A stretch of DNA of 64,000 nt from contig JACPVF010000011.1 of assembly GCA_016191845.1 (NCBI GenBank), forward strand, positions 248,001 to 312,000. Direction: 5' to 3'. Positions 1-64,000 of the stretch are shown here, in pieces. Origin of the DNA: Chloroflexota bacterium. GTDB lineage: Bacteria > Chloroflexota > Anaerolineae > Anaerolineales > Villigracilaceae. The position numbers and the translations under genes were made by a program. How positions within the stretch are numbered: position 1 is the first letter of the stretch; each line of letters starts with the position of its first letter. The notes under the pieces are model-generated. The model did not search any database. It was not told where the DNA came from and was given only the letters and a program-made list of their open reading frames with translations.

Positions 1-645
1 CTTGACCGTCTCGGCGTCGTCGGAAAGATAGATGGCGTTATTGAGCGACTTGGACATTTTGCTTTGTCCATCCGTGCCGACCAAAAGCGGAACGTCACCG
101 ATGATGGGTTCGGGTTCGGGGAAGACGTCACCGTAAAGGTTATTGAAGCGGCGCGCCATCTCGCGGGCAAGTTCAACGTGCGATTGGTTGTCTCGTCCCA
201 CGGGGACAGCTTGCGCGCGGGGCAACAAAATATCAACTGCCTGTAAAACGGGATACCCAAGCAGACCAAACGGCATGGAGTCCATGTTGGCGTCGCGTGC
301 CATGTCTTTGAGCGTGGGCATACGTTCCAGGCGCGGAACGGTGACGAGCATTTCAAAGAGCAGGTTCAACTGGAATGTTTCAGGCACCGCCGATTGCACA
401 AAAATCGTGCTAACGTTCGGGTCAATGCCGACGGCAAGATAATCCAACACAATATCTTTGATAAAGACTGGAATCTCTTTGATATATTGCGGCTCAGGTT
501 TGGTCGTGAGCGTATGCAGATCGGCGATGATGAAGAAAGATTCGTATTGGTGCTGTAAGCGCACGCGGTTTGCCAGAGAGCCGACATAATGTCCGAGATG
601 GAGTCGTCCTGTGGGGCGGTCGCCAGTTAATAGTCTAGGTTTCAT
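1..645 (-). CDS. trpS: Tryptophan--tRNA ligase (3' end cut by window edge)
   Basis: Class I aminoacyl-tRNA synthetase that charges tRNA-Trp in the cytoplasm. Read on the minus strand, the first 215 codons are present and the rest lies outside the window. The N-terminus begins MKPRLLTGDRPTGRLHLGHY, which carries the HxGH-type signature (HLGH), and the KMSKS loop appears near residue 200. The start at 645 is preceded by AAGGAA. It follows trpE by about 95 bp on the same strand, so the Trp T-box upstream of trpE probably serves both genes. Identification is firm. Completeness cannot be judged. Confidence 0.95.
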   Translation of the reverse strand, partial: MKPRLLTGDRPTGRLHLGHYVGSLANRVRLQHQYESFFIIADLHTLTTKPEPQYIKEIPVFIKDIVLDYLAVGIDPNVSTIFVQSAVPETFQLNLLFEMLVTVPRLERMPTLKDMARDANMDSMPFGLLGYPVLQAVDILLPRAQAVPVGRDNQSHVELAREMARRFNNLYGDVFPEPEPIIGDVPLLVGTDGQSKMSKSLNNAIYLSDDAETVK

Positions 646-660
646 AATTAGGTTCCTTTC

Positions 661-739
661 AAATTAAGGATGAAGGTGGAAGGATGAGGGATGAAGAAAG
701 ATGAAAGACGAAAGAAATTCATCCTTCACAATTCATCAT
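661..739. repeat. Repeat-rich spacer between trpE and trpS
   Basis: Low-complexity spacer in which GATGAA/TTCATC units recur in both orientations, so the two halves can pair imperfectly. There is no open frame and no clear U-tract terminator. It may be a small dispersed intergenic repeat. Function unknown. Confidence 0.35.
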
Positions 740-2236
740 TCATCCTTGCTCTGCTACATCAATCGCCTTCAACATAGCAGACGCTTTGTTAACCGTCTCT
801 TGATACTCGCTCGTCGGATTCGAATCCGCGACCACGCCTGCGCCTGCTTGCACGCTGACGGTGTTTCCGCGCCCGACCATGGTGCGGATGGCGAGGCAGG
901 TGTCCATCGCTCCATCGAAGCCGAAGTAGCCGACCATGCCTGCATATGCGCCGCGCGCGTCAGGTTCGAGGTCAGCAATGATCTCCATGGCGCGGACTTT
1001 CGGCGCGCCGCTGACGGTGCCAGCAGGAAATGCCGCACGCACTAAATCAAAGGCAGTCAGTTCAGGTTTCAACTTCCCTTCAACATGCGAGACGATATGC
1101 ATGACGTGTGAATATTTTTCGACCGTGAAAAAATCCGAAACGCGCACGGTGCCATATTCGCAGACACGTCCGAGATCGTTGCGTCCGAGGTCAACCAACA
1201 TCACATGCTCGGCGCGTTCCTTCGGGTCGGCGAGCAGTTCTTGCGCGAGAGCGTCGTCAGCGGCATTGTCCTTGCCTCGGGGTCGCGTCCCAGCGATCGG
1301 GCGGAGCGAGGCGGTTCTTCCTTCCAAACGCACGAACATCTCAGGCGACGATCCGCACAGATAAAGCGGCTCACCGTCCACGGTTCCGAAATCAAAAAAG
1401 AACATGTACGGCGACGGGTTGAGTCGGCGCACGGCGCGATAAACATCGAACGGCTCGACGTTGGTCTCACGCGTGAAGCGTTGCGAAAGCACCACCTGAA
1501 AAATATCGCCCGCCAAAATATTTTCCTTCGCAGCGCGCACCATGTCTTCGTACGTGCCCTGCGTGTGATTCGATTTAATTTTTGATGGCACGATTTCTTT
1601 TTTGGGCGCGGGCGGCAATGGTTGTTGAATGCGCGCTTCGATCGCGTCCAGTTTTTGATTCGCGGCTTCGGTGTTTCCGTCCAACACATTGGCGATGAGG
1701 AAGATGCTACGCCGCGCATGGTCAAAGGCGACGATGGTATCTGCCAGCATGTAAATGCCATCGGGGATGCTACCCGCACTGAGCGGAGGGTTGAGTAGCA
1801 CGTGTTTGTCGGGCGTATCGAAACCCGAAGTCGAAGTGCGCTTCATTCTGGACTTTAGAGTTGGTTCAAAAAACCGAACGGACTCGAACCCGAGAAAGCC
1901 CACCAATCCACCCGTGAAGCGCGGCGCATTCGGCACGCGGACGGCGGGGAAGCGATCCATTTCGTTTTGTAAAAAGCGGGTCGGGTCGCCAGCGTGATGC
2001 GTAACACGTGAACCGTGAACATCTTGAATTTCAATTTCTTCGTCACGCAAAATATACAACGCTTTGGGCTGGACTCCGATGAACGAATAGCGCGCAATGC
2101 GCTCGCCGCCCTCGACAGACTCCAGCAAAAACGAAGCGCCGTCTCCCCGCAGTTTGAGATACAGGCTGACCGGGGTCTCGAGGTCAGCGGAGATTTCTCT
2201 TATTATCGTTTGTACATTCGTTGATTCAAGAAGCAT
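740..2236 (-). CDS. trpE: Anthranilate synthase component I
   Basis: Converts chorismate to anthranilate with ammonia or glutamine-derived nitrogen, the first committed step of tryptophan synthesis. The 498 residues match normal TrpE length. The C-terminal chorismate-binding half has the LSQRF segment, GTVSGAPKVRAM and a DTCLAIRTM end motif. The start at 2236 has GGAGTG just upstream. The glutamine amidotransferase partner trpG is not in the window; the next gene is trpS. A T-box riboswitch with a UGG specifier codon lies directly upstream, so expression should rise when tRNA-Trp is uncharged. PabB is an alternative, but the Trp T-box and trpS neighbour argue strongly for TrpE. Confidence 0.93.
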   Translation of the reverse strand: MLLESTNVQTIIREISADLETPVSLYLKLRGDGASFLLESVEGGERIARYSFIGVQPKALYILRDEEIEIQDVHGSRVTHHAGDPTRFLQNEMDRFPAVRVPNAPRFTGGLVGFLGFESVRFFEPTLKSRMKRTSTSGFDTPDKHVLLNPPLSAGSIPDGIYMLADTIVAFDHARRSIFLIANVLDGNTEAANQKLDAIEARIQQPLPPAPKKEIVPSKIKSNHTQGTYEDMVRAAKENILAGDIFQVVLSQRFTRETNVEPFDVYRAVRRLNPSPYMFFFDFGTVDGEPLYLCGSSPEMFVRLEGRTASLRPIAGTRPRGKDNAADDALAQELLADPKERAEHVMLVDLGRNDLGRVCEYGTVRVSDFFTVEKYSHVMHIVSHVEGKLKPELTAFDLVRAAFPAGTVSGAPKVRAMEIIADLEPDARGAYAGMVGYFGFDGAMDTCLAIRTMVGRGNTVSVQAGAGVVADSNPTSEYQETVNKASAMLKAIDVAEQG

Positions 2237-2244
2237 TTGACACT

Positions 2245-2316
2245 CCGTTCGGTAGTCGATATTCGATACTCGATGTTGGATACTCGAAAAACGAATATCG
2301 ATGTTCGAATATCGTT
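2245..2316. repeat. ATTCGATA/TATCGAAT repeat cluster in the trpE leader
   Basis: Between the T-box terminator and trpE lie several copies of CGATATTCG and GATACTCG, followed by inverted copies (CGAATATCG twice). They can form a hairpin in the mRNA. It looks like an intergenic repeat rather than part of the T-box. Confidence 0.5.
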
Positions 2317-2320
2317 AAAT

Positions 2321-2655
<335 letters not shown>

Positions 2656-2661
2656 GGCGAG

Positions 2662-2690
2662 ATTTTATGACGGAGAGGGGAAAGAGTCAA
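2662..2690 (-). promoter_or_regulatory. Promoter of the trpE T-box transcript
   Basis: Minus-strand TTGACT (2685-2690), a 17-bp spacer and TAAAAT (2662-2667). The expected start near 2655 coincides with the beginning of T-box stem I. Confidence 0.75.
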
Positions 2691-2850
2691 GGGAGGAAAA
2701 ACAAGCAGGATAAACCCCTTTCCTCAGTTCGTGGAAGTCCGCTTTGGGCGAGGTCCGTTGGAAAGACCTGACAAGTCTTCAAAACCCTTCTCCCCGCAGA
2801 GACATACATTGGGCGTATACTCAACTCACTCCATCACACTGCGAGGCAAT

Positions 2851-3669
2851 ATGCTCCACCTGAGATCTGACTTCATCGTCTCCAACGGGACCAAGCTGCA
2901 TTACTACCGCACGGGGAGCGGAACCCAGCCGCTGGTGCTGGCGCACGGCATCACGGATGACGGCCTGTGCTGGTCGTCGGTGGCCGAGGCGCTCGCCGAC
3001 AGGTTCGACATTCTCATGGTCGATGCGCGCGGACACGGCAAATCCGAGGCGCCAGAAAGCGGATACACCCTCGAAAACCTGGCGCGGGAACTGGCAGGGC
3101 TCATCCAGGGGTTGGGGCTGTCCAAACCGATCCTGCTTGGGCACTCGATGGGGGCGGTCACCTCCCTCGTGCTGGCGGGACTGTACCCCGACCTCCCGCG
3201 CGCCATCCTGCTGGAAGATGCCCCGCCCTTCTGGCGTCACGACCCCGCGGACCCCAAGGGCATCGAGACCCATAAAGGGCTGGCGGAGTGGATCCGCTCG
3301 ATCAAGCGCAAGACCAGGGAAGAACTGATGGAGGAAGCAGACCCCAAGTCCTGGACCGACGCGGATCGGGCCGTTTGGGTGGACGCCAAGCAGCGCACCA
3401 GTCCGCGGGTGAGCGAACTCATCTCCCCCAGCGATATCCTCAGCCTCGACCTTCCCAACCTGTTCTCGAAGATCCGCTGCCCCGCCCTGTTCATTCGAAC
3501 CGACGTGGAAAAAGGCGCCGTTGCCAGCAGCGAAGACATCGCCGCGCTGAAATCGTTCGTGCCTTCCCTGAAGGTGGCCTACGTCCCCAACGCCAGCCAT
3601 AGCATCCGCCGTACCCAGTTTGGCCCCTACCTGCAGGCGGTGAACGGGTTCCTGGCCGAACTCGGTTGA
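2851..3669 (+). CDS. Alpha/beta-fold hydrolase
   Basis: Predicted cytoplasmic alpha/beta hydrolase of 272 residues; substrate unknown. The HG oxyanion segment is at residues 32-33, the nucleophile elbow GHSMGA at 97-102 (Ser99), a likely acid Asp near 222 in the RTD segment, and the catalytic His250 in NASHS. I chose ATG 2851 because the usual family start (beta strand, then NGTKLHYYR) follows at once. An in-frame ATG at 2731 would add 40 residues with no family resemblance. It stands alone and ends before an unusual tandem-repeat hairpin array. Confidence 0.85.
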   Translation: MLHLRSDFIVSNGTKLHYYRTGSGTQPLVLAHGITDDGLCWSSVAEALADRFDILMVDARGHGKSEAPESGYTLENLARELAGLIQGLGLSKPILLGHSMGAVTSLVLAGLYPDLPRAILLEDAPPFWRHDPADPKGIETHKGLAEWIRSIKRKTREELMEEADPKSWTDADRAVWVDAKQRTSPRVSELISPSDILSLDLPNLFSKIRCPALFIRTDVEKGAVASSEDIAALKSFVPSLKVAYVPNASHSIRRTQFGPYLQAVNGFLAELG

Positions 3670-3709
3670 ACGCTCACACTCCCATCCCCTTGAGAGAGAT
3701 TCCAAAAAG

Positions 3710-3814
3710 CTACCCTGGCTTTTCAAAAAGTCAGGGTAGCTTTTGCAAAAGTGAGGTTAGCTTTTCGAAAAGCTAACCTGGCTTTTTGAAATCTCAGGTT
3801 CGCTTTTTCGGTTG
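3710..3814. repeat. Five-copy 21-bp tandem repeat with inverted arms
   Basis: Five imperfect 21-bp units begin at 3710, 3731, 3752, 3773 and 3794. Each has a core like GG(T/C)TAGCTTTT or CCTGGCTTTT, followed by AAAAG in the first three. Units 1 and 2 and units 3 and 4 are mutually complementary (for example GTTAGCTTTT against AAAAGCTAAC), so several hairpins with T-runs can form. It probably terminates the preceding hydrolase transcript. Confidence 0.8.
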
Positions 3815-3889
3815 GACGGCTGGCGACGCAAAATGGGGTCAAAATCGCGTACAATACGCACAGAAATCGTCGATTTTCGAGAGGTTCTC

Positions 3890-4798
3890 ATGGCCAAACG
3901 CAGCAAGGAATCCATGCCCGCAGAGGAGATCGCCCCGATGGAGGCGTCCGCAGCACAGGAATCCGCCGTCGAAACGGGGGCCATCGTTCCGTCGGTGGAA
4001 CCGCCCGCCGCGCCGCCTCCGCCTCACTCCACGGGACCCAGCCTCGGGCAGAGGATCGGCCGCTTCGTCCGCTTCCTGTTCACGCTGATCCTTATCCTGC
4101 TGGTGATCGGAGCGATCGGTGCAGCGGCGTATTTCGGCCTGCCGTTCGTCTATGAAAAATATGTTTTGCCCGTACAGCAGAACACCGCCCAACTGGCGGG
4201 GCTGCAAACCCAACAGGCGCAGAGCGAACAGGCCATCGCTGACCTGCAAAGCCAACTAAGCGCGATGGAGGCCGCCCAAACCGAGCAGGCCAAATCGTTG
4301 ACTGACCTGGACGCACGCGTGAGCGACCTGGAGAAGGAGATCGCCGCGCACACCCAAACCCTGGCCGCGCTGGATGAAATGCAAAAGCAGCTCGCGGATC
4401 AAGGCGAGGCTGCCAACGCCGAACTGGACCGCCAGGTGAACCTGCTCAGGGCGATGGAGTTGCTTTCACGCGCGCGCCTGTTCATGTATCAGAGCAATTT
4501 CGGTCTGGCCAAAGTGGATGTGCAAACCGCGCGCGACATCCTGGCCGATGTGCAGCCGACCGCGCCCGAGCCGCTCGCCGCCGAGTTGAAGGAAGTGCTC
4601 CTGCGCCTTGACCTGACCCTGTCCAACTTGCCTTCCTTCCCCGTGGCCGCCTCCGACGATCTGGATATCGCCTGGCAGGTGCTGCTCAGCGGACTCCCGC
4701 CCACCGAGCCGACCCCCGCGCCGACGACCACCGTCGAACCGCCGCCCCAACCCAGCGCCACACCATTCCCTGCCTTTACGCCGACAGCGGTACCGTAG
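3890..4798 (+). CDS. Membrane-anchored coiled-coil protein of unknown function
   Basis: 302 residues, family not recognised. A Pro/Ala-rich N-terminal tail (about 1-52) precedes one transmembrane helix (about 60-84). Then comes a long Gln/Ala/Glu-rich coiled coil (about 95-190), a short helical segment, and a Pro/Thr-rich C-terminal tail (about 265-302). The tail resembles the low-complexity linkers of exported Anaerolineae proteins, so the C-terminal part is probably outside the cell. ATG 3890 is chosen for the GAGAGG ribosome site 7 nt upstream; the open frame extends further 5' but only into the repeat array. A structural or scaffold role is inference. Confidence 0.75.
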   Translation: MAKRSKESMPAEEIAPMEASAAQESAVETGAIVPSVEPPAAPPPPHSTGPSLGQRIGRFVRFLFTLILILLVIGAIGAAAYFGLPFVYEKYVLPVQQNTAQLAGLQTQQAQSEQAIADLQSQLSAMEAAQTEQAKSLTDLDARVSDLEKEIAAHTQTLAALDEMQKQLADQGEAANAELDRQVNLLRAMELLSRARLFMYQSNFGLAKVDVQTARDILADVQPTAPEPLAAELKEVLLRLDLTLSNLPSFPVAASDDLDIAWQVLLSGLPPTEPTPAPTTTVEPPPQPSATPFPAFTPTAVP

Positions 4799-4803
4799 CT
4801 TCT

Positions 4804-4865
4804 TGGACGCGGATCAACGCCGAGAACGCGGAGCCTTCAGCGTTCATCTGCGCTCGTCCGCGTCC
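4804..4865. repeat. Dispersed imperfect inverted repeat (copy 1 of 4)
   Basis: Arms GGACGCGGATCAACGCCGAG and the related CTGCGCTCGTCCGCGTCC form a long imperfect hairpin. Similar layouts occur at 30585-30644, 32308-32409 and 40301-40360. Confidence 0.5.
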
Positions 4866-4899
4866 TATTAATATCAACCAATACTTCCCCATCATTTCT

Positions 4900-4941
4900 T
4901 CATAAAATCCTGACAGGCGGGTCACAGGCGGCGGCTATCAT
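4900..4941 (+). promoter_or_regulatory. Candidate PhoB/OmpR-type box and -10 of the lipoprotein gene
   Basis: Three 11-bp-spaced half sites, TCATA (4900), TGACA (4911) and TCACA (4922), are followed after 9 bp by TATCAT (4936-4941). The pattern resembles the boxes in front of the response regulator (40423) and SIMPL gene (42605), where the spacing to the -10 is 11 bp. Confidence 0.4.
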
Positions 4942-4976
4942 GCAGACCGTACGCACATTCAACACAGGAGATCTGC

Positions 4977-6263
4977 ATGAACCGCAAAGCATTGACCGCG
5001 ATCCTCTCGCTGGTCGCCATTCTCACCTTCCTGCTGGCAGCCTGCGCTCCCGCCACGACAGCGATACAGACCACCCCGTCCGCCACCGAGGTCGCCGCGC
5101 AGACGACCGATAACACCAGTACTTCGACCCCATCTGACACGACTGCCACCCCAGCCGACAGCCAACCGCCCGCCCCGCCCGATGGTGCGCCACCCGCGGG
5201 TGGACCTGGCAACCCGCCTCCAGGGTCAGGCTCGGGCGGCGCGAGCATCGACGAAGGCCTGTCCACCGCGACGGGCGTCTACACCCTCGATGGTCAGACC
5301 GCGGCTGAATCGGGCCAGAGCTACACCGCCAGCAACGAAGACCAATCGGGCGTATACGTCACCAACGGCGGCCAGTTGACGCTGACAGATGCCACCGTCA
5401 ACACCAGCGGGAATACTTCCTCAGACGAGAACAGCAGCTTCTACGGCCTCAACGCGGGCGTGCTGGCCGCCAACGGCAGCACCATCGATATGACGGGCGG
5501 CAGCATCACCACCTCGGGTGACCTCATTACCACCTCAGGCACCGACTCACCCTGCTATTACTCCACGGGCAGCATCATCGCCAGCAACGCCACCTGCAAT
5601 GCGCTCGGTTCCGAAGCCGTGGTCATCGAAGGCGCGAACTCCGTCACGCTGACCAATTCGTCCCTCTCCTCCAGCGTGGACGCCAAATGGGGCATCATGA
5701 TCTACCAAAGCTTCTCGGGCGACGCGCAAGGCACGGACGGCGTCTTCACCATGACGGGCGGATTGCTGGCCTACACCGCCACGAACGGGCCACTGTTCTA
5801 CATCACCAACTCGACGGGCACCATCACGCTCAAGGGTGTCACCGTTACCGCGGCGTCTGGCACACTGGTGCAGGCCGCCGCCAACGATCGCTGGGGCACG
5901 AGCGGCTCCAACGGCGGAAACGCCATCCTCGTGGCGGATTCGCAGGCCTTGAACGGCAATTTCGTGGCTGACAAGTTGAGCACCCTCACCGTCACCCTGC
6001 AAAACGGCTCTACGCTGACGGGCGCGATCAACGCCGAGAACACCGCCAAATCCGCCATGCTGACTCTCGACGCCAGCAGCACCTGGAACGTCACCGCCGA
6101 TTCGCACCTCTCCTGCCTGAACGGCGCGGTCATCTCGGGCACGAACATCACCAACCTCGTCGGCAACGGCTTCACGGTCACCTACGATGCCAACGCCTGT
6201 CCCACGCTCAACGGGCAGACCTACACCCTGAGCGGAGGCGGCACGTTACAACCTGCGCAGTAA
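4977..6263 (+). CDS. Secreted lipoprotein with repetitive beta-rich domain
   Basis: 428 residues. The N-terminus is a lipoprotein signal peptide ending in lipobox LAAC, with Cys23 as the predicted lipidated residue. Residues about 28-90 are Thr/Pro/Gly-rich linker. The remainder is a Ser/Thr/Gly/Asn-rich repetitive domain (recurrent GGxL(T/V)xTxxTV and S-x-I/L-x-N/D rungs) typical of right-handed beta-helix or adhesin-like surface proteins. No catalytic motif is recognised. The ribosome site is AGGAG, 7 nt before the ATG. A three-half-site regulatory box lies upstream and a good terminator follows. Function unknown; surface binding is inference. Confidence 0.8.
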   Translation: MNRKALTAILSLVAILTFLLAACAPATTAIQTTPSATEVAAQTTDNTSTSTPSDTTATPADSQPPAPPDGAPPAGGPGNPPPGSGSGGASIDEGLSTATGVYTLDGQTAAESGQSYTASNEDQSGVYVTNGGQLTLTDATVNTSGNTSSDENSSFYGLNAGVLAANGSTIDMTGGSITTSGDLITTSGTDSPCYYSTGSIIASNATCNALGSEAVVIEGANSVTLTNSSLSSSVDAKWGIMIYQSFSGDAQGTDGVFTMTGGLLAYTATNGPLFYITNSTGTITLKGVTVTAASGTLVQAAANDRWGTSGSNGGNAILVADSQALNGNFVADKLSTLTVTLQNGSTLTGAINAENTAKSAMLTLDASSTWNVTADSHLSCLNGAVISGTNITNLVGNGFTVTYDANACPTLNGQTYTLSGGGTLQPAQ

Positions 6264-6277
6264 AAATATCCACCCAA

Positions 6278-6306
6278 AGGGCCGCTCCGCATGGAGCGGT
6301 CTTTTG
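6278..6306 (+). terminator. Intrinsic terminator after the lipoprotein gene
   Basis: GCCGCTCC-GCAT-GGAGCGGT hairpin followed by CTTTTGTT, just after the lipoprotein stop codon. Confidence 0.85.
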
Positions 6307-6375
6307 TTAGAATGCATGGAACTTTTTTGGCATGTGTTCGTCCATACTTGGCTGAATTTTAGAAAAGAGGTATTC

Positions 6376-6765
6376 ATGATTCGTTGTCCCCAATGCAACC
6401 GCAAGCAGCCGTTCTCCGTCCTCACCTGTGACTGCGGCTGCGATTTGCAGTCCTATCGTCAACAACTCGCTGAACGTGAACGCGTCTCAAGCCAAGTTCA
6501 GCGGCCCTACCAGACCCTGCCGCTGCTCCAGGGCGGACTGAGGCTCCTGGCAGGCTTCTCCCTGCTCAGCGGATTGGTCGGCGCCATTGCGCTCTACGTG
6601 CAGGAATTTCCCATCTGGCTGGCTTTCTCAGCCTTTCTAGGCGGGGCGGCGTTGACCATCCCCTACCTGGCGGGAGCGGAATCCATCCAAATCCTGCTCG
6701 ATGTCAGCGAACGCCAGCAGGAGATCCAACAGAGACTGGATCGCTTGGAACAAGGTGAGAAATAA
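6376..6765 (+). CDS. Small zinc-ribbon membrane protein
   Basis: 129 residues, no named family recognised. The N-terminus carries a short metal-binding segment (CPQC, then CDCGC about 13 residues later). Two transmembrane helices follow (about 55-77 and 82-104), then a C-terminal amphipathic, coiled-coil-like segment rich in Gln, Glu and Arg. ATG 6376 has AAGAGG upstream. It is flanked by terminators on both sides and so appears monocistronic. Function unknown. Confidence 0.75.
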   Translation: MIRCPQCNRKQPFSVLTCDCGCDLQSYRQQLAERERVSSQVQRPYQTLPLLQGGLRLLAGFSLLSGLVGAIALYVQEFPIWLAFSAFLGGAALTIPYLAGAESIQILLDVSERQQEIQQRLDRLEQGEK

Positions 6766-6768
6766 GAA

Positions 6769-6803
6769 ACAGGCCTCGGAATGAATCCGGGGCCTGTTAG
6801 TTT
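6769..6803. terminator. Terminator between convergent genes
   Basis: Hairpin with AACAGGCCTCGG and CCGGGGCCTGTT arms, T-rich downstream. It ends the zinc-ribbon gene and may also serve the minus-strand 77-residue gene. Confidence 0.75.
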
Positions 6804-6821
6804 AGAGACGTTTTTTCTGGT

Positions 6822-7055
6822 TTAGAAAGGCAGGGGCACGCCCAGCAACTTCAAGCCTGCATAGATCATCAACAGGCCGACCACGGCGGGCCAGGGGGCG
6901 CGCTTGGTCAGCTCCAGCAGGATATCCCAGAATGTGGCGGAACGCAGGGCCCGAATCTCACCCTCGGGCGTGATGACCTTCAGCCAGACCAGCACCGAGA
7001 TGATCTCCATGGCGATGCCGATCAGGATCAACAAATAGGCAACGACCGTTTGCAT
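6822..7055 (-). CDS. Small two-helix membrane protein
   Basis: 77 residues with two hydrophobic segments (about 3-26 and 56-75) separated by a charged loop. It has no recognisable family motif. A strong GGAGG ribosome site lies before ATG 7055, and a consensus-like promoter upstream overlaps a perfect palindrome. The gene is divergent from the M4 protease. It is probably an inner-membrane peptide of unknown role. Confidence 0.7.
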   Translation of the reverse strand: MQTVVAYLLILIGIAMEIISVLVWLKVITPEGEIRALRSATFWDILLELTKRAPWPAVVGLLMIYAGLKLLGVPLPF

Positions 7056-7079
7056 GCAGCCTCCTCGCAGTGAAAAGAA

Positions 7080-7119
7080 TATACTGTTTCAGTATAGGCA
7101 AAATGCCGGGGTAAATCAA
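7080..7119 (-). promoter_or_regulatory. Promoter with palindromic operator (77-aa gene)
   Basis: Minus-strand TTGATT (7114-7119), a 17-bp spacer and TATACT (7091-7096). The -10 lies inside a perfect 17-bp palindrome, TATACTGTTTCAGTATA (7080-7096), a likely repressor or activator site. Confidence 0.65.
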
Positions 7120-7143
7120 GTAGAGCGTCCGCCGCGCTGGGGA

Positions 7144-7172
7144 TTGAAAATCATTAATTCGAAGAGTATACT
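7144..7172 (+). promoter_or_regulatory. Promoter of the M4 protease operon
   Basis: TTGAAA (7144-7149), a 17-bp spacer and TATACT (7167-7172), about 40 bp before the protease ATG, which itself has an AGAAGGAG ribosome site. Confidence 0.75.
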
Positions 7173-7211
7173 GAACTTGGATATTTTCTGTCCAAATCAG
7201 AAGGAGATTTT

Positions 7212-8342
7212 ATGCACCGCCATGCTTGCGTCTTGTGCATCACTCCGCCGCACCTGCTGCAGGAAATCGCCCGCAACGGCAGCGACCTGCAGCGTGAGAC
7301 GGCCCTGCGTACCATCATCACTTCCGAACAGATCCGCGGACAACGGCGCGCCATGCGCTCGGTGATGAGTTTCCTGGCTGCGATCTCGGCTGGGGAAAAA
7401 CAGCGCATCGTGTATGACGCCAAACAAGGTTCCCAACTGCCTGGGACCTTGGTACGCAGCGAGGGTGATCCCGCCGTCAGCGACCCCGCCGTCAACGAGG
7501 CCTATGATGGCTGCGGTGCCACCTACGACCTGTATTCGGACGTGTATGACCGCAACTCCATCGATAACAACGGCCTGCAACTCAAATCCACGGTCCATTA
7601 TCAAAAGGGCTACGACAACGCCTTCTGGGACGGCACCCAGATGGTCTACGGCGACGGCGATGAGGATCTGCCCGCCGAACAACGCCTGTTCAACCGCTTC
7701 ACCATCTCGCTGGACGTCATCGGCCACGAACTGACCCACGGCGTCACGCAGTACGAAGCCAACCTGGCTTATTGGGACCAGTCGGGCGCATTGAACGAAT
7801 CCCTCTCCGACGTGTTCGGCTCGCTGGTCAAGCAGTATCAGCGCAAGCAGACCGCCGCCGAAGCGGACTGGATCATCGGCGAGGGCCTGTTCACCGCCAA
7901 CGTCAACGGCGTGGGCATCCGCTCGATGAAGGCGCCTGGCACCGCCTACAACGACCCGATGCTTGGCAAGGATCCACAGCCCGCTCACATGAAGGATTAC
8001 GTCAGCACCATCGAGGACAACGGCGGCGTGCACATCAACTCGGGCATCCCCAACCACGCCTTCTACGTAGCCAGCCTGGAAATGGGCGGGTACGCCTGGG
8101 AGAAGATGGGGAAAATCTGGTACAAGACCCTGACCGATAAACTCCAGGCCCGCTCCACCTTCCAGGATGCCGCCAACCTGACATCCGAAGCTGCCGCCGA
8201 ACTCTTCGGCACGAACAGCCTCGAACAGCAGGCCGTGTCCAAGGGTTGGGCCGAGGTCGGCATCACGGTCAACGGCGGGACGCCGGGCACGGGCGACGGC
8301 TGCCTCACCTCCATTCTGCGCGCGCTCGGGTTGGCTCAATAA
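7212..8342 (+). CDS. Protealysin-like M4 metalloprotease
   Basis: Thermolysin-family zinc endopeptidase, 376 residues. Zinc ligands are His172 and His176 in HELTH (Glu173 catalytic) and Glu196 in NESLSD; the transition-state His lies in GVHINSGIPN. There is no signal peptide and only a short propeptide with the PPHLL segment near residues 12-16. That matches the protealysin subgroup, which is generally non-secreted, rather than thermolysin, which has a long propeptide. The stop codon overlaps the ATG of the next gene, an emfourin-like inhibitor, so the two should be co-translated. Processing or toxin/inhibitor roles in the cell are inference. Confidence 0.9.
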   Translation: MHRHACVLCITPPHLLQEIARNGSDLQRETALRTIITSEQIRGQRRAMRSVMSFLAAISAGEKQRIVYDAKQGSQLPGTLVRSEGDPAVSDPAVNEAYDGCGATYDLYSDVYDRNSIDNNGLQLKSTVHYQKGYDNAFWDGTQMVYGDGDEDLPAEQRLFNRFTISLDVIGHELTHGVTQYEANLAYWDQSGALNESLSDVFGSLVKQYQRKQTAAEADWIIGEGLFTANVNGVGIRSMKAPGTAYNDPMLGKDPQPAHMKDYVSTIEDNGGVHINSGIPNHAFYVASLEMGGYAWEKMGKIWYKTLTDKLQARSTFQDAANLTSEAAAELFGTNSLEQQAVSKGWAEVGITVNGGTPGTGDGCLTSILRALGLAQ

Positions 8343-8650
8343 TGTGGATCACGTTCGAACGTTCGGGCGGGATCATGGGACGCAAGATGTCCCTGGCCCT
8401 CGACCTGACCAACCTCCCCGAAGACGAGGCCCAGTCCCTGCGCCTGTTGCTGGACGAGATGAATTTCTTCGCCCTGCAAGATGACCTGCCCACCAGCCCC
8501 GTCCCCGACGGTTTCCATTACGCCATCACCGTGCGGACGGAAACCGTCACCCACACGATCCACACCACCGATATGAGCGCCTCCCCGTCTCTTCGGGCTT
8601 TGATCCAAGACCTCTCGACTCGCGCGCGCACGCAGCGCAAGCCTATTTGA
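8342..8650 (+). CDS. Emfourin-like protealysin inhibitor
   Basis: 102 residues beginning MWITFERSGGIMGRKMSLAL, which matches the start of the emfourin (M4in) family: an FERSGG-type first strand, then a LDLTNLPEDEAQ segment, a central FF patch and a FHYAITV strand. Emfourins are slow, tight-binding cytoplasmic inhibitors encoded next to protealysin-like proteases. Here the ATG shares one base with the protease stop (TAATG), a translational coupling that would keep the two in stoichiometric supply. Family assignment is from remembered pattern and the diagnostic neighbourhood. Confidence 0.8.
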   Translation: MWITFERSGGIMGRKMSLALDLTNLPEDEAQSLRLLLDEMNFFALQDDLPTSPVPDGFHYAITVRTETVTHTIHTTDMSASPSLRALIQDLSTRARTQRKPI

Positions 8651-8667
8651 TCTCTCACGTTTGGAAT

Positions 8668-8698
8668 CAAAAGCGGCCTGTTCACACAGGCCGCTTTT
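8668..8698. terminator. Bidirectional terminator
   Basis: Perfect AAAAGCGGCCTGT/ACAGGCCGCTTTT hairpin between the convergent inhibitor and STAS genes. Confidence 0.9.
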
Positions 8699-8716
8699 GA
8701 TTTGACGGGACCCGCG

Positions 8717-9064
8717 CTAGGCAGGATTCGCCAAACTGGCGGTGGCAGACCCCAGGTCCGCGTGCAGGGGGATGATCTGGCTGATGCCTGAAAGGACCAG
8801 CACCTCCTCCACCAACGGGACCGCCCCAAGGAACATCATCTTCCCGCCGCGATTCTTCAAGGCCTTGGCCGTCATCAGCAACAGGCGGATGCCGATCGAG
8901 GCGATGTAATCCACCTGCGAAAAATCCACCAACAGAACCACGCGCTCGCCCGCGGCGTGCGCTGTCAGGTCTTTTTCTATTTCCGACACCCCGTGAATGT
9001 CCAGCTTGCCGCGAAGCGTCACCAGGCGAATTCCACCCTCCAGTTCCTTGTAGTGCAAATCCAT
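8717..9064 (-). CDS. STAS-domain anti-sigma factor antagonist
   Basis: 115-residue single STAS domain, related to SpoIIAA/RsbV. The conserved turn is present as DYIASIGIR, with Ser56 at the position phosphorylated by anti-sigma kinases. ATG 9064 has GGAGG upstream; the longer frame running into the ABC-F gene has no family match. No anti-sigma kinase, phosphatase or sigma factor is adjacent, so its partner must be elsewhere. The start of the domain (ITLRGKLDIHGVSEIEKDL) fits the family well. Confidence 0.85.
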   Translation of the reverse strand: MDLHYKELEGGIRLVTLRGKLDIHGVSEIEKDLTAHAAGERVVLLVDFSQVDYIASIGIRLLLMTAKALKNRGGKMMFLGAVPLVEEVLVLSGISQIIPLHADLGSATASLANPA

Positions 9065-9108
9065 GCGATGCCTCCAACGATGCAAAGTGCGCTGATTATA
9101 GTACAGAG

Positions 9109-9144
9109 AGAAACCCCGGAAGTCTTCAAGGCTTCCGAGGTTTG
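9109..9144 (-). terminator. Terminator of the ABC-F gene
   Basis: Minus-strand hairpin AAACCTCGGAAG/CTTCCGGGGTTT just after the ABC-F stop codon, overlapping the STAS upstream region. Confidence 0.7.
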
Positions 9145-9146
9145 TT

Positions 9147-10778
9147 TCACCTGCCTTTTGCTTCGAGGTAATCGCTATACCCGCCAGCATACCCGACCAG
9201 CCTCCCGTCCTCGATGGCGAGCAGGCGCTGGACGGTGCGATCGAGGAAGTAGCGGTCATGCGAGATGACCAGCACTGTGCCGACGAAATCTTCGAGGGCT
9301 CCTTCGAGTACCTCGGCCGAGGCAATGTCGAGGTTGTTGGTCGGCTCGTCGAGCAACAGGAAGTTCGCGCCCGAGAGCACCACCAACGCCAGTTGCAGAC
9401 GCGAACGCTCGCCGCCCGAAAGCTCGCCGATCTTCTGCGAGACCTGTTTGTACGTGAACAGGTAGCGTAATAGAAACGCCGTGGCGCGCGACTCGCTCAT
9501 CTCCCCCGCATAGCGGACGGCATCCAGCAGGGTCTGGTTGAAGTCGAGCGTCTCGTGTTCCTGAGCGTAATGCCCGATGGATACGCTCGGGCCGATCTTG
9601 ATCTCGCCCGAGTCGGGTGGTTCCTGCCCGAGCAACATGCGCAATAGCACCGACTTGCCCGCGCCGTTCGGGCCGATCAGCCCCACGCGCTCGCCGTGCC
9701 AGATGGTTTCGTTCAAATCGCTGAAGACACGTTTCGCGCCGAACGACTTGCTCACACCAACCAACTCCAGCACCTTGTTCGAGCCGCGCCAGCCATTGAG
9801 GGTCAACTCCATGCGGCGGCGCTCGGTGACGGGCTTTTCGACCTTGTCCATCTTGTCGAGCCGCTTCTGCATCGACTTGGCCTTGCGTGCAAAATCTTCG
9901 TTATCGTAGATCTTGCCCCAGATGGCATAGCGCTTGATGGCGGCCTGCAAACGATCGATCTCGTGCTTCTGTGCGCGGAACATCTCTTCCTGGCGCGCCA
10001 GCCGCATTTCCTTGTCAGCCACGTAGGACGAGTAATCACCCGTGAACAGAGTCAGCTTGCCGTCTTCGAGTTCGGCGATGTGCGTCGCCACCGCGTCGAG
10101 CAGGTAACGGTCATGCGAGATCATCACCACCGTGCCTTCGTATTCGCGGATCAGCTTTTCGAGATACATCTTGCCAGGCAGGTCGAGGTGATTGTCGGGC
10201 TCGTCGAGCAGCAGCACGTCGGGGCGGACCAGCAGCAGCCGCGCCAACCCGACCAGTTTCTTCTGCCCGCCGCTCAACACAGCCAGCGGCTTGGTCAGCT
10301 CGCTTTGAGCGAGTCCCAGCCCGAGCAGAATCTCACGCACCCGCTCGGGATAGCCATCCCCGCCCAGGGCTTGATACTCTTCGATCAGTATGTGCTGACG
10401 CTCGAGCGTGCGCTGTAATTTGCGCTCGTCGCCATACACAGATGGGTCACCCAGGCTGGCCTCCACACGTTCCAGTTCGGCATGGACCTCGGCCACGCGC
10501 GGATTGCCCTGCAGGGCGGCTTCGAGCGCCGTCAGCGTAGGGTCAAGCTCGGGCTGCTGGGACAGGTAACCCGTCGAGATCGAGCGGGCGCGGGTGACGG
10601 ATCCGCCCAATTCGGGGGCATGCTCCCCTTCGATCAGCTTGAACAGCGAAGATTTCCCCACACCGTTCGGGCCGATCAGGCCGATCTTCTGTCCCGTCTG
10701 GATCTCCCAGTTAAGATTCTCGAAAAGACGCCGCGCGCCGAGCACCAGGGTGATGTTGGAGAGTTGAATTTGGATCAT
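9147..10778 (-). CDS. ABC-F family ATPase
   Basis: 543 residues with two ABC ATPase domains and no transmembrane segment, the layout of ABC-F translation factors (EttA, Uup, YbiT group). Walker A motifs are GPNGVGKSS (about 36-44) and GPNGAGKSV. Signature motifs are LSGGQKK and LSGGERSR, with LLLDEPDNHLD and LLLDEPTNNLD Walker B regions. The interdomain linker is rich in Arg/Lys/Glu, as in the P-site tRNA interaction motif. These proteins act on the ribosome, relieving stalling or giving antibiotic protection; which subgroup this is cannot be settled by eye. It is monocistronic, with its own terminator. Confidence 0.9.
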   Translation of the reverse strand: MIQIQLSNITLVLGARRLFENLNWEIQTGQKIGLIGPNGVGKSSLFKLIEGEHAPELGGSVTRARSISTGYLSQQPELDPTLTALEAALQGNPRVAEVHAELERVEASLGDPSVYGDERKLQRTLERQHILIEEYQALGGDGYPERVREILLGLGLAQSELTKPLAVLSGGQKKLVGLARLLLVRPDVLLLDEPDNHLDLPGKMYLEKLIREYEGTVVMISHDRYLLDAVATHIAELEDGKLTLFTGDYSSYVADKEMRLARQEEMFRAQKHEIDRLQAAIKRYAIWGKIYDNEDFARKAKSMQKRLDKMDKVEKPVTERRRMELTLNGWRGSNKVLELVGVSKSFGAKRVFSDLNETIWHGERVGLIGPNGAGKSVLLRMLLGQEPPDSGEIKIGPSVSIGHYAQEHETLDFNQTLLDAVRYAGEMSESRATAFLLRYLFTYKQVSQKIGELSGGERSRLQLALVVLSGANFLLLDEPTNNLDIASAEVLEGALEDFVGTVLVISHDRYFLDRTVQRLLAIEDGRLVGYAGGYSDYLEAKGR

Positions 10779-10866
10779 GATTCTTTTCCATTTTGATTGT
10801 GCAGGGGCAACCCGTCAAGGTTTGTAGTCGCCAGAAGTTTCCCTGGCAGGTGGCCCCCACGCCGTT

Positions 10867-10898
10867 AAATAAAAACGCCGCAGGGCAGCCTGCGGCGT
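10867..10898 (-). terminator. Terminator after the 33-residue ORF
   Basis: Minus-strand hairpin ACGCCGCAGG-CTGC-CCTGCGGCGT followed by TTTTTATTT, starting about 17 nt after the small ORF's stop. Confidence 0.85.
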
Positions 10899-10914
10899 AA
10901 GCAGCAAAAGAACG

Positions 10915-11016
10915 CTATCTTCCGGGAGCAGGCGCGATTCGATAAGGCTCCGCGGAGATGAAGCCACGCACACCGATAATCAGGGGCGACTTGCCTGCCT
11001 TGAAAGTGTAAATCAT
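10915..11016 (-). CDS. Small 33-residue ORF
   Basis: An ATG at 11016 opens 33 codons (MIYTFKAGKSPLIIGVRGF then a Pro-rich end) closed by TAG and followed directly by a strong terminator. A TATAAT box lies 9 nt upstream of the ATG, so the transcript would be nearly leaderless. No homology is recognised. The tight promoter-ORF-terminator packing is the main support that it is a real small protein gene. It could instead be a small RNA. Confidence 0.5.
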   Translation of the reverse strand: MIYTFKAGKSPLIIGVRGFISAEPYRIAPAPGR

Positions 11017-11025
11017 AACGGGCGC

Positions 11026-11062
11026 ATTATACCCGAGTTTTCGGTCACGAGTACTTTATAAT
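11026..11062. promoter_or_regulatory. Divergent -10 elements flanking a short intergenic gap
   Basis: Plus-strand TATAAT (11057-11062) sits 6 nt before the nuclease ATG. Minus-strand TATAAT (11026-11031) sits 9 nt before the 33-residue ORF. Neither has a convincing -35 match. Confidence 0.6.
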
Positions 11063-11068
11063 CGGAGT

Positions 11069-11878
11069 ATGATCACCCTTCGCTCGCTCAGTCAGTCGTC
11101 CCTGCAGGATTACGCCGACTGCCCGCGGCGCTTTCAGTTGCGCTACCTCGAGCAGTTGCAATACCCCGCCGTCGAGTCGGAGCCCGCGCTGGAGAACGAG
11201 AAGCACCAGCAGGAGGGCGAATATTTCCACCGCCTGGTGCAACAGCACCTGATCGGTATCCCCGCCGAACAGGTCGGCAGGCTGGCTAATACCGACAACC
11301 TCATGCGCTGGTGGGATCACTACCTACACGCGGACTTCCCTTTTACTGGTTATACAAAACATCCTGAGGTGACTCTCTCCGCCCCGCTTGGACCCTTCCG
11401 TCTGGTAGCTAAATACGATTTGATCGCCGTCCGCGACGGGCAGGCGCTCATCTACGATTGGAAGACCTATCGCAAGCGGCCCAAGACCGAATGGCTGGCT
11501 TCGCGCTGGCAGACGCGAGTCTACCGCGCGCTGCTTGCGAAGGCGGGAAGCCACTTAAACGGTGGCCAGCCCTTCGGTCCAGAACAAATTCAGATGGTCT
11601 ATTGGTTCGCGGATTTTCCCACCGAGCCCGCCGTCTTTCCCTACAACGCGGGACAGTTCCAACGCGATTGGGATACGCTGGCCAAACTGGCCGAGGAGAT
11701 CGCCACCACGACAGAGTTCCCGAAGACGGATGAACACCAAAAGTGCGCTTACTGCCCCTATCGCGGCTATTGTGACCGCGGCGTGCGCGCGGGTGATGCT
11801 GCCGACGCCGAGGCCGAAATGGAAGCCGAGGAACTGTTCGATGTGAATTTCGAGCAGATTGGCGAAATCGCGTTCTAG
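11069..11878 (+). CDS. PD-(D/E)XK nuclease, Cas4/AddB-like, with Fe-S cysteines
   Basis: 269 residues. The catalytic core is Asp117 (VAKYDLIAV) and the DWK triad (Asp130, Lys132). An N-terminal Cys18 (ADCPRRF) and a C-terminal CxxCxxxxxC cluster (Cys226, Cys229, Cys235) make the four-cysteine iron-sulphur arrangement known from Cas4 and the AddB nuclease domain. These act on DNA ends with 5'-3' exonuclease or resectional activity. There are no cas genes or helicase next to it, so it is a stand-alone member, probably in DNA repair. The -10 box 6 nt upstream implies a leaderless mRNA, though CGGAG could also act as a weak ribosome site. Confidence 0.85.
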   Translation: MITLRSLSQSSLQDYADCPRRFQLRYLEQLQYPAVESEPALENEKHQQEGEYFHRLVQQHLIGIPAEQVGRLANTDNLMRWWDHYLHADFPFTGYTKHPEVTLSAPLGPFRLVAKYDLIAVRDGQALIYDWKTYRKRPKTEWLASRWQTRVYRALLAKAGSHLNGGQPFGPEQIQMVYWFADFPTEPAVFPYNAGQFQRDWDTLAKLAEEIATTTEFPKTDEHQKCAYCPYRGYCDRGVRAGDAADAEAEMEAEELFDVNFEQIGEIAF

Positions 11879-11886
11879 GGTTAAGT

Positions 11887-11924
11887 AAAACATCCTTGAC
11901 ATTTAGTCAAGGATGTTTTATACT
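11887..11924 (+). promoter_or_regulatory. Promoter overlapped by a 14-bp-arm palindrome
   Basis: TTGACA (11896-11901), 17 bp, TATACT (11919-11924). The -35 and spacer are embedded in a perfect inverted repeat, AAAACATCCTTGAC/GTCAAGGATGTTTT (11887-11919). This is an ideal repressor site, plausibly for the HTH protein encoded by the second gene of this operon. It could also act as a terminator for the nuclease gene. Confidence 0.8.
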
Positions 11925-11967
11925 CCTGAAAGTCAAGCAAACTTTACATTTTATCAAGGAGACTTTC

Positions 11968-12357
11968 ATGAATACCGCCACCAAACGTTACCTGCGTGAG
12001 TTCATTTACTCGATGATCGCTTATGTGTTGACGCTCATCCCATCCATCATCGCAGTTAATTCGTTGAGGGATTACCCGTTCGCGCCTGCGCGTGCACTCG
12101 TCGCCTTGACGCCCGTTGTGCCCGTGGCCTTCATGGTCTATTTCTTCATCCGTTATCTTAACAACATCGACGAACTTCAGCAACGCATCCAATTGATGTC
12201 CATTGGATTTGCAGCTGGGACCACGGGCCTGTTGACGTTCTCCTATGGCTTTCTGGAAAACGTGGGGTTTCCGCGCATCTCACTGCTGTGGGTCTTTCCG
12301 ATCATGATCCTGCTGTGGGGACTGGGTCAGGCCTACATCTCGCGGAGATATCAATGA
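11968..12357 (+). CDS. Four-helix membrane protein in an HTH operon
   Basis: 129 residues with four predicted transmembrane helices (about 13-31, 44-64, 80-98, 106-122). It belongs to the type of small membrane protein that commonly precedes a short Xre regulator; exact function unknown. AAGGAG lies before ATG 11968. The stop codon overlaps the regulator ATG (ATGA), so the pair is translationally coupled. It may be a sensor or a transporter-like accessory for the HTH protein. Confidence 0.75.
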   Translation: MNTATKRYLREFIYSMIAYVLTLIPSIIAVNSLRDYPFAPARALVALTPVVPVAFMVYFFIRYLNNIDELQQRIQLMSIGFAAGTTGLLTFSYGFLENVGFPRISLLWVFPIMILLWGLGQAYISRRYQ

Positions 12358-12548
12358 AAAACAAACTCAAGGTACTACGCGCTGAAAGGGATTGGTCCCA
12401 GGCGGACCTGGCAGAGAAGCTGGACGTTTCGCGACAGACGGTCAATGCCATCGAGACCGGGAAGTACGATCCCAGCCTGCCGTTGGCATTCAAGATTGCA
12501 GAGGTGTTCGAGAAGACAATTGAGGAGATCTTTGTGTATGAAGGATGA
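12354..12548 (+). CDS. Small Xre-family HTH regulator
   Basis: 64 residues, essentially only a helix-turn-helix of the Cro/C1 type: the recognition region is WSQADLAEKLDVSRQTVNAIE, followed by GKYDPSLPLAFKIA. This matches the compact YozG-like regulators that are paired with small membrane proteins. It overlaps the upstream gene by 4 bp. The palindrome covering the operon promoter is its likely operator, giving negative autoregulation. Confidence 0.88.
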   Translation: MKNKLKVLRAERDWSQADLAEKLDVSRQTVNAIETGKYDPSLPLAFKIAEVFEKTIEEIFVYEG

Positions 12549-12589
12549 CCCCTCTCTGCCCTCCCCCAAATTTATGGAGCAGAAAATAG

Positions 12590-12626
12590 AACAGGCCGAC
12601 TCGTTTGAGTCGGCCTGTTGATTTTT
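12590..12626. terminator. Bidirectional terminator
   Basis: ACAGGCCGACTC/GAGTCGGCCTGT hairpin followed by a T-run, between the HTH operon and the convergent GH25 fusion gene. Confidence 0.9.
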
Positions 12627-12632
12627 GAGCGG

Positions 12633-14549
12633 CTACTTCTGGATGAAGATGCCGAGGTGGTTGGCGACGGAGGCTTCCTTGCCGGGCGTGTTCATGTCGA
12701 TGGGCGAATTCAAGAGGACGGGTTCTCCACCCTTACCCTGGATGACCATCGCGGAGGAACTGCCGCCATCCATGTTGATGGCTTCATACGCGCCGTAAGA
12801 CAGCATCAATTGCACCAGGTCGGGGAAGTTGACGCCCTCACTGTAGCCAGGCTGGCGGCCATCCACCACCATCAGGATCAGGCCCTTGCCGTTCTTGGTC
12901 AGCCCCAGCGCCGTACGCGGATTGGGGATGTTCGTTGCCAGATTGGGGACCTGCTTTCCCTTCTGAATGATGACGCGGTCACCCGAGACGGCATTGAAGG
13001 GCTTGCCCTGCAATTCATCGATACGCATGACTTTATTGCGATTGATGTACACCGTCGGACCGGGCCGGTCGGCATAGACCTTGCCGCGCGAAGCGGCAAA
13101 CCCGTTGACGCGCACCAGGTCCCTGCCATCGGGGCAGTCGTCGCCTTCCAGCACGTAGCTGAAGCCGTTGCCGTTAATGGCAATCTGCACGCCAAATTCC
13201 TTGAGAAACTCGGTGGTCTTGCGCGAACACAGGTCACCATTCTCGTGATCGGCTGGCGTGACCAGGAAACCGGCAACACCCGAGCGCAAATCCACCGAGA
13301 GGACGTGCACTACGTTCAGGCTGGGCGAGGTCACTACCTTGCGGAAGTAAGTGGTGTTGTTAAAGATCTTCTGCTGGATGGAAGCAGGCTGGTCCTTGCC
13401 CAACGCGACCAGGGTCTTCTTCAGGCTCCAACCTGTGAAGCCATCCACGCGGCGAAGTTGGACCCAGTCACCCGTATCAGGGTCACTGATACAGGAAATG
13501 ACGTCACCCTTTGCCAGGTAGCCAAGAAGTTTGGCCGACGTGCTGGCACTCTCACGAACAGCCAGGGTGGCATCCGTCACCTGATACCAGAAGGTCACAT
13601 CGGGCGGCGGGGGAGGAGGAGGCGGAGGAGGAGGCGGTTCGACATCCACCGCTTCGAGGTATTCAGCGGAGCACCAACCCTGCAGACTGTCGGACCTGCG
13701 GATGACTTCCAGCCAGGAACGATCAGGCACAGCGCTGACCTCCTCGACAATCTCATTCTGTTTGAGCAGGCCGAGGATATCGTAGTTGAGTCCTGGTCCC
13801 TTGCGGACACGCAGCGAGGTGGCGGTGACACGATACTTGTCGCCAGGCGGAGGCGGCGGAGGTGGAGGAGGAGGCGGGGGCGGCGGCTCGGTGGAAATGT
13901 TGAAGCGCTTGATGAAGGCTTCCTTGTCGCCGTTGAAATAGTTCAGGTCGATGTTTTTGCTCTCGACGCCATACAGGGTCCCATCGCCGTTATCCGTGTA
14001 TTGCCAGAAAGCCCACTCGTTGGGACCCCAAGGTTTTGGGACGAGCGGCGTGGTGGTGTTGTAGTTGGCGATCCACAATGGATACTGGTGGAAATACTCC
14101 AGGTTGGCACTGCCCGCAGCAGGAGCATTGTCCCGCCAATAGTAATAGGCGGTGTAAATGAAGATTTCCTTGCCCGTAGGGAGCAACGTCTTGAGGCGCT
14201 CGAGGAAGGTGTACCAGTTGCGCCAGCCTTTGTAGACGCCGTTGTATGCATCCTCAAAATCGGCACATAGCGGAAGTTCCCCGAAGTCGCCCTCGAATTG
14301 CTGGATCCACAACTCGGCCTGCCGTTTCGGTTCGGCGCGGCTGTCGTAGAACCAGTATGATCCACGCGGCAAACCTGCCTGCTTGGCTTGCTGCCAGTTG
14401 TACTTGAAATCGGAATCAGGCCAAAGGTTCTGGCCCGCGCGGATGATGACATACTCCGCGGCCTGCTTCATCTTGACGAAATCGATCCCCTGCGGCGTAC
14501 TTGGCTCGTCCTGGTAAAAACTGACATCGGGGCCAATGACGTTGGTCAT
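12633..14549 (-). CDS. GH25 muramidase-SH3-SH3-NAGPA-type fusion protein
   Basis: 638 residues in three enzyme or binding blocks. An N-terminal GH25 lysozyme-like domain (about 1-215, DVSFYQ start, CADFED acidic pair, FWQYTD end) is followed by 14 consecutive prolines, a bacterial SH3 domain, 12 consecutive prolines and a second SH3 domain. The C-terminal phosphodiester glycosidase (NAGPA/DUF2233, about 410-638) has NGNGFS, NPRTALG, VDGRQPGYSEG and MDGGSSSAM motifs. ATG 14549 has AGGAGAG upstream. No signal peptide is visible, so export is unclear. The design suggests cell-wall turnover, with SH3 domains binding peptidoglycan. The next upstream-transcribed gene is a paralogue of the C-terminal domain. 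Confidence 0.88.
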   Translation of the reverse strand: MTNVIGPDVSFYQDEPSTPQGIDFVKMKQAAEYVIIRAGQNLWPDSDFKYNWQQAKQAGLPRGSYWFYDSRAEPKRQAELWIQQFEGDFGELPLCADFEDAYNGVYKGWRNWYTFLERLKTLLPTGKEIFIYTAYYYWRDNAPAAGSANLEYFHQYPLWIANYNTTTPLVPKPWGPNEWAFWQYTDNGDGTLYGVESKNIDLNYFNGDKEAFIKRFNISTEPPPPPPPPPPPPPPGDKYRVTATSLRVRKGPGLNYDILGLLKQNEIVEEVSAVPDRSWLEVIRRSDSLQGWCSAEYLEAVDVEPPPPPPPPPPPPDVTFWYQVTDATLAVRESASTSAKLLGYLAKGDVISCISDPDTGDWVQLRRVDGFTGWSLKKTLVALGKDQPASIQQKIFNNTTYFRKVVTSPSLNVVHVLSVDLRSGVAGFLVTPADHENGDLCSRKTTEFLKEFGVQIAINGNGFSYVLEGDDCPDGRDLVRVNGFAASRGKVYADRPGPTVYINRNKVMRIDELQGKPFNAVSGDRVIIQKGKQVPNLATNIPNPRTALGLTKNGKGLILMVVDGRQPGYSEGVNFPDLVQLMLSYGAYEAINMDGGSSSAMVIQGKGGEPVLLNSPIDMNTPGKEASVANHLGIFIQK

Positions 14550-14623
14550 ACCGCTCTCCTTTTTTCGTTGTTGCGCTGTTTTCATTCTACCAACGAAAGA
14601 ATAAACTTTCAACATTCATATCG

Positions 14624-15508
14624 TTATTTTCTGAGATAGATTCCCAGATGGTTGGCCACCGGTCGTTCCGTGCCGGGGATGTAATGATCGATCGGGGAAT
14701 TGAGGATTTTCGGCTGGCCATCCTCCCCCTGGATGACCATCGTGGACGATCCGCCCCCGTCCAGACTCATGGCATTGGCCACGCCAAGACCGTCCAGCAG
14801 ATTGGCCAATTCGGCAAAGGTCATGCCTTCGCTGTAAAATGGCTGACGGCCGTCCACCACCACCAGGTACAGCCAGCGTCCGTTGGCGCTCGTGCCAATC
14901 GCCGTACGCGGATTGATGGCGGTATCATCCAGACCTGCCACGGGTTTGCCTTGTTGAACCAGCATATAGTCGCCTGAGATGGCGTGATAGACGCGCCCGG
15001 GAATCTTGTTGAACGAGAGTGCGTTACGGCGGCTGATGAACAGGGTCGGTTCGGGAGTCGGGTCCTGGTCACCGCGCGCGTAGATGGTCCCACCCGAGGC
15101 GCTGTATCCGTTTGGGGTGACGGGGTCCCCCGCGTGCGGATAATAATCCAGCGGCGTGCGCGACCACCAGGGCGTGAACCCATCCCCGTTGACGGCGATC
15201 TGCACCCCGAATTCCTGCAAGAACTGGGACGTGGTACGCGCATCGAGCGGTGGACCCTCGGCATGGTCAGGCGGCGTGACGAAAAGATAAGTCCCCTTCA
15301 CGCGCGTGTCGATGATCAGCACATGGGCGATGACAAAACGCGGCACATAGCGCACGATGCGGTGATAGGTCACGCCGTCGAATAATGTCTGTTTGAGCGG
15401 GACGGGCGCCGGGCGGTCACCATTGTAGATCGCATATCCGCCCAGGGCCAGCCCGATCAAAACCAGCAGAACGATCAAGGCCCGCCTGAATGTGCGTTTG
15501 GGTTTCAT
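14624..15508 (-). CDS. Membrane-anchored NAGPA/DUF2233 phosphodiester glycosidase
   Basis: 294 residues. A basic N-terminus and one transmembrane helix (about 9-28) anchor an exported domain that shares the key motifs of the fusion protein downstream: NGDGF, NPRTAIG, VDGRQPFYSEG, MSLDGGGSSTM and a VANHLGIYLRK end. The family removes GlcNAc from phosphodiesters in animals and acts on cell-wall or exopolysaccharide linkages in bacteria. It is a probable tandem duplicate of the fusion's C-terminal domain. The true substrate is unknown. Confidence 0.85.
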   Translation of the reverse strand: MKPKRTFRRALIVLLVLIGLALGGYAIYNGDRPAPVPLKQTLFDGVTYHRIVRYVPRFVIAHVLIIDTRVKGTYLFVTPPDHAEGPPLDARTTSQFLQEFGVQIAVNGDGFTPWWSRTPLDYYPHAGDPVTPNGYSASGGTIYARGDQDPTPEPTLFISRRNALSFNKIPGRVYHAISGDYMLVQQGKPVAGLDDTAINPRTAIGTSANGRWLYLVVVDGRQPFYSEGMTFAELANLLDGLGVANAMSLDGGGSSTMVIQGEDGQPKILNSPIDHYIPGTERPVANHLGIYLRK

Positions 15509-15543
15509 ACCCAGGATTATAGAATTTCAAGTTAAGCGAAACA

Positions 15544-15571
15544 TAAAAAGAGGCAGGCGTTTGCCTGCCTC
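15544..15571 (-). terminator. Terminator of the DUF1385 gene
   Basis: Minus-strand GAGGCAGGC-AAAC-GCCTGCCTC hairpin followed by TTTTTAT. Confidence 0.85.
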
Positions 15572-15587
15572 CCGAACTACGTTTTCC

Positions 15588-16529
<942 letters not shown>

Positions 16530-16549
16530 TAAGTCTCCGTCAATATGGA

Positions 16550-16576
16550 TTCGCCCGCAGTTGGACTGCGGGCGAA
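16550..16576. terminator. Hairpin between the M20 peptidase and DUF1385 genes
   Basis: TTCGCCCGCAG-TTGGA-CTGCGGGCGAA perfect hairpin, without a clear T-run. Possibly a terminator or mRNA processing element. Confidence 0.5.
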
Positions 16577-16618
16577 CGAGAGAGGCCTGACAGGGTTTCG
16601 GACCTGCCAGGTCAATAC

Positions 16619-17986
16619 CTAAATATTATAGAAAAAGTGGATCAACGCGTCGATGCCCTTGCGCCAGGTGGGCAGGTGCAGCTTCTCGTTCGGCGAGTGG
16701 ACGTTGTCCTCGGGCAGGCCAAAGCCCGTCAGGACCGACTCAGCGCCGATGTGGTTCTGCAATTGGACGACCACGCCGATCGATCCGCCCTCGCGCTTGA
16801 ACAGCGGGCGGACGCCCCAAACGGTCTCAAAAGCCTTGGCCATGGCTTGCACGCCAACGTTGCTGCGGTCAGTGATGGCTGCGCCCGCGTTGTGCAGGCT
16901 CTTTACCTCCCAGCGGATGGTCTTGGGGGCGTTCATTTCCATGTATTTGACGAGCTGCTGGTAGGCCTCTTCGGGAGTCTGGTCGGGGACCAGACGGCAG
17001 GAGATCTTGGCCATGGCCCAGGCAGGCAGCACGGTCTTGCTGCCCTCGCCGGTAAACCCCGAAAGGAAACCGTTCACCTCGAGGGTCGGACGGGCACCCG
17101 TGCGCTCGGCAGGCAGGAACTCGGGTTCGCCCCACAACGCAGGGACCTTGGTCTGGTCGAGGAAGAACTGGTCATTCACGGGGAGTCTGGCGAAATCCTC
17201 ATGCTCCTCTTTGCTGATGACGCGCACCTTGTCGTAGAAACCAGGCAGGGTGACGCGGCCATCCTTGTCGTGCATGCCCGCGACGAGTTCGATCAACGCC
17301 TGGGCGGGGTTATGAACCGTCCCGCCGAACAGACCCGAATGCAGGTCGCGGTCGGGGCCGTAGACGCGGATCTCGGCATACATCAGGCCGCGCAAGCCGT
17401 AGGTGATGGTCGGCTTGTCGGCGGCGATCATGCCCGCATCGGGGTTGATGCAGAAGTCGCTGGCGAGCAAGTCTTTGTGGGCGGCGATGAAGGCGTCCAG
17501 GTGCTCGGAGCCGATCTCCTCTTCGCCTTCGATCAACCACTTGATGTTGACGGGCAGTTTGCCCGTCTTGACGATGGACTCGATCGCCGCGACAGAGGCA
17601 ATAACCTGCCCCTTCATGTCGGATGTGCCGCGCGCATAAAGGTTATCGCCCTTGACGACTGCCTCGAACGGACCCGAGGTCCACAGCTCGATCGGGTCGA
17701 CGGGCTGGACGTCGTAGTGGCCGTAGATCAGCACGGTGGGCTTGTCTGCGCCCGCGCCGAGCCATTCGCCGTAGACGACGGGATGTCCACCCGTGGGCAT
17801 GACCTGGACGTTGTCCATGCCGAGCGAACGCAGCTTGGCGGACAGCCATTCAGCGGCGCGGGCCACGTCCGCTTTGTGCTCGGGGCTGGTCGACACCGAC
17901 GGGATGGCGACGATCTCCTTGAGTTCGTTCAGGAAGCGGTCATTATTTTGATGGGCGTAATCCAATGCTTTTTGAAGGTCAGACAT
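16619..17986 (-). CDS. M20 family dipeptidase
   Basis: 455-residue zinc metallopeptidase of the M20 (PepV/CNDP dipeptidase) group. Metal-site motifs are visible in order: YGHYDVQP, ARGTSDMKG, EGEEEIGSE, then the PDAG and GLRGLMY region and a C-terminal NVHSPNE histidine segment. It likely hydrolyses dipeptides taken up or released in the cell. ATG 17986 is chosen for the GAGG site upstream and the typical MSDLQKALDYA beginning. The neighbouring upstream gene is a peptide-binding protein, consistent with peptide use. Confidence 0.9.
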   Translation of the reverse strand: MSDLQKALDYAHQNNDRFLNELKEIVAIPSVSTSPEHKADVARAAEWLSAKLRSLGMDNVQVMPTGGHPVVYGEWLGAGADKPTVLIYGHYDVQPVDPIELWTSGPFEAVVKGDNLYARGTSDMKGQVIASVAAIESIVKTGKLPVNIKWLIEGEEEIGSEHLDAFIAAHKDLLASDFCINPDAGMIAADKPTITYGLRGLMYAEIRVYGPDRDLHSGLFGGTVHNPAQALIELVAGMHDKDGRVTLPGFYDKVRVISKEEHEDFARLPVNDQFFLDQTKVPALWGEPEFLPAERTGARPTLEVNGFLSGFTGEGSKTVLPAWAMAKISCRLVPDQTPEEAYQQLVKYMEMNAPKTIRWEVKSLHNAGAAITDRSNVGVQAMAKAFETVWGVRPLFKREGGSIGVVVQLQNHIGAESVLTGFGLPEDNVHSPNEKLHLPTWRKGIDALIHFFYNI

Positions 17987-18040
17987 GGAAACCTCATTTC
18001 GTTGATGATTTGCCTGAAGCAATCTTATCACTATTGAGAG

Positions 18041-18073
18041 AAAATAACTCGAAGCAGGCGCTTCGAGTTATTA
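18041..18073 (-). terminator. Terminator of the peptide-binding protein gene
   Basis: AATAACTCGAAGC/GCTTCGAGTTATT hairpin with a T-rich tract on the minus strand. Confidence 0.85.
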
Positions 18074-18096
18074 GTTTCACTTCGAATTTGCGGCGC

Positions 18097-19839
18097 TCAC
18101 GGCGCGGACGTCGGCTCGGGTGTCTGGTCGAGGGCACGACGGGTGACCAGGAACCAGTCTGAGATGAAGGCCAGGCGGTCACTGGTGTCATACATCGGTG
18201 CCACCTGCACACCCTGCACCTGCGCATCCACCGCATAGGTGTAGACAGGGTAGTACAGCAACAGCGAAGGCGTCTCTTCAATGAAGATCACCTGGAAGTT
18301 GTGATACAGCCGCTCGCGCGCGGTGAAGTCGGTCTGGATACGGGCTGACTCAAGGTACTCGCTGGCGGTGCGGTTGTCCCATTGCGAGTAGTTCTGTCCA
18401 CCCGTGGCCTCGGCCTGATGCCAGAAGGGATACGGATCGGGGTCGGGCGTACGGGACATGGTCAGGTCGGCCAGGGCAGCCTGATAGTTGCGCGGAGCCA
18501 GGTAGTCGGCAACGAGGCGGTCATACGGGACGGCTTGCAAGTCCACGCGGACACCGATGGCCGCCCAATTGGTTTGGATGGCCTGGGCGATCTGAGTGTG
18601 GAGGGCGTCATCGGGGTGGACCAGGCTGAAGGTCAAGGACTGGCCGTCTTTGGCGCGTACATCCCCACCCGCAGCAGGGATGACGTATCCCTCCCCTTTC
18701 AGCAGTTCGGAGGCCGCCTCGGGGTCGTAGGAGAAACGCTCGAGTCCGTCGTAGTACGCCCAAGACCCAGGCAGGATCGGGCTGTCAGCCACGATGGCCT
18801 GTCCCGCCATGTACTTCGAGACGATGGAGTTGCGGTTGATGCCCAGCAACAGGGCGCGGCGCACCTTGGCGTTTTGCAGGAAGGGCACCGAGGGATTGTT
18901 CAGGTTGAGGAAGACCAACCCAATCTGCGGCAGGCGGCTGGTATAGACCGACAGGTTTTGTTCGGCCAGGGCCTTGGTCAGCACGTCATTGGAGATCTGG
19001 CTGACGCCCAGCACTTCGCCCTGACGATAGGCGTCGAAGGCGCTGGCAGAGTCAGGGTAATAGCGGAAGACCAACTGCGCAATGAAGGGCTTCTTGAGAT
19101 AATAAGTCTCATTGAGCGCCAGCACCACACCGCGGATCTGTCCACCTTCGACCAACAGATGGTCGAACTTATACGGCCCCGTGCCGACAGGTTTGAGGTT
19201 GAACTCGGCGCTCGAGAGCTGGTCTGCGGGGACGCTTTCAAGCAGGTGCTTCGGCAGGACGCCAAAGGTAACGTAATCCAGGAAGGGAGCGTACGGCTCA
19301 GGCAGGGTGAACTTGATGTTCTTGTCGTTCATCCGCTTGACGTCGATCTGTGACCATAGGTCCTTCACATCCTGCGGGAAGAGCGAGCCGTTGCTTTTGA
19401 TCAGGTCGATGGTGAAAAGGATATCGTCGGCGGTGACGGGAGTGCCGTCATGCCAGACAGCATTCGAACGGATGGTGAAATTATAGATGGTGCCATCCGA
19501 CGAGGTCCCCCAGGATTCGGCCAGGTCAGGGCGCGGAAGTCCGCGCTCGTCAAAGCGGATCAGGCCGCTGAAGAGTAGGCGGTCGATGTCACGGTCGGCG
19601 GAGTTGTTCCAATCCAGCATGGGGTTGAGCCGCCCCATCGAGCCGACCAGCGCTTCGGTATAGACTCCGCCCGTGGTCGGCTGCGGCGACAGGGAAACGG
19701 GTCCCACAGGCTGTTGAGCCACCAGCAGGACCGCCACCACGATCAGCGTGACGACCACGACCAGGATTTGCCAGCGTAAGCGTTTCATAAAGGCAAAAAA
19801 GAAAGGCCGCATGCCGCGCCACCAACGGACAACGTCCAC
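18097..19839 (-). CDS. Peptide ABC transporter substrate-binding protein (SBP family 5)
   Basis: About 560-580 residues. A single N-terminal hydrophobic helix (LVVVVTLIVVAVLLVA) serves as signal or anchor. The rest is a family 5 solute-binding protein of the DppA/OppA kind: LLFSGLIRFDERG, NAVWHDGTPVTADDILFTI, GTGPYKF, VRRALLLGINRNSI and APMYDTSDRLAFI. No permease or ATPase gene is adjacent, so it is an orphan binding protein. The start is uncertain: GTG 19839 gives the longest form but lies inside the secG terminator. ATG 19812 or ATG 19788 (MKRLRWQ) may be the true start. Confidence 0.88.
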   Translation of the reverse strand: MDVVRWWRGMRPFFFAFMKRLRWQILVVVVTLIVVAVLLVAQQPVGPVSLSPQPTTGGVYTEALVGSMGRLNPMLDWNNSADRDIDRLLFSGLIRFDERGLPRPDLAESWGTSSDGTIYNFTIRSNAVWHDGTPVTADDILFTIDLIKSNGSLFPQDVKDLWSQIDVKRMNDKNIKFTLPEPYAPFLDYVTFGVLPKHLLESVPADQLSSAEFNLKPVGTGPYKFDHLLVEGGQIRGVVLALNETYYLKKPFIAQLVFRYYPDSASAFDAYRQGEVLGVSQISNDVLTKALAEQNLSVYTSRLPQIGLVFLNLNNPSVPFLQNAKVRRALLLGINRNSIVSKYMAGQAIVADSPILPGSWAYYDGLERFSYDPEAASELLKGEGYVIPAAGGDVRAKDGQSLTFSLVHPDDALHTQIAQAIQTNWAAIGVRVDLQAVPYDRLVADYLAPRNYQAALADLTMSRTPDPDPYPFWHQAEATGGQNYSQWDNRTASEYLESARIQTDFTARERLYHNFQVIFIEETPSLLLYYPVYTYAVDAQVQGVQVAPMYDTSDRLAFISDWFLVTRRALDQTPEPTSAP

Positions 19840-19862
19840 AGGCGGGCAGCGGCGGCCTTTCT
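19791..19862 (-). terminator. Long terminator hairpin after secG
   Basis: Minus-strand arms AAAGGCCGC and GCGGCCTTTC enclose a secondary GC-rich stem and end in a TTTTTT run. The structure overlaps the longest possible start of the peptide-binding protein. Confidence 0.7.
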
Positions 19863-19875
19863 CTTAGGGGCCTAT

Positions 19876-20100
19876 TTAACCGAAATAGATGATCTTCACC
19901 AGTACGAGCACGAAGAAAACGACGCTCAGTACGATGGTGATGCGGAACAGGACGCGCTCAATGCCGCGGCGGGCCGTGAAAACGCCACCCGTGTCGGCTC
20001 CTGTCAGCCCGCCCAATCCTGCGCCCTTGCTTTGCAGGATGACGCTGAGAATCAGGCCGGCCGAGATTATAATCAGCGCGATATCCAAGAAGTTGTTCAT
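19876..20100 (-). CDS. secG: Preprotein translocase subunit SecG
   Basis: 74-residue inner-membrane subunit of the SecYEG channel. Two transmembrane helices (about 6-26 and 52-72) flank the conserved cytoplasmic loop LQSKGAGLGGLTGADTGG, which is diagnostic. GGAGG lies before ATG 20100 and a good promoter upstream. The length is normal. It is monocistronic. Confidence 0.95.
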   Translation of the reverse strand: MNNFLDIALIIISAGLILSVILQSKGAGLGGLTGADTGGVFTARRGIERVLFRITIVLSVVFFVLVLVKIIYFG

Positions 20101-20129
20101 GCGTGTGCCTCCTAAAAAATAGCGGGCAC

Positions 20130-20159
20130 ATTATACCTGTACGCAAGGCATTCCGTCAA
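20130..20159 (-). promoter_or_regulatory. Promoter of secG
   Basis: Minus-strand TTGACG (20154-20159), 18-bp spacer, TATAAT (20130-20135). Confidence 0.7.
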
Positions 20160-20228
20160 CAACGCTTAAATTTCTCTCATCCGCCGCCTTTTCGGGCGGC
20201 GGTTCGACAAACCATAAGAGGCCGCTTC

Positions 20229-21290
20229 ATGCAAGAGATTGTCGTCAACCTGCACATGCACACCCGCTACTCCGATGGGACAGGCACCCACCGCGATATT
20301 GCCCGCGCCGCCCTGCGCGCAGGCGTGGACGCGGTCATCGTCACCGATCACAACGTGCTCGTGCAGGATTTCGAGGGTTATTACCGCGAAAAGAACCGCC
20401 GCGTGCTGATGCTGATCGGCGAGGAGATCCACGACCAGGACCGTGACCCGCAGAAAAACCACCTGCTGGTCTTTGGCGCGAACCGTGAGCTGGCCACCTT
20501 TGCCGACGATCCGCAGGTGTTGATTGACCGCGTACGCGAGGCGGGCGGACTGGCCTTCATCGCCCACCCCGACGACCCCGCCGCCCCCGCCTTCCACGAG
20601 ACCGACATCTCCTGGGTCGATTGGTCTGTGCGGAATTACCACGGCATCGAACTCTGGAACGCCCTGAGCGAGCTCAAGACCATCGTGCCGACCAAACTGC
20701 ATGGCGCCTTCTACGCATTCTTTCCACAATTCGTAGCGCGCGGCCCCATCCCTTCCACGCTGGCCAAGTGGGATGAACTGCTGGCTGAGGGCGGGCGGGT
20801 GGTGGCTTTGGGTGGATCGGACGCCCACGCCCTGCGCCTGTCGATGGGACCCCTGAGCCGCGTCATCTTCCCGTACGAGTTCCATTTCCGCGGTGTGAAC
20901 ACCCATCTGCTGACGGCCGAGCCGCTCAGCGGCGATGTCGCCACCGACCGCCGCCTCGTCTACGAGGCTATGGCAGCAGGACACGGCTATGTAGGCTACG
21001 ACCTGCCCGCCTCCACGCGCGGATTCCGCTTCACCGCCCAGGGCCGCGACGTCACCGCCGTGATGGGCGACGAGATTCCCGCCCAGGGCGGAGTCACGCT
21101 CCAGGCGCGGCTGCCCGGGCTGGCCGAGATCCGCCTGCTCCAGAATGGCGAGGTCATCAAAACATGGAAGAATCAGACCTCCTGCGCCCATATCACCACC
21201 GAGCCGGGCGTGTACCGCATCGAGGCGCTGCGCCCCTTCCTCGGCAGGAAGCGCGGCTGGATCTACAGCAACCCGATCTACGTCAGATAA
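20229..21290 (+). CDS. PHP-domain metallophosphoesterase-like protein
   Basis: 353 residues. The N-terminal PHP domain has all expected metal motifs: NLHMHTRYSDGTGTH, VTDHN, GEEIHDQ, IAHPDD and ALGGSDAH. The C-terminal part (about 270-353) looks like a small beta-sandwich that ends QTSCAHITTEPGVYRIEA, seen in stand-alone PHP proteins. PHP enzymes hydrolyse phosphoesters with two or three metals; the substrate here is unknown. ATG 20229 has AGAGG upstream. The next genes on the same strand are rpsF-ssb-rpsR, but a separate leader lies between. Confidence 0.85.
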   Translation: MQEIVVNLHMHTRYSDGTGTHRDIARAALRAGVDAVIVTDHNVLVQDFEGYYREKNRRVLMLIGEEIHDQDRDPQKNHLLVFGANRELATFADDPQVLIDRVREAGGLAFIAHPDDPAAPAFHETDISWVDWSVRNYHGIELWNALSELKTIVPTKLHGAFYAFFPQFVARGPIPSTLAKWDELLAEGGRVVALGGSDAHALRLSMGPLSRVIFPYEFHFRGVNTHLLTAEPLSGDVATDRRLVYEAMAAGHGYVGYDLPASTRGFRFTAQGRDVTAVMGDEIPAQGGVTLQARLPGLAEIRLLQNGEVIKTWKNQTSCAHITTEPGVYRIEALRPFLGRKRGWIYSNPIYVR

Positions 21291-21305
21291 TGCCGTTTTT
21301 TGTGG

Positions 21306-21410
21306 TAAAATCGCGTCCGTTCGACTCAGGTACGTTCTTCATATAACGTGCCTTTCCGTTCCTGGCAGGCCCACGGTTTGAACAGGAACCATCCCATGGA
21401 AAGGAGGCAT
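21306..21410 (+). promoter_or_regulatory. Structured rpsF leader
   Basis: TAAAAT (21306-21311) may be the -10. Two hairpins follow, AGGTACGTT/AACGTGCCT (21328-21353) and GTTCCTG/CAGGAAC (21358-21389), before the AAAGGAGG ribosome site. S6:S18 is known to bind some rpsF leaders, but I could not confirm that motif here. Confidence 0.4.
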
Positions 21411-21414
21411 CCCC

Positions 21415-21699
21415 ATGCACAGCTATGAATTGATTTGCATTCTCCAGCCCGATCTGGACGAGACCGCTTTTAACGGCGTCCTCGACAAGGTGAAGGGTTG
21501 GGTGACCGAATCTGGTGGTAGCGTGGACAAAACGGATGTGTGGGGCCGTCGCAGACTGGCCTATCCCATCCACAAGCAGACCGAGGGTCAATATGTTCTG
21601 CTGAACATCACCCTCAAACCGTCCGCCGCTGCCGAACTGGAACGCAACATTCGTTACCAGGAATCGGTCGTTCGTCACATGCTTACCGTCGTTGGATAA
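21415..21699 (+). CDS. rpsF: 30S ribosomal protein S6
   Basis: 94 residues, normal length for S6. Sequence features are the MHSYELICIL start, the GGSVDKTDVWGRRRLAYPI core and ERNIRYQESVVRHML near the end. It binds 16S rRNA in the platform of the small subunit as a complex with S18, encoded two genes downstream. A strong AAGGAGG site precedes it. First gene of the rpsF-ssb-rpsR operon. Confidence 0.97.
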   Translation: MHSYELICILQPDLDETAFNGVLDKVKGWVTESGGSVDKTDVWGRRRLAYPIHKQTEGQYVLLNITLKPSAAAELERNIRYQESVVRHMLTVVG

Positions 21700-21737
21700 T
21701 TAATTTTAGAGACGACCGCCCGGTCAAGGAGTATGGT

Positions 21738-22157
21738 ATGAGCCGAGGCTTGAACAAAGTAATGATCATTGGCCATCTGGGACGCGACCCCGAAATGCGT
21801 TACACGCCGTCCGGTCGCCCGGTGACCACGTTCACGGTGGCGGTCAGCCGCTCGTGGAACAGCGCTGATGGCGAACGTCACAGCGAGACCGAATGGTTCA
21901 ACGTGGTGGCCTGGGGAAACCTGGCCGAGATCTGCAAACAATACCTTGTCAAAGGCCAGCAGGTCTACATCGAGGGTCGCCTGCAGACCCGTCGCTGGGA
22001 CGACAAGGAAGGCGTCAAGCACACCAGCGTGGAGATAGTCGCCAACGAAATGATGATGTTGGGCGACCGCCGCGACTCGGCCAACAACCACGCCCAGGAC
22101 TCAGACACCCCTCCCATGGAAGAACCCATGGCCAACGAAGACGAGTTCCCGTTCTAG
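21738..22157 (+). CDS. ssb: Single-stranded DNA-binding protein
   Basis: 139 residues: an OB-fold (MSRGLNKVMIIGHLGRDPEM through EIVANEMMMLG, about 1-105), then a short acidic linker and the conserved acidic tip DEFPF that recruits partner proteins. It coats single-stranded DNA in replication and repair. ATG 21738 is chosen over an out-of-frame ATG 5 nt earlier. It lies between rpsF and rpsR, the classical arrangement. Confidence 0.97.
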   Translation: MSRGLNKVMIIGHLGRDPEMRYTPSGRPVTTFTVAVSRSWNSADGERHSETEWFNVVAWGNLAEICKQYLVKGQQVYIEGRLQTRRWDDKEGVKHTSVEIVANEMMMLGDRRDSANNHAQDSDTPPMEEPMANEDEFPF

Positions 22158-22196
22158 TCCTGTTCAGCGCAGGACAACATGCAAGTGGAGTAAAAA

Positions 22197-22472
22197 ATGG
22201 CTGAAGAACAGACCACAAACAGCGAAGGCGGCGAGCGCCGTTTCTTTGCGAAACCCAAGACCTGTGCCTTCTGCGCAGACAAGCAGTTGGTGATCGACTA
22301 CAAGAAGGTCGAAATGCTCAGGCGCTACATCACCGACGAAGGCAAGATCCGCCCGCGCCGCCAGACCGGCAACTGCGCGCGCCATCAGCGCGTCGTGGCG
22401 GGCGAGGTCAAGAAGGCCCGTCAGATCGCCCTCCTGCCCTTCACCGGCAGGGCCTGGGAAGACCGCGGCTAA
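22197..22472 (+). CDS. rpsR: 30S ribosomal protein S18
   Basis: 91 residues. The zinc-type N-terminal segment (CAFCADKQ and a later NCARHQR, giving a CxxC...C pattern) marks a zinc-binding S18. The core is [26 protein letters not shown], diagnostic of S18. It forms a heterodimer with S6 in the ribosome platform. Last gene of the rpsF-ssb-rpsR cluster; a GC-rich hairpin follows. Confidence 0.96.
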
Positions 22473-22497
22473 TTCGCCTGAACCATCAAACTGAACC

Positions 22498-22532
22498 GGG
22501 GCATGGCGCGCAATCAAGGTGCTCCATGCCCC
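22498..22532 (+). terminator. Hairpin after rpsR
   Basis: GGGGCATGG/CCATGCCCC hairpin without a T-run, between rpsR and the foldase gene. Partial terminator or stability element. Confidence 0.45.
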
Positions 22533-22557
22533 GAATTCCTGTTATAGGAGAAATATC

Positions 22558-24000
22558 ATGACAGACGACAAGGGCCCAAAGCCCGTCGTTCATACCAAGA
22601 AACACATCGCGCGTCTGGAACGCGAACGCCGTCAGACTCGCACGATCATGTATGTTTTCATCGGCATGCTGGTAATCGCAGTCGGTGTCTTGATCTGGGG
22701 TTATCTTGATACGAACATCTTCCAGCTGCAAAAGCCCGTCGCCAAGGTGGGTGACGTAACCATCACCCGCAAGGAATTCCAGACCCGCGTCCGCATCCAG
22801 CGCAACAGCCTGCTCACCACCTACCTGCAATATCAGCAGTTCAGTGCGTTGTTTGGCATGGACATGACCAGCCAGCTCCAGCAGATCCAGGCGCAGTTGG
22901 ACGACTCCCAGACCCTCGGCCAGGGTGTGATCGACGCCATGGTGGACGAGCAGTTGATCCACCAGGAAGCTGCCAAGCGCGGCATCACGGTGACCGAAGC
23001 AGAGATCGAGGAAGGCATTCAGGGCGCGTACAACTTCTACCCGAATGGCTCCCCCACCCCCACCATCACCTTCACCCCGGCCCTCACCGAGACCCTCTCG
23101 CCCGACATCTTCAAATACATCACGCCGACGCCCACCATCACCGAAACCCCCGAGGCGACCAATACTCCCGAGCCCACCGCCACTTTGACCGTAGGCCCGA
23201 CCGTGACCGGGACCATCCTGCCGAGTGAGACGCCCACCGCCACGCTCTCCCCGACCCCGACCCTGTCACCCACCCCGACAGAGACTTCCACGCCCACCCT
23301 GGCGCCCACCGCCACTGTGGACCCCAACCAGCCGACCGAGACGCCCATCCCCACCTCCACACCCTTCACCCTCGAAGGCTTCAAGAGCGAGTACGGCAAG
23401 GGCATCGCCTACTTCGGCAAGTTCGGCCTGACCGAGGAACAGTACCGCGCCTTCTTCGAGAACGAACTGCTCCGCCAGAAACTGTACGAGCAGGTTACTG
23501 CAGATGTTCCCGCCACCGAAGAGCAGGTCTGGGCGCGTCACATCCTCGTCAAGGATGAGGCCACCGCCAAGACGGTGATCGAACGCCTCAACAACGGCGA
23601 GGACTTCGGCAAGCTGGCCGCAGAACTTTCCATCGACACGGGTTCCGCCGCTCAGGGCGGCGACCTGGGTTGGTTCGGCAAGGGCCAGATGGTGGCCCCC
23701 TTCGAACAGGCCGCCTTCTCGCTCAAAGTTGGCGAGATCAGCCAGCCCGTTCAGAGCGACTTCGGCTACCACATCATCCAGGTCATTGCCCGCCGTGAGC
23801 GCTCGCTCAGCGCGGACGAATGGAAGCAGGCACGCGATACCGCTTTCCAGAACTTCCTGACCGACCTGCGCACCCAGTACAACGTCGAAGTCATGACAGA
23901 CTGGCTGCCCTTCGTCCCCACGGAACCGAGCCTCATCTCCATGGCGACCGAAATGGCGGTCACGCAAGCTGCGGCCGCAAAGCAAACCCAGCAGCCTTAA
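22558..24000 (+). CDS. Membrane-anchored parvulin-type peptidyl-prolyl isomerase
   Basis: 480 residues. A cytoplasmic basic N-terminus and one transmembrane helix (about 31-50) precede a SurA/PrsA-like N-domain ([27 protein letters not shown]). A long Thr/Pro-rich insertion (about 160-270) splits the chaperone region. The parvulin domain follows ([51 protein letters not shown]). It should fold exported proteins outside the membrane. ATG 22558 has TAGGAG upstream. The large low-complexity insertion inside the foldase is unusual compared with PrsA, which has about 290 residues. Confidence 0.9.
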
Positions 24001-24001
24001 C

Positions 24002-24040
24002 GATAAAAAATCCCGCTGATGTCAGCGGGATTTTTTATTT
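24002..24040. terminator. Bidirectional terminator
   Basis: AAAAAATCCCGCTGA/TCAGCGGGATTTTTT between the convergent foldase and amidase genes. Confidence 0.95.
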
Positions 24041-24044
24041 TCGA

Positions 24045-25547
24045 TCACAGGCTCAAATTGGCCGTGGGCAAAAAGGCAGGCGGCTTGCGGACCTTCGTCA
24101 GCTGCTCAAAAGCGTAGGCCAGCTTGATCAGGATCGGCTCCTGCCAGGCTCGACCGATGAAGGAGATGCCCACGGGCAGACCAAAAACGTACCCTGCTGG
24201 GACGGTGATGTGCGGATACCCCGCCACCGCCGCATGCGAGGTGCTGTCCATATCCCAGTTGCTGCTGCCGTCGCCATTGACGTGGTCCACCATCCACGCG
24301 GGGCCGCCAGACGGAATCACGATGCAGGCGAGGCGTCGCCGCTTCATAACGGCATCCAGCCCTTCGGTCCGCGTGAGGCGGTGGTTCTTTTCCAGCGCGG
24401 CCAGATACTTCTTGCTGGTCAGGGGTCCGCGTTTCTGGGCTTCCTCCATATGCTCCTGCCCGAAGAACGGCATGACCTGCGCGCGGTGTTCGTTGTTGAA
24501 GGCAATCACGTCCGCCATCGAGCGTACGGGCACGTCGGTACAACCTGCGAGGTAGGCGTTTAAGTCGGCCTTGAACTCGAAATGCAGCACCTCGGTCTCC
24601 GTCTTGCCGAACGCGTCACTGGATTTCAACTCGACGTCGACCAGCACCGCCCCCGCTTTCTTCATCATTTCGAGATTGGGGTCCATCAGGGCGAGCAGGC
24701 GCTTGTCGCTGCCGAACAGACTCCGCGCCACGCCAATGCGGGCGCCTTGCAGGCCGTTGGGATCAAGGAAGGGCGTGTAATCTGTCAGTCCCTTCTTTTT
24801 ACTGGACCGTGTAGCCTGGTCCCGTTTATCGGAGCCAGCCATCGCCCCGAGCAGGATGGCCGCGTCGGCCACGCTGCGGGCCATCGGACCCGCCGTATCC
24901 TGGCTGTGCGCGATGGGGATAATGCCCGAACGGCTGACCAGGCCAAGGGTCGGCTTGATGCCCACGATACCGTTGGTCTGCGAGGGGCAGATGATCGAGC
25001 CGTCGGTTTCGGTGCCCACCGCTGCGGCACAGAAATTAGCCGCCACCGCCGCACCCGATCCCGAGGACGAGCCGCATGGCGAGCGGTCGAGGGCATAGGG
25101 ATTGCGGGTCTGCCCGCCGCGCGAAGACCATCCGCTGATGGACTTCTTCCCGCGGAAGTTGGCCCATTCGCTCAGGTTGGTCTTGCCAAGGATGAGAGCG
25201 CCTGCCGCGCGCAGTTTTTCCACCAGACCCGCATCCTGCGCGGCACGATGACCTTGCAGCGCCAGCGACCCTGCCGTAGTCTGCAGGCGGTCGGCGGTGT
25301 CGATATTGTCCTTGAGCAGGATGGGGACTCCATGCAATGGCCCGCGGATTTTCCCCTTACGCAGGTCGGCGTCCATCTTGTCGGCGAGCTCGAAAACCTG
25401 CGGATTCAACTCGATGACCGAGTTCACCTTCGGCCCATCCTGGTCGTAGGTCTTGATACGGGTCACATACTGGTCGACGAGTTGTCGCACGGTCAGGTCA
25501 CCCGATCTCAGCCCAGCCTGGATCTCGGCAATGCTCAATTCTTCCAT
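24045..25547 (-). CDS. Amidase-signature family hydrolase
   Basis: 500 residues. The Ser-cisSer-Lys triad is readable: Lys79 (ILLKDN), cis-Ser in CGSSSGSG (about 160-162) and nucleophile Ser184 in TETDGSI. It is longer and less Gly-rich than GatA and lacks GatA context, so it is a stand-alone amidase (peptide amidase or 6-aminohexanoate hydrolase-like group) with unknown substrate. It differs from the true gatA at 29116. A start at 25547 is favoured, with an AGGTAGG site upstream. Confidence 0.85.
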   Translation of the reverse strand: MEELSIAEIQAGLRSGDLTVRQLVDQYVTRIKTYDQDGPKVNSVIELNPQVFELADKMDADLRKGKIRGPLHGVPILLKDNIDTADRLQTTAGSLALQGHRAAQDAGLVEKLRAAGALILGKTNLSEWANFRGKKSISGWSSRGGQTRNPYALDRSPCGSSSGSGAAVAANFCAAAVGTETDGSIICPSQTNGIVGIKPTLGLVSRSGIIPIAHSQDTAGPMARSVADAAILLGAMAGSDKRDQATRSSKKKGLTDYTPFLDPNGLQGARIGVARSLFGSDKRLLALMDPNLEMMKKAGAVLVDVELKSSDAFGKTETEVLHFEFKADLNAYLAGCTDVPVRSMADVIAFNNEHRAQVMPFFGQEHMEEAQKRGPLTSKKYLAALEKNHRLTRTEGLDAVMKRRRLACIVIPSGGPAWMVDHVNGDGSSNWDMDSTSHAAVAGYPHITVPAGYVFGLPVGISFIGRAWQEPILIKLAYAFEQLTKVRKPPAFLPTANLSL

Positions 25548-25563
25548 GCCTACCTCACTAAAA

Positions 25564-25593
25564 AATCAGGGCGGGGAATACTCCCCGCCCTGT
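25564..25593 (-). terminator. Terminator of the CBS gene
   Basis: Minus-strand CAGGGCGGGG/CCCCGCCCTG hairpin followed by ATTTTTT. Confidence 0.9.
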
Positions 25594-25600
25594 CAGTCTG

Positions 25601-26038
25601 CTAATGGGTACCGCCTGTGATGTAATGCTCCAATTGTGAGATCAGGAATTTCTGCACGTCCACCACCTCCTTGAGCACATCGCGGACCGAGATCAGCCCG
25701 AGCAATGTTCCCTTGTCGAAGACGGGCAGGTGGCGGATCCCCTTGTCGATCATCAAGGCCATGCACTCTTCGAGAGGCTGGTCGGCCTCTACGTACACCA
25801 CCTTGGCGGTCATGATGTCACGGATTTTCGTCTCGCGTGCGGCACGGCCCATCAGGTCCACTTTACGAATGCAGTCGCGCTCCGACAGGATGCCCTCCAC
25901 GTTCCCATCCTGCATGACCATCAGCGCACCCGAGTTATCCTCGGACATCAATTTCAGGGCGTCGAACACGGTCGCATCGGGGGAGATCGAAAACACTCCG
26001 TTGCCTTTTTTCCGAATCATGTCTCTCACGGTGGACAT
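25601..26038 (-). CDS. Two-CBS-domain protein
   Basis: 145 residues comprising a tandem CBS pair: VRDMIRKKGNGVFSISPDATVFDALKLM for the first and IRDIMTAKVVYVEADQPLEECMALM with RHLPVFDKG for the second. CBS pairs bind adenine nucleotides and regulate partner proteins. No effector domain is fused and no obvious partner is adjacent. ATG 26038 follows GAGGAG by 6 nt. Function beyond ligand sensing is unknown. Confidence 0.9.
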   Translation of the reverse strand: MSTVRDMIRKKGNGVFSISPDATVFDALKLMSEDNSGALMVMQDGNVEGILSERDCIRKVDLMGRAARETKIRDIMTAKVVYVEADQPLEECMALMIDKGIRHLPVFDKGTLLGLISVRDVLKEVVDVQKFLISQLEHYITGGTH

Positions 26039-26067
26039 ATGCAACTCCTCTTTTAGCGATTTTTTGA

Positions 26068-26096
26068 AGTATAGACTTAAACCCGATAGATGACAA
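26068..26096 (-). promoter_or_regulatory. Promoter of the CBS gene
   Basis: Minus-strand TTGTCA (26091-26096), 17 bp, TATACT (26068-26073). Confidence 0.7.
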
Positions 26097-26210
26097 GAAA
26101 GTTCTGAAAACCTTGTGTGCAGGAATTCACACGCACCTAGAAATCAGGAATCGGATTCTTCTATAATTTCCAGAGGACTTTGAAATTCATCCTGAGCGAT
26201 TTTGGATTTG

Positions 26211-26219
26211 TGCTATAAT
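26211..26219 (+). promoter_or_regulatory. Extended -10 promoter of leader 1/aspS1 operon
   Basis: TGCTATAAT (TGn plus TATAAT) ends 10 nt before the leader-peptide ATG. The identical TGCTATAAT precedes leader 2 at 32147. No good -35 is visible, as is common for extended -10 promoters. Confidence 0.8.
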
Positions 26220-26229
26220 GCCGTCCAAC

Positions 26230-26319
26230 ATGAAGCCAGAACTGCTCTTCGCCCTGAATAATAATAACAATAATAATGACGACCGCATGGCGGCCGTTGG
26301 GCGAAGCGCATCTGGTTGA
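26230..26319 (+). CDS. Asn/Asp-rich leader peptide 1 of the aspS1-gatCAB operon
   Basis: 29-codon ORF. After MKPELLFAL come seven consecutive Asn codons (six AAT, one AAC; 26257-26277) and two Asp codons. The rest reads [12 protein letters not shown] and ends in TGA. There is no Shine-Dalgarno; translation would begin within a few nt of the predicted 5' end. A second leader at 32163 keeps the frame MK..L.FA, an Asn/Asp run, then DR..VGRS..G. Run position relative to the RNA stems fits ribosome-mediated attenuation by uncharged Asn- or Asp-tRNA. Too short for ordinary gene finders. Confidence 0.88.
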
Positions 26320-26384
26320 CAGAGATAGCAATACAGGTCAAACCAAACCGCCCAACGGAAATCCGCTGGGCGGTTTTTGTTTTA
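26248..26384 (+). promoter_or_regulatory. Ribosome-mediated transcription attenuator 1 (Asn/Asp)
   Basis: Four pairing segments. Region 1: TTCGCCC (26248-26254), just before the Asn run. Region 2: CCGTTGGGCGAA (26294-26305), near the end of the leader ORF. Region 3: CGCCCAACGG (26349-26358). Region 4: the 3' terminator arm (26362-26373). 1:2 pairs over 7 bp, 2:3 over 10 perfect bp, and 3:4 is the terminator. A ribosome stalled in the Asn/Asp run would mask region 1, free region 2 to capture region 3 and allow read-through into aspS1. A ribosome at the stop codon would favour termination. Confidence 0.87.
26346..26384 (+). terminator. Attenuator 1 terminator hairpin
   Basis: ACCGCCCAACGGA/TCCGCTGGGCGGT with one A-C mismatch and a tight AA loop, followed by TTTTTGTTTTA. 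It lies between the leader peptide and aspS1. Confidence 0.93.
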
Positions 26385-26447
26385 TCCACTGTCATTGCGA
26401 ACTTCGGAAAGCGCTCCTCAAACCGCAGCGACATCAAGGAGGCAGGT

Positions 26448-28214
26448 ATGTACAAGACACACACATGCGGGGAAGTCACATCCGCCATGATCGGCCAGAC
26501 GGTGACGCTGGCAGGCTGGGTGCATCGCTACCGTGACCACGGCGGCGTGCACTTCGTGGACCTGCGCGACCGTTTCGGGGTGGTGCAGCTCGTGGCGGCA
26601 CCCGAGGTTACGCCGCATGCCCATGAGGTGCTGGACGAGGCGCGCCAGGAATGGGTGGTACAGGTCAAGGGTGTGGTCGAACGTCGGCCTGCGGGCATGG
26701 AGAACGCCAAACTGCCCAACGGTGATATCGAGATCGCCGTGCGCGAGGCGGAGGTGCTCAACCCATCCAAACCCCTGCCCTTCTCGGTCAATAACGGCAA
26801 CGGCGGCACAGATGAGACTCTGCGGCTAAAATATCGCTACCTCGATTTGCGCCGCGCGAAGATGCTTCAGAACCTGACTCTGCGACACGAAGTAGTTTTG
26901 TTTATGCGCAACTACCTCAGTCAGCGCGGTTTCCTCGAAGTGGAAACGCCCATCCTGTTCAAGACCACGCCCGAGGGCGCGCGCGACTATCTCGTGCCGT
27001 CGCGCGTGTACCCTGGTCAATTCTACGCGCTGCCGCAGTCGCCGCAACAGCTCAAACAGTTATTGATGGTCGGCGGGATCGAGCGTTACTTCCAGATCGC
27101 GCGCTGCTTCCGCGACGAGGACCAGCGTGGCGACCGTCAGCCCGAGTTCACACAGCTCGACATTGAGATGGCCTTCGTCGAACGCGACGATGTGCTGGCT
27201 CTGGCCGAAGGGCTGTTCACGGCGCTGATCCCCGCCGTGGCCCCCGAGAAGCGGCTGATGCAGACTCCCTGGCCGCGCCTGACCTACGAGGAAGCGGTCT
27301 CTCGCTTCGGCTCGGATAAGCCCGACCTGCGCTTCGGCATGGAACTGACCGACGTCAGCGCGGTCTTTGCAGAGACAGAGTTCTCGGTCTTCAAGTCCGC
27401 GTTGGCGAAGAAGAACGGCGTGATCAAGTGCATCGTTGCGCCAGGCTGCGCGGAATATTCGCGCAAACAACTCGAAGCGCTGACGTTGACGGCGAAAGAG
27501 CTCGGGGCGGGGACTCTGGTCACTCTGGCGGTGACAGCCGAGGGTCCAAAGGGCAGCGGGAGCAAGTCCATCCGCGTGGAAGAGCTGGCTCAGATCCAGG
27601 CCCTGACGGGCGCGGAAGTCGGCGACCTGATCCTGTTCGTGGCGGAAGAAGCCAAAGTCGTCCACAAAGTGCTGGGCGCGTTGCGGCTGAATTTCCGCGA
27701 TGCGCTGGAACTGGTCGACAAGGATGAGATGGCTTTTGCCTGGGTGCTGGACTTCCCGATGTTCGAGTGGAGCGAGGAAGAAAAGAAGTGGAACGCGGCG
27801 CACCACCCGTTCACCATGCCGCGCTTGAGCGACCTCGACAAGTTCGAGACCGACCCTGGTTCGATTTTATCGGATGCGTATGACATGGTGTGTAACGGCT
27901 ACGAGATGGCCTCGGGCTCGATCCGCATCCATCGGCGCGAGATCCAGTCGAAGGTGTTCGAGTTGCTGGGCATCGAGGAAGAAGAGGCACAGTATAAGTT
28001 CGGGCACATGCTGGAAGCGTTCGAGTTCGGCGCACCGCCGCATGGCGGCATGGCGCCAGGCATCGACCGGCTGGTGATGCTGCTGACCGATGAGCCGAAT
28101 ATCCGCGAAGTGATCGCCTTCCCGAAGAACTCCTCGGGCCGCGATGTGATGGCTGATGCACCGTCGTACGCGGAAATGGAACAACTAAAAGAATTACATA
28201 TTAAGTCATCGTGA
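26448..28214 (+). CDS. aspS: Aspartyl-tRNA synthetase paralogue 1 (probably non-discriminating)
   Basis: 588 residues, normal for bacterial AspRS: OB-fold anticodon domain (1-110), class II core and GAD insertion (about 290-420). Motif 2 is [22 protein letters not shown]-type and motif 3 [17 protein letters not shown]. In the anticodon-binding loop it reads [10 protein letters not shown]; a His at this position is typical of bacterial non-discriminating AspRS that also charge tRNA-Asn with Asp. Clustering with gatCAB, which amidates Asp-tRNA-Asn, fits. AAGGAGG lies before ATG 26448; a longer frame starting at 26316 would run through the terminator and is rejected. Confidence 0.93.
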
Positions 28215-28232
28215 CATGAAAGAAGGTAAACC

Positions 28233-28454
28233 ATGAATATCAAGGAATTGATCATCAACAAAACAGCAAGATTCGCCTACTGCACGGATGGCGCGTTGTG
28301 GTATGAAGTGGACGGTTTCCGTTTTCCCATCCCATTCGAAGAGACGGTCGGCGCATACTTCAAACCCGAACACAAGGCCATCAACCTGATGCGCTGGATC
28401 AGAAAACAGTTGGAAGAGAACGAGGCTCAGCGCAGCAGCCAGGCATCGAAATAG
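28233..28454 (+). CDS. Conserved small protein of unknown function
   Basis: 73 residues starting MNIKELIINKTARFAYCTDG, with ALWYEVDGFRFPIPFEE and a C-terminal AINLMRWIRKQLEENE helix. I recognise the general pattern (an aromatic GxLWY...FxFPxP core) from widespread small hypothetical proteins, but no function is known to me. An AGAAGGT site precedes the ATG. It ends 10 bp before the PemK-like gene, so the two are probably co-expressed. Whether it acts as that protein's antitoxin is speculative. Confidence 0.75.
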   Translation: MNIKELIINKTARFAYCTDGALWYEVDGFRFPIPFEETVGAYFKPEHKAINLMRWIRKQLEENEAQRSSQASK

Positions 28455-28464
28455 GCGACAGCGG

Positions 28465-28803
28465 ATGAACATCGCGCAAGGCGACGTTTTCTGGATCTCA
28501 CCCGATGAAACGGAAATCTCCTCCGATCATGCCCATCCGCATGTCATCGTTCAGGTCAACGCACAGACGGTCGTCGTGTGTGCGTTGACCTCGAACCTGA
28601 AGCGCGCCAAAGAGCCTGGCAATGTCCTGCTGGCTGAAGGCGAAGCGAATTTATCCAGACAAAGTGTTGTGGTGACGTCCCATACCTCAACGGTAGAGAC
28701 AGCGAAATTAGGCGAATGCATCGGGACGTTGGCAAAACCGAGCATCGATCAAGTGCTGACTGGCATGCGTTTTTTGCAGACGCTGACCCAGCATCATGAA
28801 TAA
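28465..28803 (+). CDS. PemK/MazF-like protein
   Basis: 112 residues with the PemK/MazF beta-barrel pattern: GDVFWISPDE, HPHVIVQVNAQTVVVCALTSN, PGNVLLAEGEANLSRQSVVVTSHTSTVE and a C-terminal helix ending in MRFLQTL. Such proteins are usually mRNA interferase toxins with an upstream antitoxin. The upstream 73-residue protein is not a recognisable MazE/PemI antitoxin. Its placement inside an aspartyl/asparaginyl-tRNA operon is unusual. A solitary, possibly domesticated, PemK fold protein is the cautious reading. Confidence 0.75.
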   Translation: MNIAQGDVFWISPDETEISSDHAHPHVIVQVNAQTVVVCALTSNLKRAKEPGNVLLAEGEANLSRQSVVVTSHTSTVETAKLGECIGTLAKPSIDQVLTGMRFLQTLTQHHE

Positions 28804-28815
28804 GAAAGAGGCTTT

Positions 28816-29115
28816 ATGACCCAGATCATAGATACCAAGACCGTCAAGCATGTGGCCTTCCTGGTGCGCATGGGCATCAGCGATGGGGAGGCGCAGAGCT
28901 TCAGCCAGCAATTTTCGGCCATCATCGATTTTTTCAACCTGCTCAACGAAGTGGACACCCACGACACACCGCCTGCCACGCAGGTCATCCACGCCAACAT
29001 GGTCTTGCGCGAGGACGCGGCGCAGCCATCCATGCCGCGCGAGGATTTCCTGAAGAACGCGCCCGAAAGCGAAGAAGGCTACGTCAAAGTCTCGACCGTG
29101 CTGGGGGAGGAATAA
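28816..29115 (+). CDS. gatC: Asp/Glu-tRNA amidotransferase subunit C
   Basis: 99 residues, the small GatC subunit that wraps around GatA and GatB. The start ITDTKTVKHVAFLVRMGIS-like region and SFSQQFSAIIDFFNLLNEVDT match GatC, as does the Asp/Pro-rich LREDAAQPSMPRE segment near the end. It abuts gatA with no gap, TAA directly followed by ATG. It is part of the GatCAB enzyme that converts Asp-tRNA-Asn and Glu-tRNA-Gln to Asn- and Gln-tRNA. Confidence 0.92.
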   Translation: MTQIIDTKTVKHVAFLVRMGISDGEAQSFSQQFSAIIDFFNLLNEVDTHDTPPATQVIHANMVLREDAAQPSMPREDFLKNAPESEEGYVKVSTVLGEE

Positions 29116-30579
29116 ATGGAGCTGTCTTCTTTGACGTTGCGTTCGGCACAGGAAATGCTACGCAGCAAACAGATCAGCAGCGTGGAGCTGACCCAGGCCA
29201 TGCTGGACCGCATCCGCAAGATCGACCCGCAGATCCAAGCCTACGTCACGGTCACCGAAGACGTGGCGCTGGAACAGGCGCGCCGCGCCGACGAGCGGCT
29301 GGCCACGAGCGAGAACGTCACCCCGCTGACGGGAATCCCGTTCGGCGTGAAGGACTGCCTGTCCACGAAGGGCGTGCGCACCACCTGTTCATCCAAGATA
29401 TTGGAAAACTACGTTCCGCAGTACAACGCCACCGTGATCGACAAACTCGCGGACTCGGGCGCGGTGATGCTCGGCAAGCACAACATGGACGAGTTCGGCA
29501 TGGGCTCCTCATGCGAGAACTCGGCCTACTTCCCCACCCGCAACCCGTGGGACCTGACGCGTGTCCCTGGCGGGTCGAGCGGTGGGTCGGCGGCGGCGGC
29601 AGCCGCGGGGCTGGGCCTCTTCTCCATCGGCGAGGATACGGGCGGATCGGTGCGCATGCCCGCAGGCTTCTGCAACGTCACGGGCCTCAAACCGACCTAC
29701 GGACGCGTGTCTCGTTATGGATTGATCGCGCTGGCTTCGTCGTTCGACTCGATCGGGCCGATGGCGCGTGAGGTGTACGACGTGGCGGCGGTCACAGAAG
29801 CCATTGCGGGCCTGGACAAGCGCGACAGCACTTCGTCAACACTGCCCGTGCCGCAGTACACACAGTCGCTGGGCAAATCGGTCAAGGGCATGAAGCTCGG
29901 CATCCCGAAGGAATATTTCGTGGCAGGCATGGAAGCGGGCGTGGAAAGCGCCATCCACAAAGCCATCCAGCAGTTCGAGGCGCTCGGCATGGAGATCCAC
30001 GAAGTATCGCTGCCGCATACCAAATACGGACTGCCCGTCTATTATCTGATCCTGTTCGCGGAGGCCAGCGCCAACCTGGCTCGCTTCGACGGCACGCGCT
30101 TCGGCCTGTCGGTGCGCGACGGCGCCGAAGATGTGATCGACGTCTACCTGCGCACCCGCGCGGCAGGCTTCGGCGACGAGGTCAAGCGGCGCATCATGCT
30201 GGGTGCGTACACGCTCTCGGCAGGTTATTACGACGCGTATTACCTCAAGGCGCAAAAGGTCCGCACCCTGCTGCGGCAGGATTTCGAGCAGGCCTTCGAG
30301 CAAGTCGACGCGTTGATCGCGCCGACCTGCCCAACCACGGCCTTCAAGATCGGCGAGAAGACCGCCGACCCGCTGGAGATGTATCTCTCGGACATCTACG
30401 TCACGGCCACCAACCCCGCAGGGATTCCCTCGCTGGCCGTCCCGTGCGGATTCTCGCAGGGCATGCCGGTCGGGATGCAGTTGATGGGCAAGCATTTCAA
30501 TGAAGAGACGCTGTTCCAGATCGGCCACGCCTACCAGCAGGTCACCGACTGGCACAAGCAATTGCCGCCGCTTGGATAG
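29116..30579 (+). CDS. gatA: Asp/Glu-tRNA amidotransferase subunit A
   Basis: 487 residues, normal for GatA, the glutaminase subunit that releases ammonia. The amidase triad is clear: [10 protein letters not shown] (Lys), [16 protein letters not shown] (cis-Ser) and [15 protein letters not shown] (nucleophile Ser). The C-terminus [16 protein letters not shown] is typical. The gene begins directly after gatC, with GGAGG inside the gatC end. Ammonia is passed through the complex to GatB. Confidence 0.97.
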
Positions 30580-30584
30580 AACAT

Positions 30585-30644
30585 CCACCACGGAGAACAC
30601 GGAGTTCACAGAGATTTAAAAAAGACTCTGTGCCCTCTGTGGTG
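30585..30644. repeat. Dispersed imperfect inverted repeat (copy 2 of 4)
   Basis: CCACCACGGAGAACACGGAG and CTCTGTGCCCTCTGTGGTG form complementary arms in the gatA-gatB gap. It is the only substantial spacer within gatCAB. Confidence 0.7.
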
Positions 30645-30660
30645 AAAAAGGGTAACCACT

Positions 30661-32112
30661 ATGACCAAATACGAAACCGTGATCGGGCTTGAGATTCACG
30701 CCGAGCTGCAAACCGCCTCTAAGATGTTCTGCGGCTGCTCCGCCGACTACGCTTCCGCGCCCGCCGCCAACACCAACATCTGCCCCGTCTGCACGGCGCT
30801 GCCTGGCGCGATGCCCGTCATCAACGCCAGAGCCGTCGAGCAGGCCGTCCTGGTTGGCATGGCGCTCAACTGCACGATCAACCCACACAACACTTTTGCG
30901 CGCAAGAATTATTTCTATCCCGACCTGCCCAAGGGCTACCAGATCTCGCAATACGAGCTGCCCATCGCCTCTGAGGGTTGGATGGACGTCCCTGCCGATT
31001 TGGGCGAGGGAACGCAGCGCATCCGCATCCGCCGCGCCCACCTTGAAGAGGACACCGCCAAGACCTTCCACCGTGGCGACCACGCGCTGATCGACTACAA
31101 CCGCGCAGGCGTGCCGCTGCTGGAGATCGTCACCGAACCCGACTTCCGCACCGTGGAGGCCGCGCTGGCCTACGCCACCAACGTGCGCGCCATTTTGCGC
31201 TACCTCGGCGTCAACTCGGGCGACATGGAAAAGGGCGTGCTGCGCTTCGAGGCCAACGTCTCTGTGCGCCCTATCGGCAGCGACGAGTTGCGCACCCGCA
31301 CCGAGATCAAGAACCTGAACAGTTTCCGCGCCCTGACCCGCGCATCGGCCTACGAGGTCGAACGCCAGATCAAGCTCTACGAGAGTGGCGGTGAGGTCGT
31401 GCAGGAAACACTGGGATGGGACGAAGCCCGCGGCGTGACCGTTTCCCAGCGCAGCAAGGAACACGCCCACGACTATCGCTACTTCCCCGAGCCCGACCTG
31501 CCTCCGTTGCAACTGGCGGAATCCTTCATTGAAAGTTTCCGCGCCCACCTGCCCGAACTGCCCGAAGCCAAAACCCAGCGCTTCCTCCGCGACTATGGCT
31601 TGAAACTGCAGGACGCCGCGCTGCTGGCCTCTGAGCGTTCTCTGGCAGACTACTTCGAAGCGGTCACCGCCCAGACGAAGGATTCCGCTAAAGTGGTCTG
31701 CAACTGGCTGACGGGTGAGTTCATGCGTCAGATCAACGACCGCGCTCTGAGCGTGGATTCGATCCCCATCCCCGCCGCGCACCTGGCCCAGCTCATCGAC
31801 CTGGCCTTCGACAAAACCGTCAGCGGCAACACCGCCAAGTCCGTGCTGGTCGAGATGTTCCAAAGCGGGCGTGCGCCGAAGGACATCGTCGAAGCGCAGG
31901 GACTGGGACAGATCTCAAACGAAGGTGTCCTCAAAGAGATGGTCATCAAGCTCATCGCCGACAACCCGAAGGAAGTCGCCAGCTACCTGGGCGGCAAGGA
32001 AACCCTGCTGCAATGGTTCATGGGGCAGGTCGCCCGTGCCACCAAAGGCAAAGCCGACCCGCAGGCCGTGAAGCAGTTGCTGCTGGATGAATTTGAGAAA
32101 TTAAGAAAGTAG
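30661..32112 (+). CDS. gatB: Asp/Glu-tRNA amidotransferase subunit B
   Basis: 483 residues, normal for GatB, which holds the kinase-amidotransferase active site and the tRNA-binding YqeY tail. Motifs are [15 protein letters not shown], the metal-site CGCS...CPVC pair, [20 protein letters not shown] and [15 protein letters not shown]. The C-terminal segment [14 protein letters not shown]...[18 protein letters not shown] is the usual tRNA-contacting tail. It completes the gatCAB operon behind attenuator 1. A perfect hairpin lies immediately after it. Confidence 0.97.
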
Positions 32113-32134
32113 GTCACGCTTGAAGCGTGACCTA
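32110..32134. terminator. Hairpin after gatB
   Basis: TAGGTCACGC-TTGA-AGCGTGACCTA perfect stem with no T-run. It separates operon 1 from the leader 2 promoter and is a possible terminator or dispersed repeat. Confidence 0.5.
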
Positions 32135-32146
32135 CACCATCGTCCA

Positions 32147-32155
32147 TGCTATAAT
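32147..32155 (+). promoter_or_regulatory. Extended -10 promoter of leader 2/aspS2-asnS operon
   Basis: TGCTATAAT ends 7 nt before the leader ATG at 32163, so transcription should start at or next to the AUG, giving a leaderless message. Confidence 0.8.
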
Positions 32156-32162
32156 TGTTGCC

Positions 32163-32243
32163 ATGAAATCCCGACTGCCCTTCGCCAACAACAACGACGA
32201 CAATGACGATCGCCGTATCGTTGGGCGAAGCCTGGCTGGTTGA
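32163..32243 (+). CDS. Asn/Asp-rich leader peptide 2 of the aspS2-asnS operon
   Basis: 26-codon ORF: MKSRLPFA, then the run NNNDDNDD (four Asn, four Asp; 32187-32210), then RRIVGRSLAG and TGA. It shares layout and flanking residues with leader 1, while the Asn/Asp balance differs (4:4 here, 7:2 there). No ribosome site precedes the ATG; the -10 box 7 nt upstream implies leaderless translation. The conserved FA and VGRS residues are encoded by the RNA segments that must pair, so conservation is at least partly due to RNA structure. Confidence 0.88.
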   Translation: MKSRLPFANNNDDNDDRRIVGRSLAG

Positions 32244-32299
32244 CGGAAAACTTTCGAAAACCTGATCGCCCAACGCAAATGCGAAGGGCGATTTATTTT
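32181..32299 (+). promoter_or_regulatory. Ribosome-mediated transcription attenuator 2 (Asn/Asp)
   Basis: Region 1: TTCGCCAAC (32181-32189), at the entrance of the Asn/Asp run. Region 2: CGTTGGGCGAA (32219-32229), in the last codons. Region 3: TCGCCCAACG (32266-32275). Region 4: GCGAAGGGCGA (32281-32291). 2:3 is 10 perfect bp, 1:2 pairs with one bulged G, and 3:4 is the terminator. The switch logic is the same as in attenuator 1. Confidence 0.87.
32265..32299 (+). terminator. Attenuator 2 terminator hairpin
   Basis: ATCGCCC/GGGCGAT outer stem and CGC/GCG inner stem separated by an AA/AA internal loop, then TTATTTTG. It lies between leader 2 and aspS2. Confidence 0.88.
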
Positions 32300-32307
32300 G
32301 TAGAGAT

Positions 32308-32409
32308 TTAACCACAAAGGACACAAAGGGGCACAAAGTTCATCTGGGAGAAGTCGTCATGTTGAGCCCGCCTTCCAACCTTGGTGTTCTTTGTGTCCTT
32401 TGTGGTAAA
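32308..32409. repeat. Dispersed imperfect inverted repeat (copy 3 of 4)
   Basis: TTAACCACAAAGGACACAAAG and CTTTGTGTCCTTTGTGGT arms surround about 60 bp, between attenuator 2 and aspS2, so it is transcribed as part of the aspS2 mRNA 5' region. Confidence 0.7.
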
Positions 32410-32423
32410 CCACTGGAGGCATC

Positions 32424-34187
32424 ATGTACAAAACTCATACTTGCGGCGAATTGCGCGCCGCCCATGCAGGTCAGACCGTGACCCTGGCGGGCTGGGTGCA
32501 CAACTTCCGCACGTTCGGCGGAGTAGTCTTCCTGGTCCTGCGCGACCGTTACGGCATCACTCAGATCACCACCAACCCGACAGAATTCCCTGAGGCGCAC
32601 CAGGCCATTGAATCGGCCAAGGCCGAATGGGTGTTGCAGATCGAGGGCGTGGTCAAGATGCGTCCCACGGACCAGTTCAACCCGAAGATGTCCACGGGCG
32701 AGATCGAGCTCGAAGCCCGCAAGGTGACCGTGCTGAACCAGTCCAAGGCCACGCCCATCGTGGTCAGCCGCGACGAGGACGAGAATGAGGATATCCGCCT
32801 CAAGTATCGCTACCTCGACCTGCGCCGCGAACGCATGAGCCGCAACATGGTGTTGCGCCATCGTGTGGTCAAGTTCATGCGTGATTTCATGGACAAGCAC
32901 GGCTTCATCGAGGTCGAGACGCCCATCCTGTTCAAGGCCACGCCCGAAGGCGCGCGCGACTACCTCGTGCCGTCGCGCATCCACCCTGGTCACTTCTACG
33001 CCCTGCCCCAGTCGCCGCAACAGCTCAAGCAGTTGCTGATGGTGGCAGGCATGGACCGTTACTTCCAGATCGCGCGCTGCTTCCGCGACGAAGACCTGCG
33101 CGGCGACCGTCAGCCCGAATTCACCCAACTTGACCTGGAAATGTCCTTCGTCCATCGCGACGATGTGCTGACTCTGGTCGAACAGCTCTACACCGAGATG
33201 CTGCCCGCCGTCGCCCCGCACAAGAAGCTGCTCTCCTCGCCCTGGCCCAAACTCTCGCATCACGAAGCCCTCGAACGCTTCGGCTCCGACAAGCCCGATC
33301 TGCGCTTTGGCATGGAATTACAGGACGTGACCGACATCTTCGCCAAGAGCGAGTTCCGCGTCTTCCAGTCCGCGCTGGAGGCGAAAGGCGTCATCAAGTG
33401 CATCGTCGCTCCTGGCTGCGCGGACTTTTCCCGCAAGGAGGTCGACGCGTTGACCGAGGCGGCCAAGTCGCTCGGGGCCAAGGGGCTGGCCACGGTAGCG
33501 GTGACAGCCGAAGGCGTCAAGGGAACGGCTGGGAAGTTCGTCACTGCTGACGAGGTGGCAGCGCTCAAGTCGCGCCTGAACCTCCAGAACGGCGACCTGG
33601 TCCTGTTTGCCGCAGACGCGCGCGCCGTCGTCAACAAGGTGCTGGGCGGTCTGCGCCTCATCCTCCGCGACAAGCTCAGCCTGGCCGACAAGGACACGAT
33701 GGCTTTTGCGTGGGTGGTCGACTTCCCGATGTTCGCCTGGAACGAGGAGGAGCAGCGTTGGGACGCCGAGCATCACCCATTCACCATGCCCCAACTCGAT
33801 GACCTCTCGAAGTTCGACAGCGACCCTGGTTCGATCCTCTCGGATGCCTACGACATGGTCTGCAACGGCTACGAGATGGCTTCAGGCTCGATCCGCATTC
33901 ACCGCCGCGACATCCAGACCAAGATCTTCCAATTGCTCGGCCTCAAGGACGAAGATATCCAGGCCAAGTTCGGACACATGCTCGAAGCCTTCGAGTTCGG
34001 CGCGCCGCCGCACGGCGGCATGGCCCCTGGCATCGACCGCCTCGTGATGCTGCTGGCCGACGAGCCAAACATCCGCGAAGTGATCGCCTTCCCCAAGAAC
34101 CAGAGCGGCCGCGATGTGATGGCCGACGCCCCGTCCACGGTGGAAGATCGGCAATTGAAGGAATTACATATTAAAATAGCGGAATAA
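32424..34187 (+). CDS. aspS: Aspartyl-tRNA synthetase paralogue 2
   Basis: 587 residues, collinear with paralogue 1 and sharing its first residues (MYKTHTCGE), class II motifs ([22 protein letters not shown]-like motif 2, [17 protein letters not shown] motif 3) and GAD insertion. The anticodon-loop segment differs: [10 protein letters not shown] instead of RDHGG, losing both the RD pair and the His typical of non-discriminating enzymes. Clustering with asnS suggests it is the tRNA-Asp-specific form, or one with altered anticodon reading. GGAGG lies before ATG 32424. No frameshift or lost catalytic motif is seen, so both copies should be active. Confidence 0.93.
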
Positions 34188-34195
34188 TCAGGTAG

Positions 34196-34246
34196 GGGCA
34201 CAGCAGGCCCGACCAGGACTCGGTCCCTTCCCGTTTTGCTGTGCCC
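34196..34246 (+). other. Intercistronic hairpin between aspS2 and asnS
   Basis: GGGCACAGCA and TGCTGTGCCC arms enclose a second small stem (GACC/GGTC). There is no T-run. It may set relative expression or mRNA stability of the two synthetase genes. Confidence 0.55.
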
Positions 34247-34268
34247 ATACACCATTGGAGAAAAATCC

Positions 34269-35612
34269 ATGACAGAAATCATTCGCGTCTCAGACATCTC
34301 GAAATACGCAGGCCAGGAAATCACTGTCCAGGGCTGGGTCTACAACCGCACCGACAAGGGCAAACTGTGCTTCCTGCTCGTGCGTGACGGCACGGGCTTC
34401 GTGCAATGCGTAGCCTTCAAGGGCGATCTCGCGCCCGAACTCTTCGAACAGATCATGCGCCTGCCGCAGGAGTCCTCGGTCATCGTCACGGGAGCAGTCC
34501 GCGAGGACAAGCGCGCGCCCGGCATTCCCGGCGGATTCGAGCTGGGCATCAAGGAACTGAAGGTCGTCCAGACCGCCGAAGCCGACTACCCGATGGCGCT
34601 CAAGGACCACGGCGTGGACTTCGCGCTCGACAACCGTCACCTGTGGCTGCGCATGCAGAGCCAGTGGGCCGTCCTGCGCGTGCGCGCCACGGTCATGGCC
34701 GCCACCCGCGAATGGCTCGACACCAACGGCTTCGTCGAGATGAGCACCCCCATCCTCACGCCCGCCGCCGCCGAAGGCACCACCACCCTCTTCGAGACCG
34801 AATACTTCGACGAAGGCAAGGCCTATCTCGCGCAGACAGGCCAACTCTACAACGAAGCCAACATTTTCTCGTTCGGAAAAGTCTACTGCTTCGGTCCCAC
34901 CTTTCGCGCGGAAAAGTCCAAGACCCGCCGTCATCTGACCGAGTTCTGGATGCTCGAGCCTGAGATCGCCTTCTGTGACCTCGACCAGTTGATGGAGATC
35001 GAGGAGCAGATGATCACCCACATCGTCCAGCGTGTGATCCGCGAGCGCACGCCCGAGTTGAAATTCCTCGGCCGCGACATCGCCAAGCTGGAAGCCATCC
35101 AGGCACCCTTCCCGCGTATCTCCTACGATGATGCGGCCAAGATGCTGGTCGAGTTGCGCGAGAAGGAAACCGACCCCGAAAAGAAGGAACTGCTTAAGTT
35201 CGACTGGGGTATCGACTTCGGCGCACCCCACGAGACCGCCATCACCCAGCAGTTCGAAAAGCCCGTCTTCGTCTACGGCTACCCGACCGCTGTCAAGGCC
35301 TTCTACATGGAACCCTGGCCGGGCCGCCCCGAAGTCTGCAAATCAGTCGACCTGCTGGCCCCCGAGGGTTACGGCGAGATCTGCGGCGGCTCCGAGCGCA
35401 TCAGCGATCCCGACTTGTTGCTCCAGCGCATTCACGACCAGAACCTGCCCGAGGAAGCCTTCAAGTGGTACCTCGACCTGCGCAAGTTCGGCTCCGTCCC
35501 CCACAGCGGATTCGGCATGGGCACCGAGCGCGTCACCACCTGGCTGTGCGGCACCGAACACATCCGCGAGGCCATCGCCTTCCCACGCACGATCAAACGG
35601 GTTTATCCGTAA
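34269..35612 (+). CDS. asnS: Asparaginyl-tRNA synthetase
   Basis: 447 residues, class IIb. The OB-fold start VSDISKYAGQEITVQGWVYN, the AEGTTTLFETEYF active-site strand, FGPTFRAEKSKTRRHLTEFWMLEPE (motif 2 area) and GFGMGTERVTTWLCG (motif 3) identify AsnRS rather than AspRS. It attaches Asn directly to tRNA-Asn. ATG 34269 has TTGGAG upstream. It is downstream of aspS2 and therefore behind attenuator 2. The genome thus encodes both a direct and a transamidation route to Asn-tRNA side by side. Confidence 0.95.
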   Translation: MTEIIRVSDISKYAGQEITVQGWVYNRTDKGKLCFLLVRDGTGFVQCVAFKGDLAPELFEQIMRLPQESSVIVTGAVREDKRAPGIPGGFELGIKELKVVQTAEADYPMALKDHGVDFALDNRHLWLRMQSQWAVLRVRATVMAATREWLDTNGFVEMSTPILTPAAAEGTTTLFETEYFDEGKAYLAQTGQLYNEANIFSFGKVYCFGPTFRAEKSKTRRHLTEFWMLEPEIAFCDLDQLMEIEEQMITHIVQRVIRERTPELKFLGRDIAKLEAIQAPFPRISYDDAAKMLVELREKETDPEKKELLKFDWGIDFGAPHETAITQQFEKPVFVYGYPTAVKAFYMEPWPGRPEVCKSVDLLAPEGYGEICGGSERISDPDLLLQRIHDQNLPEEAFKWYLDLRKFGSVPHSGFGMGTERVTTWLCGTEHIREAIAFPRTIKRVYP

Positions 35613-35617
35613 ACGAA

Positions 35618-35650
35618 AAGTCCCGAGGCCAAAACCTCGGGACTTTCTCT
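35618..35650. terminator. Bidirectional terminator
   Basis: AAAGTCCCGAGG/CCTCGGGACTTT between asnS and the convergent LysM-GH25 gene. Confidence 0.92.
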
Positions 35651-35652
35651 TT

Positions 35653-36651
35653 CTAGGGGATCTGCAACACCTGTCCAACTTTGAGCTTGTTGATGTCCTT
35701 GATACTGTTCAACGACGCAATAGCCGCCACCGTCACAGCGAACTTAATAGCAATGAACGAGAGTGTATCGCCCGCTTGAACGGTATAGGTCTTGGATGAA
35801 GACCCCGTACTGGCCCCTGAGTTGGTCCCGCTTTCTTGCGGGATCGCCACAGGCGAGGGTACCGTTAAAGTATCCCCCGCCTTGAGCAATTGCAGGTTGG
35901 CCATCACCAACTCGCGGACGGTCACCCCGTACTTGGACGCAATATTCTCGAAGGTGTCACCCGCCGCCACTTTGTGCGTCTTGGGCCTGTCCTCGGCCAC
36001 GGGCTGCGCACCCGCAAAGGCATATAACTCCTCCAGCGTGCCGTTGAACAGGTTCATGTCCACAGCGGCGTTGATGCCATTGACCACGCCTTTGTCCGTG
36101 TACTGCCAGAGGGTCCACTTGAACCAGCCCTTCGGCAAGGCAGGAGCCATACCAGGCGAGTACTGGGTGGGATACTGCGCCAGCCAAAGCGGATAATCCT
36201 TGGCCCAAACGGGCGGACCGCCACCCGTCTCCGAGAGATAGTCCTGGAGATAATACTGCCCCGAGTAGATGATCGGCTTCTTGCCAAAGGCCGCTTCGAC
36301 GGCATCCAGCCAGACTTTGACACGCGCGATGATCTTCGCTTTGGGCTGATTGTCATGTGCCTCCAGGTCGAGGACGTGTGGCAACTCGCCGTTGTCCCTG
36401 GTGGCCTTGATGGTCTTGATGAAGAAATCAGCCTGTTTGGCGGGGTCAAGGTTGGGATGGAAGAAACAGTAAGCCCCTCGCAGCAGGCCCGCCGTCTTCG
36501 CACCGGACCAGTTCCCAGCGAAGGTCGGGTCCGAATAGGTGACTCCCTCGGTGGCCTTGATAAAGACGAAGCGTTGGCCAGTCGCACGGACTTTCGGCCA
36601 GTCGATCCCAGAATCCCAATAGGAAACGTCGATTCCTGGTACAGTTGGCAT
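35653..36651 (-). CDS. GH25 muramidase with two LysM domains
   Basis: 332 residues. The GH25 lysozyme-like domain (about 1-205) starts VPGIDVSYWD and includes FIKATEG, LDLEAHDNQ (acidic catalytic region) and WTLWQYTDKG. Two LysM modules follow, THKVAAGDTFENIASKYGVTV and KTYTVQAGDTLSFIAIKFAVTV, each binding GlcNAc in peptidoglycan, separated by a Ser/Gly linker. There is no signal peptide, as in the other GH25 protein in this window, so a non-classical export route or lysis-linked release is possible. Likely role: peptidoglycan cleavage. Confidence 0.9.
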   Translation of the reverse strand: MPTVPGIDVSYWDSGIDWPKVRATGQRFVFIKATEGVTYSDPTFAGNWSGAKTAGLLRGAYCFFHPNLDPAKQADFFIKTIKATRDNGELPHVLDLEAHDNQPKAKIIARVKVWLDAVEAAFGKKPIIYSGQYYLQDYLSETGGGPPVWAKDYPLWLAQYPTQYSPGMAPALPKGWFKWTLWQYTDKGVVNGINAAVDMNLFNGTLEELYAFAGAQPVAEDRPKTHKVAAGDTFENIASKYGVTVRELVMANLQLLKAGDTLTVPSPVAIPQESGTNSGASTGSSSKTYTVQAGDTLSFIAIKFAVTVAAIASLNSIKDINKLKVGQVLQIP

Positions 36652-36756
36652 GCGTCTCTCCTTTTATAAGTTGCCTACAGGGTAGCATAAAACGGTCTCT
36701 AAATCAACGCTCATGTTTCTCTACCCCTGACTTTGAGATTATGGTATAAGAACGAT

Positions 36757-36931
36757 GCCCTGCTGTGTTCGTGATGTTGCACCCGCGGTTTTGAGCCAAC
36801 ACTCTCGAAATGGGCTCTTATCTTACAGAAATAACGCGATAGGCCTGAGCCAAGGCGGCGTTTCTGGGTCGGAGCCCAACCTGCCAAAAGCAGGTTCAAA
36901 ACTTCGCAACACACGGCATGTGCGGGGTCCA
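36757..36931 (+). ncRNA. ssrS: Probable 6S RNA
   Basis: About 175 nt from just after TATAAG (36745-36750) to a T-run at 36932. It folds as one long interrupted rod: a closing stem with TGTTGC/GCAACA and CGTG/CACG, then GTTTTGA/TTCAAAAC, TGGGCTC/GAGCCCA and CAGAAA...CGC/GCGTTTCTG. A central bubble has an unpaired 5' strand (AACACTCTCGAAA) and a small hairpin (CCTGC-CAAAA-GCAGG) on the 3' strand. This is the architecture of 6S RNA, which mimics open promoter DNA and binds sigma-A RNA polymerase. Open frames here are short and not gene-like. Assignment is by structure only. Confidence 0.72.
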
Positions 36932-36938
36932 TTTTTAA

Positions 36939-36972
36939 TAAAAAACCACCCCGGTTACCCGGGGTGGTTTTG
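36939..36972. terminator. Bidirectional terminator
   Basis: AAAACCACCCCGG-TTA-CCGGGGTGGTTTT-like hairpin between the 6S candidate and the convergent SLH gene. Confidence 0.92.
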
Positions 36973-36993
36973 ATTCTAGGCGGGTTTCGTTGC

Positions 36994-39123
36994 TTACGGC
37001 TTGGTCAGAATGCCAAATGTGCGGCTCAAGAAGACAGCCATCTGTTCGCGGGTGACATTGTTGTCGGGGCAGAAGGCGCCGCCGCCGCAACCAGTGGAAA
37101 TGCCTCGAGTATTCAGTTCTTCGATCCAGGCAGCCGCCCAATAGGATGTGGAAACATCATTGAACACACCCGTAGCAGCAGGCGGCACATAGGCAGACCC
37201 ATCATGGGTTCTGAGCAGGAAGACCGACATCTGGGCACGAGTCACGGAGTCGTTGGGACAGTAATTACCGCCACCGCAACCACTGGTGACACCCTCGGCC
37301 GCCAGTTGCTTGATCCACGGTGCATAGACGCTGGAGGTGGGCACGTCTGCAAAGCCGGTGCTGGCTCCAACCGCGGGCGGAACGTAGGCCGAACCATACT
37401 TCGCGCGCAACAGGAAGACCGCCATCTCGGCACGGGTCACATTGTTGGTGGGGCAGTATAACAGGTCGGGAGCGGTGGCGCATCCACCTGTGATGCCGGC
37501 GAAATAGATTCCTTCGATGTAGGGCCAGAAGGAACTATTCCCGCCCACATCCGAGAAGGTCTTGACCTGGAATTTCAGGTTTCCACCGGGCGGCACAATG
37601 GGCGTGGTGTTGGGATTCTTTTGCGCCACCTGGATGTAATAGGTGAGGGTATTCGTCACCGAGAAACCCGCCGCAGACTGGTAGGTGCCCGAAGCGTTGT
37701 CATTGCAGGTGATCAGGGTCAGGGATTCATCCGGGTTCTTCGTCCAGACTGCAATAAAGGTGTCGTAATCTGAGCCAAAGCTGTCGACATACACCTTACG
37801 GTTGGAGGTGGCTACGTACTTGTACCAGACAGATGCATACCCTAACCCGTTGGAGCATGAGTTGGACGTCCCGGTGTCGATCGTAGCGGAAGTGGTGCTC
37901 TGTATATACGCCGAAGGGATCACCACAGGGATGGTGGTAGCGGTATTAACCGTATCGTTGGATGGGCCTGCGACAGCCGTAAAGGACCACCAGGCATTTG
38001 TCCCATTACCCTCCACCGTTCCGTAAGTATTGGAGGCACGAACCTGCCAGTAATAGATACCGGGAGCAATGCCGCTCAACAGGGGCACAAACGTGGAGGT
38101 ACCGTTGCTCACCCAGTTGGTGTCGCACAGGTTATTATTGACCGTGTCGATACAATACGAATAGTTGGTGGCATACGTGCTGGATCCCCAAGCCAGAACG
38201 GGGGTCGTGGGCTGGTTGACCGAGGCATTAAGCGGCAGCGTCTTCACGAAAGCAATGGGCGGAGACGGAGGCAGTGTAGGTGTCGGAGACACGGGTGGTG
38301 TGGATGTGACCGTTCCCGAACCGGTGACAAAAGCCCACCAGGTTCCGCTATTGGAGCCAACCTTGCTGCTATCGTCGAGTACAGCTTCCACATGCCAATA
38401 ATAAGTGGTATTGGCAGTAAGGGTCACAGTCACACTGGTGCCGCTCCAGATGGAAGTCCACCCGCCGCTGGAGTCGCAGGATGAGTTATTGGTCTTGTCG
38501 ATGCAATAGCGGTAGTGGTTGAAGGTGGAGCCAGTATATGCGGTCCACGTCAGAGTGGGTTTGGTGCTGACACCCGTGGCATTGTTCGCCGGGGCAGTCT
38601 TATTGAAGGTCACCGCCATGGGCTGGGGATCCGGTCGTCCCGGGGCGGGAACCAGATCGGTGGGATCACTCGCCCACACGGTCAGGCAGGCCAGCGCATT
38701 GTTATCCTGGCAGCCGACGAATTCCACAGACGCGAAAACGCCACTCTCATGGTAGAAGACCGAGGTCACACCGTTGGAGAACGGCTTGGTGCTGACGTGC
38801 TCCCAGCCCAATTCCTTCAAGCTGGTGGTGGAGTAATATCCGGCAATGTCGTCCCGCCCGTCCAGATTGAACTCCTCCCGCGCGCGGTAAGCATTTCCAG
38901 AAAGGTCAACCGTCTCCCCGTTCACTTCGATGGAACGGGATTGCGTTCCAAGGTCACCCCAGGTCAACTGAGGGGCCAGAGGCGCAAGGATCCCGTCCGT
39001 CTGAATGGCAGGGGTTTGCGCCAACGCCGAATAGGCAGGCGCAAAGATGGAGACAATCAACCCAAAAATGAGCAAAATTTTAGGCAATTCGTGGATGAAT
39101 TTCTTGTTCGAGTTGGTTTTCAT
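36994..39123 (-). CDS. S-layer-homology (SLH) surface protein
   Basis: 709 residues. A signal peptide (about 1-35, ending SALAQ) precedes a short globular part and two fibronectin-type-III-like repeats (each with a P.L.W....YCID and TYYWHV/IYYWQV pattern). A pre-peptidase C-terminal-like domain (VWYKYVATSNRKVYVDSFGSD, ITCNDNASG) follows, with three SLH modules in the last 180 residues (VTRAEMAVFLLRAKYG, VTRAQMSVFLLRTHDG, VTREQMAVFLSRTFG). SLH modules bind secondary wall polymers and anchor the protein to the cell surface. ATG 39123 has AAAGGAAA upstream. The long structured 5' UTR is described separately. Confidence 0.9.
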   Translation of the reverse strand: MKTNSNKKFIHELPKILLIFGLIVSIFAPAYSALAQTPAIQTDGILAPLAPQLTWGDLGTQSRSIEVNGETVDLSGNAYRAREEFNLDGRDDIAGYYSTTSLKELGWEHVSTKPFSNGVTSVFYHESGVFASVEFVGCQDNNALACLTVWASDPTDLVPAPGRPDPQPMAVTFNKTAPANNATGVSTKPTLTWTAYTGSTFNHYRYCIDKTNNSSCDSSGGWTSIWSGTSVTVTLTANTTYYWHVEAVLDDSSKVGSNSGTWWAFVTGSGTVTSTPPVSPTPTLPPSPPIAFVKTLPLNASVNQPTTPVLAWGSSTYATNYSYCIDTVNNNLCDTNWVSNGTSTFVPLLSGIAPGIYYWQVRASNTYGTVEGNGTNAWWSFTAVAGPSNDTVNTATTIPVVIPSAYIQSTTSATIDTGTSNSCSNGLGYASVWYKYVATSNRKVYVDSFGSDYDTFIAVWTKNPDESLTLITCNDNASGTYQSAAGFSVTNTLTYYIQVAQKNPNTTPIVPPGGNLKFQVKTFSDVGGNSSFWPYIEGIYFAGITGGCATAPDLLYCPTNNVTRAEMAVFLLRAKYGSAYVPPAVGASTGFADVPTSSVYAPWIKQLAAEGVTSGCGGGNYCPNDSVTRAQMSVFLLRTHDGSAYVPPAATGVFNDVSTSYWAAAWIEELNTRGISTGCGGGAFCPDNNVTREQMAVFLSRTFGILTKP

Positions 39124-39177
39124 AGGTTTCCTTTCGGTTTTTGGAACCAGGGTCATTGCCGGGTAAATAGACGCTTC

Positions 39178-39281
39178 GCGTGTATAAATAGTTCCCCTGC
39201 CAGGCAGAGCCTCCGCTCAAGTACTGGCGGCCCCGCAGTGCATCTGCACAGATGAGCCAGCTACACGTTAATTATACACGC
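39178..39281 (-). other. 104-bp structured element with perfect 10-bp terminal inverted repeat
   Basis: GCGTGTATAA (39178-39187) and TTATACACGC (39272-39281) are exact inverted copies that enclose further stems (CCGC/GCGG with a 10-nt loop; CATCT/AGATG). It lies in the SLH gene's upstream region; a minus-strand TATAAT (39273-39278) sits inside the distal repeat. It may be a promoter-carrying repeat, a MITE-like element or an RNA leader. I could not match it to a known riboswitch class. Confidence 0.6.
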
Positions 39282-39641
39282 AACCGCCATCCCATTTCAC
39301 CGGTACGAGACAGGGTTCCCGTCTTGCCAGCAAGCTTTATTCGCGAGCCTCCTCCAGAAATTTTTGATGCCTCTCCAGCATACTGGAGGGGAATTTTACT
39401 ATAAAGATGACAAATTCATTGCAGTATTCCTGTCCGAATCCAACGCGAATCCCCTACGAAAAAGATTAAAAACAAGAGGTTCGTTCGTCTTTTCGAACCT
39501 TTCCGTCATCTATCCTACGCCAGAAAAAAAACACGGCTGGGTGACAGAAATCCACATCCCTTGGAGGCCTGTCACTTCACGATTGGAACGAATCAGACAA
39601 TAATGGGTTCCATCTAGAAACCCTATGAAAAGGACTTTAAT
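39282..39641. other. Intergenic region upstream of bioY
   Basis: About 360 bp with no credible gene. It contains CTCCAGCATACTGGAG (39373-39388), a TATAAA-like -10 near 39400, and an AGGTTCG/CGAACCT hairpin (39477-39500). I see no BirA operator-like palindrome. The bioY ribosome site AAAAGGAC lies at its end. Confidence 0.4.
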
Positions 39642-40214
39642 ATGACAACCCTTGCCCCCACCCTTTACACGCGCAGCTTCCCCCGCACCTCAAGCTGGCT
39701 CCGTGACTTGAGCCTCGTCGCCCTTGGAGCGGCCCTCGTGGCCTTGCTGGCCCAGGTGCGGATTCCCCTACCCTTCACCCCCGTCCCGCTGACGGGACAG
39801 ACCTTCGGCGTGCTGTTGGTCGCCGCCGCCCTCGGGTCGAAGCGCGGTGCGGCCTCGATGGCACTCTATATCGCCCTCGGCGCCTTTGGCCTGCCCATCT
39901 TCGCGGGCGGCGCGGCGGGACTGAGCTACATGACGGGCGCCACCCTGGGCTACCTGATCGGCTTCGTGTTGGCGGCCTACGTCGTCGGCTGGCTGGCCGA
40001 GCGCGGACTGGAGCGCAGCGTGCGCACCTCCCTGCTGCCGTTCCTGGTCGGCACCCTCATCATCTACGTCTGTGGTGTGGCCTGGCTGACCGTCTTGCTG
40101 GGCAGCCTCACCAAAGCACTGGCGGCGGGACTCGTCCCCTTCTTGATCGGCGATGCCATCAAACTGGTCGCCGCTGCGTTGGCCCTGCCTGCGGCGTGGA
40201 AGTTTGTGAAGTAA
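39642..40214 (+). CDS. bioY: Biotin transporter BioY
   Basis: 190 residues, an S-component type membrane protein with about six helices. The BioY signature is present: ALLAQVRIPLPFTPVPLTGQTFGVLL, then GAFGLPIFAGGAAGLSYMTGATLGYLIGF. It binds biotin and imports it, alone or with an ECF module. No ECF ATPase or transmembrane partner is adjacent. A stem resembling a terminator follows. No biotin synthesis genes are in the window, consistent with biotin uptake. Confidence 0.95.
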   Translation: MTTLAPTLYTRSFPRTSSWLRDLSLVALGAALVALLAQVRIPLPFTPVPLTGQTFGVLLVAAALGSKRGAASMALYIALGAFGLPIFAGGAAGLSYMTGATLGYLIGFVLAAYVVGWLAERGLERSVRTSLLPFLVGTLIIYVCGVAWLTVLLGSLTKALAAGLVPFLIGDAIKLVAAALALPAAWKFVK

Positions 40215-40237
40215 GCAAAACAAATTCACCAGACAAA

Positions 40238-40276
40238 CCTGACGCACCCTTGAGAAACGTCTTCGGGTGCGTCAGG
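40238..40276 (+). terminator. Hairpin after bioY
   Basis: CCTGACGCACCC/GGGTGCGTCAGG stem with a weak T-rich tail. Confidence 0.6.
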
Positions 40277-40300
40277 CTGTTATTGGCCAAACGTACAAAA

Positions 40301-40360
40301 TTACCGCAAAGGCCGCCAGGCCACTTTTTTCTTTGCGTTCTTCGCGGCCTTCGTGGTTCA
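40301..40360. repeat. Dispersed imperfect inverted repeat (copy 4 of 4)
   Basis: TTACCGCAAAGGCCGCCAGG and TTCGCGGCCTTCGTGGTT arms with TCTTTGCGTT between; same general layout as copies 1 to 3. Confidence 0.55.
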
Positions 40361-40422
40361 AAAAATCCTGCCCATCAGTCATCATCGCCAAAACCAGGAT
40401 TCGGGGTGATCCTATCTTCCTT

Positions 40423-40455
40423 TGACACACTCCTGCCACAAAAGCATGTTATCCT
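40423..40455 (+). promoter_or_regulatory. Response-regulator promoter with 11-bp direct-repeat box
   Basis: TGACA (40423-40427) and TGCCA (40434-40438) are 11 bp apart, followed after 11 bp by TATCCT (40450-40455), which ends 6 nt before the ATG. The box-to-minus-10 distance is identical to that of the SIMPL gene. Such direct repeats are typical of OmpR/PhoB-family sites, so autoregulation is likely. Confidence 0.6.
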
Positions 40456-40461
40456 TTGCGC

Positions 40462-41148
40462 ATGACCCATCGCATCCTCGTCGTGGACGATGAGCCCGCG
40501 GTGACTGACCTGCTGGCCTACAACCTGCGCAAGGCCCTGTATAACGTGTCGATTGCGGCGGACGGGCGCGAGGCATTGCGCCTGGCGGGGGAATTCCAGC
40601 CCGACCTGATCCTGCTCGACCTGATGATCCCCGAAGTGGACGGTCTGGATGTGTGCCGCGCCCTGCGCAAGACCAGCGACGTGCCCATCATCATGATCAC
40701 CGCGCGCGGCGAAGAGACCGATCGCGTGGTGGGACTCGAACTTGGCGCAGACGACTACGTCACCAAGCCGTTCAGCGTGCGCGAACTGATGGCGCGCATC
40801 AAGGCCGTGCTGCGCCGCGCCCACGACAAGCCCGAAGATGAATCGTCCGCCCTGCTGCGCGGACCTGGCGGCCTGCTGCTCGACGTAGAACGCCGCACCA
40901 TCCTCGTGAATGAAACGAACATCGAACTGACCCGCCTGGAGTTCGACCTGCTGCATCGGCTGCTGGTCAACCACGGGCGCGTGCTGACGCGCGAACGCCT
41001 GCTCGAACAAGCCTGGGGCTACGACTACGTCGGCGACACGCGCGCCGTGGATAGCGCCGTCAAACGCCTGCGCGCCAAACTGCGCGCCGCCTCGCCCGAT
41101 GCCGACTGCATCGAAGCGGTGCGCGGCCTCGGCTATCGCATTCCCTAA
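40462..41148 (+). CDS. OmpR/PhoB-family response regulator
   Basis: 228 residues. The receiver domain (1-120) has the acidic pair DDE at 9-11, phospho-acceptor Asp53 in LLDLMIP, and Lys in KPFS. A winged-helix DNA-binding domain (about 130-228) ends with the DTRAVDSAVKRLRAKL recognition helix. ATG 40462 is chosen; the -10 box ends 6 nt upstream, so the mRNA is probably leaderless. The sensor kinase follows with one intervening base. Targets probably include its own promoter and the SIMPL gene downstream. Confidence 0.93.
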   Translation: MTHRILVVDDEPAVTDLLAYNLRKALYNVSIAADGREALRLAGEFQPDLILLDLMIPEVDGLDVCRALRKTSDVPIIMITARGEETDRVVGLELGADDYVTKPFSVRELMARIKAVLRRAHDKPEDESSALLRGPGGLLLDVERRTILVNETNIELTRLEFDLLHRLLVNHGRVLTRERLLEQAWGYDYVGDTRAVDSAVKRLRAKLRAASPDADCIEAVRGLGYRIP

Positions 41149-41149
41149 C

Positions 41150-42592
41150 ATGCAAAGCATCCGCACCCGCCTCTCGCTCAACACGCTGCTGGTCCTGGCC
41201 CTCGGCATGACGCTGGCCGCCGTCCTCGCCTGGCAGGCTGTGGCGGCGCTGTACATCGACACCCAGCGCGACAACCTGCTGGCCCAGGCCAACCTGCTCG
41301 CCGCCGCCTTGCAGAACGAACCACTCCCGACCAACCCGCAACCATATTCGCAATTCCTGAACACCGTTCCAGGAATCCACACCCGCCTGCTGACCGAGAA
41401 CGGCGCGGTCGTAGTGGGATTGCCGCTGGCGGATGCGACCGTCCAGATGCCGCAAGCAGAGCAAAGCGCCCTCATCCCGACCTCGGAGCTGCTCCAGCGC
41501 CCCGAAGTGGCTTCGGCTCTGAAAGGGACTCCCGCCACTGCCGTCCGACGGGTGCTCGGGAACCAGCGCGTGTTGTACGCTGCTGCTCCCATTCGTACAA
41601 CAAGTGGTCAGATCACGGGCATTGTGTATCTGGCCACTCCTCTACCCGCCGCGGGACTGCCTGCGAATCTGCTGTGGCAATTGCTGGGCGCGGCCCTGCT
41701 GGCCGTTCTACTGGCAACGCTGGTCGGATATTTTCTGGCAAGGCAGATCACCCATCCGCTGGAAGGACTGGCACGGGCGGCGCAATCCATCGCGGGGGGA
41801 GACCTCAAGGCACAGGCTCCCACTGATGAACGCATCGTCGAACTCCACGACCTCGGACAAACCTTCAACGAAATGGCCGCTTCGCTGCGACAGGCTGACG
41901 AAGCCAAGAAGGCCTTCATCGCCGACGTGACGCATGAACTGCGCACGCCGCTGACCGTCATCAAAGGCACGGTCGAGACGCTCGAAGACGGCGCGCTGGA
42001 CGACCTCGAAGGGCGCGGTCCGCTGCTGGCATCCATGCAGCGCGAGACCGATCGGCTCATCCGTCTGGTGAACGAGTTGCTGGTCCTCACCCGCGCAGAT
42101 GCGGGTGCACTGCAACTGGAGATGCGGCCATTGGATTTGGAAGCTTTGGTCAATGAACGGTGCGAGTTATTTGCTAATTTGGCTACGCGACAGAATATTT
42201 CATTGAGTGTAAGCGCGGCGGATTGGCAATCCGCCCCACAGGTGATGGCGGACCCCGACCGCCTCTCACAAGTCCTCGACAATTTGCTGGATAACACCAT
42301 CCGTCACGCGGGGACTGGGACGGGCATCACGGTCGAGATAACGGAGTCAGGCGCGGGGGTGGAATGTTCGGTGCGCGATCACGGAGCGGGAATCCCAGTG
42401 GAGCATCTGCCGTTCATCTTCGAACGCTTCTATCGCGTGGACAAGTCCCGCCAGCGCACGAGCGGCGGAACGGGCCTGGGGCTGGCCATCGCCCGAGCGT
42501 TGATCCAGGCCATGGGCGGACGTATCTGGGCGGAGAGTGTCGAAGGCCAGGGGACGAGCATCACGTTCTGGCTGCCGAGAGTTGATGCGTAG
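41150..42592 (+). CDS. Sensor histidine kinase
   Basis: 480 residues. The first transmembrane helix (about 11-35), an extracytoplasmic sensor (about 36-170), the second helix (about 172-196) and a HAMP linker (RQITHPLEGLARAAQSIAGGDL) precede the HisKA domain with phospho-acceptor His262 (VTHELRTPLTV). The ATPase domain has N (NLLDNTIRHAG), G1 (DHGAGIP), F (FERFYRVD) and G2 (GGTGLGLAI) boxes. It is adjacent to the response regulator. The ligand is unknown; a PhoB-like box logic suggests an envelope or nutrient signal. Confidence 0.93.
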   Translation: MQSIRTRLSLNTLLVLALGMTLAAVLAWQAVAALYIDTQRDNLLAQANLLAAALQNEPLPTNPQPYSQFLNTVPGIHTRLLTENGAVVVGLPLADATVQMPQAEQSALIPTSELLQRPEVASALKGTPATAVRRVLGNQRVLYAAAPIRTTSGQITGIVYLATPLPAAGLPANLLWQLLGAALLAVLLATLVGYFLARQITHPLEGLARAAQSIAGGDLKAQAPTDERIVELHDLGQTFNEMAASLRQADEAKKAFIADVTHELRTPLTVIKGTVETLEDGALDDLEGRGPLLASMQRETDRLIRLVNELLVLTRADAGALQLEMRPLDLEALVNERCELFANLATRQNISLSVSAADWQSAPQVMADPDRLSQVLDNLLDNTIRHAGTGTGITVEITESGAGVECSVRDHGAGIPVEHLPFIFERFYRVDKSRQRTSGGTGLGLAIARALIQAMGGRIWAESVEGQGTSITFWLPRVDA

Positions 42593-42604
42593 TTGCCATC
42601 GTCG

Positions 42605-42637
42605 TGACACAATTCTGACAGGCGTCGGAAGTATCCT
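42605..42637 (+). promoter_or_regulatory. SIMPL gene promoter with 11-bp direct-repeat box
   Basis: TGACA (42605-42609) and TGACA (42616-42620) are exactly 11 bp apart, with 11 bp to TATCCT (42632-42637). This matches the response-regulator promoter base for base in spacing and -10 sequence. Confidence 0.62.
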
Positions 42638-42666
42638 GTAGCAAATTGACTACAAGGAGACTTCCC

Positions 42667-43494
42667 ATGAAACAGATCCAAACCATCGTCAATACCGTGC
42701 TGGCATGCATGTTGATCTTTTTGTTGATGGTCACGGGCTTGCCTGCTTTCAATGTCCATGCAGATACACCCACACCCACCCCACAGACACAACCAACCCA
42801 GGCTCCCATTTGCGATAAAGAACGCACCATCCAAGTGACGGGCACGGCCGTGGTCAACGTGGCACCCGACCGCGCGCTGGTCAAGCTGGGCGTGCAAACC
42901 AATGGCAGGTCGGTGAAGGACGCGCAGGCCAAAAACACGACGACCATCAACAAGGTCACGTTTGCGTTGAAGACGATGGGGATCGAGGCCAAGGACATAA
43001 CCACGAATTGGTACACGCTCGAACCCGTCTACGACGATTACGAGGACCTGCACATCAGCGGCTATCGCATCCACAACGTGATCGAGGTCACCGTGCGCGA
43101 TGTGAAGAAGACCAACGACCTGATTGCGGCGGCGTTTCAAGCAGGCGCCAACCAGGTCATCGACGTGGAGTTCTACACCAGCGATCTGCGCAAGTACCGC
43201 GATCAGGCGCGCGAAATGGCCATGACCGCCGCCACCGAGAAGGCTTCTGCGCTGGCGCAGGCGGCTGGCAGTGACACGGGCTGCGTCATCAGCATCAATG
43301 AGAATAGCAGGTCGTATTTCAACAACGGCGGCTGGTGGTACGGTTCCAATAACAACCAGAACTTGTGGATGCAGAATGCTGTGCAGAACGTACAGCCCAC
43401 AGGCGGAGAAACGTCCACGCTGGAAGATGGCCCCATCAGCGCAGGGCAGATCTCCATCCGCGCGGAGATCAGTGCCACGTTCGGATTGAAGTAG
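42667..43494 (+). CDS. Secreted SIMPL-domain (DUF541) protein
   Basis: 275 residues. A signal peptide (about 1-35) and a Thr/Pro linker precede the SIMPL/DUF541 domain, which starts RTIQVTGTAVVNVAPDRALVKLGVQTNGRSVKDAQ and contains KDITTNWYTLEPVYDD and GYRIHNVIEVTVRDV. Family members are periplasmic or surface oligomers linked to oxidative or envelope stress, with no enzyme activity established. AAGGAG precedes ATG 42667. It sits just downstream of the two-component pair and shares its promoter box, so it is a likely target. Confidence 0.88.
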   Translation: MKQIQTIVNTVLACMLIFLLMVTGLPAFNVHADTPTPTPQTQPTQAPICDKERTIQVTGTAVVNVAPDRALVKLGVQTNGRSVKDAQAKNTTTINKVTFALKTMGIEAKDITTNWYTLEPVYDDYEDLHISGYRIHNVIEVTVRDVKKTNDLIAAAFQAGANQVIDVEFYTSDLRKYRDQAREMAMTAATEKASALAQAAGSDTGCVISINENSRSYFNNGGWWYGSNNNQNLWMQNAVQNVQPTGGETSTLEDGPISAGQISIRAEISATFGLK

Positions 43495-43498
43495 AAAA

Positions 43499-43537
43499 AA
43501 AACAAGATGGCCGGGACTTTGATCCCGGCCATCTTGT
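43499..43537. terminator. Bidirectional terminator
   Basis: AACAAGATGGCCGGGA/TCCCGGCCATCTTGTT between the SIMPL gene and the convergent transporter gene. Confidence 0.95.
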
Positions 43538-43540
43538 TAT

Positions 43541-44839
43541 CTAACCCCAGAGAAAAACTGCTGCCACTGTGAACAGAGAAGCTATCACAATGACCACCGA
43601 ACTGACGGTGGCAAAGTATCTTTGGAATTTGTTGTTGGCGAACTCCCCCATCAAGCCGTGGTCATCCGTCAGGCGAATCAGGTAGTAAAAGACCAGCGGC
43701 AGGGCCACGGCATTGATGATCTGTGTCACCAAGGCAACCTGGAATAAATTGACCTGAGACAGCACCACGAACAAAGTGGCAAACAGCAGTTGCGCAATAT
43801 ACAGGAAGTAGAAGGTTTTGCTCTTCTTGAACGAGTCATCCAGACTGCCCGAGAGGCCAAAGAACTCGGCGAAGGCATAGGCCGTGGACAACGAGACAAC
43901 GACCAAGCCCATGAAGCCCGCGTTGAGGATGCCGACCGCGAAGAGCTTCCCCGCGAGCACCCCTGCAACCGGCTGAATCGCCTCTGCCGCGCGCACCGCA
44001 GGATCTGCCGCATTTCTCAGATCAATTCCCTTGGTGAAAAGCGCCGCCGCCGTCGCAACGATCATAAAAAACGAGAAGAAATCGGTCAGGAAGGCGCCCC
44101 AGTAGGTTTCCAACTGCGAGAGGCCCACCTTGCCCTTTTCGATCTTCTTATCATAGGCGAAGCTGCTGATGAAGAATTGGCCCCAGGGCGTGATGGTGGT
44201 ACCGAGCACGCCCATGCCGATGATGAGGTAATCCTTCAGGTAGCTTTGTGTGAAGTCCACGCCGTGCGGCCAGGCCAGGTTGGTCAGGGCCAGGTTCCAG
44301 TCAGGTTGGGCTTTGACCGCAGAAAAGATATAGACGAGAAAGAAGAGGCAGGCCACCAGCATGATGGACTGGGTCACTTTGTAATTTCCGCGTGTGATCA
44401 GCACAAAGGAAATGATGACGATCACGATCACAGCAGGAATGGGCGGGATGCCGAACATACCGCTGGTGGTCTTGACCGCGGACAGTTCGGTGATCAGCGT
44501 GCCGATATTGGCGACCAGCAGGGTGCCGAACATGAACATGGCGGCTCGCACCCCGTAGCGTTCGCGGATCAGGTCCGCCAGCCCGCGGCGGGTGACGATG
44601 GTCAGGCGCATGCCCATCTCCTGGGTCAAGGCCAGCAGCAGGGTGATGACGGGCAGCAGGAACAGGATGGGATATCCCAGCTTTGCCCCCGCGATGGAGT
44701 AGGTCGCCACGCCACCTGCATCGTTGTCGGCCATGGCGGTGATGGTTGCGGGACCGAAGACGGTCAAAAACAACAGCAGTTTCTTCCACAATGAGGAAAA
44801 GAACCGCCGATTGCGGTTGTAAAAAATCGTGTTTTCCAT
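43541..44839 (-). CDS. NRAMP-family transporter, probably Mg2+-selective (NRMT-like)
   Basis: 432 residues, about 11 transmembrane helices. Helix 1 reads GPATITAMADNDAGGVATY where Mn/Fe NRAMPs have DPGN, so Asp is kept but Pro and Asn become Ala and Gly. Helix 6 reads GTTITPWGQFF where MPHN is usual, so the Met ligand that disfavours Mg2+ is replaced by Thr. These changes fit the NRAMP-related magnesium transporters. The co-operonic MgtE-like regulatory protein and the upstream M-box support Mg2+. ATG 44839 follows GGAGG. Confidence 0.87.
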   Translation of the reverse strand: MENTIFYNRNRRFFSSLWKKLLLFLTVFGPATITAMADNDAGGVATYSIAGAKLGYPILFLLPVITLLLALTQEMGMRLTIVTRRGLADLIRERYGVRAAMFMFGTLLVANIGTLITELSAVKTTSGMFGIPPIPAVIVIVIISFVLITRGNYKVTQSIMLVACLFFLVYIFSAVKAQPDWNLALTNLAWPHGVDFTQSYLKDYLIIGMGVLGTTITPWGQFFISSFAYDKKIEKGKVGLSQLETYWGAFLTDFFSFFMIVATAAALFTKGIDLRNAADPAVRAAEAIQPVAGVLAGKLFAVGILNAGFMGLVVVSLSTAYAFAEFFGLSGSLDDSFKKSKTFYFLYIAQLLFATLFVVLSQVNLFQVALVTQIINAVALPLVFYYLIRLTDDHGLMGEFANNKFQRYFATVSSVVIVIASLFTVAAVFLWG

Positions 44840-44851
44840 GTTCACCTCCAG

Positions 44852-46096
44852 TTATCGGTAAAAGCGCGGGAGGCGTTTCTTCCACGCGGTGGGGATGATC
44901 TTGTCGAGGGCGTCGTCGGCGGTGACGATGCCATGCATGACGTTGTTCTCGTCCACGACGGGAATGGCGATCAGGTCGTATTTGGTGATGACCTGCGCCA
45001 CCTCGTCCTGGTCGTCGTCCAGGGCCACGCTTTTCACGCGGTCTTCCATGAATTCCTCCACGTGTGCGGAGGGGTCAGCAAAGATCAGGTTCGAGAGTGA
45101 GAATACGCCCTTCAGGTGATCGGTCTCGTCGGTGACGTAGACGTAGAACAGCGTCTCGGCGTCAGTGGCGGTCTCGCGCAGGATGCGGATGGCGTCCGAA
45201 GCGGTGACATTCGGCGGGACGCAGGCATACTCGGTGGTCATGATTCCGCCAGCGGAATTTTCATCGTACGAGAGCAGCTTCCTGACCTCGTCCGACTCTT
45301 CGCGCTCCATCAAGGCCAGCAGGTTGCGGCTGCGTTTCTCAGGGAGTTCGGCCAACAGGTCGGCGGCCTCGTCTGGTTCCATTTCCTCGAGCAGGTCGGC
45401 CACCTTTTCGTCGGACATGTGCTCCACCAGGTCGGCCTGGAACTCGGTCTCCACTTCCTCCAGGGTATCAGCCAATTGCTCCATGTTGAGCGCATCGAGA
45501 AGTTGTCCGCTCTCAAGCTTGTTCATGTCGCTGATGATCTCAGCCACGTCGGCGGGATGCAATTCGGCAATGCTTTCGACGGGCACGCGCAGCCGCATGA
45601 AGGGATCATGGCGCAGGAGTTCGACATCGTCCCAGGAGATGTAGGAACGGGTTTCAGGCAGGCCGAGGGCCATCACTACGCCCGCAATGCCGATGCGACG
45701 CAAAATTCCCATCAGGCCAATATCCACGTTGCCCACGTACAGCGAGCCGTTGACACGGACCAACTCCAGGTCGTTGACACGCACCACGCGCGCGCCATCG
45801 GTGTCGATGATCTGCTTGTCGAGCACATCACGCGAGAGGAAGATGTCATTTTCGGTCGGTTCGTACTGCGGAATTTCATCCGCGCGGCACTTAAGGGGTA
45901 TCGAGGGCGCGAACAACGCCATCACCACGGAATAAGGCACAATGATGAGTTTGTTCTTGCCCTTGATCACAACGCCGTCCACGATCGGGTGGATTGCATC
46001 GGCAGGCTCGCGGGCGATCAAGTCTTCCAGTTTTCCAATGTAGCGGCCATCATAGTCGGTGATGGTGTGGCCGAGGATTTCGCTCAAAAAAGCCAT
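44852..46096 (-). CDS. MgtE-type regulatory protein (PRC-like, MgtE-N, CBS pair) without channel domain
   Basis: 414 residues. The N-terminal part (about 1-150) has a PRC-barrel-like start (SEILGHTITDYDGRYIGKLEDL). A MgtE N-domain follows (IAELHPADVAEIISDMN through LLALMEREESDEVRKLL), then a CBS pair (SAGGIMTTEYACVPPNVTASDAIRIL, EVAQVITKYDLIAIPVVDENN). The membrane channel of MgtE is absent, so this is a soluble magnesium-sensing module. It probably gates the NRAMP-type transporter encoded 12 bp downstream. ATG 46096 follows GGAGGT. Confidence 0.88.
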   Translation of the reverse strand: MAFLSEILGHTITDYDGRYIGKLEDLIAREPADAIHPIVDGVVIKGKNKLIIVPYSVVMALFAPSIPLKCRADEIPQYEPTENDIFLSRDVLDKQIIDTDGARVVRVNDLELVRVNGSLYVGNVDIGLMGILRRIGIAGVVMALGLPETRSYISWDDVELLRHDPFMRLRVPVESIAELHPADVAEIISDMNKLESGQLLDALNMEQLADTLEEVETEFQADLVEHMSDEKVADLLEEMEPDEAADLLAELPEKRSRNLLALMEREESDEVRKLLSYDENSAGGIMTTEYACVPPNVTASDAIRILRETATDAETLFYVYVTDETDHLKGVFSLSNLIFADPSAHVEEFMEDRVKSVALDDDQDEVAQVITKYDLIAIPVVDENNVMHGIVTADDALDKIIPTAWKKRLPRFYR

Positions 46097-46135
46097 GGGG
46101 ACCTCCATAAATCTGGTTTATTTGGAGGGAGGCAA

Positions 46136-46168
46136 CAAAAAATCGCCTCCATATGGAAAGGCGATTTG
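46136..46168 (-). terminator. Second leader terminator before the MgtE-like gene
   Basis: Minus-strand AAATCGCCT/AGGCGATTT hairpin followed by TTTTTT, about 40 bp upstream of the coding start and 230 bp downstream of the M-box terminator. Confidence 0.85.
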
Positions 46169-46372
46169 CACAGCCACATGCACGTCTATTTTCCCCCGAA
46201 AACACCTGCCAGATCAGGAAATGGGCAGGCGGAACGGGAGGAAAATTGTGTGCAAAGAGGACGAACTGTGCAACACGCACTTTCGCAGGGGGAAGATATG
46301 CTTATCACTATCTGCGTCCACGCGGAAACCTCCTTGCATCATGTGTTTGGATTTGCCGAAGCAGCACATGCT

Positions 46373-46409
46373 GGCAAAATGAAAGCCTCCCGTCACGAGA
46401 CCAGGAGGC
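46373..46409 (-). terminator. M-box expression-platform terminator
   Basis: Minus-strand GCCTCC/GGGAGGC hairpin followed by TTTCATTTT, directly after the M-box aptamer. Confidence 0.8.
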
Positions 46410-46422
46410 ATATATGCGCGAA

Positions 46423-46601
46423 AAGAGAACGCTGCCTCTCTGGTTGAGCTTCAGCACTGCACATCGTAGGAACATCTTGCGTTCCAGCCACATTGGGTAA
46501 AGCCTTATGCCGACCTTACCTGGTCTACCCTTTGGCGTCTTTCGACGTTTCAGGACAATGGCCTGTGTATTTTGCAGCCGCCTGGCCTAACGAGGACTAT
46601 T
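46423..46601 (-). promoter_or_regulatory. M-box (ykoK) magnesium riboswitch
   Basis: Minus-strand aptamer with the conserved blocks in order: CTCGTTAGG near 46595, GGCGGCTGCAAAATACACAGG, ACGTCGAAAGACGCCAAAGG (the strongest match), and CAGTGCTGAAGCTCAAC near 46440-46456. It precedes the MgtE-like/NRAMP operon. In the known class, Mg2+ binding compacts the RNA and favours the terminator, so low Mg2+ induces the transporter. Confidence 0.92.
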
Positions 46602-46616
46602 CAGGTTGCAGGCGAG

Positions 46617-46646
46617 GTTATACACCCGCAGGAAAGGACTTGTCAA
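46617..46646 (-). promoter_or_regulatory. Promoter of the M-box transcript
   Basis: Minus-strand TTGACA (46641-46646), 18-bp spacer, TATAAC (46617-46622). The expected start lies a few bases before the aptamer. Confidence 0.8.
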
Positions 46647-46713
46647 GCAATTTCAAAGAATTGCAATGTTCAGGCAAGCAGGAAACCCGCGGACGAAGAA
46701 TCTCATCCGCCGT

Positions 46714-46719
46714 TATAAT
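46714..46719 (+). promoter_or_regulatory. -10 box of obgE, leaderless arrangement
   Basis: TATAAT ends 7 nt before ATG 46727 and no ribosome site is present, so the mRNA should begin at the start codon. Confidence 0.6.
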
Positions 46720-46726
46720 GGGGCCC

Positions 46727-48004
46727 ATGTTCATAGACCAGGTAGAAATTTTCGTGCGTTCAGGCAAAGGCGGTGATGGAATGGTCCATTTCCGCCGTGA
46801 GAAATTCGTGCCCCGTGGCGGACCCGATGGCGGCGACGGCGGCAAGGGTGGCGATGTCGTGTTCGAGGTCAAGCCCACACTCAACACGCTGTCTACCTTC
46901 CGCCCCAAACAAAAGTTCAAGGCGGAGGATGGCGTGGGCGGCGGTTCCTCACAACTGACGGGGCGCGGCGGCAAGGATCTCGTCATCCACGTCCCGCCTG
47001 GCACCGTCATCTTTGAATTACCCACAGATGGCAGCGCCCCCATCCTGCTCGGCGACCTGACCCAGCCCGACGAACGGTTGATCGTCTGCCAGGGCGGGCG
47101 CGGCGGGCGCGGCAATCAACACTTCGCCACCTCGCGCAATCAAGCCCCGCGCACCGCCGAACGCGGCGAGCCGTGGGAGGAGAAGCACCTCAAACTGGAA
47201 CTCAAGCTGATCGCCGATATCGGGCTGATCGGCGTCCCGAACGCGGGCAAGTCCACACTACTCTCCGTGTTGACCAACGCCAAGCCGAAGATCGCAGCCT
47301 ATCCCTTCACCACACTGGAACCCAACCTGGGCGTGGCCAATGTCGACGACGACACCACCGTGGTATTGGCCGACATCCCAGGCTTGATCGAAGGCGCAGC
47401 GGAAGGCGCGGGCCTCGGTCACGACTTCCTGCGCCACATCCAGCGGACCCGCGTGCTGGTCCACCTGCTCGACGGCCTCTCCTCCGACCCACTGGCCGAC
47501 TACAGCCAGATCAACGCCGAGCTATCGCTCTTCGACCCGAACCTGGCAAAGAAACCGCAGATCGTGGCGCTCAACAAGATCGACCAGCCCGAGGTACAGG
47601 AACGCCTGAAAGAGTTGAAATCCGCGTTCAAGAAAAAGAAGGTCGAACTGCGTACCATATCGGCCCTGGCGCGCACCGACACCCGCGATCTGCTGCTGGC
47701 TGCCGTGCAGAAACTGGCTGAGACTCCTCCGCTGGAGGAATTCGAGGCGCCCGTGCCTGTCTATCGCCCCGAAGCGGACCCGAACCAGTTCACCATCTCG
47801 CGCGAGGACGACGCCAGTTGGCGCATTTCGGGCGCGGGCATCGAACGTGCTGCCGCCATGACCTACTGGGAACATGACGGCTCCGTGCGCCGCTTCCAGC
47901 GCCTGATGGAAAAACTCGGCGTGGACGAGGCCCTGCGCAAAGCGGGCATCGAAGAGGGCGACACGGTCCACGTGGGCGATTACGAATTGGAATGGCAGGA
48001 ATAA
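46727..48004 (+). CDS. obgE: Obg family GTPase
   Basis: 425 residues. The Obg fold (1-158) with glycine-rich loops (GSGKGGDGMVHFRREKFVPRGGPDGGDGGKGG) precedes the G domain: G1 GVPNAGKST (169-177), G2/TTLEPN, G3 ADIPGLI, G4 NKID. A C-terminal OCT domain (about 345-425) is also present, making the three-domain form. It binds GTP and assists 50S ribosome assembly and stress control. ATG 46727 has no ribosome site; the longer frame from 46493 lies inside the antisense M-box region and is rejected. Confidence 0.95.
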   Translation: MFIDQVEIFVRSGKGGDGMVHFRREKFVPRGGPDGGDGGKGGDVVFEVKPTLNTLSTFRPKQKFKAEDGVGGGSSQLTGRGGKDLVIHVPPGTVIFELPTDGSAPILLGDLTQPDERLIVCQGGRGGRGNQHFATSRNQAPRTAERGEPWEEKHLKLELKLIADIGLIGVPNAGKSTLLSVLTNAKPKIAAYPFTTLEPNLGVANVDDDTTVVLADIPGLIEGAAEGAGLGHDFLRHIQRTRVLVHLLDGLSSDPLADYSQINAELSLFDPNLAKKPQIVALNKIDQPEVQERLKELKSAFKKKKVELRTISALARTDTRDLLLAAVQKLAETPPLEEFEAPVPVYRPEADPNQFTISREDDASWRISGAGIERAAAMTYWEHDGSVRRFQRLMEKLGVDEALRKAGIEEGDTVHVGDYELEWQE

Positions 48005-48005
48005 C

Positions 48006-48038
48006 AAAAAGGCCTCGGAAAATCCGAGGCCTTTTTTC
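48006..48038. terminator. Bidirectional terminator
   Basis: AAAAAGGCCTCGGA/TCCGAGGCCTTTTTT between obgE and convergent maeB. Confidence 0.95.
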
Positions 48039-48046
48039 ATGGGCGC

Positions 48047-50371
48047 TTACTTCTTGTCCTTTTTTTCCTTCTTCTCTTTCTTTTCTTTCTTGGCCTTCTT
48101 GCCGCCGTTCTCGCCACGGCCCATCGCATCCATCACCGCCACCGAGGCGATCTGCACAATGGCGTTGACGTCGTCACCCGTCTGTAACACGTGGACAGGG
48201 GCGCCCACGCCCAGCAGAATCGGGCCGATGGCCTTGGCCTTGCCGAGGCGGGCCAGCAGCTTATAAGCGATGTTTGCCGACTCAAGCGACGGGAAGACCA
48301 GCACGTTGGCATCCTTGACCGTGCTGAACGGATAGCGCTCGTCCACGATCTCGGGCACCACGGCAGTATCGGCCTGCATCTCGCCATCGACCATCAGGTC
48401 GGGGCGGCGTTCCTTGACCAACTCCACCGCCTTGCGGACCTTGTCCGAGAGCGGATGCGGCGTGGAACCGAAGTTCGAGAAGGAGAGGAAGGCCACGCGC
48501 GGGTCAAGTTCGAGTTTGGCGGCGAAGTCGGCAGCCAGGGTGGCGATCTCGGCCAGGTCCTCGGCGCTCGGGTCGATGTTGACCGTGGCGTCAGTGAACA
48601 GGTACACGCGGTCCTCGACGATCATGATGTACACGCCCGCAGCGCGGGTCACACCTTCAGCAGTGTGATGGATCTGCAGCGCGGGGCGGATAACCTCGGG
48701 GTAGTCATAGGTCAGGCCCGAGACGAAGGCATCCGCCTCGCCCATCTTGACCATGAGCGGGCCCAGCACGTTCGGGTCACGGACAGCCTTGCCCACGTCA
48801 GTGCGGGACATGCCCTTGCGGTTGCGCATCTGGTAGTAGGCTTCTTCATATTCGCCGATGTTCTTCATCGCAACGGGATCGACAATGACGGGCTCGAAGT
48901 CCAGACCGAGATTCTTGACCTGCGTCTCGATGGCGTCCGCCCGACCGATCAGGATCGGCGTACCGATTCCATCCTCCTGCACGCGGTGCGCAGCGCGGAT
49001 GATCTTCTGCTCCTCGCCCTCGGCAAAGACCACGCGTTTGCCGCCGCCCGAGGAGCGGGCCTTGTTCTGGAAGAAGTAGCGCACCTGCTCGCCCTTGCCC
49101 TGGCGGTAGGCCAGCTGCTCGCGGTACTCGTCGATGTCGATAATCTTGCGGGCCATGCCCGTCTTCATGGCCATCTCGGCCACAGCGGGAGCTTCCCACA
49201 GCAACACACGCGGATCCAGCGGCTTGGGGATGATGTACTCACGCCCGAATTTGATGCTTCCACCGCCATACGCACGGATGACCGAATCGGGCACATCCTC
49301 TTTGGCGAGGGCGGCCAGCGCCTTCGAAGCCGCGAACTTCATCTCCTCGTTGATCTGTCTGGCGCGCACGTCCAGCGCACCGCGGAAGATGAACGGGAAG
49401 CCAAGCACGTTATTGACCTGGTTGGCGTAGTCAGAGCGGCCCGTGGCGATGATGACGTCCTTGCGGGCTTCCTTTGCCAACTCGGGCCTGATCTCGGGGT
49501 CGGGATTGGCCATGGCAAAGATGATCGGGTCCTTGGCCATCGTCTTGACCATTTCGGGCGTCAGCACATTCGCCACCGAAAGGCCGTAGAACACGTCCGC
49601 GCCCTGCATGGCGTCGGCCAGGGTGCGATGCCCCTTGTCCACCACCGCCAGGCGCTCCTTATACTTGTTCATGCCCTCCGCACGGCCCTTATAGACCACA
49701 CCTCTAGTGTCCACCAGCATGATGTTCTCACGCTTCACGCCCCAACTGATGGCCAGTTCCGCGCAGGAGATGGCCGAGGCGCCCGCACCTGAAATGACCA
49801 GGCGGATCTCGCTGTGCTTCTTGCCGACGATCTCCAACGCATTGGCCAGGCCCGCCGAGGAGATGATGGCGGTGCCGTGCTGGTCGTCATGGAAAACGGG
49901 GATATCAAGCATCTTCTTGAGTTCTTCCTCGATGTAGAAGCACTCGGGAGCCTTGATGTCCTCCAGGTTGATGCCGCCGAAGGTCGGTGAAATGGCGGCC
50001 ACCACCTTGATGATCTCGTCGGGGTCATGAGAATTGACCTCGATGTCGAACACGTCCACGTCGGCGAACTTTTTGAAGAGAACACCCTTGCCTTCCATCA
50101 CGGGCTTGCCCGCCAGCGCGCCGCGGTCGCCCAGGCCCAAAATGGCCGTGCCGTTCGAGACGACCGCCACCAGGTTGCCCTTCGAGGTGTACTCATACGC
50201 CAGTTCGGCGTCCTTTTCGATCTCCAGTACGGGTTCAGCCACGCCCGGGGAATAAGCCAGGCTCAGGTCACGCTGGGTGTCCATCGGTTTGGTGGGGATG
50301 ATCGCCACCTTGCCTGGTTTGCCTTTCAGGCGATGATATTCAAGTGCGTCTTCACGGGTTATTTTTGCCAT
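48047..50371 (-). CDS. maeB: NADP-dependent malic enzyme with phosphotransacetylase-like domain
   Basis: 774 residues. The malic-enzyme half (about 1-420) has [14 protein letters not shown], the [14 protein letters not shown]-type segment ([17 protein letters not shown]) and [17 protein letters not shown] for NADP binding. The C-terminal half (about 430-755) is phosphate acetyltransferase-like ([40 protein letters not shown]). It oxidatively decarboxylates malate to pyruvate; the PTA-like half is regulatory in known MaeB enzymes. An extra Lys/Glu-rich tail (about 755-774) is unusual. AGGAGG precedes the ATG. Confidence 0.95.
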
Positions 50372-50490
50372 ACTGCCTCCTGTGGTGGGTTTTGGGGATT
50401 AAAACCATTTTGATTATGGCATGAAACATCGAAACGGCATAGTTCCGTTTGTCACGTATTTACCTCCATCCCCCGCCCATGCGACGAGTG

Positions 50491-51231
50491 TCAGGCTGAC
50501 CTGCCGCGCAGGTGTTCCTTCTTCACCACGAGTTTCCAATACAACCCACTCAGCTGACGAAATGTCCGCAAGATGCGCCACGGGTTGAAAAACTGCGACG
50601 TGCCATACTTGCGCGAGTAGTGATGCACAGGCACCTCGGCAAACACGTATCCCAGGTCCTGAATCTTCTTGACCAGTTCGAGACAGATGGCCCCGCTGAT
50701 GCTTTCCAGTTCGATCTCGGTCAGCACCTTGCGCGGAATCAGGCGGAAGTCGCAGTCCACATCGCGGATGCGGATGCCGAACAACAGCGCCACCAGGTTG
50801 TGATACGCCTTGCCAATCACAATGCGCAACAGGGAGTCATGTCGAGACAGCTTATACCCATTGACCACGTCCACGCCCGGGCGCAAGGCGCGCACCAAAT
50901 CCACCAGTTCGAGCGGATTGTATTGCGCATCGCCGTCGGTGTAGAAGACCCAGTCCTTGGTGGCAGCGGCAAAGCCTGTCCTCAGGGCCGCGCCGTATCC
51001 CTGATTGACGGGATGATGGATCACGCGCAATTCGGGGTAACGTACTGCCAGTTCGTCCAGCACCTGGCCCGTGTAATCACGGCTGCCGTCGTTGGTCACG
51101 ATGATCTCATAATCGTCGGTCAGCTGGCGCAACGCCAGCAGCGCCGCCGTGACCATGCTGGCGATGGTTCCGCCATCATTGTAGGCGGGGAACACGGCAC
51201 TGATACTGGAGATAAGCGGCGGATGAATCAT
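50491..51231 (-). CDS. Glycosyltransferase family 2 (polyprenol-phosphate type)
   Basis: 246 residues with a GT-A fold: SAVFPAYNDGGTIASMV, DYEIIVTNDGSRDYT, the DXD-like YTDGDAQYNPLEL, and GYGAALRTGF. The end VHHYSRKYGTSQFFNPWRI is typical of dolichol/undecaprenyl-phosphate sugar transferases. It probably loads a lipid carrier that the GT39-type enzyme uses. ATG 51231 overlaps the methyltransferase stop by 4 bp (ATGA), showing an operon; a longer N-terminus reading into that gene is rejected. Confidence 0.88.
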   Translation of the reverse strand: MIHPPLISSISAVFPAYNDGGTIASMVTAALLALRQLTDDYEIIVTNDGSRDYTGQVLDELAVRYPELRVIHHPVNQGYGAALRTGFAAATKDWVFYTDGDAQYNPLELVDLVRALRPGVDVVNGYKLSRHDSLLRIVIGKAYHNLVALLFGIRIRDVDCDFRLIPRKVLTEIELESISGAICLELVKKIQDLGYVFAEVPVHHYSRKYGTSQFFNPWRILRTFRQLSGLYWKLVVKKEHLRGRSA

Positions 51232-51977
51232 TGCTGAGGACTCTTCTGGGCCAGGGCCAGGACGCTCAACCCAAAGGGAAACCCGCGCGAGGAAACCCAC
51301 GGCGCCTCCGCCGCCAGGACCCTGCGCAGGATCCCATTTAAGCGGCCCATCCGCATCTCCAGGTCGGACTCCGCTTTTTGGGCGGGGCGCAATCGTTCCA
51401 GCAGGCGCTTGGCCGCCGCCAGCGGAAACAACAGGGTATTGGCATAGGTCAGGTGTAGGGGGGTCAGCCCGCTCTGGCGCAACAGGTCAGCGATGCGGCG
51501 GGCAGTATAACGCCGTGCGGTGTGGATGACCTCGTCGTGAGCGCCGCGCAGCCAGTCGTAGGCGGGCAGCCGCAGAAACAGGAATCCGCCCGGGGCAAGG
51601 ACGCGCGCCAGTTCGCGCAGGGCTGTCAGGTCGCTGGGAATGGCGCGCTCGTACAACACGTCAAAGCTGGCGACCAGGTCGAAGGAAGCGGGAGCAAACG
51701 GCAGGTCCAGGAGCGAAGCGCGGCTCAAGCGACGCAAATCCCGCCTGCGGCAGAATCCCAGCGCCAGCGGAGAGAGATCCACCCCCGTCGCTACACCATA
51801 CTCCTTGAGGTACGTAGCCAACGCGGCTCCCGTGCCACAGCCTGCATCCAACACGCGCAGGTCGCGCCGGGCGGGGAGCCAACGGTCGAACACAGCACGG
51901 GTGATGACTTCCATGCCCCGATACCACCAATGCTCCTGTTCGACCCGATACATCAGCTCATATTCGTTCGGATCCAT
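51228..51977 (-). CDS. Class I SAM-dependent methyltransferase
   Basis: 249 residues. N-terminal DPNEYELMYRVEQEHWWYRG is common in methyltransferases of glycan clusters. Motif I is VLDAGCGTGAALATYL, followed by GVDLSPLALGFCRRR, a DLVASFDVLYER acidic loop and ALRELARVLAPGGFLFLRLPA. The target is unknown; a lipid-linked sugar or surface glycan is inferred from the flanking glycosyltransferases. It is separated from the GT39 gene by 3 bp. Confidence 0.87.
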   Translation of the reverse strand: MDPNEYELMYRVEQEHWWYRGMEVITRAVFDRWLPARRDLRVLDAGCGTGAALATYLKEYGVATGVDLSPLALGFCRRRDLRRLSRASLLDLPFAPASFDLVASFDVLYERAIPSDLTALRELARVLAPGGFLFLRLPAYDWLRGAHDEVIHTARRYTARRIADLLRQSGLTPLHLTYANTLLFPLAAAKRLLERLRPAQKAESDLEMRMGRLNGILRRVLAAEAPWVSSRGFPFGLSVLALAQKSPQQ

Positions 51978-51980
51978 CCT

Positions 51981-53945
51981 TCACGGAACCCGATAGGCCA
52001 CGAGAATCGTACGCGAACAATCGTGTTGATATTCCAGTTGGCCGCCCGGATGCGCGTGTACCCAGGTGAGCAACTCTGTGATGCGGTCTGGGTTGGCGAT
52101 GATGGTTTCTCCCGATACGAATTGAACCGAATCGATCGGGGCGGGCAGATTCGTCACAGGGCGAGTCTGGCTGAGGAAATACGTCGAGGCGTGTGTGCCG
52201 TACGAGTAGATGTCATTGCTGAGCAAATAAATATCCGATTGGCTGTCCACAGTCTTGACGTATTTGCCAAGGTAGGAGGCAAAACGGCCTGCCAGGTTAT
52301 CGCCGTAGCGGCACTGACCTGCAAAATCGCCATAATACGTCCACAGATTGAAGACCAGCAAACTGACCAGGATCGCGCCGACCGAAAGTCCATAGGCTGT
52401 GCGGGCCTGTTTCCAACCCAGGCCAAAATACTCGAGCATCTGGTCCAGGCCGATGGCTGCCATGATTAGCGCAGCCGGCAGTGCCATCAACATGCGGTAG
52501 GAATCTGCCGAGGGCGGGACGGCAAAGATACCGACCGCCAGCGTCGCTGCCCAGAAGTTACCGTTCAGCAACAGGTATTTCGGCGACTTCGTGCGCCACA
52601 GGGCAAGCCCCAGCCCGAGCAGGAAGATGGAAGCCGAGATCATGCTCAACATCGGGGTGGGCGAGCCGTAAAAGTCGAGGGAGGGATAATAGATCAACGC
52701 CAGGAAGGCGTGCATCACCCGTCCAAACAAGACCTGGATAGTACTTTGACCCGTGGAAGCCACCGTCTCTGCCAGCCAACCCGTGGTGAGCGTGCCATCC
52801 TGAGCCAGGCGGTTGAGGAATTGTTCAGGATAGTGCGCCACATAATAGGCTTCGGGCAGGATCATGATCAGGAAGCCACCCCAAAACGCCAGCGCCTGCG
52901 GCAGGGCAGGCTTGAACCAGGAGCGCAGGAATATGAAGCTGATGATCATGTAGACCAGGATCATGGCGGTGACCACCTGGGCGGTCAGATACACGGAAAA
53001 ATGCATCGCCAGGATGACCCCGCCCAAGGCGGTGCGCCAGGCCTGCCGCTTTTCCAATCCGCTAAGCAGGAAATACAATTCGAAGGGCACCAGCCAGGTC
53101 CCATGGATGTAGGCCACTGAGGCAATACGGCTAAAATTGATATGGGTATGCGAAATGGCAACCAGGAAGGCAGCAATGAAGGCCACCCGCTTTCCGCCAA
53201 TCTGTCGGGCCAACAAATAAATGGCGGGAATGGCCAGGATACCGCCAATGGCGGGCAGAAGGCGCAGGGCAAACGGGGTTGGGCCAAAAAATCTCAGGCA
53301 CAGGTTGATGGCCTGCAAATACAGCGCGCCGAAGTTATCCCACAAGGCGAAGGGGTTGGCCAAATCGCCCATGACGGTGGTCTGGGCGGCCATGCCCACA
53401 CGGCCCTCATCGCCATCCAGTACACGGGGGATTTCGCCCAGCCTATAGAACCGCAACGATGCTCCCAGCAGGATGACCACTAACAGGATCAAGATCTCCG
53501 CGCGATGGCTTTTCAGCCAGGCCTTCCATTCCGCCCAGGTCAATATCCTGTCAGAAAATGCGGCCACGTAGGCCAGTCCCGCCAAGGCCCAAACCGCCAA
53601 TACAGGGATGTAATTGCTGCGCGTGGAGATCTGGAACAGGCCCGATCCCACCGTGGCCAGGACAGACAGCATGAAAGCCGCAACCACCCACGCAGCACGC
53701 TCCGAGATGAGGATACGTCCCGCAATCCGCCGCGTCAGTGGACCGGGTCGCACCAACTGACTCAACAGGAATAAGACAACCCCCAACAAGCTCAATCCCT
53801 CATATTGGGGGAATAATATTTTTTCATCCAACGGGGCGGAATAAATCAGAAATTGCCCAAGCAAAATAAAGAACACACCCAAAAAGGCCACCAGCCGACG
53901 TATCCGCCTGACCTCCCCGCTTGTCTCAGGTTCCATTGTGTTCAT
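51981..53945 (-). CDS. GT39-like membrane glycosyltransferase
   Basis: 654 residues with an N-terminal helix, about 12 transmembrane segments and a C-terminal soluble portion. The extracytoplasmic loop after the early helices contains RFYRLGEIPRVLDGDEGRVGMAAQT, with the acidic DE pair of ArnT/PMT-type GT-C enzymes. It likely transfers a sugar from a polyprenyl carrier to an acceptor outside the cell. GGAGG lies upstream of the start at 53945. First gene of the three-gene glycosylation operon with methyltransferase and GT2. Confidence 0.85.
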   Translation of the reverse strand: MNTMEPETSGEVRRIRRLVAFLGVFFILLGQFLIYSAPLDEKILFPQYEGLSLLGVVLFLLSQLVRPGPLTRRIAGRILISERAAWVVAAFMLSVLATVGSGLFQISTRSNYIPVLAVWALAGLAYVAAFSDRILTWAEWKAWLKSHRAEILILLVVILLGASLRFYRLGEIPRVLDGDEGRVGMAAQTTVMGDLANPFALWDNFGALYLQAINLCLRFFGPTPFALRLLPAIGGILAIPAIYLLARQIGGKRVAFIAAFLVAISHTHINFSRIASVAYIHGTWLVPFELYFLLSGLEKRQAWRTALGGVILAMHFSVYLTAQVVTAMILVYMIISFIFLRSWFKPALPQALAFWGGFLIMILPEAYYVAHYPEQFLNRLAQDGTLTTGWLAETVASTGQSTIQVLFGRVMHAFLALIYYPSLDFYGSPTPMLSMISASIFLLGLGLALWRTKSPKYLLLNGNFWAATLAVGIFAVPPSADSYRMLMALPAALIMAAIGLDQMLEYFGLGWKQARTAYGLSVGAILVSLLVFNLWTYYGDFAGQCRYGDNLAGRFASYLGKYVKTVDSQSDIYLLSNDIYSYGTHASTYFLSQTRPVTNLPAPIDSVQFVSGETIIANPDRITELLTWVHAHPGGQLEYQHDCSRTILVAYRVP

Positions 53946-54148
53946 CCATGCCTCCGTAACTTGTGCTCTGTCTGGTCCTGTCCGAACAGAACACTGGATT
54001 AATCTTCCTTCATGTATAGTGAAAAGATTGTTAGAAATTGATTGACGTTCAGATTGTATCCTATATCCCTAATATGGCAATGGTCTCCCCCCTTGCGCGA
54101 GATTTCACACAGGGGAAATAATCGTATAGCAAAATTTTAACTTTCAAG
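53946..54148. other. Intergenic region upstream of the glycosylation operon and the ncRNA candidate
   Basis: About 200 bp, AT-rich relative to flanking genes, no credible ORF. It contains GATTGACGTTC (54040) and a TATCC/TATATC cluster (54057-54066) that could be promoter elements. No clear repeat was seen. Confidence 0.4.
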
Positions 54149-54160
54149 TATAATATGTTA

Positions 54161-54441
54161 ACATCCGAAAGGATTTAGAACAGCCTATTCTCTGCCGCCC
54201 GTTTTGCGGCCACTGCTCGATTACGGATTTGACACTTCTGGGTACGACACCGCCCCCTTTTTCGGCGGATCACAAACCGATTTTTGCCAGGACCATGCAC
54301 CTGTTTGACTTCACCCTGAGCCATTCCACGGTTTAACCACCACCCCGTACCGCATTTTGCGGGACGTGAGTCTGTCGCACCCATCCGAGCCGATTCGCAG
54401 CTGTGGCCCTCCCCGGGCACCTGGCTGCGTCTTGTTTTTTA
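54161..54441 (+). ncRNA. Candidate structured ncRNA or recX leader
   Basis: About 280 nt from shortly after TATAAT (54149-54154) to a strong terminator (GCAGC...GCCC/GGGC...GCTGC, then TTGTTTTTT) ending at 54440. Inside are several hairpins with similar loops, e.g. ATCC-GAAA-GGAT, CCGC...GCGG and CCGCC...GGCGG. Reading frames in both strands are short and unlike any family. recX begins 6 nt after the T-run with no ribosome site, so the RNA is either an independent ncRNA or an attenuating leader. It does not match tmRNA, RNase P, SRP or a riboswitch that I know. Confidence 0.5.
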
Positions 54442-54446
54442 ATAAC

Positions 54447-55103
54447 ATGAAAACGATCACGGCCATCGAAGCACAGAAGAATGACCCGAATCGGGTGAAC
54501 ATCTACCTCGACGGGGAGTTTGCCTTCGGGCTGTCGCGCATCGTGGCCGCCTGGCTGAAGACCGGTCAACGGCTGGACGAGGCCAAGATCGCCAGTCTGC
54601 AGGCCGCCGAGTCACGCGAACGGGCTTTCCAACAGGCCATGCTGTTCCTGAGCTACCGCGCCCGCTCCGAAGCGGAGATTCGACAGAACCTGCGCAAACA
54701 TGAGTATGCCGACGAAGTCATCGAGGAGACCCTCCAAAAGCTCCGAGAGGCCCGTCTGGCCGACGACAACGAATTCGCCCGCGCGTGGGTGGAAAATCGC
54801 AGCACCTTCCGTCCGCGCGGCAGACGGGCACTGGCGTTGGAATTACGCCAGAAAGGCCTGGATGATGAGGCCACCCGTTCCGCCCTGGCAGGGGTGGACG
54901 AGGAAGTCCTGGCCTACGAAGCGGCCCGGAAACGGGTCAGCAGGCTCAAAGGTCTGGACTGGACCGAATTCCGAAAAAAATTAAGTGAATTCCTGGCGCG
55001 GCGGGGCTTTCCTTATTCCGTCATTGCTCCCACAGTCAGTCGCATCTGGAATGAGTCACATCCCGGGCAGGATCAAACTATTGATGACGAGGAACGAATA
55101 TGA
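54447..55103 (+). CDS. recX: Regulatory protein RecX
   Basis: 218 residues made of three-helix RecX repeats: RERAFQQAMLFLSYRARSEAEIRQNLRKHEYADEVIEETLQKL is the diagnostic core and FARAWVENRSTFRPRGRRALALELRQKG follows. RecX binds inside the RecA filament groove and inhibits RecA. The recA gene is not in the window. ATG 54447 has no ribosome site and lies 6 nt after a terminator T-run. The end overlaps rny by 4 bp (ATGA). Confidence 0.9.
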   Translation: MKTITAIEAQKNDPNRVNIYLDGEFAFGLSRIVAAWLKTGQRLDEAKIASLQAAESRERAFQQAMLFLSYRARSEAEIRQNLRKHEYADEVIEETLQKLREARLADDNEFARAWVENRSTFRPRGRRALALELRQKGLDDEATRSALAGVDEEVLAYEAARKRVSRLKGLDWTEFRKKLSEFLARRGFPYSVIAPTVSRIWNESHPGQDQTIDDEERI

Positions 55104-56626
55104 ACCTACTGAATATCATTCTTGATATCGTGTTTCTAGGTGTGGGTACTCTGTTGGGCTATTTTCTGCATCGCTACCAGGCAGATCGAGCCCTCCAAAA
55201 CCAGCAGCAAAAAGCCGACAGCATCCTGAAGGGTGCCAACGAACAGGCACGACTGATCGAGTCGCAGGCACGCGAGAATGCGGTCAAAATCGTGCAGGCC
55301 GCCGAATCGGAAATCAAGGAACGCCGCATCGAGCTGAACCGAGAGACCGATCGCCTCGACAAGCGCCGCTCCGAACTGGACAGCCGCGTCGAGAAACTGG
55401 AACAGCGCGAGCAGGCCCTGAACAAACGCCAATCCACCGTAGACCGCCGTCATAACGAGATCGAAAAGGTCTACCAGGACCAGGTGGCCAAATTGCAGGA
55501 AGTGGCGCAGATGACCCAGGACGAAGCCCGCAAGGAGCTGTTCGCCGCGGTCGAGAAGGAAGCGCGGGGCGACATGGCGCGCATCATCCGCCAGATCGAG
55601 GCCGAGGCCCGCGAGGAAGGCGAGAAGCGCGCCCGCAAGTTGATCGCCGACGCCATTCAGCGTGTGGCCTCGGAGCACGTGGCCGAAGTCACCCGCGCCG
55701 TGGTAACCCTGCCCAACGAAGAAATGAAGGGCCGCATCGTGGGCCGCAACGGCCGCAACATCAAGGCCTTCGAACAGGCGGCGGGCGTGGACGTGATCGT
55801 GGACGACACCCCCGACTCGGTCACCATCTCCTGCTTCGACTCGGTCCGCCGTGAGATCGGCCGCCGCGCCCTGGCCAAGTTGATCCTGGACGGGCGCATC
55901 CATCCCGCCCACATCGAGAAGATCGTCGAGGACGAGACCAAGGCCGTCGAGAAGATCATCAACGAAGCGGGCGAGCAGGCTGCCTACGACGCCAACATCG
56001 CGGGGCTGCACCCCGAGATCCTGCGCATGATGGGCCGCCTCAAGTTCCGCACCTCGTATGGACAGAATCAACTCTCGCACGCGGTGGAAGTGTCCAAGCT
56101 GGCGGGCATCCTGGCTGCCGAGATCGGCGCGGATGTCAACCTGGCCAAACAGGGCGGCTTCCTGCACGATATCGGCAAGGCCATGGACCACAACCAGGAA
56201 GGCACGCACGCCCAACTCGGCGCGGAATTCTGCAAACGCTACGGCGTCCACCCCAAGGTGGTCAACGCCATCGCCTCGCACCACCACGAAGTCGAACAGG
56301 ACTCCATCGAAGCGGTCATCGCCGAAGCAGCTGACGCCATCTCGGGCGCCCGCCCCGGCGCCCGCCGCGAGGACCTGGAGGCCTACATCAAGCGCATCCG
56401 CTCGCTGGAGGAAATGTCCATGTCTTTCGAAGGTGTGCAGCAGGCCTTCGCCATCCAAGCCGGCCGTGAAGTGCGCATCATCGTCAAGCCCGAAACCATC
56501 GACGACCTGGCCTCCGCCCGCCTGGCTCGCGACGTGGCCAAGAAGATCGAAGAGACCATGCAGTACCCGGGCCAGATCCGCGTGACGGTCATCCGCGAGA
56601 CACGGTCGACGGAGTACGCAAAGTAA
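55100..56626 (+). CDS. rny: Ribonuclease Y
   Basis: 508 residues. An N-terminal transmembrane helix (about 4-23) anchors a long charged coiled coil (about 30-190), a KH RNA-binding domain (MKGRIVGRNGRNIKAFEQAAGVD) and an HD domain with catalytic FLHDIGKAMDH and IASHHHEVE. It is a membrane-bound endonuclease that initiates mRNA decay and shapes riboswitch and leader RNA turnover, which may matter for the attenuators in this genome. It is translationally coupled to recX. Confidence 0.97.
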   Translation: MNLLNIILDIVFLGVGTLLGYFLHRYQADRALQNQQQKADSILKGANEQARLIESQARENAVKIVQAAESEIKERRIELNRETDRLDKRRSELDSRVEKLEQREQALNKRQSTVDRRHNEIEKVYQDQVAKLQEVAQMTQDEARKELFAAVEKEARGDMARIIRQIEAEAREEGEKRARKLIADAIQRVASEHVAEVTRAVVTLPNEEMKGRIVGRNGRNIKAFEQAAGVDVIVDDTPDSVTISCFDSVRREIGRRALAKLILDGRIHPAHIEKIVEDETKAVEKIINEAGEQAAYDANIAGLHPEILRMMGRLKFRTSYGQNQLSHAVEVSKLAGILAAEIGADVNLAKQGGFLHDIGKAMDHNQEGTHAQLGAEFCKRYGVHPKVVNAIASHHHEVEQDSIEAVIAEAADAISGARPGARREDLEAYIKRIRSLEEMSMSFEGVQQAFAIQAGREVRIIVKPETIDDLASARLARDVAKKIEETMQYPGQIRVTVIRETRSTEYAK

Positions 56627-56646
56627 AATCAAAAGTGGAAAAAATA

Positions 56647-56682
56647 AAAAGAAGGCGACCATTGTGGTCGCCTTCTTTTTAT
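56647..56682. terminator. Bidirectional terminator
   Basis: AAAAGAAGGCGACCA/TGGTCGCCTTCTTTTT between rny and the convergent gene. Confidence 0.93.
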
Positions 56683-57569
56683 AACATCATCACCTCTGGC
56701 TTCAACCCCAACTCGTCGATCAGTCCATTCAACTCCTCATCGGACAATCTTCTCCCCTTCCCCGCATACGCAGTGAGGACAGCTTCCATCATATTCGTGC
56801 CAAACGACCTGCCGTCATACCTCGGCGTAGAGGTGATGATCGTTTTCACGCCGCGTTGGCGCAGGGTTTCGATGTTGTCCTCGGTGGTGGTGTTCGTGAC
56901 CACGGTCTTGCCATCGAGGCGGGCGGGCATGTATTTGCGCATGAAGAGGAAGTCGCCCGCGATCAGGTCGGATTCCTCGAAGTATTTGACATATTTCGGT
57001 TCTTTTTCCGCGCCGTCACTGCCATAGAAGATCATGGACATGGGGAAGTGGCTGACGATGGGCAGCATCACGCGCGCGACGCGTTTGAAGGCGGGAATGC
57101 CGTAGACCGGTAATGGGACTCCCAATGCCACCATCAGGTCGCCAAAGACGGTTTGGTCCGCGACTTCGGCCACAGCCTGGGCCAGCCCAAGGCGGTCCAC
57201 GGCCACGGGGACGAATGCCTGTTTGAAGTGGACATCGCCTAACTGCGGGCGGGCCAACTCAAAGACGCGGCGCTCGAGGGTGTGTTTGAGTCCACGGCCA
57301 TCGCATAGCGGAGTCTTCGTCACGCCTGCGACCATCTTGAGCGCGGCGTGCAGCGGATACTCGCGCTCGTCGAGGCGCAGATATAGATCCACGCCGCCGA
57401 CGCCAAAGGCGTCCACTTTGCCGTCGAGGTCGAGGTACATTTGGCGGGCCTTGGCCACATCACCATCCAGGCCGATGCGCTCGACTAGAATCTCCTCACC
57501 CTTGAGGAAGATGGTGACGCTCTTGTTGCGCTTCGAACTCCCCAAGCTGATGCTGACGGCTCGCTTCAT
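56679..57569 (-). CDS. Conserved protein, 'quinate 5-dehydrogenase-like'
   Basis: 296 residues starting MKRAVSISLGSSKRNKSVTIF, with VDAFGVGGVDLYLRLDEREYPL, TPLCDGRGLKHTLERRV and VVTNTTTEDNIETLRQRGVKTIITSTPRYDGRSFGTNMMEAVL. I recall this family being labelled quinate 5-dehydrogenase in databases. A Rossmann-like core is visible only weakly, and I would not trust the enzymatic name. It is the last gene of a minus-strand run with an MBL-fold protein and a transporter. Confidence 0.65.
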   Translation of the reverse strand: MKRAVSISLGSSKRNKSVTIFLKGEEILVERIGLDGDVAKARQMYLDLDGKVDAFGVGGVDLYLRLDEREYPLHAALKMVAGVTKTPLCDGRGLKHTLERRVFELARPQLGDVHFKQAFVPVAVDRLGLAQAVAEVADQTVFGDLMVALGVPLPVYGIPAFKRVARVMLPIVSHFPMSMIFYGSDGAEKEPKYVKYFEESDLIAGDFLFMRKYMPARLDGKTVVTNTTTEDNIETLRQRGVKTIITSTPRYDGRSFGTNMMEAVLTAYAGKGRRLSDEELNGLIDELGLKPEVMML

Positions 57570-57570
57570 A

Positions 57571-58224
57571 TTACTCTCCTACAAACGGATTGGACCGCTT
57601 CTCCCGCCCCACCGTTGTCTCGGGACCGTGTCCCGAGAGCAGACGGGTTTCATCGGGCAGAGTATACACCTGCTCACGGATGCTGCGTTCCAGCGTAGCG
57701 AAGTCGCCACCAGGCAGGTCAGTGCGGCCGACCGAGCCTGCAAAGATCAGGTCGCCACAGAAGCACACACCTCGACTTCGGGCTTCGCCAGGCTCGGCCA
57801 CGTAGAAAATGCAATGTCCCCTGGTATGGCCTGGCGTGAAGCGGACTTCGAAGACCACGTTCCCGAGACGAAGGATCTGGCCTTGATACAAGTCGATGGT
57901 GGGCTCGGGGCCCGGATCGATGTCGAAGCCGAAGGCGGCGCCGCCCCCGCCCGAGCGCCAGAGGACATGGTCGTCGGGATGCAGGGCCACGAGAGGAAGC
58001 GGGTTCAGCGCATCGGCGATGGCGCCCGCACCGCCGAGGTGGTCGAAGTGGGCGTGGGTGTACCATAGGTGGGCGATGCGCCAGCCACGACTCCGCGCTT
58101 CGGACAGGATCAACTCGCCGTCCCAGGATGGATCGATAACAGCCGCGTCGCGGGTGTCGGAATCCGCCACAAGGTAGGCGTTCGTCTGGGCAGGGCCGAG
58201 GGTAAAAGTCACGATCTCAAGCAT
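57571..58224 (-). CDS. MBL-fold hydrolase (glyoxalase II-like)
   Basis: 217 residues. The metallo-beta-lactamase signature THAHFDHLGG, the FTPGHTRGHCIFY histidine, GDLIFAGSVGRTDLPGGD and a final SGHGPETTVG are all present, giving a two-metal site. It resembles GloB2-type hydroxyacylglutathione hydrolases and other small thioester/lactone hydrolases. ATG 58224 has GAGGTG upstream and overlaps the transporter stop by a few bases, so the two are co-translated. Substrate not established. Confidence 0.88.
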   Translation of the reverse strand: MLEIVTFTLGPAQTNAYLVADSDTRDAAVIDPSWDGELILSEARSRGWRIAHLWYTHAHFDHLGGAGAIADALNPLPLVALHPDDHVLWRSGGGGAAFGFDIDPGPEPTIDLYQGQILRLGNVVFEVRFTPGHTRGHCIFYVAEPGEARSRGVCFCGDLIFAGSVGRTDLPGGDFATLERSIREQVYTLPDETRLLSGHGPETTVGREKRSNPFVGE

Positions 58225-59341
58225 GTTCACCTCGCGGAGAAAAGGTCAGAGTCAGGAGGAGCGCCAGGCCGATCGCGCCCAGGCTGACGGGGTAGACCAG
58301 GTCGGGGGCTTGGTTGTAGAGCAAGCCTGCCAGCATCGGAGAGAGGGTTAGCGCGATCGAGGCGACGGTCTCGTTCATGCCAAAAGCCAGGCCCATCTGC
58401 GACTCATGGACTAGTCCGCGCACCTGGGCCGAGAGCATCGGGCGCACGGCGCGGAATCCGCCCAACAGGAAATAGGCCAGCGCGTAGATCGGGAAGGCCG
58501 TCACGCGCCAGATGAGCAGGGCAAAGGTCGCGGCCAAAACCTGACCGATGAGCATGCCGCGCCGCGCCGAAAACCATGAGCCGAAGGCAAACGTGATGAG
58601 GGCATTTCCCAGCACCGCCACGGATCCCAACAAACCGATCTGCTGTAACGTCAGACCGCGCTGGGTTTGCAGAAAGTTGGTCGTCAGCGGCTGGGGCAGG
58701 TACATGGCAAAGATGATGACGAAGACCAGCGCGATGAACCCGAGATAACGCGTATTGTTCCACAAACTGGGCGGCGGCGCCTCGGGGTCGTGATGGTCGA
58801 GCGGCTGCGGCTTGATGAAGACCAGGAAGGCCGTGGAGACCACGAAGGTCACGGCCGCCGCGGCAAAGACCCAGCGCAGGCCAAAATGTTCGCCGATCCA
58901 ACCGCCCGTCAGCGGCCCCAGGACCGCTCCGACGTTAAAGGCCGCCGATGTGAACGACAATGCGCGGCTCACGCTCCACGCGCCGCGCGCGGCGGTCACG
59001 TAACTGCTGAGCGGCGAAGAGACGAAGGCAGTGAAACCGTAGAGGAGTAATCCCGCCACGAAGAGCGGCAGCGCCGAAGCAGCCGCCATCAACAACGCCG
59101 CCAGGATACCGATCAACCAGGCCGCGATCAACAACGGGCGGCGGCCGATGCGGTCAGAGAGAAAGCCTGCAGGCACATGCGAGATCATCATCGCCAGCCC
59201 CGCAGAACTCAAGATGGCGCCGATCGCCACAGGGTCCGCGCCGAGGTTTTGGAGATGGATGGATTGAAAGTACATGAACGTGCCCTCGCCGATCCCCCAG
59301 GTGAACAGGGCGAGGAAAATCAAAACGAGACTTGGATTCAC
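58217..59341 (-). CDS. MFS transporter
   Basis: 374 residues with about 11-12 transmembrane helices. The A-motif between helices 2 and 3 is GFLSDRIGRRPLL, diagnostic of the major facilitator superfamily, and GPLTGGWIGEHFGLRWVF is typical of drug or sugar-efflux type members. Substrate unknown. The start is GTG 59341, overlapping the preceding hydrolase stop by 4 bp (GTGA), with the MBL gene overlapping downstream: a tightly packed operon. Confidence 0.87.
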   Translation of the reverse strand: MNPSLVLIFLALFTWGIGEGTFMYFQSIHLQNLGADPVAIGAILSSAGLAMMISHVPAGFLSDRIGRRPLLIAAWLIGILAALLMAAASALPLFVAGLLLYGFTAFVSSPLSSYVTAARGAWSVSRALSFTSAAFNVGAVLGPLTGGWIGEHFGLRWVFAAAAVTFVVSTAFLVFIKPQPLDHHDPEAPPPSLWNNTRYLGFIALVFVIIFAMYLPQPLTTNFLQTQRGLTLQQIGLLGSVAVLGNALITFAFGSWFSARRGMLIGQVLAATFALLIWRVTAFPIYALAYFLLGGFRAVRPMLSAQVRGLVHESQMGLAFGMNETVASIALTLSPMLAGLLYNQAPDLVYPVSLGAIGLALLLTLTFSPRGEHA

Positions 59342-60114
59342 AAAGACCGCTCCACACGACGGATAAAATCGAGCGCCAACTCAAAAGCCTGGAGTCGGGC
59401 CGCATCACGCGGGACGACGTGGCCTGATCCCGTTATATAAGCCTTGACCTTGTCTGACGTGCCCAGGTCGGCGTAGATACGCTCCATGTTCTCGGGCAGG
59501 ACGTAAGTGTCGTCCTTCGAGTGGATAAGCAGGGTCGGCACCTTGACCTGCGGCAGGGCGGCACGCATCTCGGCCAGCAGTCCATTCAACTCCGCAATGG
59601 AACGGACAGGGTTCTGCGGATACGAGACGTGGTCCTGCCAGACCTGCGGGTCGAACCAGCCCGAGCCAGGCGGCAGATTACTCTTGGGCATGTATGGCAT
59701 GAACAGGCTGAGGAGTTTCAGATACCTCATGCGCGGATCGGATGGCAGCGCATACGGCGTGGACATGACTGCCACACCCGCCACGTCCAGCCGTGTAGAC
59801 GACAGCAGGGACAGGACTCCGCCCATCGAAAGCCCGACCAAGATGACGTGGTCCACGGAGCCGCGCAAAAGGTGGTGACCATCTTCGACGGAGGCCAGCC
59901 AGTCGGTGTAGCGCGAGCGGATCATATCCTCGGGATGGGTGGCATGTCCTGCGAGGCGAACGCCCAGGCAGGTGTAGCCCTTTTCGTGCAGGTAGTCCCC
60001 CATCCAGCGCATTTCCTTGGGCGCACCCGTGAAGCCGTGCGTGAGCAGGCAGCCCAGTTTGCGATTATTCGTAGGAAGGAAGAACGGTTCAGCGGTGGGG
60101 ATGATCTGGGTCAA
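59338..60114 (-). CDS. Alpha/beta-hydrolase, carboxylesterase/monoacylglycerol lipase-like
   Basis: 258 residues from TTG 60114 (preceded by GGAGAA), reading M-TQIIPTAEPFFLP, the usual beginning for this family. The oxyanion loop is LTHGFTGAPKEMRWMG, the nucleophile elbow GLSMGG, and the acid-His region HSKDDTYVLPENME...TGSGHVVPRDAA. It resembles Est30-type carboxylesterases. An upstream ATG 60153 would increase overlap with the previous gene to 65 bp and lacks a ribosome site. The substrate is probably a medium-chain ester. Confidence 0.85.
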   Translation of the reverse strand: MTQIIPTAEPFFLPTNNRKLGCLLTHGFTGAPKEMRWMGDYLHEKGYTCLGVRLAGHATHPEDMIRSRYTDWLASVEDGHHLLRGSVDHVILVGLSMGGVLSLLSSTRLDVAGVAVMSTPYALPSDPRMRYLKLLSLFMPYMPKSNLPPGSGWFDPQVWQDHVSYPQNPVRSIAELNGLLAEMRAALPQVKVPTLLIHSKDDTYVLPENMERIYADLGTSDKVKAYITGSGHVVPRDAARLQAFELALDFIRRVERSL

Positions 60115-60844
60115 GGTTGTTCTCCAAAAGTTGTAGGGCACTCCTGTAGCCATCGAGCCTGGGTGCGACAGGCCACAGCAGATGATAGACCTGCTCGATC
60201 TGGTCACTGGCGTCGAGGACAAATTCATCCATTTCGAGTTTGGACAGGTACAGGTAGGGACGCGTGTACGCGTCAGGATGGGTTTCGGGCTGGTTCTGGT
60301 AATAGCGCTTGATGTGGGCCAATTGCTGATCCACCGCGAGGGGAGGCAGGAAGTCCAGACCGAGGGTATTGGGTTGGGCTCTGAGAAAAATCTGCCACAA
60401 CACGAACTCAGGATGATCGCGCAGATAGACAAAGTCCAAGCCATACCAATCACCCTTGATCTCTTCGACCATCCTGTACTTGTCCTCCTGAAGTTCCCTT
60501 GCAAAACGTTCCCTGGTCGGACGCCAGACCTGGCGCGCCCACAAGATGTCGGTCAGCAGGTGGATGAAGTAGCCCAGACGATAAGAGAAATGTCCAGCGT
60601 CAGCAGGCTCCGCCCCCAGCAGGTACAGGCGATAAAAGGTCAGATCATGGATATCGCCTTCGGATTGGCCGCCCGCCTGTAAAAAGTGTGTAACCTGTTT
60701 GGGCGGGTCGAAATGCTCCCATTTTTCATCGGGAATCCCCGAATCGGGTGCCACATTCCCGAGCGCAAACTGGGCTGCATCCAAGCCGTGAATGCGTGTC
60801 AGGAGAGTAGACGCAATACGCAGGTGGGAAATCCAGGTGGTCAT
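60089..60844 (-). CDS. Zinc-dependent phospholipase C-like / conserved protein
   Basis: 251 residues. The sequence begins MTTWISHLRIASTLL and contains ALGNVAPDSG, VTHFL, FSYRLGYFIHLLTDILWARQV and a Tyr/Arg-rich second half. The spaced His and Asp residues (SHL, SGIPDE, THF, HLLTDI) recall the zinc-dependent phospholipase C fold, and homologues are usually labelled so. Helical content is high. Without alignment the enzyme name is tentative. First gene of the five-gene minus-strand operon. Confidence 0.6.
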   Translation of the reverse strand: MTTWISHLRIASTLLTRIHGLDAAQFALGNVAPDSGIPDEKWEHFDPPKQVTHFLQAGGQSEGDIHDLTFYRLYLLGAEPADAGHFSYRLGYFIHLLTDILWARQVWRPTRERFARELQEDKYRMVEEIKGDWYGLDFVYLRDHPEFVLWQIFLRAQPNTLGLDFLPPLAVDQQLAHIKRYYQNQPETHPDAYTRPYLYLSKLEMDEFVLDASDQIEQVYHLLWPVAPRLDGYRSALQLLENNLDPDHPHR

Positions 60845-60907
60845 GCAGAAATTATACGCCTACGCAGGTGGATATAAGAATCCGTAAGCTCAACTTGTAG
60901 ACCCCAC

Positions 60908-61060
60908 TTAATTTCTCATCCAAGCAGGATTGAGCCTCGCCACTTGCGGGTAAATGGGACAGTCCTCGGTGTGCGCGCCTTGCAGGTAGCCCGTGGACAT
61001 GAGGAACTCGTTGACGATCTCGCCCCCTGTGAAGACGAAGGTCTTCTTCAAGACTTGAAC
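60908..61060 (-). pseudogene. 3' stub of a DNA-3-methyladenine glycosylase I gene
   Basis: The last 47 or so codons of a Tag protein remain: KKTFVFTGGEIVNEFLMSTGYLQGAHTEDCPIY and the end LNPAWMRN, followed by a stop at 60908. Upstream, near 61055, the sequence switches abruptly to AT-rich DNA with no Tag N-terminus. The stub is GC-rich like the rest of the window and is therefore probably the native tag, cut by recombination. A complete, more AT-rich tag lies immediately beside it. Confidence 0.8.
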
Positions 61061-61128
61061 ACAATAACTACGGTAAAAGGATAGTTCTATCAACAGATTT
61101 AATCCTATGAGTGTATTATTTGGAAATG

Positions 61129-61674
61129 TCAGCCCAAATACCAAGCCGGGCGCTTAGCAATAACAATTTCATAAATTGGGCAATCAGGGGTATGAGCACC
61201 CGGCAGGTATCCCGTACTCATTAAAAATTCTTTGACTATCTCCCCTCCGGTAAATAGAAATGTACGTTTAAACAGCTTGGTCCAGTTTTCTAAAGTTTGT
61301 GGCTGATGGCTATCTAGCCATCCTTTGAATGATCCATATTCAATACGCAAGCCCTGGATACGCCGAGCATTTTCAATAGCTGCGTTAACCTTTAGACGGT
61401 TCCGAATTATGCCAGCATCACTTAAAAGTCGGGTACGGTCCGTTTCATCATAAGATGCGATCTTATCAATATCAAAGCGGCTATACGCAAAACGGAAATT
61501 GTCGGCTTTCTTCAATATCGTTATCCAAGAAAGTCCAGCCTGGTTGATTTCCAAGATCAAGCGCTCAAATAATAAATTATCGTCTTGAAGGGGAAAACCA
61601 TATTGTGTCTCGTGATAAACCTGATTAAATGTGTCTTCAGGGTGATTATTACAATAATCGCAGTAAGAGGTCAT
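61129..61674 (-). CDS. tag: DNA-3-methyladenine glycosylase I
   Basis: 181 residues, close to the normal length for Tag. Family features are CDYCNNHPEDTFNQVYHETQYGFP, LILEINQAGLSWITILKK (substrate-pocket Glu) and LFTGGEIVKEFLMSTGYLPGAHTPDCPIY. The N-terminal Cys/His and C-terminal His/Cys residues form the Tag zinc site. It removes 3-methyladenine from alkylated DNA. The gene is visibly more AT-rich than its neighbours and lies next to the 3' stub of another tag, suggesting acquisition by transfer. Confidence 0.93.
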   Translation of the reverse strand: MTSYCDYCNNHPEDTFNQVYHETQYGFPLQDDNLLFERLILEINQAGLSWITILKKADNFRFAYSRFDIDKIASYDETDRTRLLSDAGIIRNRLKVNAAIENARRIQGLRIEYGSFKGWLDSHQPQTLENWTKLFKRTFLFTGGEIVKEFLMSTGYLPGAHTPDCPIYEIVIAKRPAWYLG

Positions 61675-61821
61675 TTGGCAATTTTACTATGCCAAGGTTA
61701 AAAGTGGTCGTTCAAACATCGCCTTGGCTATGTTGTTATTATGGAACACCGAATACGGTAACTGCAAGGCTGGTTTTACCTGATTATGGACGAAGAATCG
61801 GACAAAAAAAGAAAAAAGAAC

Positions 61822-61853
61822 AGCGCCCGGCATGTGGCGCTGTTCTTTTCAAT
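61822..61853. terminator. Bidirectional terminator
   Basis: AAGAACAGCGCC/GGCGCTGTTCTT stem with A/T-rich flanks, between the tag upstream region and the end of the SDR gene. Confidence 0.85.
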
Positions 61854-61882
61854 CAAGGAAATTCAAATCCGACCAATTCAGA

Positions 61883-62512
61883 TCAATAACTCGCCACTGG
61901 TAATTTCTTCAACCACTTCAATTCGGTAAGTTCCTTCAAGACAAAGTCTGCACCGTCGGCACGGGAAAGTTGCGTCCCCGAACTCTTGCTTACATACCCC
62001 ACCTGATACTGACCCATGTGTTCGCCATCCATCAGGCGTGGATAACGCACAACCGTCCAATCTAATTCAGAAGCCTGAATTACTTTTACATTTTCGGCAG
62101 AATCAAGAACAACATCCTTTGCAAGAAGGTTCAGCAGAAAACCGATGAAATGGTCAATAAATTTTGGCTTATCTTCGGGTTGGCGAACCCCTGCGCCCGT
62201 TGTTGAAACCAGACGGCGTATTCCGTGCTTTTTCATTCCTGCCACGATATTTTTTGCAGAGGTTTCCATCATGTGCGGAACCGGCGGTCGGGTCGGTCCC
62301 AGTGCGCTGATCACCGCTTCCTGTCCTGCAATCGCCTTCTTGACAGCATCGGCGTCCATCGAGTCGCCTTTGAATACGATCAGGTTGGCATCTTTTATGG
62401 TGAACTTCTCGGGAGAGCGCACAAAGGCTGTCACAGTATGCCCCGCTTCCAATGCCTGTTTTACCACTTCCAAACCTACCCCGCGCGATGCACCAAACAC
62501 TACGATCTTCAT
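61883..62512 (-). CDS. NAD(P)H-binding atypical SDR
   Basis: 209 residues. The dinucleotide-binding glycine motif is VVFGASRGVGLEVV (TGxxGxxG-type variant), followed by a D in FKGDSMD and SALGPTRPP. A VRYPRLMDG segment lies near the C-terminus, as in the NmrA/flavin reductase-like atypical SDR group. The catalytic Tyr-x3-Lys is not obvious. ATG 62512 has AAGGAG upstream. It is co-directional with the TetR gene and may be co-regulated. Confidence 0.85.
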   Translation of the reverse strand: MKIVVFGASRGVGLEVVKQALEAGHTVTAFVRSPEKFTIKDANLIVFKGDSMDADAVKKAIAGQEAVISALGPTRPPVPHMMETSAKNIVAGMKKHGIRRLVSTTGAGVRQPEDKPKFIDHFIGFLLNLLAKDVVLDSAENVKVIQASELDWTVVRYPRLMDGEHMGQYQVGYVSKSSGTQLSRADGADFVLKELTELKWLKKLPVASY

Positions 62513-62549
62513 AAGACTCCTTTGAGATTTTTTTGTTATCAAATGATGG

Positions 62550-63110
62550 CTATAAAGCCAACAAGACTTTCAACTGTTTTGCCACCAGACGCAGCGGGTC
62601 AGCAGTATGCGATGTACGGCTCAGGATAATCCCGCCTTCGATGGCAGAAACAATGAAGGTCGCCAGTTCATCGGCTTTTGTTTTTGAGTACCCGCATTCG
62701 ATCAACTTGTCATAGAAGGCGGATTTCAACATTTGATACGCTTCGTGGCAGGCTGCGTTAATCCGTGGCAAGGTGGTCGCGGTCTCCATCGCCACAGCCG
62801 TCAGCGGACTGCCCGCCGCAAAACCAGATCGTTCGACATGTCCTGCAATATTCAGAATAAAGTCAGAAATTGCTTTGGCGGCGTTGGAACTTTCTGTAAA
62901 TCCCTGGCGAATCCGTTCGGCAGTTTGGTTTCCGGATTGAAGCACCGCCTCTGCCGTAATCTGTTCCTTGCCCTCTGGAAAGTAGTAATACAAGGATCCT
63001 TTTGGGGAACCGCTTTCCTTGATGATCTCGTTCAAACCAGTACCGTGATAGCCTTGTTTTTCCAGCAGGACACAGGTGGTTTGCAGGATTTGTTCGCGGG
63101 CATTGCTCAT
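62550..63110 (-). CDS. TetR-family repressor (LmrA/YxaF-like)
   Basis: 186 residues. The N-terminal helix-turn-helix reads LLEKQGYHGTGLNEIIKESGSPKGSLYYYFPEGKEQI, the usual form of the YxaF/LmrA subgroup. The C-terminal ligand-binding helices include GFAAGSPLTAVAMETATTLP. ATG 63110 has GGAG upstream. It is divergent from the NmrA-like gene, and an imperfect 22-bp palindrome lies between them, so it probably represses that gene and itself. Ligand unknown. Confidence 0.9.
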   Translation of the reverse strand: MSNAREQILQTTCVLLEKQGYHGTGLNEIIKESGSPKGSLYYYFPEGKEQITAEAVLQSGNQTAERIRQGFTESSNAAKAISDFILNIAGHVERSGFAAGSPLTAVAMETATTLPRINAACHEAYQMLKSAFYDKLIECGYSKTKADELATFIVSAIEGGIILSRTSHTADPLRLVAKQLKVLLAL

Positions 63111-63177
63111 GTCTGTCTCCGTCCAGAAAATGTCTTTTGTCATCTTTTCAAAAGACGACTGCTGGAGTATTATAACG

Positions 63178-63199
63178 ACTGGTCTATATATAGTCAAGT
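63178..63199. promoter_or_regulatory. Probable TetR operator
   Basis: ACTGGTCTATA/TATAGTCAAGT: a 22-bp palindrome with 9 of 11 positions matching between arms, 13 bp before the NmrA-like ATG. TATTATAAC-type -10 sequences for either strand flank it. Confidence 0.55.
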
Positions 63200-63212
63200 T
63201 AGGAGAAAATGA

Positions 63213-64000
63213 ATGTCATCCCCCATATTGGTAATCGGTGCGCTTGGGAATGTCGGAACGGAAGTTGTAAGGCAGATACTCGTCAGAGGTGGGAAAGTTC
63301 GTGCTGCGGATATGGATGTGAACAAACTGAGGGAACGCTTTGGTGAAGCGGTTGAAGCCGTTCGTTTTGACTTCACCGATCCATCCACTTTTGAGGAAAC
63401 ATTTTCAGGTGTAGAGCACATGTTTTATATGCGCCCACCGCATATCACGAACATCCAGCGGGATATGATTCCTTCGATTGACGCTGCCAAACGCGCGGGT
63501 GTAACTCACGTCGTATTTCTCTCCCTGATCGGGATCGAGAACACGACTTATGTCCCCCACTACAAGGTAGAGACCTATTTGAAACAAATCAACATGCAAA
63601 CGACCTTTTTGCGTTGCAGTTTCTTCATGCAGAATCTGAACACCACCCATCGCCGTGAGATCAAGGAAAGGAATGAGATTTTTGTGCCAGTCGGAAAGGC
63701 AAAGACCGCCTTCATCGATGCGCGTGACATCGGCGCGGTTGCGGCGGTTGCTTTACTGGAGAATGGACATGCCGGCAGGAACTACGACCTGACCGGCAGC
63801 GAACGGCTGGATTATTGGGAAGCAGCCAGGATCATGAGCGAAGTGCTGGGACGCAGGATCACCTACCGCAACCCGAATCCATTGCATTTCCTCATTGAGA
63901 CGATGCGCAGAGGTACGCTATTCATGTTTGCCCTGGTGATGACCGGGCTGTACACATCCACCCGCTTTGGGATGGCAGAACCGATCACAAATGAAGTCGA
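63213..64000 (+). CDS. NmrA-like NAD(P)-binding protein (3' end cut by window edge)
   Basis: At least 262 codons, truncated. The nucleotide motif is ILVIGALGNVGTEVV, then VRFDFTDPSTFEETFSGVEHMFYMRPP. KVETYLKQINMQTTFLRCSFFMQNL and ENGHAGRNYDLTGSERLDYWEAARIMSEVLG are typical of NmrA/quinone-oxidoreductase-like atypical SDRs. ATG 63213 has AGGAGA upstream. It is divergent from the TetR gene and thus its likely target. Redox sensing or quinone/electrophile reduction is inference. Confidence 0.88.
   Translation, partial: MSSPILVIGALGNVGTEVVRQILVRGGKVRAADMDVNKLRERFGEAVEAVRFDFTDPSTFEETFSGVEHMFYMRPPHITNIQRDMIPSIDAAKRAGVTHVVFLSLIGIENTTYVPHYKVETYLKQINMQTTFLRCSFFMQNLNTTHRREIKERNEIFVPVGKAKTAFIDARDIGAVAAVALLENGHAGRNYDLTGSERLDYWEAARIMSEVLGRRITYRNPNPLHFLIETMRRGTLFMFALVMTGLYTSTRFGMAEPITNEV

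Follow-up and report, generated by a model that had tools for sequence, protein, structure and literature searches.

What governs expression of the genes that charge tRNA-Asp and tRNA-Asn when the aspartyl-tRNA synthetase gene aspS1 stands behind a short open reading frame (ORF) crowded with Asn and Asp codons? We addressed this question in a window of 64,000 nucleotides (the whole stretch of DNA analysed) from a genome of the Chloroflexota family Villigracilaceae. A preliminary description had read the locus as a trp-type attenuator, a reading that is supported by conservation of the element, by covariation of its stems 2:3 and 3:4 and by the scrambling of synonymous codons, and which carries the response to starvation as a prediction. 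On sequence comparison we consider it probable that the window holds two such ribosome-mediated transcription attenuators, one before aspS1-gatCAB and one before aspS2-asnS, that sense charged tRNA-Asn and charged tRNA-Asp together, and very likely that attenuation of one kind or the other (by an Asn plus Asp sensor or by an Asn-only sensor) operates there. The comparison supports the leader ORF, the codon run, the alternative stems, the terminator, the gene neighbourhood and the match between codons and genes; from these we infer the start site, ribosome stalling, coupling and which way the switch responds.

The operon reads, on the forward strand, leader 1, aspS1 for a bacterial-type aspartate--tRNA ligase (26448-28214; TIGR00459, 734 bits), an ORF of 73 amino acids with no family match (28233-28454), a gene for a PemK/MazF-like protein (28465-28803; PF02452, 55.6 bits), gatC (28816-29115; TIGR00135, 86 bits), gatA (29116-30579; TIGR00132, 617 bits; the sole gatA above cut-off in the genome), gatB (30661-32112; TIGR00133, 550 bits), leader 2, aspS2 for a second bacterial-type aspartate--tRNA ligase (32424-34187; TIGR00459, 750 bits) and asnS for asparagine--tRNA ligase (34269-35612; TIGR00457, 455 bits). 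The 73-residue ORF and the PemK/MazF-like gene (28233-28803) are arranged like a toxin-antitoxin pair inside the operon between aspS1 and gatC, and tblastn found a match over half of either one at none of 80 named loci, including that of a relative with the same operon (L034). Elsewhere in the window, a GatA-like amidase of the PRK08137 family is encoded on the opposite strand at 24045-25547, near the operon with the true gatA; a 6S RNA lies about 1.1 kb downstream of asnS (36754-36932, forward strand, 66 bits), and an M-box magnesium riboswitch at 46429-46601 on the reverse strand (125 bits).

Leader 1 consists of a predicted ORF of 29 codons on the forward strand (26230-26319; ATG at 26230, stop codon at 26317-26319) which, as first described, contains seven Asn codons in a row (codons 10 to 16, 26257-26277) followed by two Asp codons (codons 17 and 18, 26278-26283). 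This run begins just after region 1 (CTTCGCCC, 26247-26254), the position originally assigned to it, and is followed by region 2 (CCGTTGGGCGAAG, 26294-26306), which can pair either with region 1 or with region 3 (CGCCCAACGG, 26349-26358); region 3 in turn is shared between the antiterminator 2:3 and the terminator 3:4, whose hairpin (26345-26376) and subsequent T tract extend over 26345-26384. Within region 2 the arm used in 2:3 is CCGTTGGGCG (26294-26303), and the arm used in 1:2 is GGGCGAAG, which extends to 26306. The proposed 2:3 pairing of 10 perfect base pairs and the 3:4 terminator with its U tract were both recovered, but stem 1:2, the anti-antiterminator, comprises 8 base pairs and not 7. 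Calculated stem energies are -11.8 kcal/mol for 1:2, -16.7 kcal/mol for 2:3 and -21.7 kcal/mol for 3:4, and the fold is better than that of any of 200 dinucleotide shuffles (z -6.1). Five consecutive AAY codons occur at a single place in the 4.63 Mb genome, namely leader 1 (three overlapping matches), compared with two matches for the reversed-pattern control.

A second complete copy of the element, absent from the preliminary description, lies at 32163-32300 upstream of aspS2, also on the forward strand. Its predicted ORF of 26 codons (32163-32243) encodes MKSRLPFANNNDDNDDRRIVGRSLAG followed by the stop codon and contains a run of four Asn and four Asp codons (32187-32210) between region 1 (CTTCGCC, 32180-32186) and region 2 (CGTTGGGCGAAG, 32219-32230); region 3 (32266-32275), the terminator hairpin (to 32292) and the U tract occupy 32265-32302, so that the order of parts (region 1, run, region 2, region 3, terminator) is identical in the two leaders. 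Leader 2 also folds better than all of 200 dinucleotide shuffles (z -4.2), and it is scored by the model search described below, but that model was built from both copies in the window. Both leaders recur at the equivalent places in L034 (JACRBN010000024.1), whose aspS1 is 93% identical, and the run NNNDDNDD of leader 2 is kept in both genomes read from the window's genus.

Transcription of the two leaders may begin very close to their start codons. A candidate -10 hexamer, TATAAT, at 26214-26219 on the forward strand ends 10 nt before the ATG of leader 1 and, if used, would leave no more than a few nucleotides of RNA ahead of this codon, and a TATAAT hexamer at 32150-32155, 7 nt 5' of the ATG of leader 2 on the same strand, was found by a promoter scan together with the -35 sequence GTGACC (10/12). 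The consensus scan returned 4 sites against 2.4 expected; the hexamer at 26214 is absent from these for want of a -35 element, and a promoter-like site at 26138-26167 is among them, so a longer 5' end of leader 1 RNA is possible. A -10-like hexamer is found in 41 of 47 leaders read, with 12 nt or fewer between it and the start codon in 30 of those 41, and a Shine-Dalgarno-like string in 7 of the 47; aspS1 itself has a good Shine-Dalgarno sequence. (In that set of 47, one row, L035, is misaligned and shows a wrong peptide; the actual sequence of L035 reads MLRWESFLHSEHDNYL...) The closeness of the hexamers and the scarcity of Shine-Dalgarno strings suggest that many leader ORFs are probably read from nearly leaderless RNA.

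The order of the parts suggests how such a switch would work. Transcription would probably start a few nucleotides before the leader AUG, so that a ribosome would load almost at the 5' end of the RNA. With charged tRNA-Asn and tRNA-Asp plentiful, this ribosome would pass the run and reach the stop codon just 3' of region 2 (10 nt beyond it in leader 1); because the stop codon is so close, the footprint expected of a terminating ribosome would cover the 3' part of region 2, and, with region 2 covered or paired again with region 1, 3:4 would form and RNA polymerase would halt before aspS. With charged tRNA in short supply, the ribosome would stall on the run, directly after region 1 and before region 2, a placement that, judged from the expected footprint, fits an attenuator; it would mask region 1, leaving 2:3 free to pair, the terminator blocked and the operon transcribed. 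Most likely, then, the switch would raise expression of the tRNA-charging genes when ribosomes stall for shortage of charged tRNA-Asn or tRNA-Asp.

Is the element more than a peculiarity of one genome? Of 298 genomes of the class, 18 were matched by a covariance model (R1) derived from leaders 1 and 2; these include every one of the 14 members of the window's family in that sample. A second model built from 46 leaders (R2) found a match in 125 of the 150 genomes of the family and in 25 of its 26 genera (78 of 88 among good-quality genomes), a count of which at most 46 are matches by construction, since the model was built with family members. The same model matched 27 of 396 genomes in the class sample, 25 of them in the family, and 18 of 301 in the phylum sample, all of them in the family; searches over more than 40 genomes used stricter filters, at which weak matches are lost. 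Conservation of the run and of the 2:3 pairing in relatives, on whose absence the attenuator reading was to be given up, is thus seen in these matches, in the covariation and in the retained Asn/Asp run. The expected leader blueprint holds in part: FA, the run, VGRS and a glycine before the stop codon are common in the family, but an MK start is not. There is no R2 match in 25 of the 150 family genomes, and 10 of the 20 misses listed belong to a single genus, g386; one weak match (G731) occurs in that genus, where loss or divergence of the element is possible. In several leaders of the family the run is short or interrupted (KDANN in L030/L308), and among 20 low-scoring or two-hit stretches, 5 (L303, L305, L306, L308 and L311) lack an ORF with four Asn/Asp in eight residues.

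Such ORFs are far more frequent upstream of aspS than chance provides. Taking the 80 named loci closest to aspS1 (55 Chloroflexota, 25 from other phyla), we counted ORFs of 10 to 45 amino acids with at least five Asn/Asp in eight residues within 350 nt upstream of aspS; 25 of the 55 Chloroflexota loci have one, several of these loci belonging to one family and so not being independent lineages, against 0 of 55 on the opposite strand and 0 of 25 in other phyla, and 40 rounds of dinucleotide shuffling gave a mean of 0.33 loci and a maximum of 2. Class-wide presence, a possibility also considered, was rejected. Among 108 class genomes with aspS, 99 upstream regions were scored, the others being the window's own genome, G012 (68 nt upstream), G099 (already read) and six places that were partial or lay at a contig edge; 9 of the 99 contain an ORF with five or more Asn/Asp in eight residues, against none on the opposite strand. 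Four of these nine are the four family members in the sample, and the remaining five (of 95 outside the family) include G025, whose ORF has a GTG start far upstream and looks accidental, and scattered cases in f6 (G041), f24 (G057, G021) and f12 (G009). The f6 genomes G099, G248, G172 and G342 have model matches that were read as Asn/Asp ORFs before aspS. On this comparison the element is a trait of the family with patchy occurrence elsewhere in the class.

We asked of an alignment of 46 chosen leaders (A4; MAFFT, made without structural information) whether the stems are kept while their letters change. It leaves out L018 (ilvB), L020 (low-complexity), L019, L021, L028 (contig edge), L032, L035 and L051, as well as the duplicates L026 (of L016) and L029 (of L014), and includes L046 and L055 although their ORFs are uncertain; it replaces an earlier anchoring of stem 2 on the first GGG, which misregistered rows and left 2:3 weak (best column 43/2000 shuffles). 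Stem 2:3 is paired in 87.1% of cells, compared with 27-41% when the arms are slid against each other, and is changed on both sides in 21 cells, against 10.4 in shuffles (0/500) and 2-15 in slid versions; the corresponding values for 3:4 are 93.5% against 35-47%, and 18 cells against 2.5 in shuffles (0/500) and 1-8 in slid versions, a significance that the shuffles overstate for both stems because the rows are related. Stem 1:2 is paired in 77.3% of cells (slid 38-54%), and its 15 cells in 6 pairs with both-sided changes (shuffles 7.9) are equalled by the +2 slide (15, 6), so the percentage paired is what supports it. The compensatory changes looked for in regions 1, 2 and 3 are therefore present in 2:3 and 3:4, but for 1:2 they do not exceed those of a slid version. 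Counted as pairs with any both-sided change, the figures are 6/11 for 2:3, 4/10 for 3:4 and 6/7 for 1:2, each equalled by one slid version.

Because the GGGC/GCCC core of stems 2 and 3 hardly varies, the covariation rests on flanking pairs. Stem 2:3 takes the form CGTTGGGCG/CGCCCAACG in many leaders, CATCGGGCG/CGCCCGATG in L063 and GCTCGGGCG/CGCCCGAGC in L036; in L297 the pair CGTTGGGCG/CGCCCAACG is plain in the sequence, although an automatic greedy stem search picked a false stem there. Many terminators keep an unpaired AA or GA opposite AA beside the GGGCG core. Antiterminator and terminator, mutually exclusive through their shared region 3, are both kept and covarying over the 46 leaders, and two incompatible pairings that persist while their letters change are, as far as sequences can tell, a requirement of an attenuator and not of a plain terminator.

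Several explanations other than attenuation of this kind were weighed. A terminator that merely separates upstream transcription from aspS, with no regulation, would account for the 3:4 hairpin, which alone is a good intrinsic terminator; it is very improbable, given that 2:3 is kept and covarying, that 30 of the 47 leaders have a -10-like hexamer no more than 12 nt upstream of the start codon, and that codon content tracks the downstream gene. A nascent peptide that arrests the ribosome by its own sequence, as SecM or TnaC does, might be suggested by the FA before and the VGRS after the run that are common in the family, yet it is the pairing regions 1 and 2 (TTCGCC; GTTGGGCGAAGC) that encode these residues, divergent leaders lose them while keeping the Asn/Asp codons and the terminator, and the peptide outside the run shows no conservation beyond what the stems encode; we give this explanation very little weight. 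AAY and GAY codons, which make up nearly the whole of the runs, are read by queuosine-modified tRNAs, so the leaders might instead sense queuosine or tRNA modification through slow decoding of NAY codons (Asn, Asp, His, Tyr), with amino acid supply playing no part. Such a sensor is hardly likely either: Asn with Tyr is enriched at 10 loci, no more than Asn with Trp or Asn with Gln (10), against 21 for Asn with Asp, Asn with His is not among the best 15 pairs listed, and Asp is lower in the leaders of asnA than in those of aspS. Least credible of all is a T-box or other known riboswitch beside a coincidental ORF. Genes for aminoacyl-tRNA synthetases are commonly under T-box control in Firmicutes, according to the available part of PMC1262725, but the ORF is far beyond chance and kept as codons, and the region has no T-box match: none at the gathering score in the window (leader 2 was covered at that threshold only) and none up to E 1 in 26150-26450. 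Up to that E value Rfam gives two matches in 26150-26450, both to families other than the T-box and with scores well short of the gathering thresholds; the better one is His_leader on the opposite strand, with 20.3 bits against a gathering score of 49, and no Rfam family fits.

What the run encodes bears on what is sensed. In 22 distinct family-type runs (from 23 leaders chosen, one run being a duplicate), Asn and Asp account for 186 of 191 codons (125 Asn, 61 Asp, 5 other), a count that favours these residues, since each run was delimited by its outermost Asn/Asp codons and so has them at its ends by construction. Synonymous codons are mixed (AAT/AAC 73/52, GAC/GAT 31/30), and this scrambling with Asn and Asp retained indicates that residue identity, and not the DNA, is preserved. 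Upstream of aspS in the 80-locus sample, Asn is the commonest enriched single residue and Asn with Asp the commonest pair.

The gene asnA provides a comparison within genomes. AsnA makes asparagine from aspartate, so that control of its gene would be expected to depend on Asn and not on Asp. The gene is present in 7 of the 150 family genomes, in three genera, and all seven copies have their own leader; on three contigs asnA and aspS stand in tandem, each behind its own. The runs before asnA (NFNNNNNNNN, NNNNNNNNN, NNNNN, NTSNNNGNNND, NNPNTNNN, NSNNDNDN and NVSNNNNN) total 47 Asn to 3 Asp, whereas those before aspS in the same seven genomes, NDNNNDNDD (G223), NINDDHDN (G694), NNNNDNDND (G699), NNNNDNDN (G708), NNDQNDNDN (G717), NNNNDNDN (G725) and NDNNNDNDD (G727), total 36 to 21, so the asnA leaders largely heed Asn as expected. 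Asp is less frequent before asnA than before aspS in 6 of the 7 genomes, with a tie in G725 (2 each); on counts taken by eye, peptide by peptide, the sign test gives p 0.031 and Fisher's test p 1.3e-4, and against the 22 aspS-type runs (125 to 61) Fisher's test gives p 5.8e-5; the codons are not independent, and the genomes are kin, for which the p values are not corrected. In the class sample, such a leader is lacking at all 13 asnA genes from outside the family, and the asnB-like genes of the window's own genome have no Asn/Asp leader upstream. Short of experiment, the asnA comparison, although it is one of sequences, is in our view the best evidence for the mechanism. With the switch placed before aspS, gatCAB-linked aspS and asnA, and with codons that track the gene, nature has come close to performing a codon-swap experiment.

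The closest rival retains the attenuator and makes it a sensor of Asn only, the Asp codons of the aspS leaders being tolerated drift, which is conceivable in that a single transition turns AAY into GAY. Of 47 leader peptides, 40 contain more Asn than Asp (totals 251 and 114), the first codons of the run, nearest to region 1, tend to be Asn, one asnA leader has two Asp, and Asp alone never makes up four of eight residues, so that any role of Asp would depend on Asn being there too. Against drift stand the unequal entry of Asp into the asnA and aspS leaders of the same genomes (47 to 3 against 36 to 21) and the retention of NNNDDNDD in leader 2 in both genomes read from the genus. We hold the Asn-only sensor to be unlikely; since it shares its mechanism with the two-input sensor, and since the asnA leader of G725 ties with its aspS leader in Asp, it does limit our confidence in the latter.

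With the two-input attenuator as the favoured reading, a more specific proposal, which we put forward tentatively and think doubtful, is that it reads the balance of Asp-tRNA-Asp and Asn-tRNA-Asn, the ratio of codons in the leader acting as an evolvable dial that is turned to nearly pure Asn before asnA. The aspS1-gatCAB copy (seven Asn, two Asp) would then sense how much Asn-tRNA-Asn the indirect route delivers, the route by which a non-discriminating AspRS together with GatCAB would make it from misacylated Asp-tRNA-Asn, and the aspS2-asnS copy (four Asn, four Asp) would balance the two direct synthetases. AspRS1 carries the motif RDHGG and AspRS2 the motif RTFGG, from which we draw no conclusion on discrimination. 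In a route like that of Thermus and Deinococcus, aspS and gatCAB serve asparagine supply; the idea that aspS1-gatCAB exists for this alone is weakened, because the genome, besides gatCAB and two aspS genes, has asnS, glnS and an asnB-like gene (513 bits). The genes first described downstream, aspS1 and gatCAB, are in place, and formation of asparaginyl-tRNA through GatCAB is a possible purpose of theirs.

Leaders for other amino acids may exist in the class. A weak model match on the opposite strand of a genome from another family (L018 in G114; E 2.3e-5) has an Ile/Leu-rich leader, ALISIILIID, and a terminator before ilvB, an apparent branched-chain attenuator of like build whose codons once more suit the gene that follows, which hints at leader-peptide attenuation for other amino acids in that family. 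At 16 ilvB loci of the window's family no clear Ile/Leu/Val leader adjoins the gene, a test that says little because most of the upstream stretches resemble the end of another coding gene. Another weak match on the opposite strand (L301 in G743; E 5e-4), which was not counted, has an Asn/Thr-rich leader (MFICNFTTNGNNNTVTNYVTGRWWLQCEQISSCLT and stop codon) and a terminator before a class I/II aminotransferase gene.

If confirmed, the system would allow the sequence alone to predict which charged tRNA each operon responds to, and would offer a handle on how the charging of tRNA-Asn is shared among AsnRS, GatCAB and two AspRS. Among its counterparts are T-box riboswitches, which sense tRNA charging before aminoacyl-tRNA synthetase genes by antitermination and bind the tRNA directly, without translation; the present element would resemble them in sensing tRNA charging before such genes and would differ from them in that direct binding, with no T-box match here. 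In the trpL, hisL and pheST attenuators of Proteobacteria, a short leader peptide with regulatory codons is combined with stems 1:2, 2:3 and 3:4 and an intrinsic terminator. Of the three, pheST encodes an aminoacyl-tRNA synthetase and is cited as such a case in the available part of PMC1262725, which also predicts, comparatively, candidate leader-peptide attenuators before the trp operons, trpS and leuS of Actinobacteria. Those candidates are like ours in being comparative predictions, two of them before aminoacyl-tRNA synthetase genes, and differ in amino acids and phylum; the main text of that paper has no word beginning with asparagin or aspart. In Shewanella, a predicted RNA motif with a terminator upstream of aspS is classed as a tRNA synthetase leader (PMC2659441, available part), which likewise places a predicted regulatory structure and terminator before aspS, with no leader peptide or Asn/Asp run described for aspS in that part. 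In the available part of PMC4833913, Chloroflexi are counted among the groups with too few genomes to judge. The impression that an Asn/Asp attenuator had not been described before agrees with our search of the open-access literature (Lopatovskaya et al. 2010 falling outside its scope), where we found nothing on point for an Asn/Asp attenuator, for leader peptides of aspS or asnA, or for attenuation in Chloroflexi or Anaerolineae. The element thus appears to extend leader-peptide attenuation to Asn and Asp, for which we found no described case, and to the Chloroflexota: it shares with trpL, hisL and pheST the leader peptide, the codon run, the three alternative stems and the terminator before the structural genes, and differs from them in combining Asn with Asp codons, in its targets (aspS, gatCAB, asnS and asnA), in its phylum and, in many of its members, in a probably almost leaderless start of the ORF.
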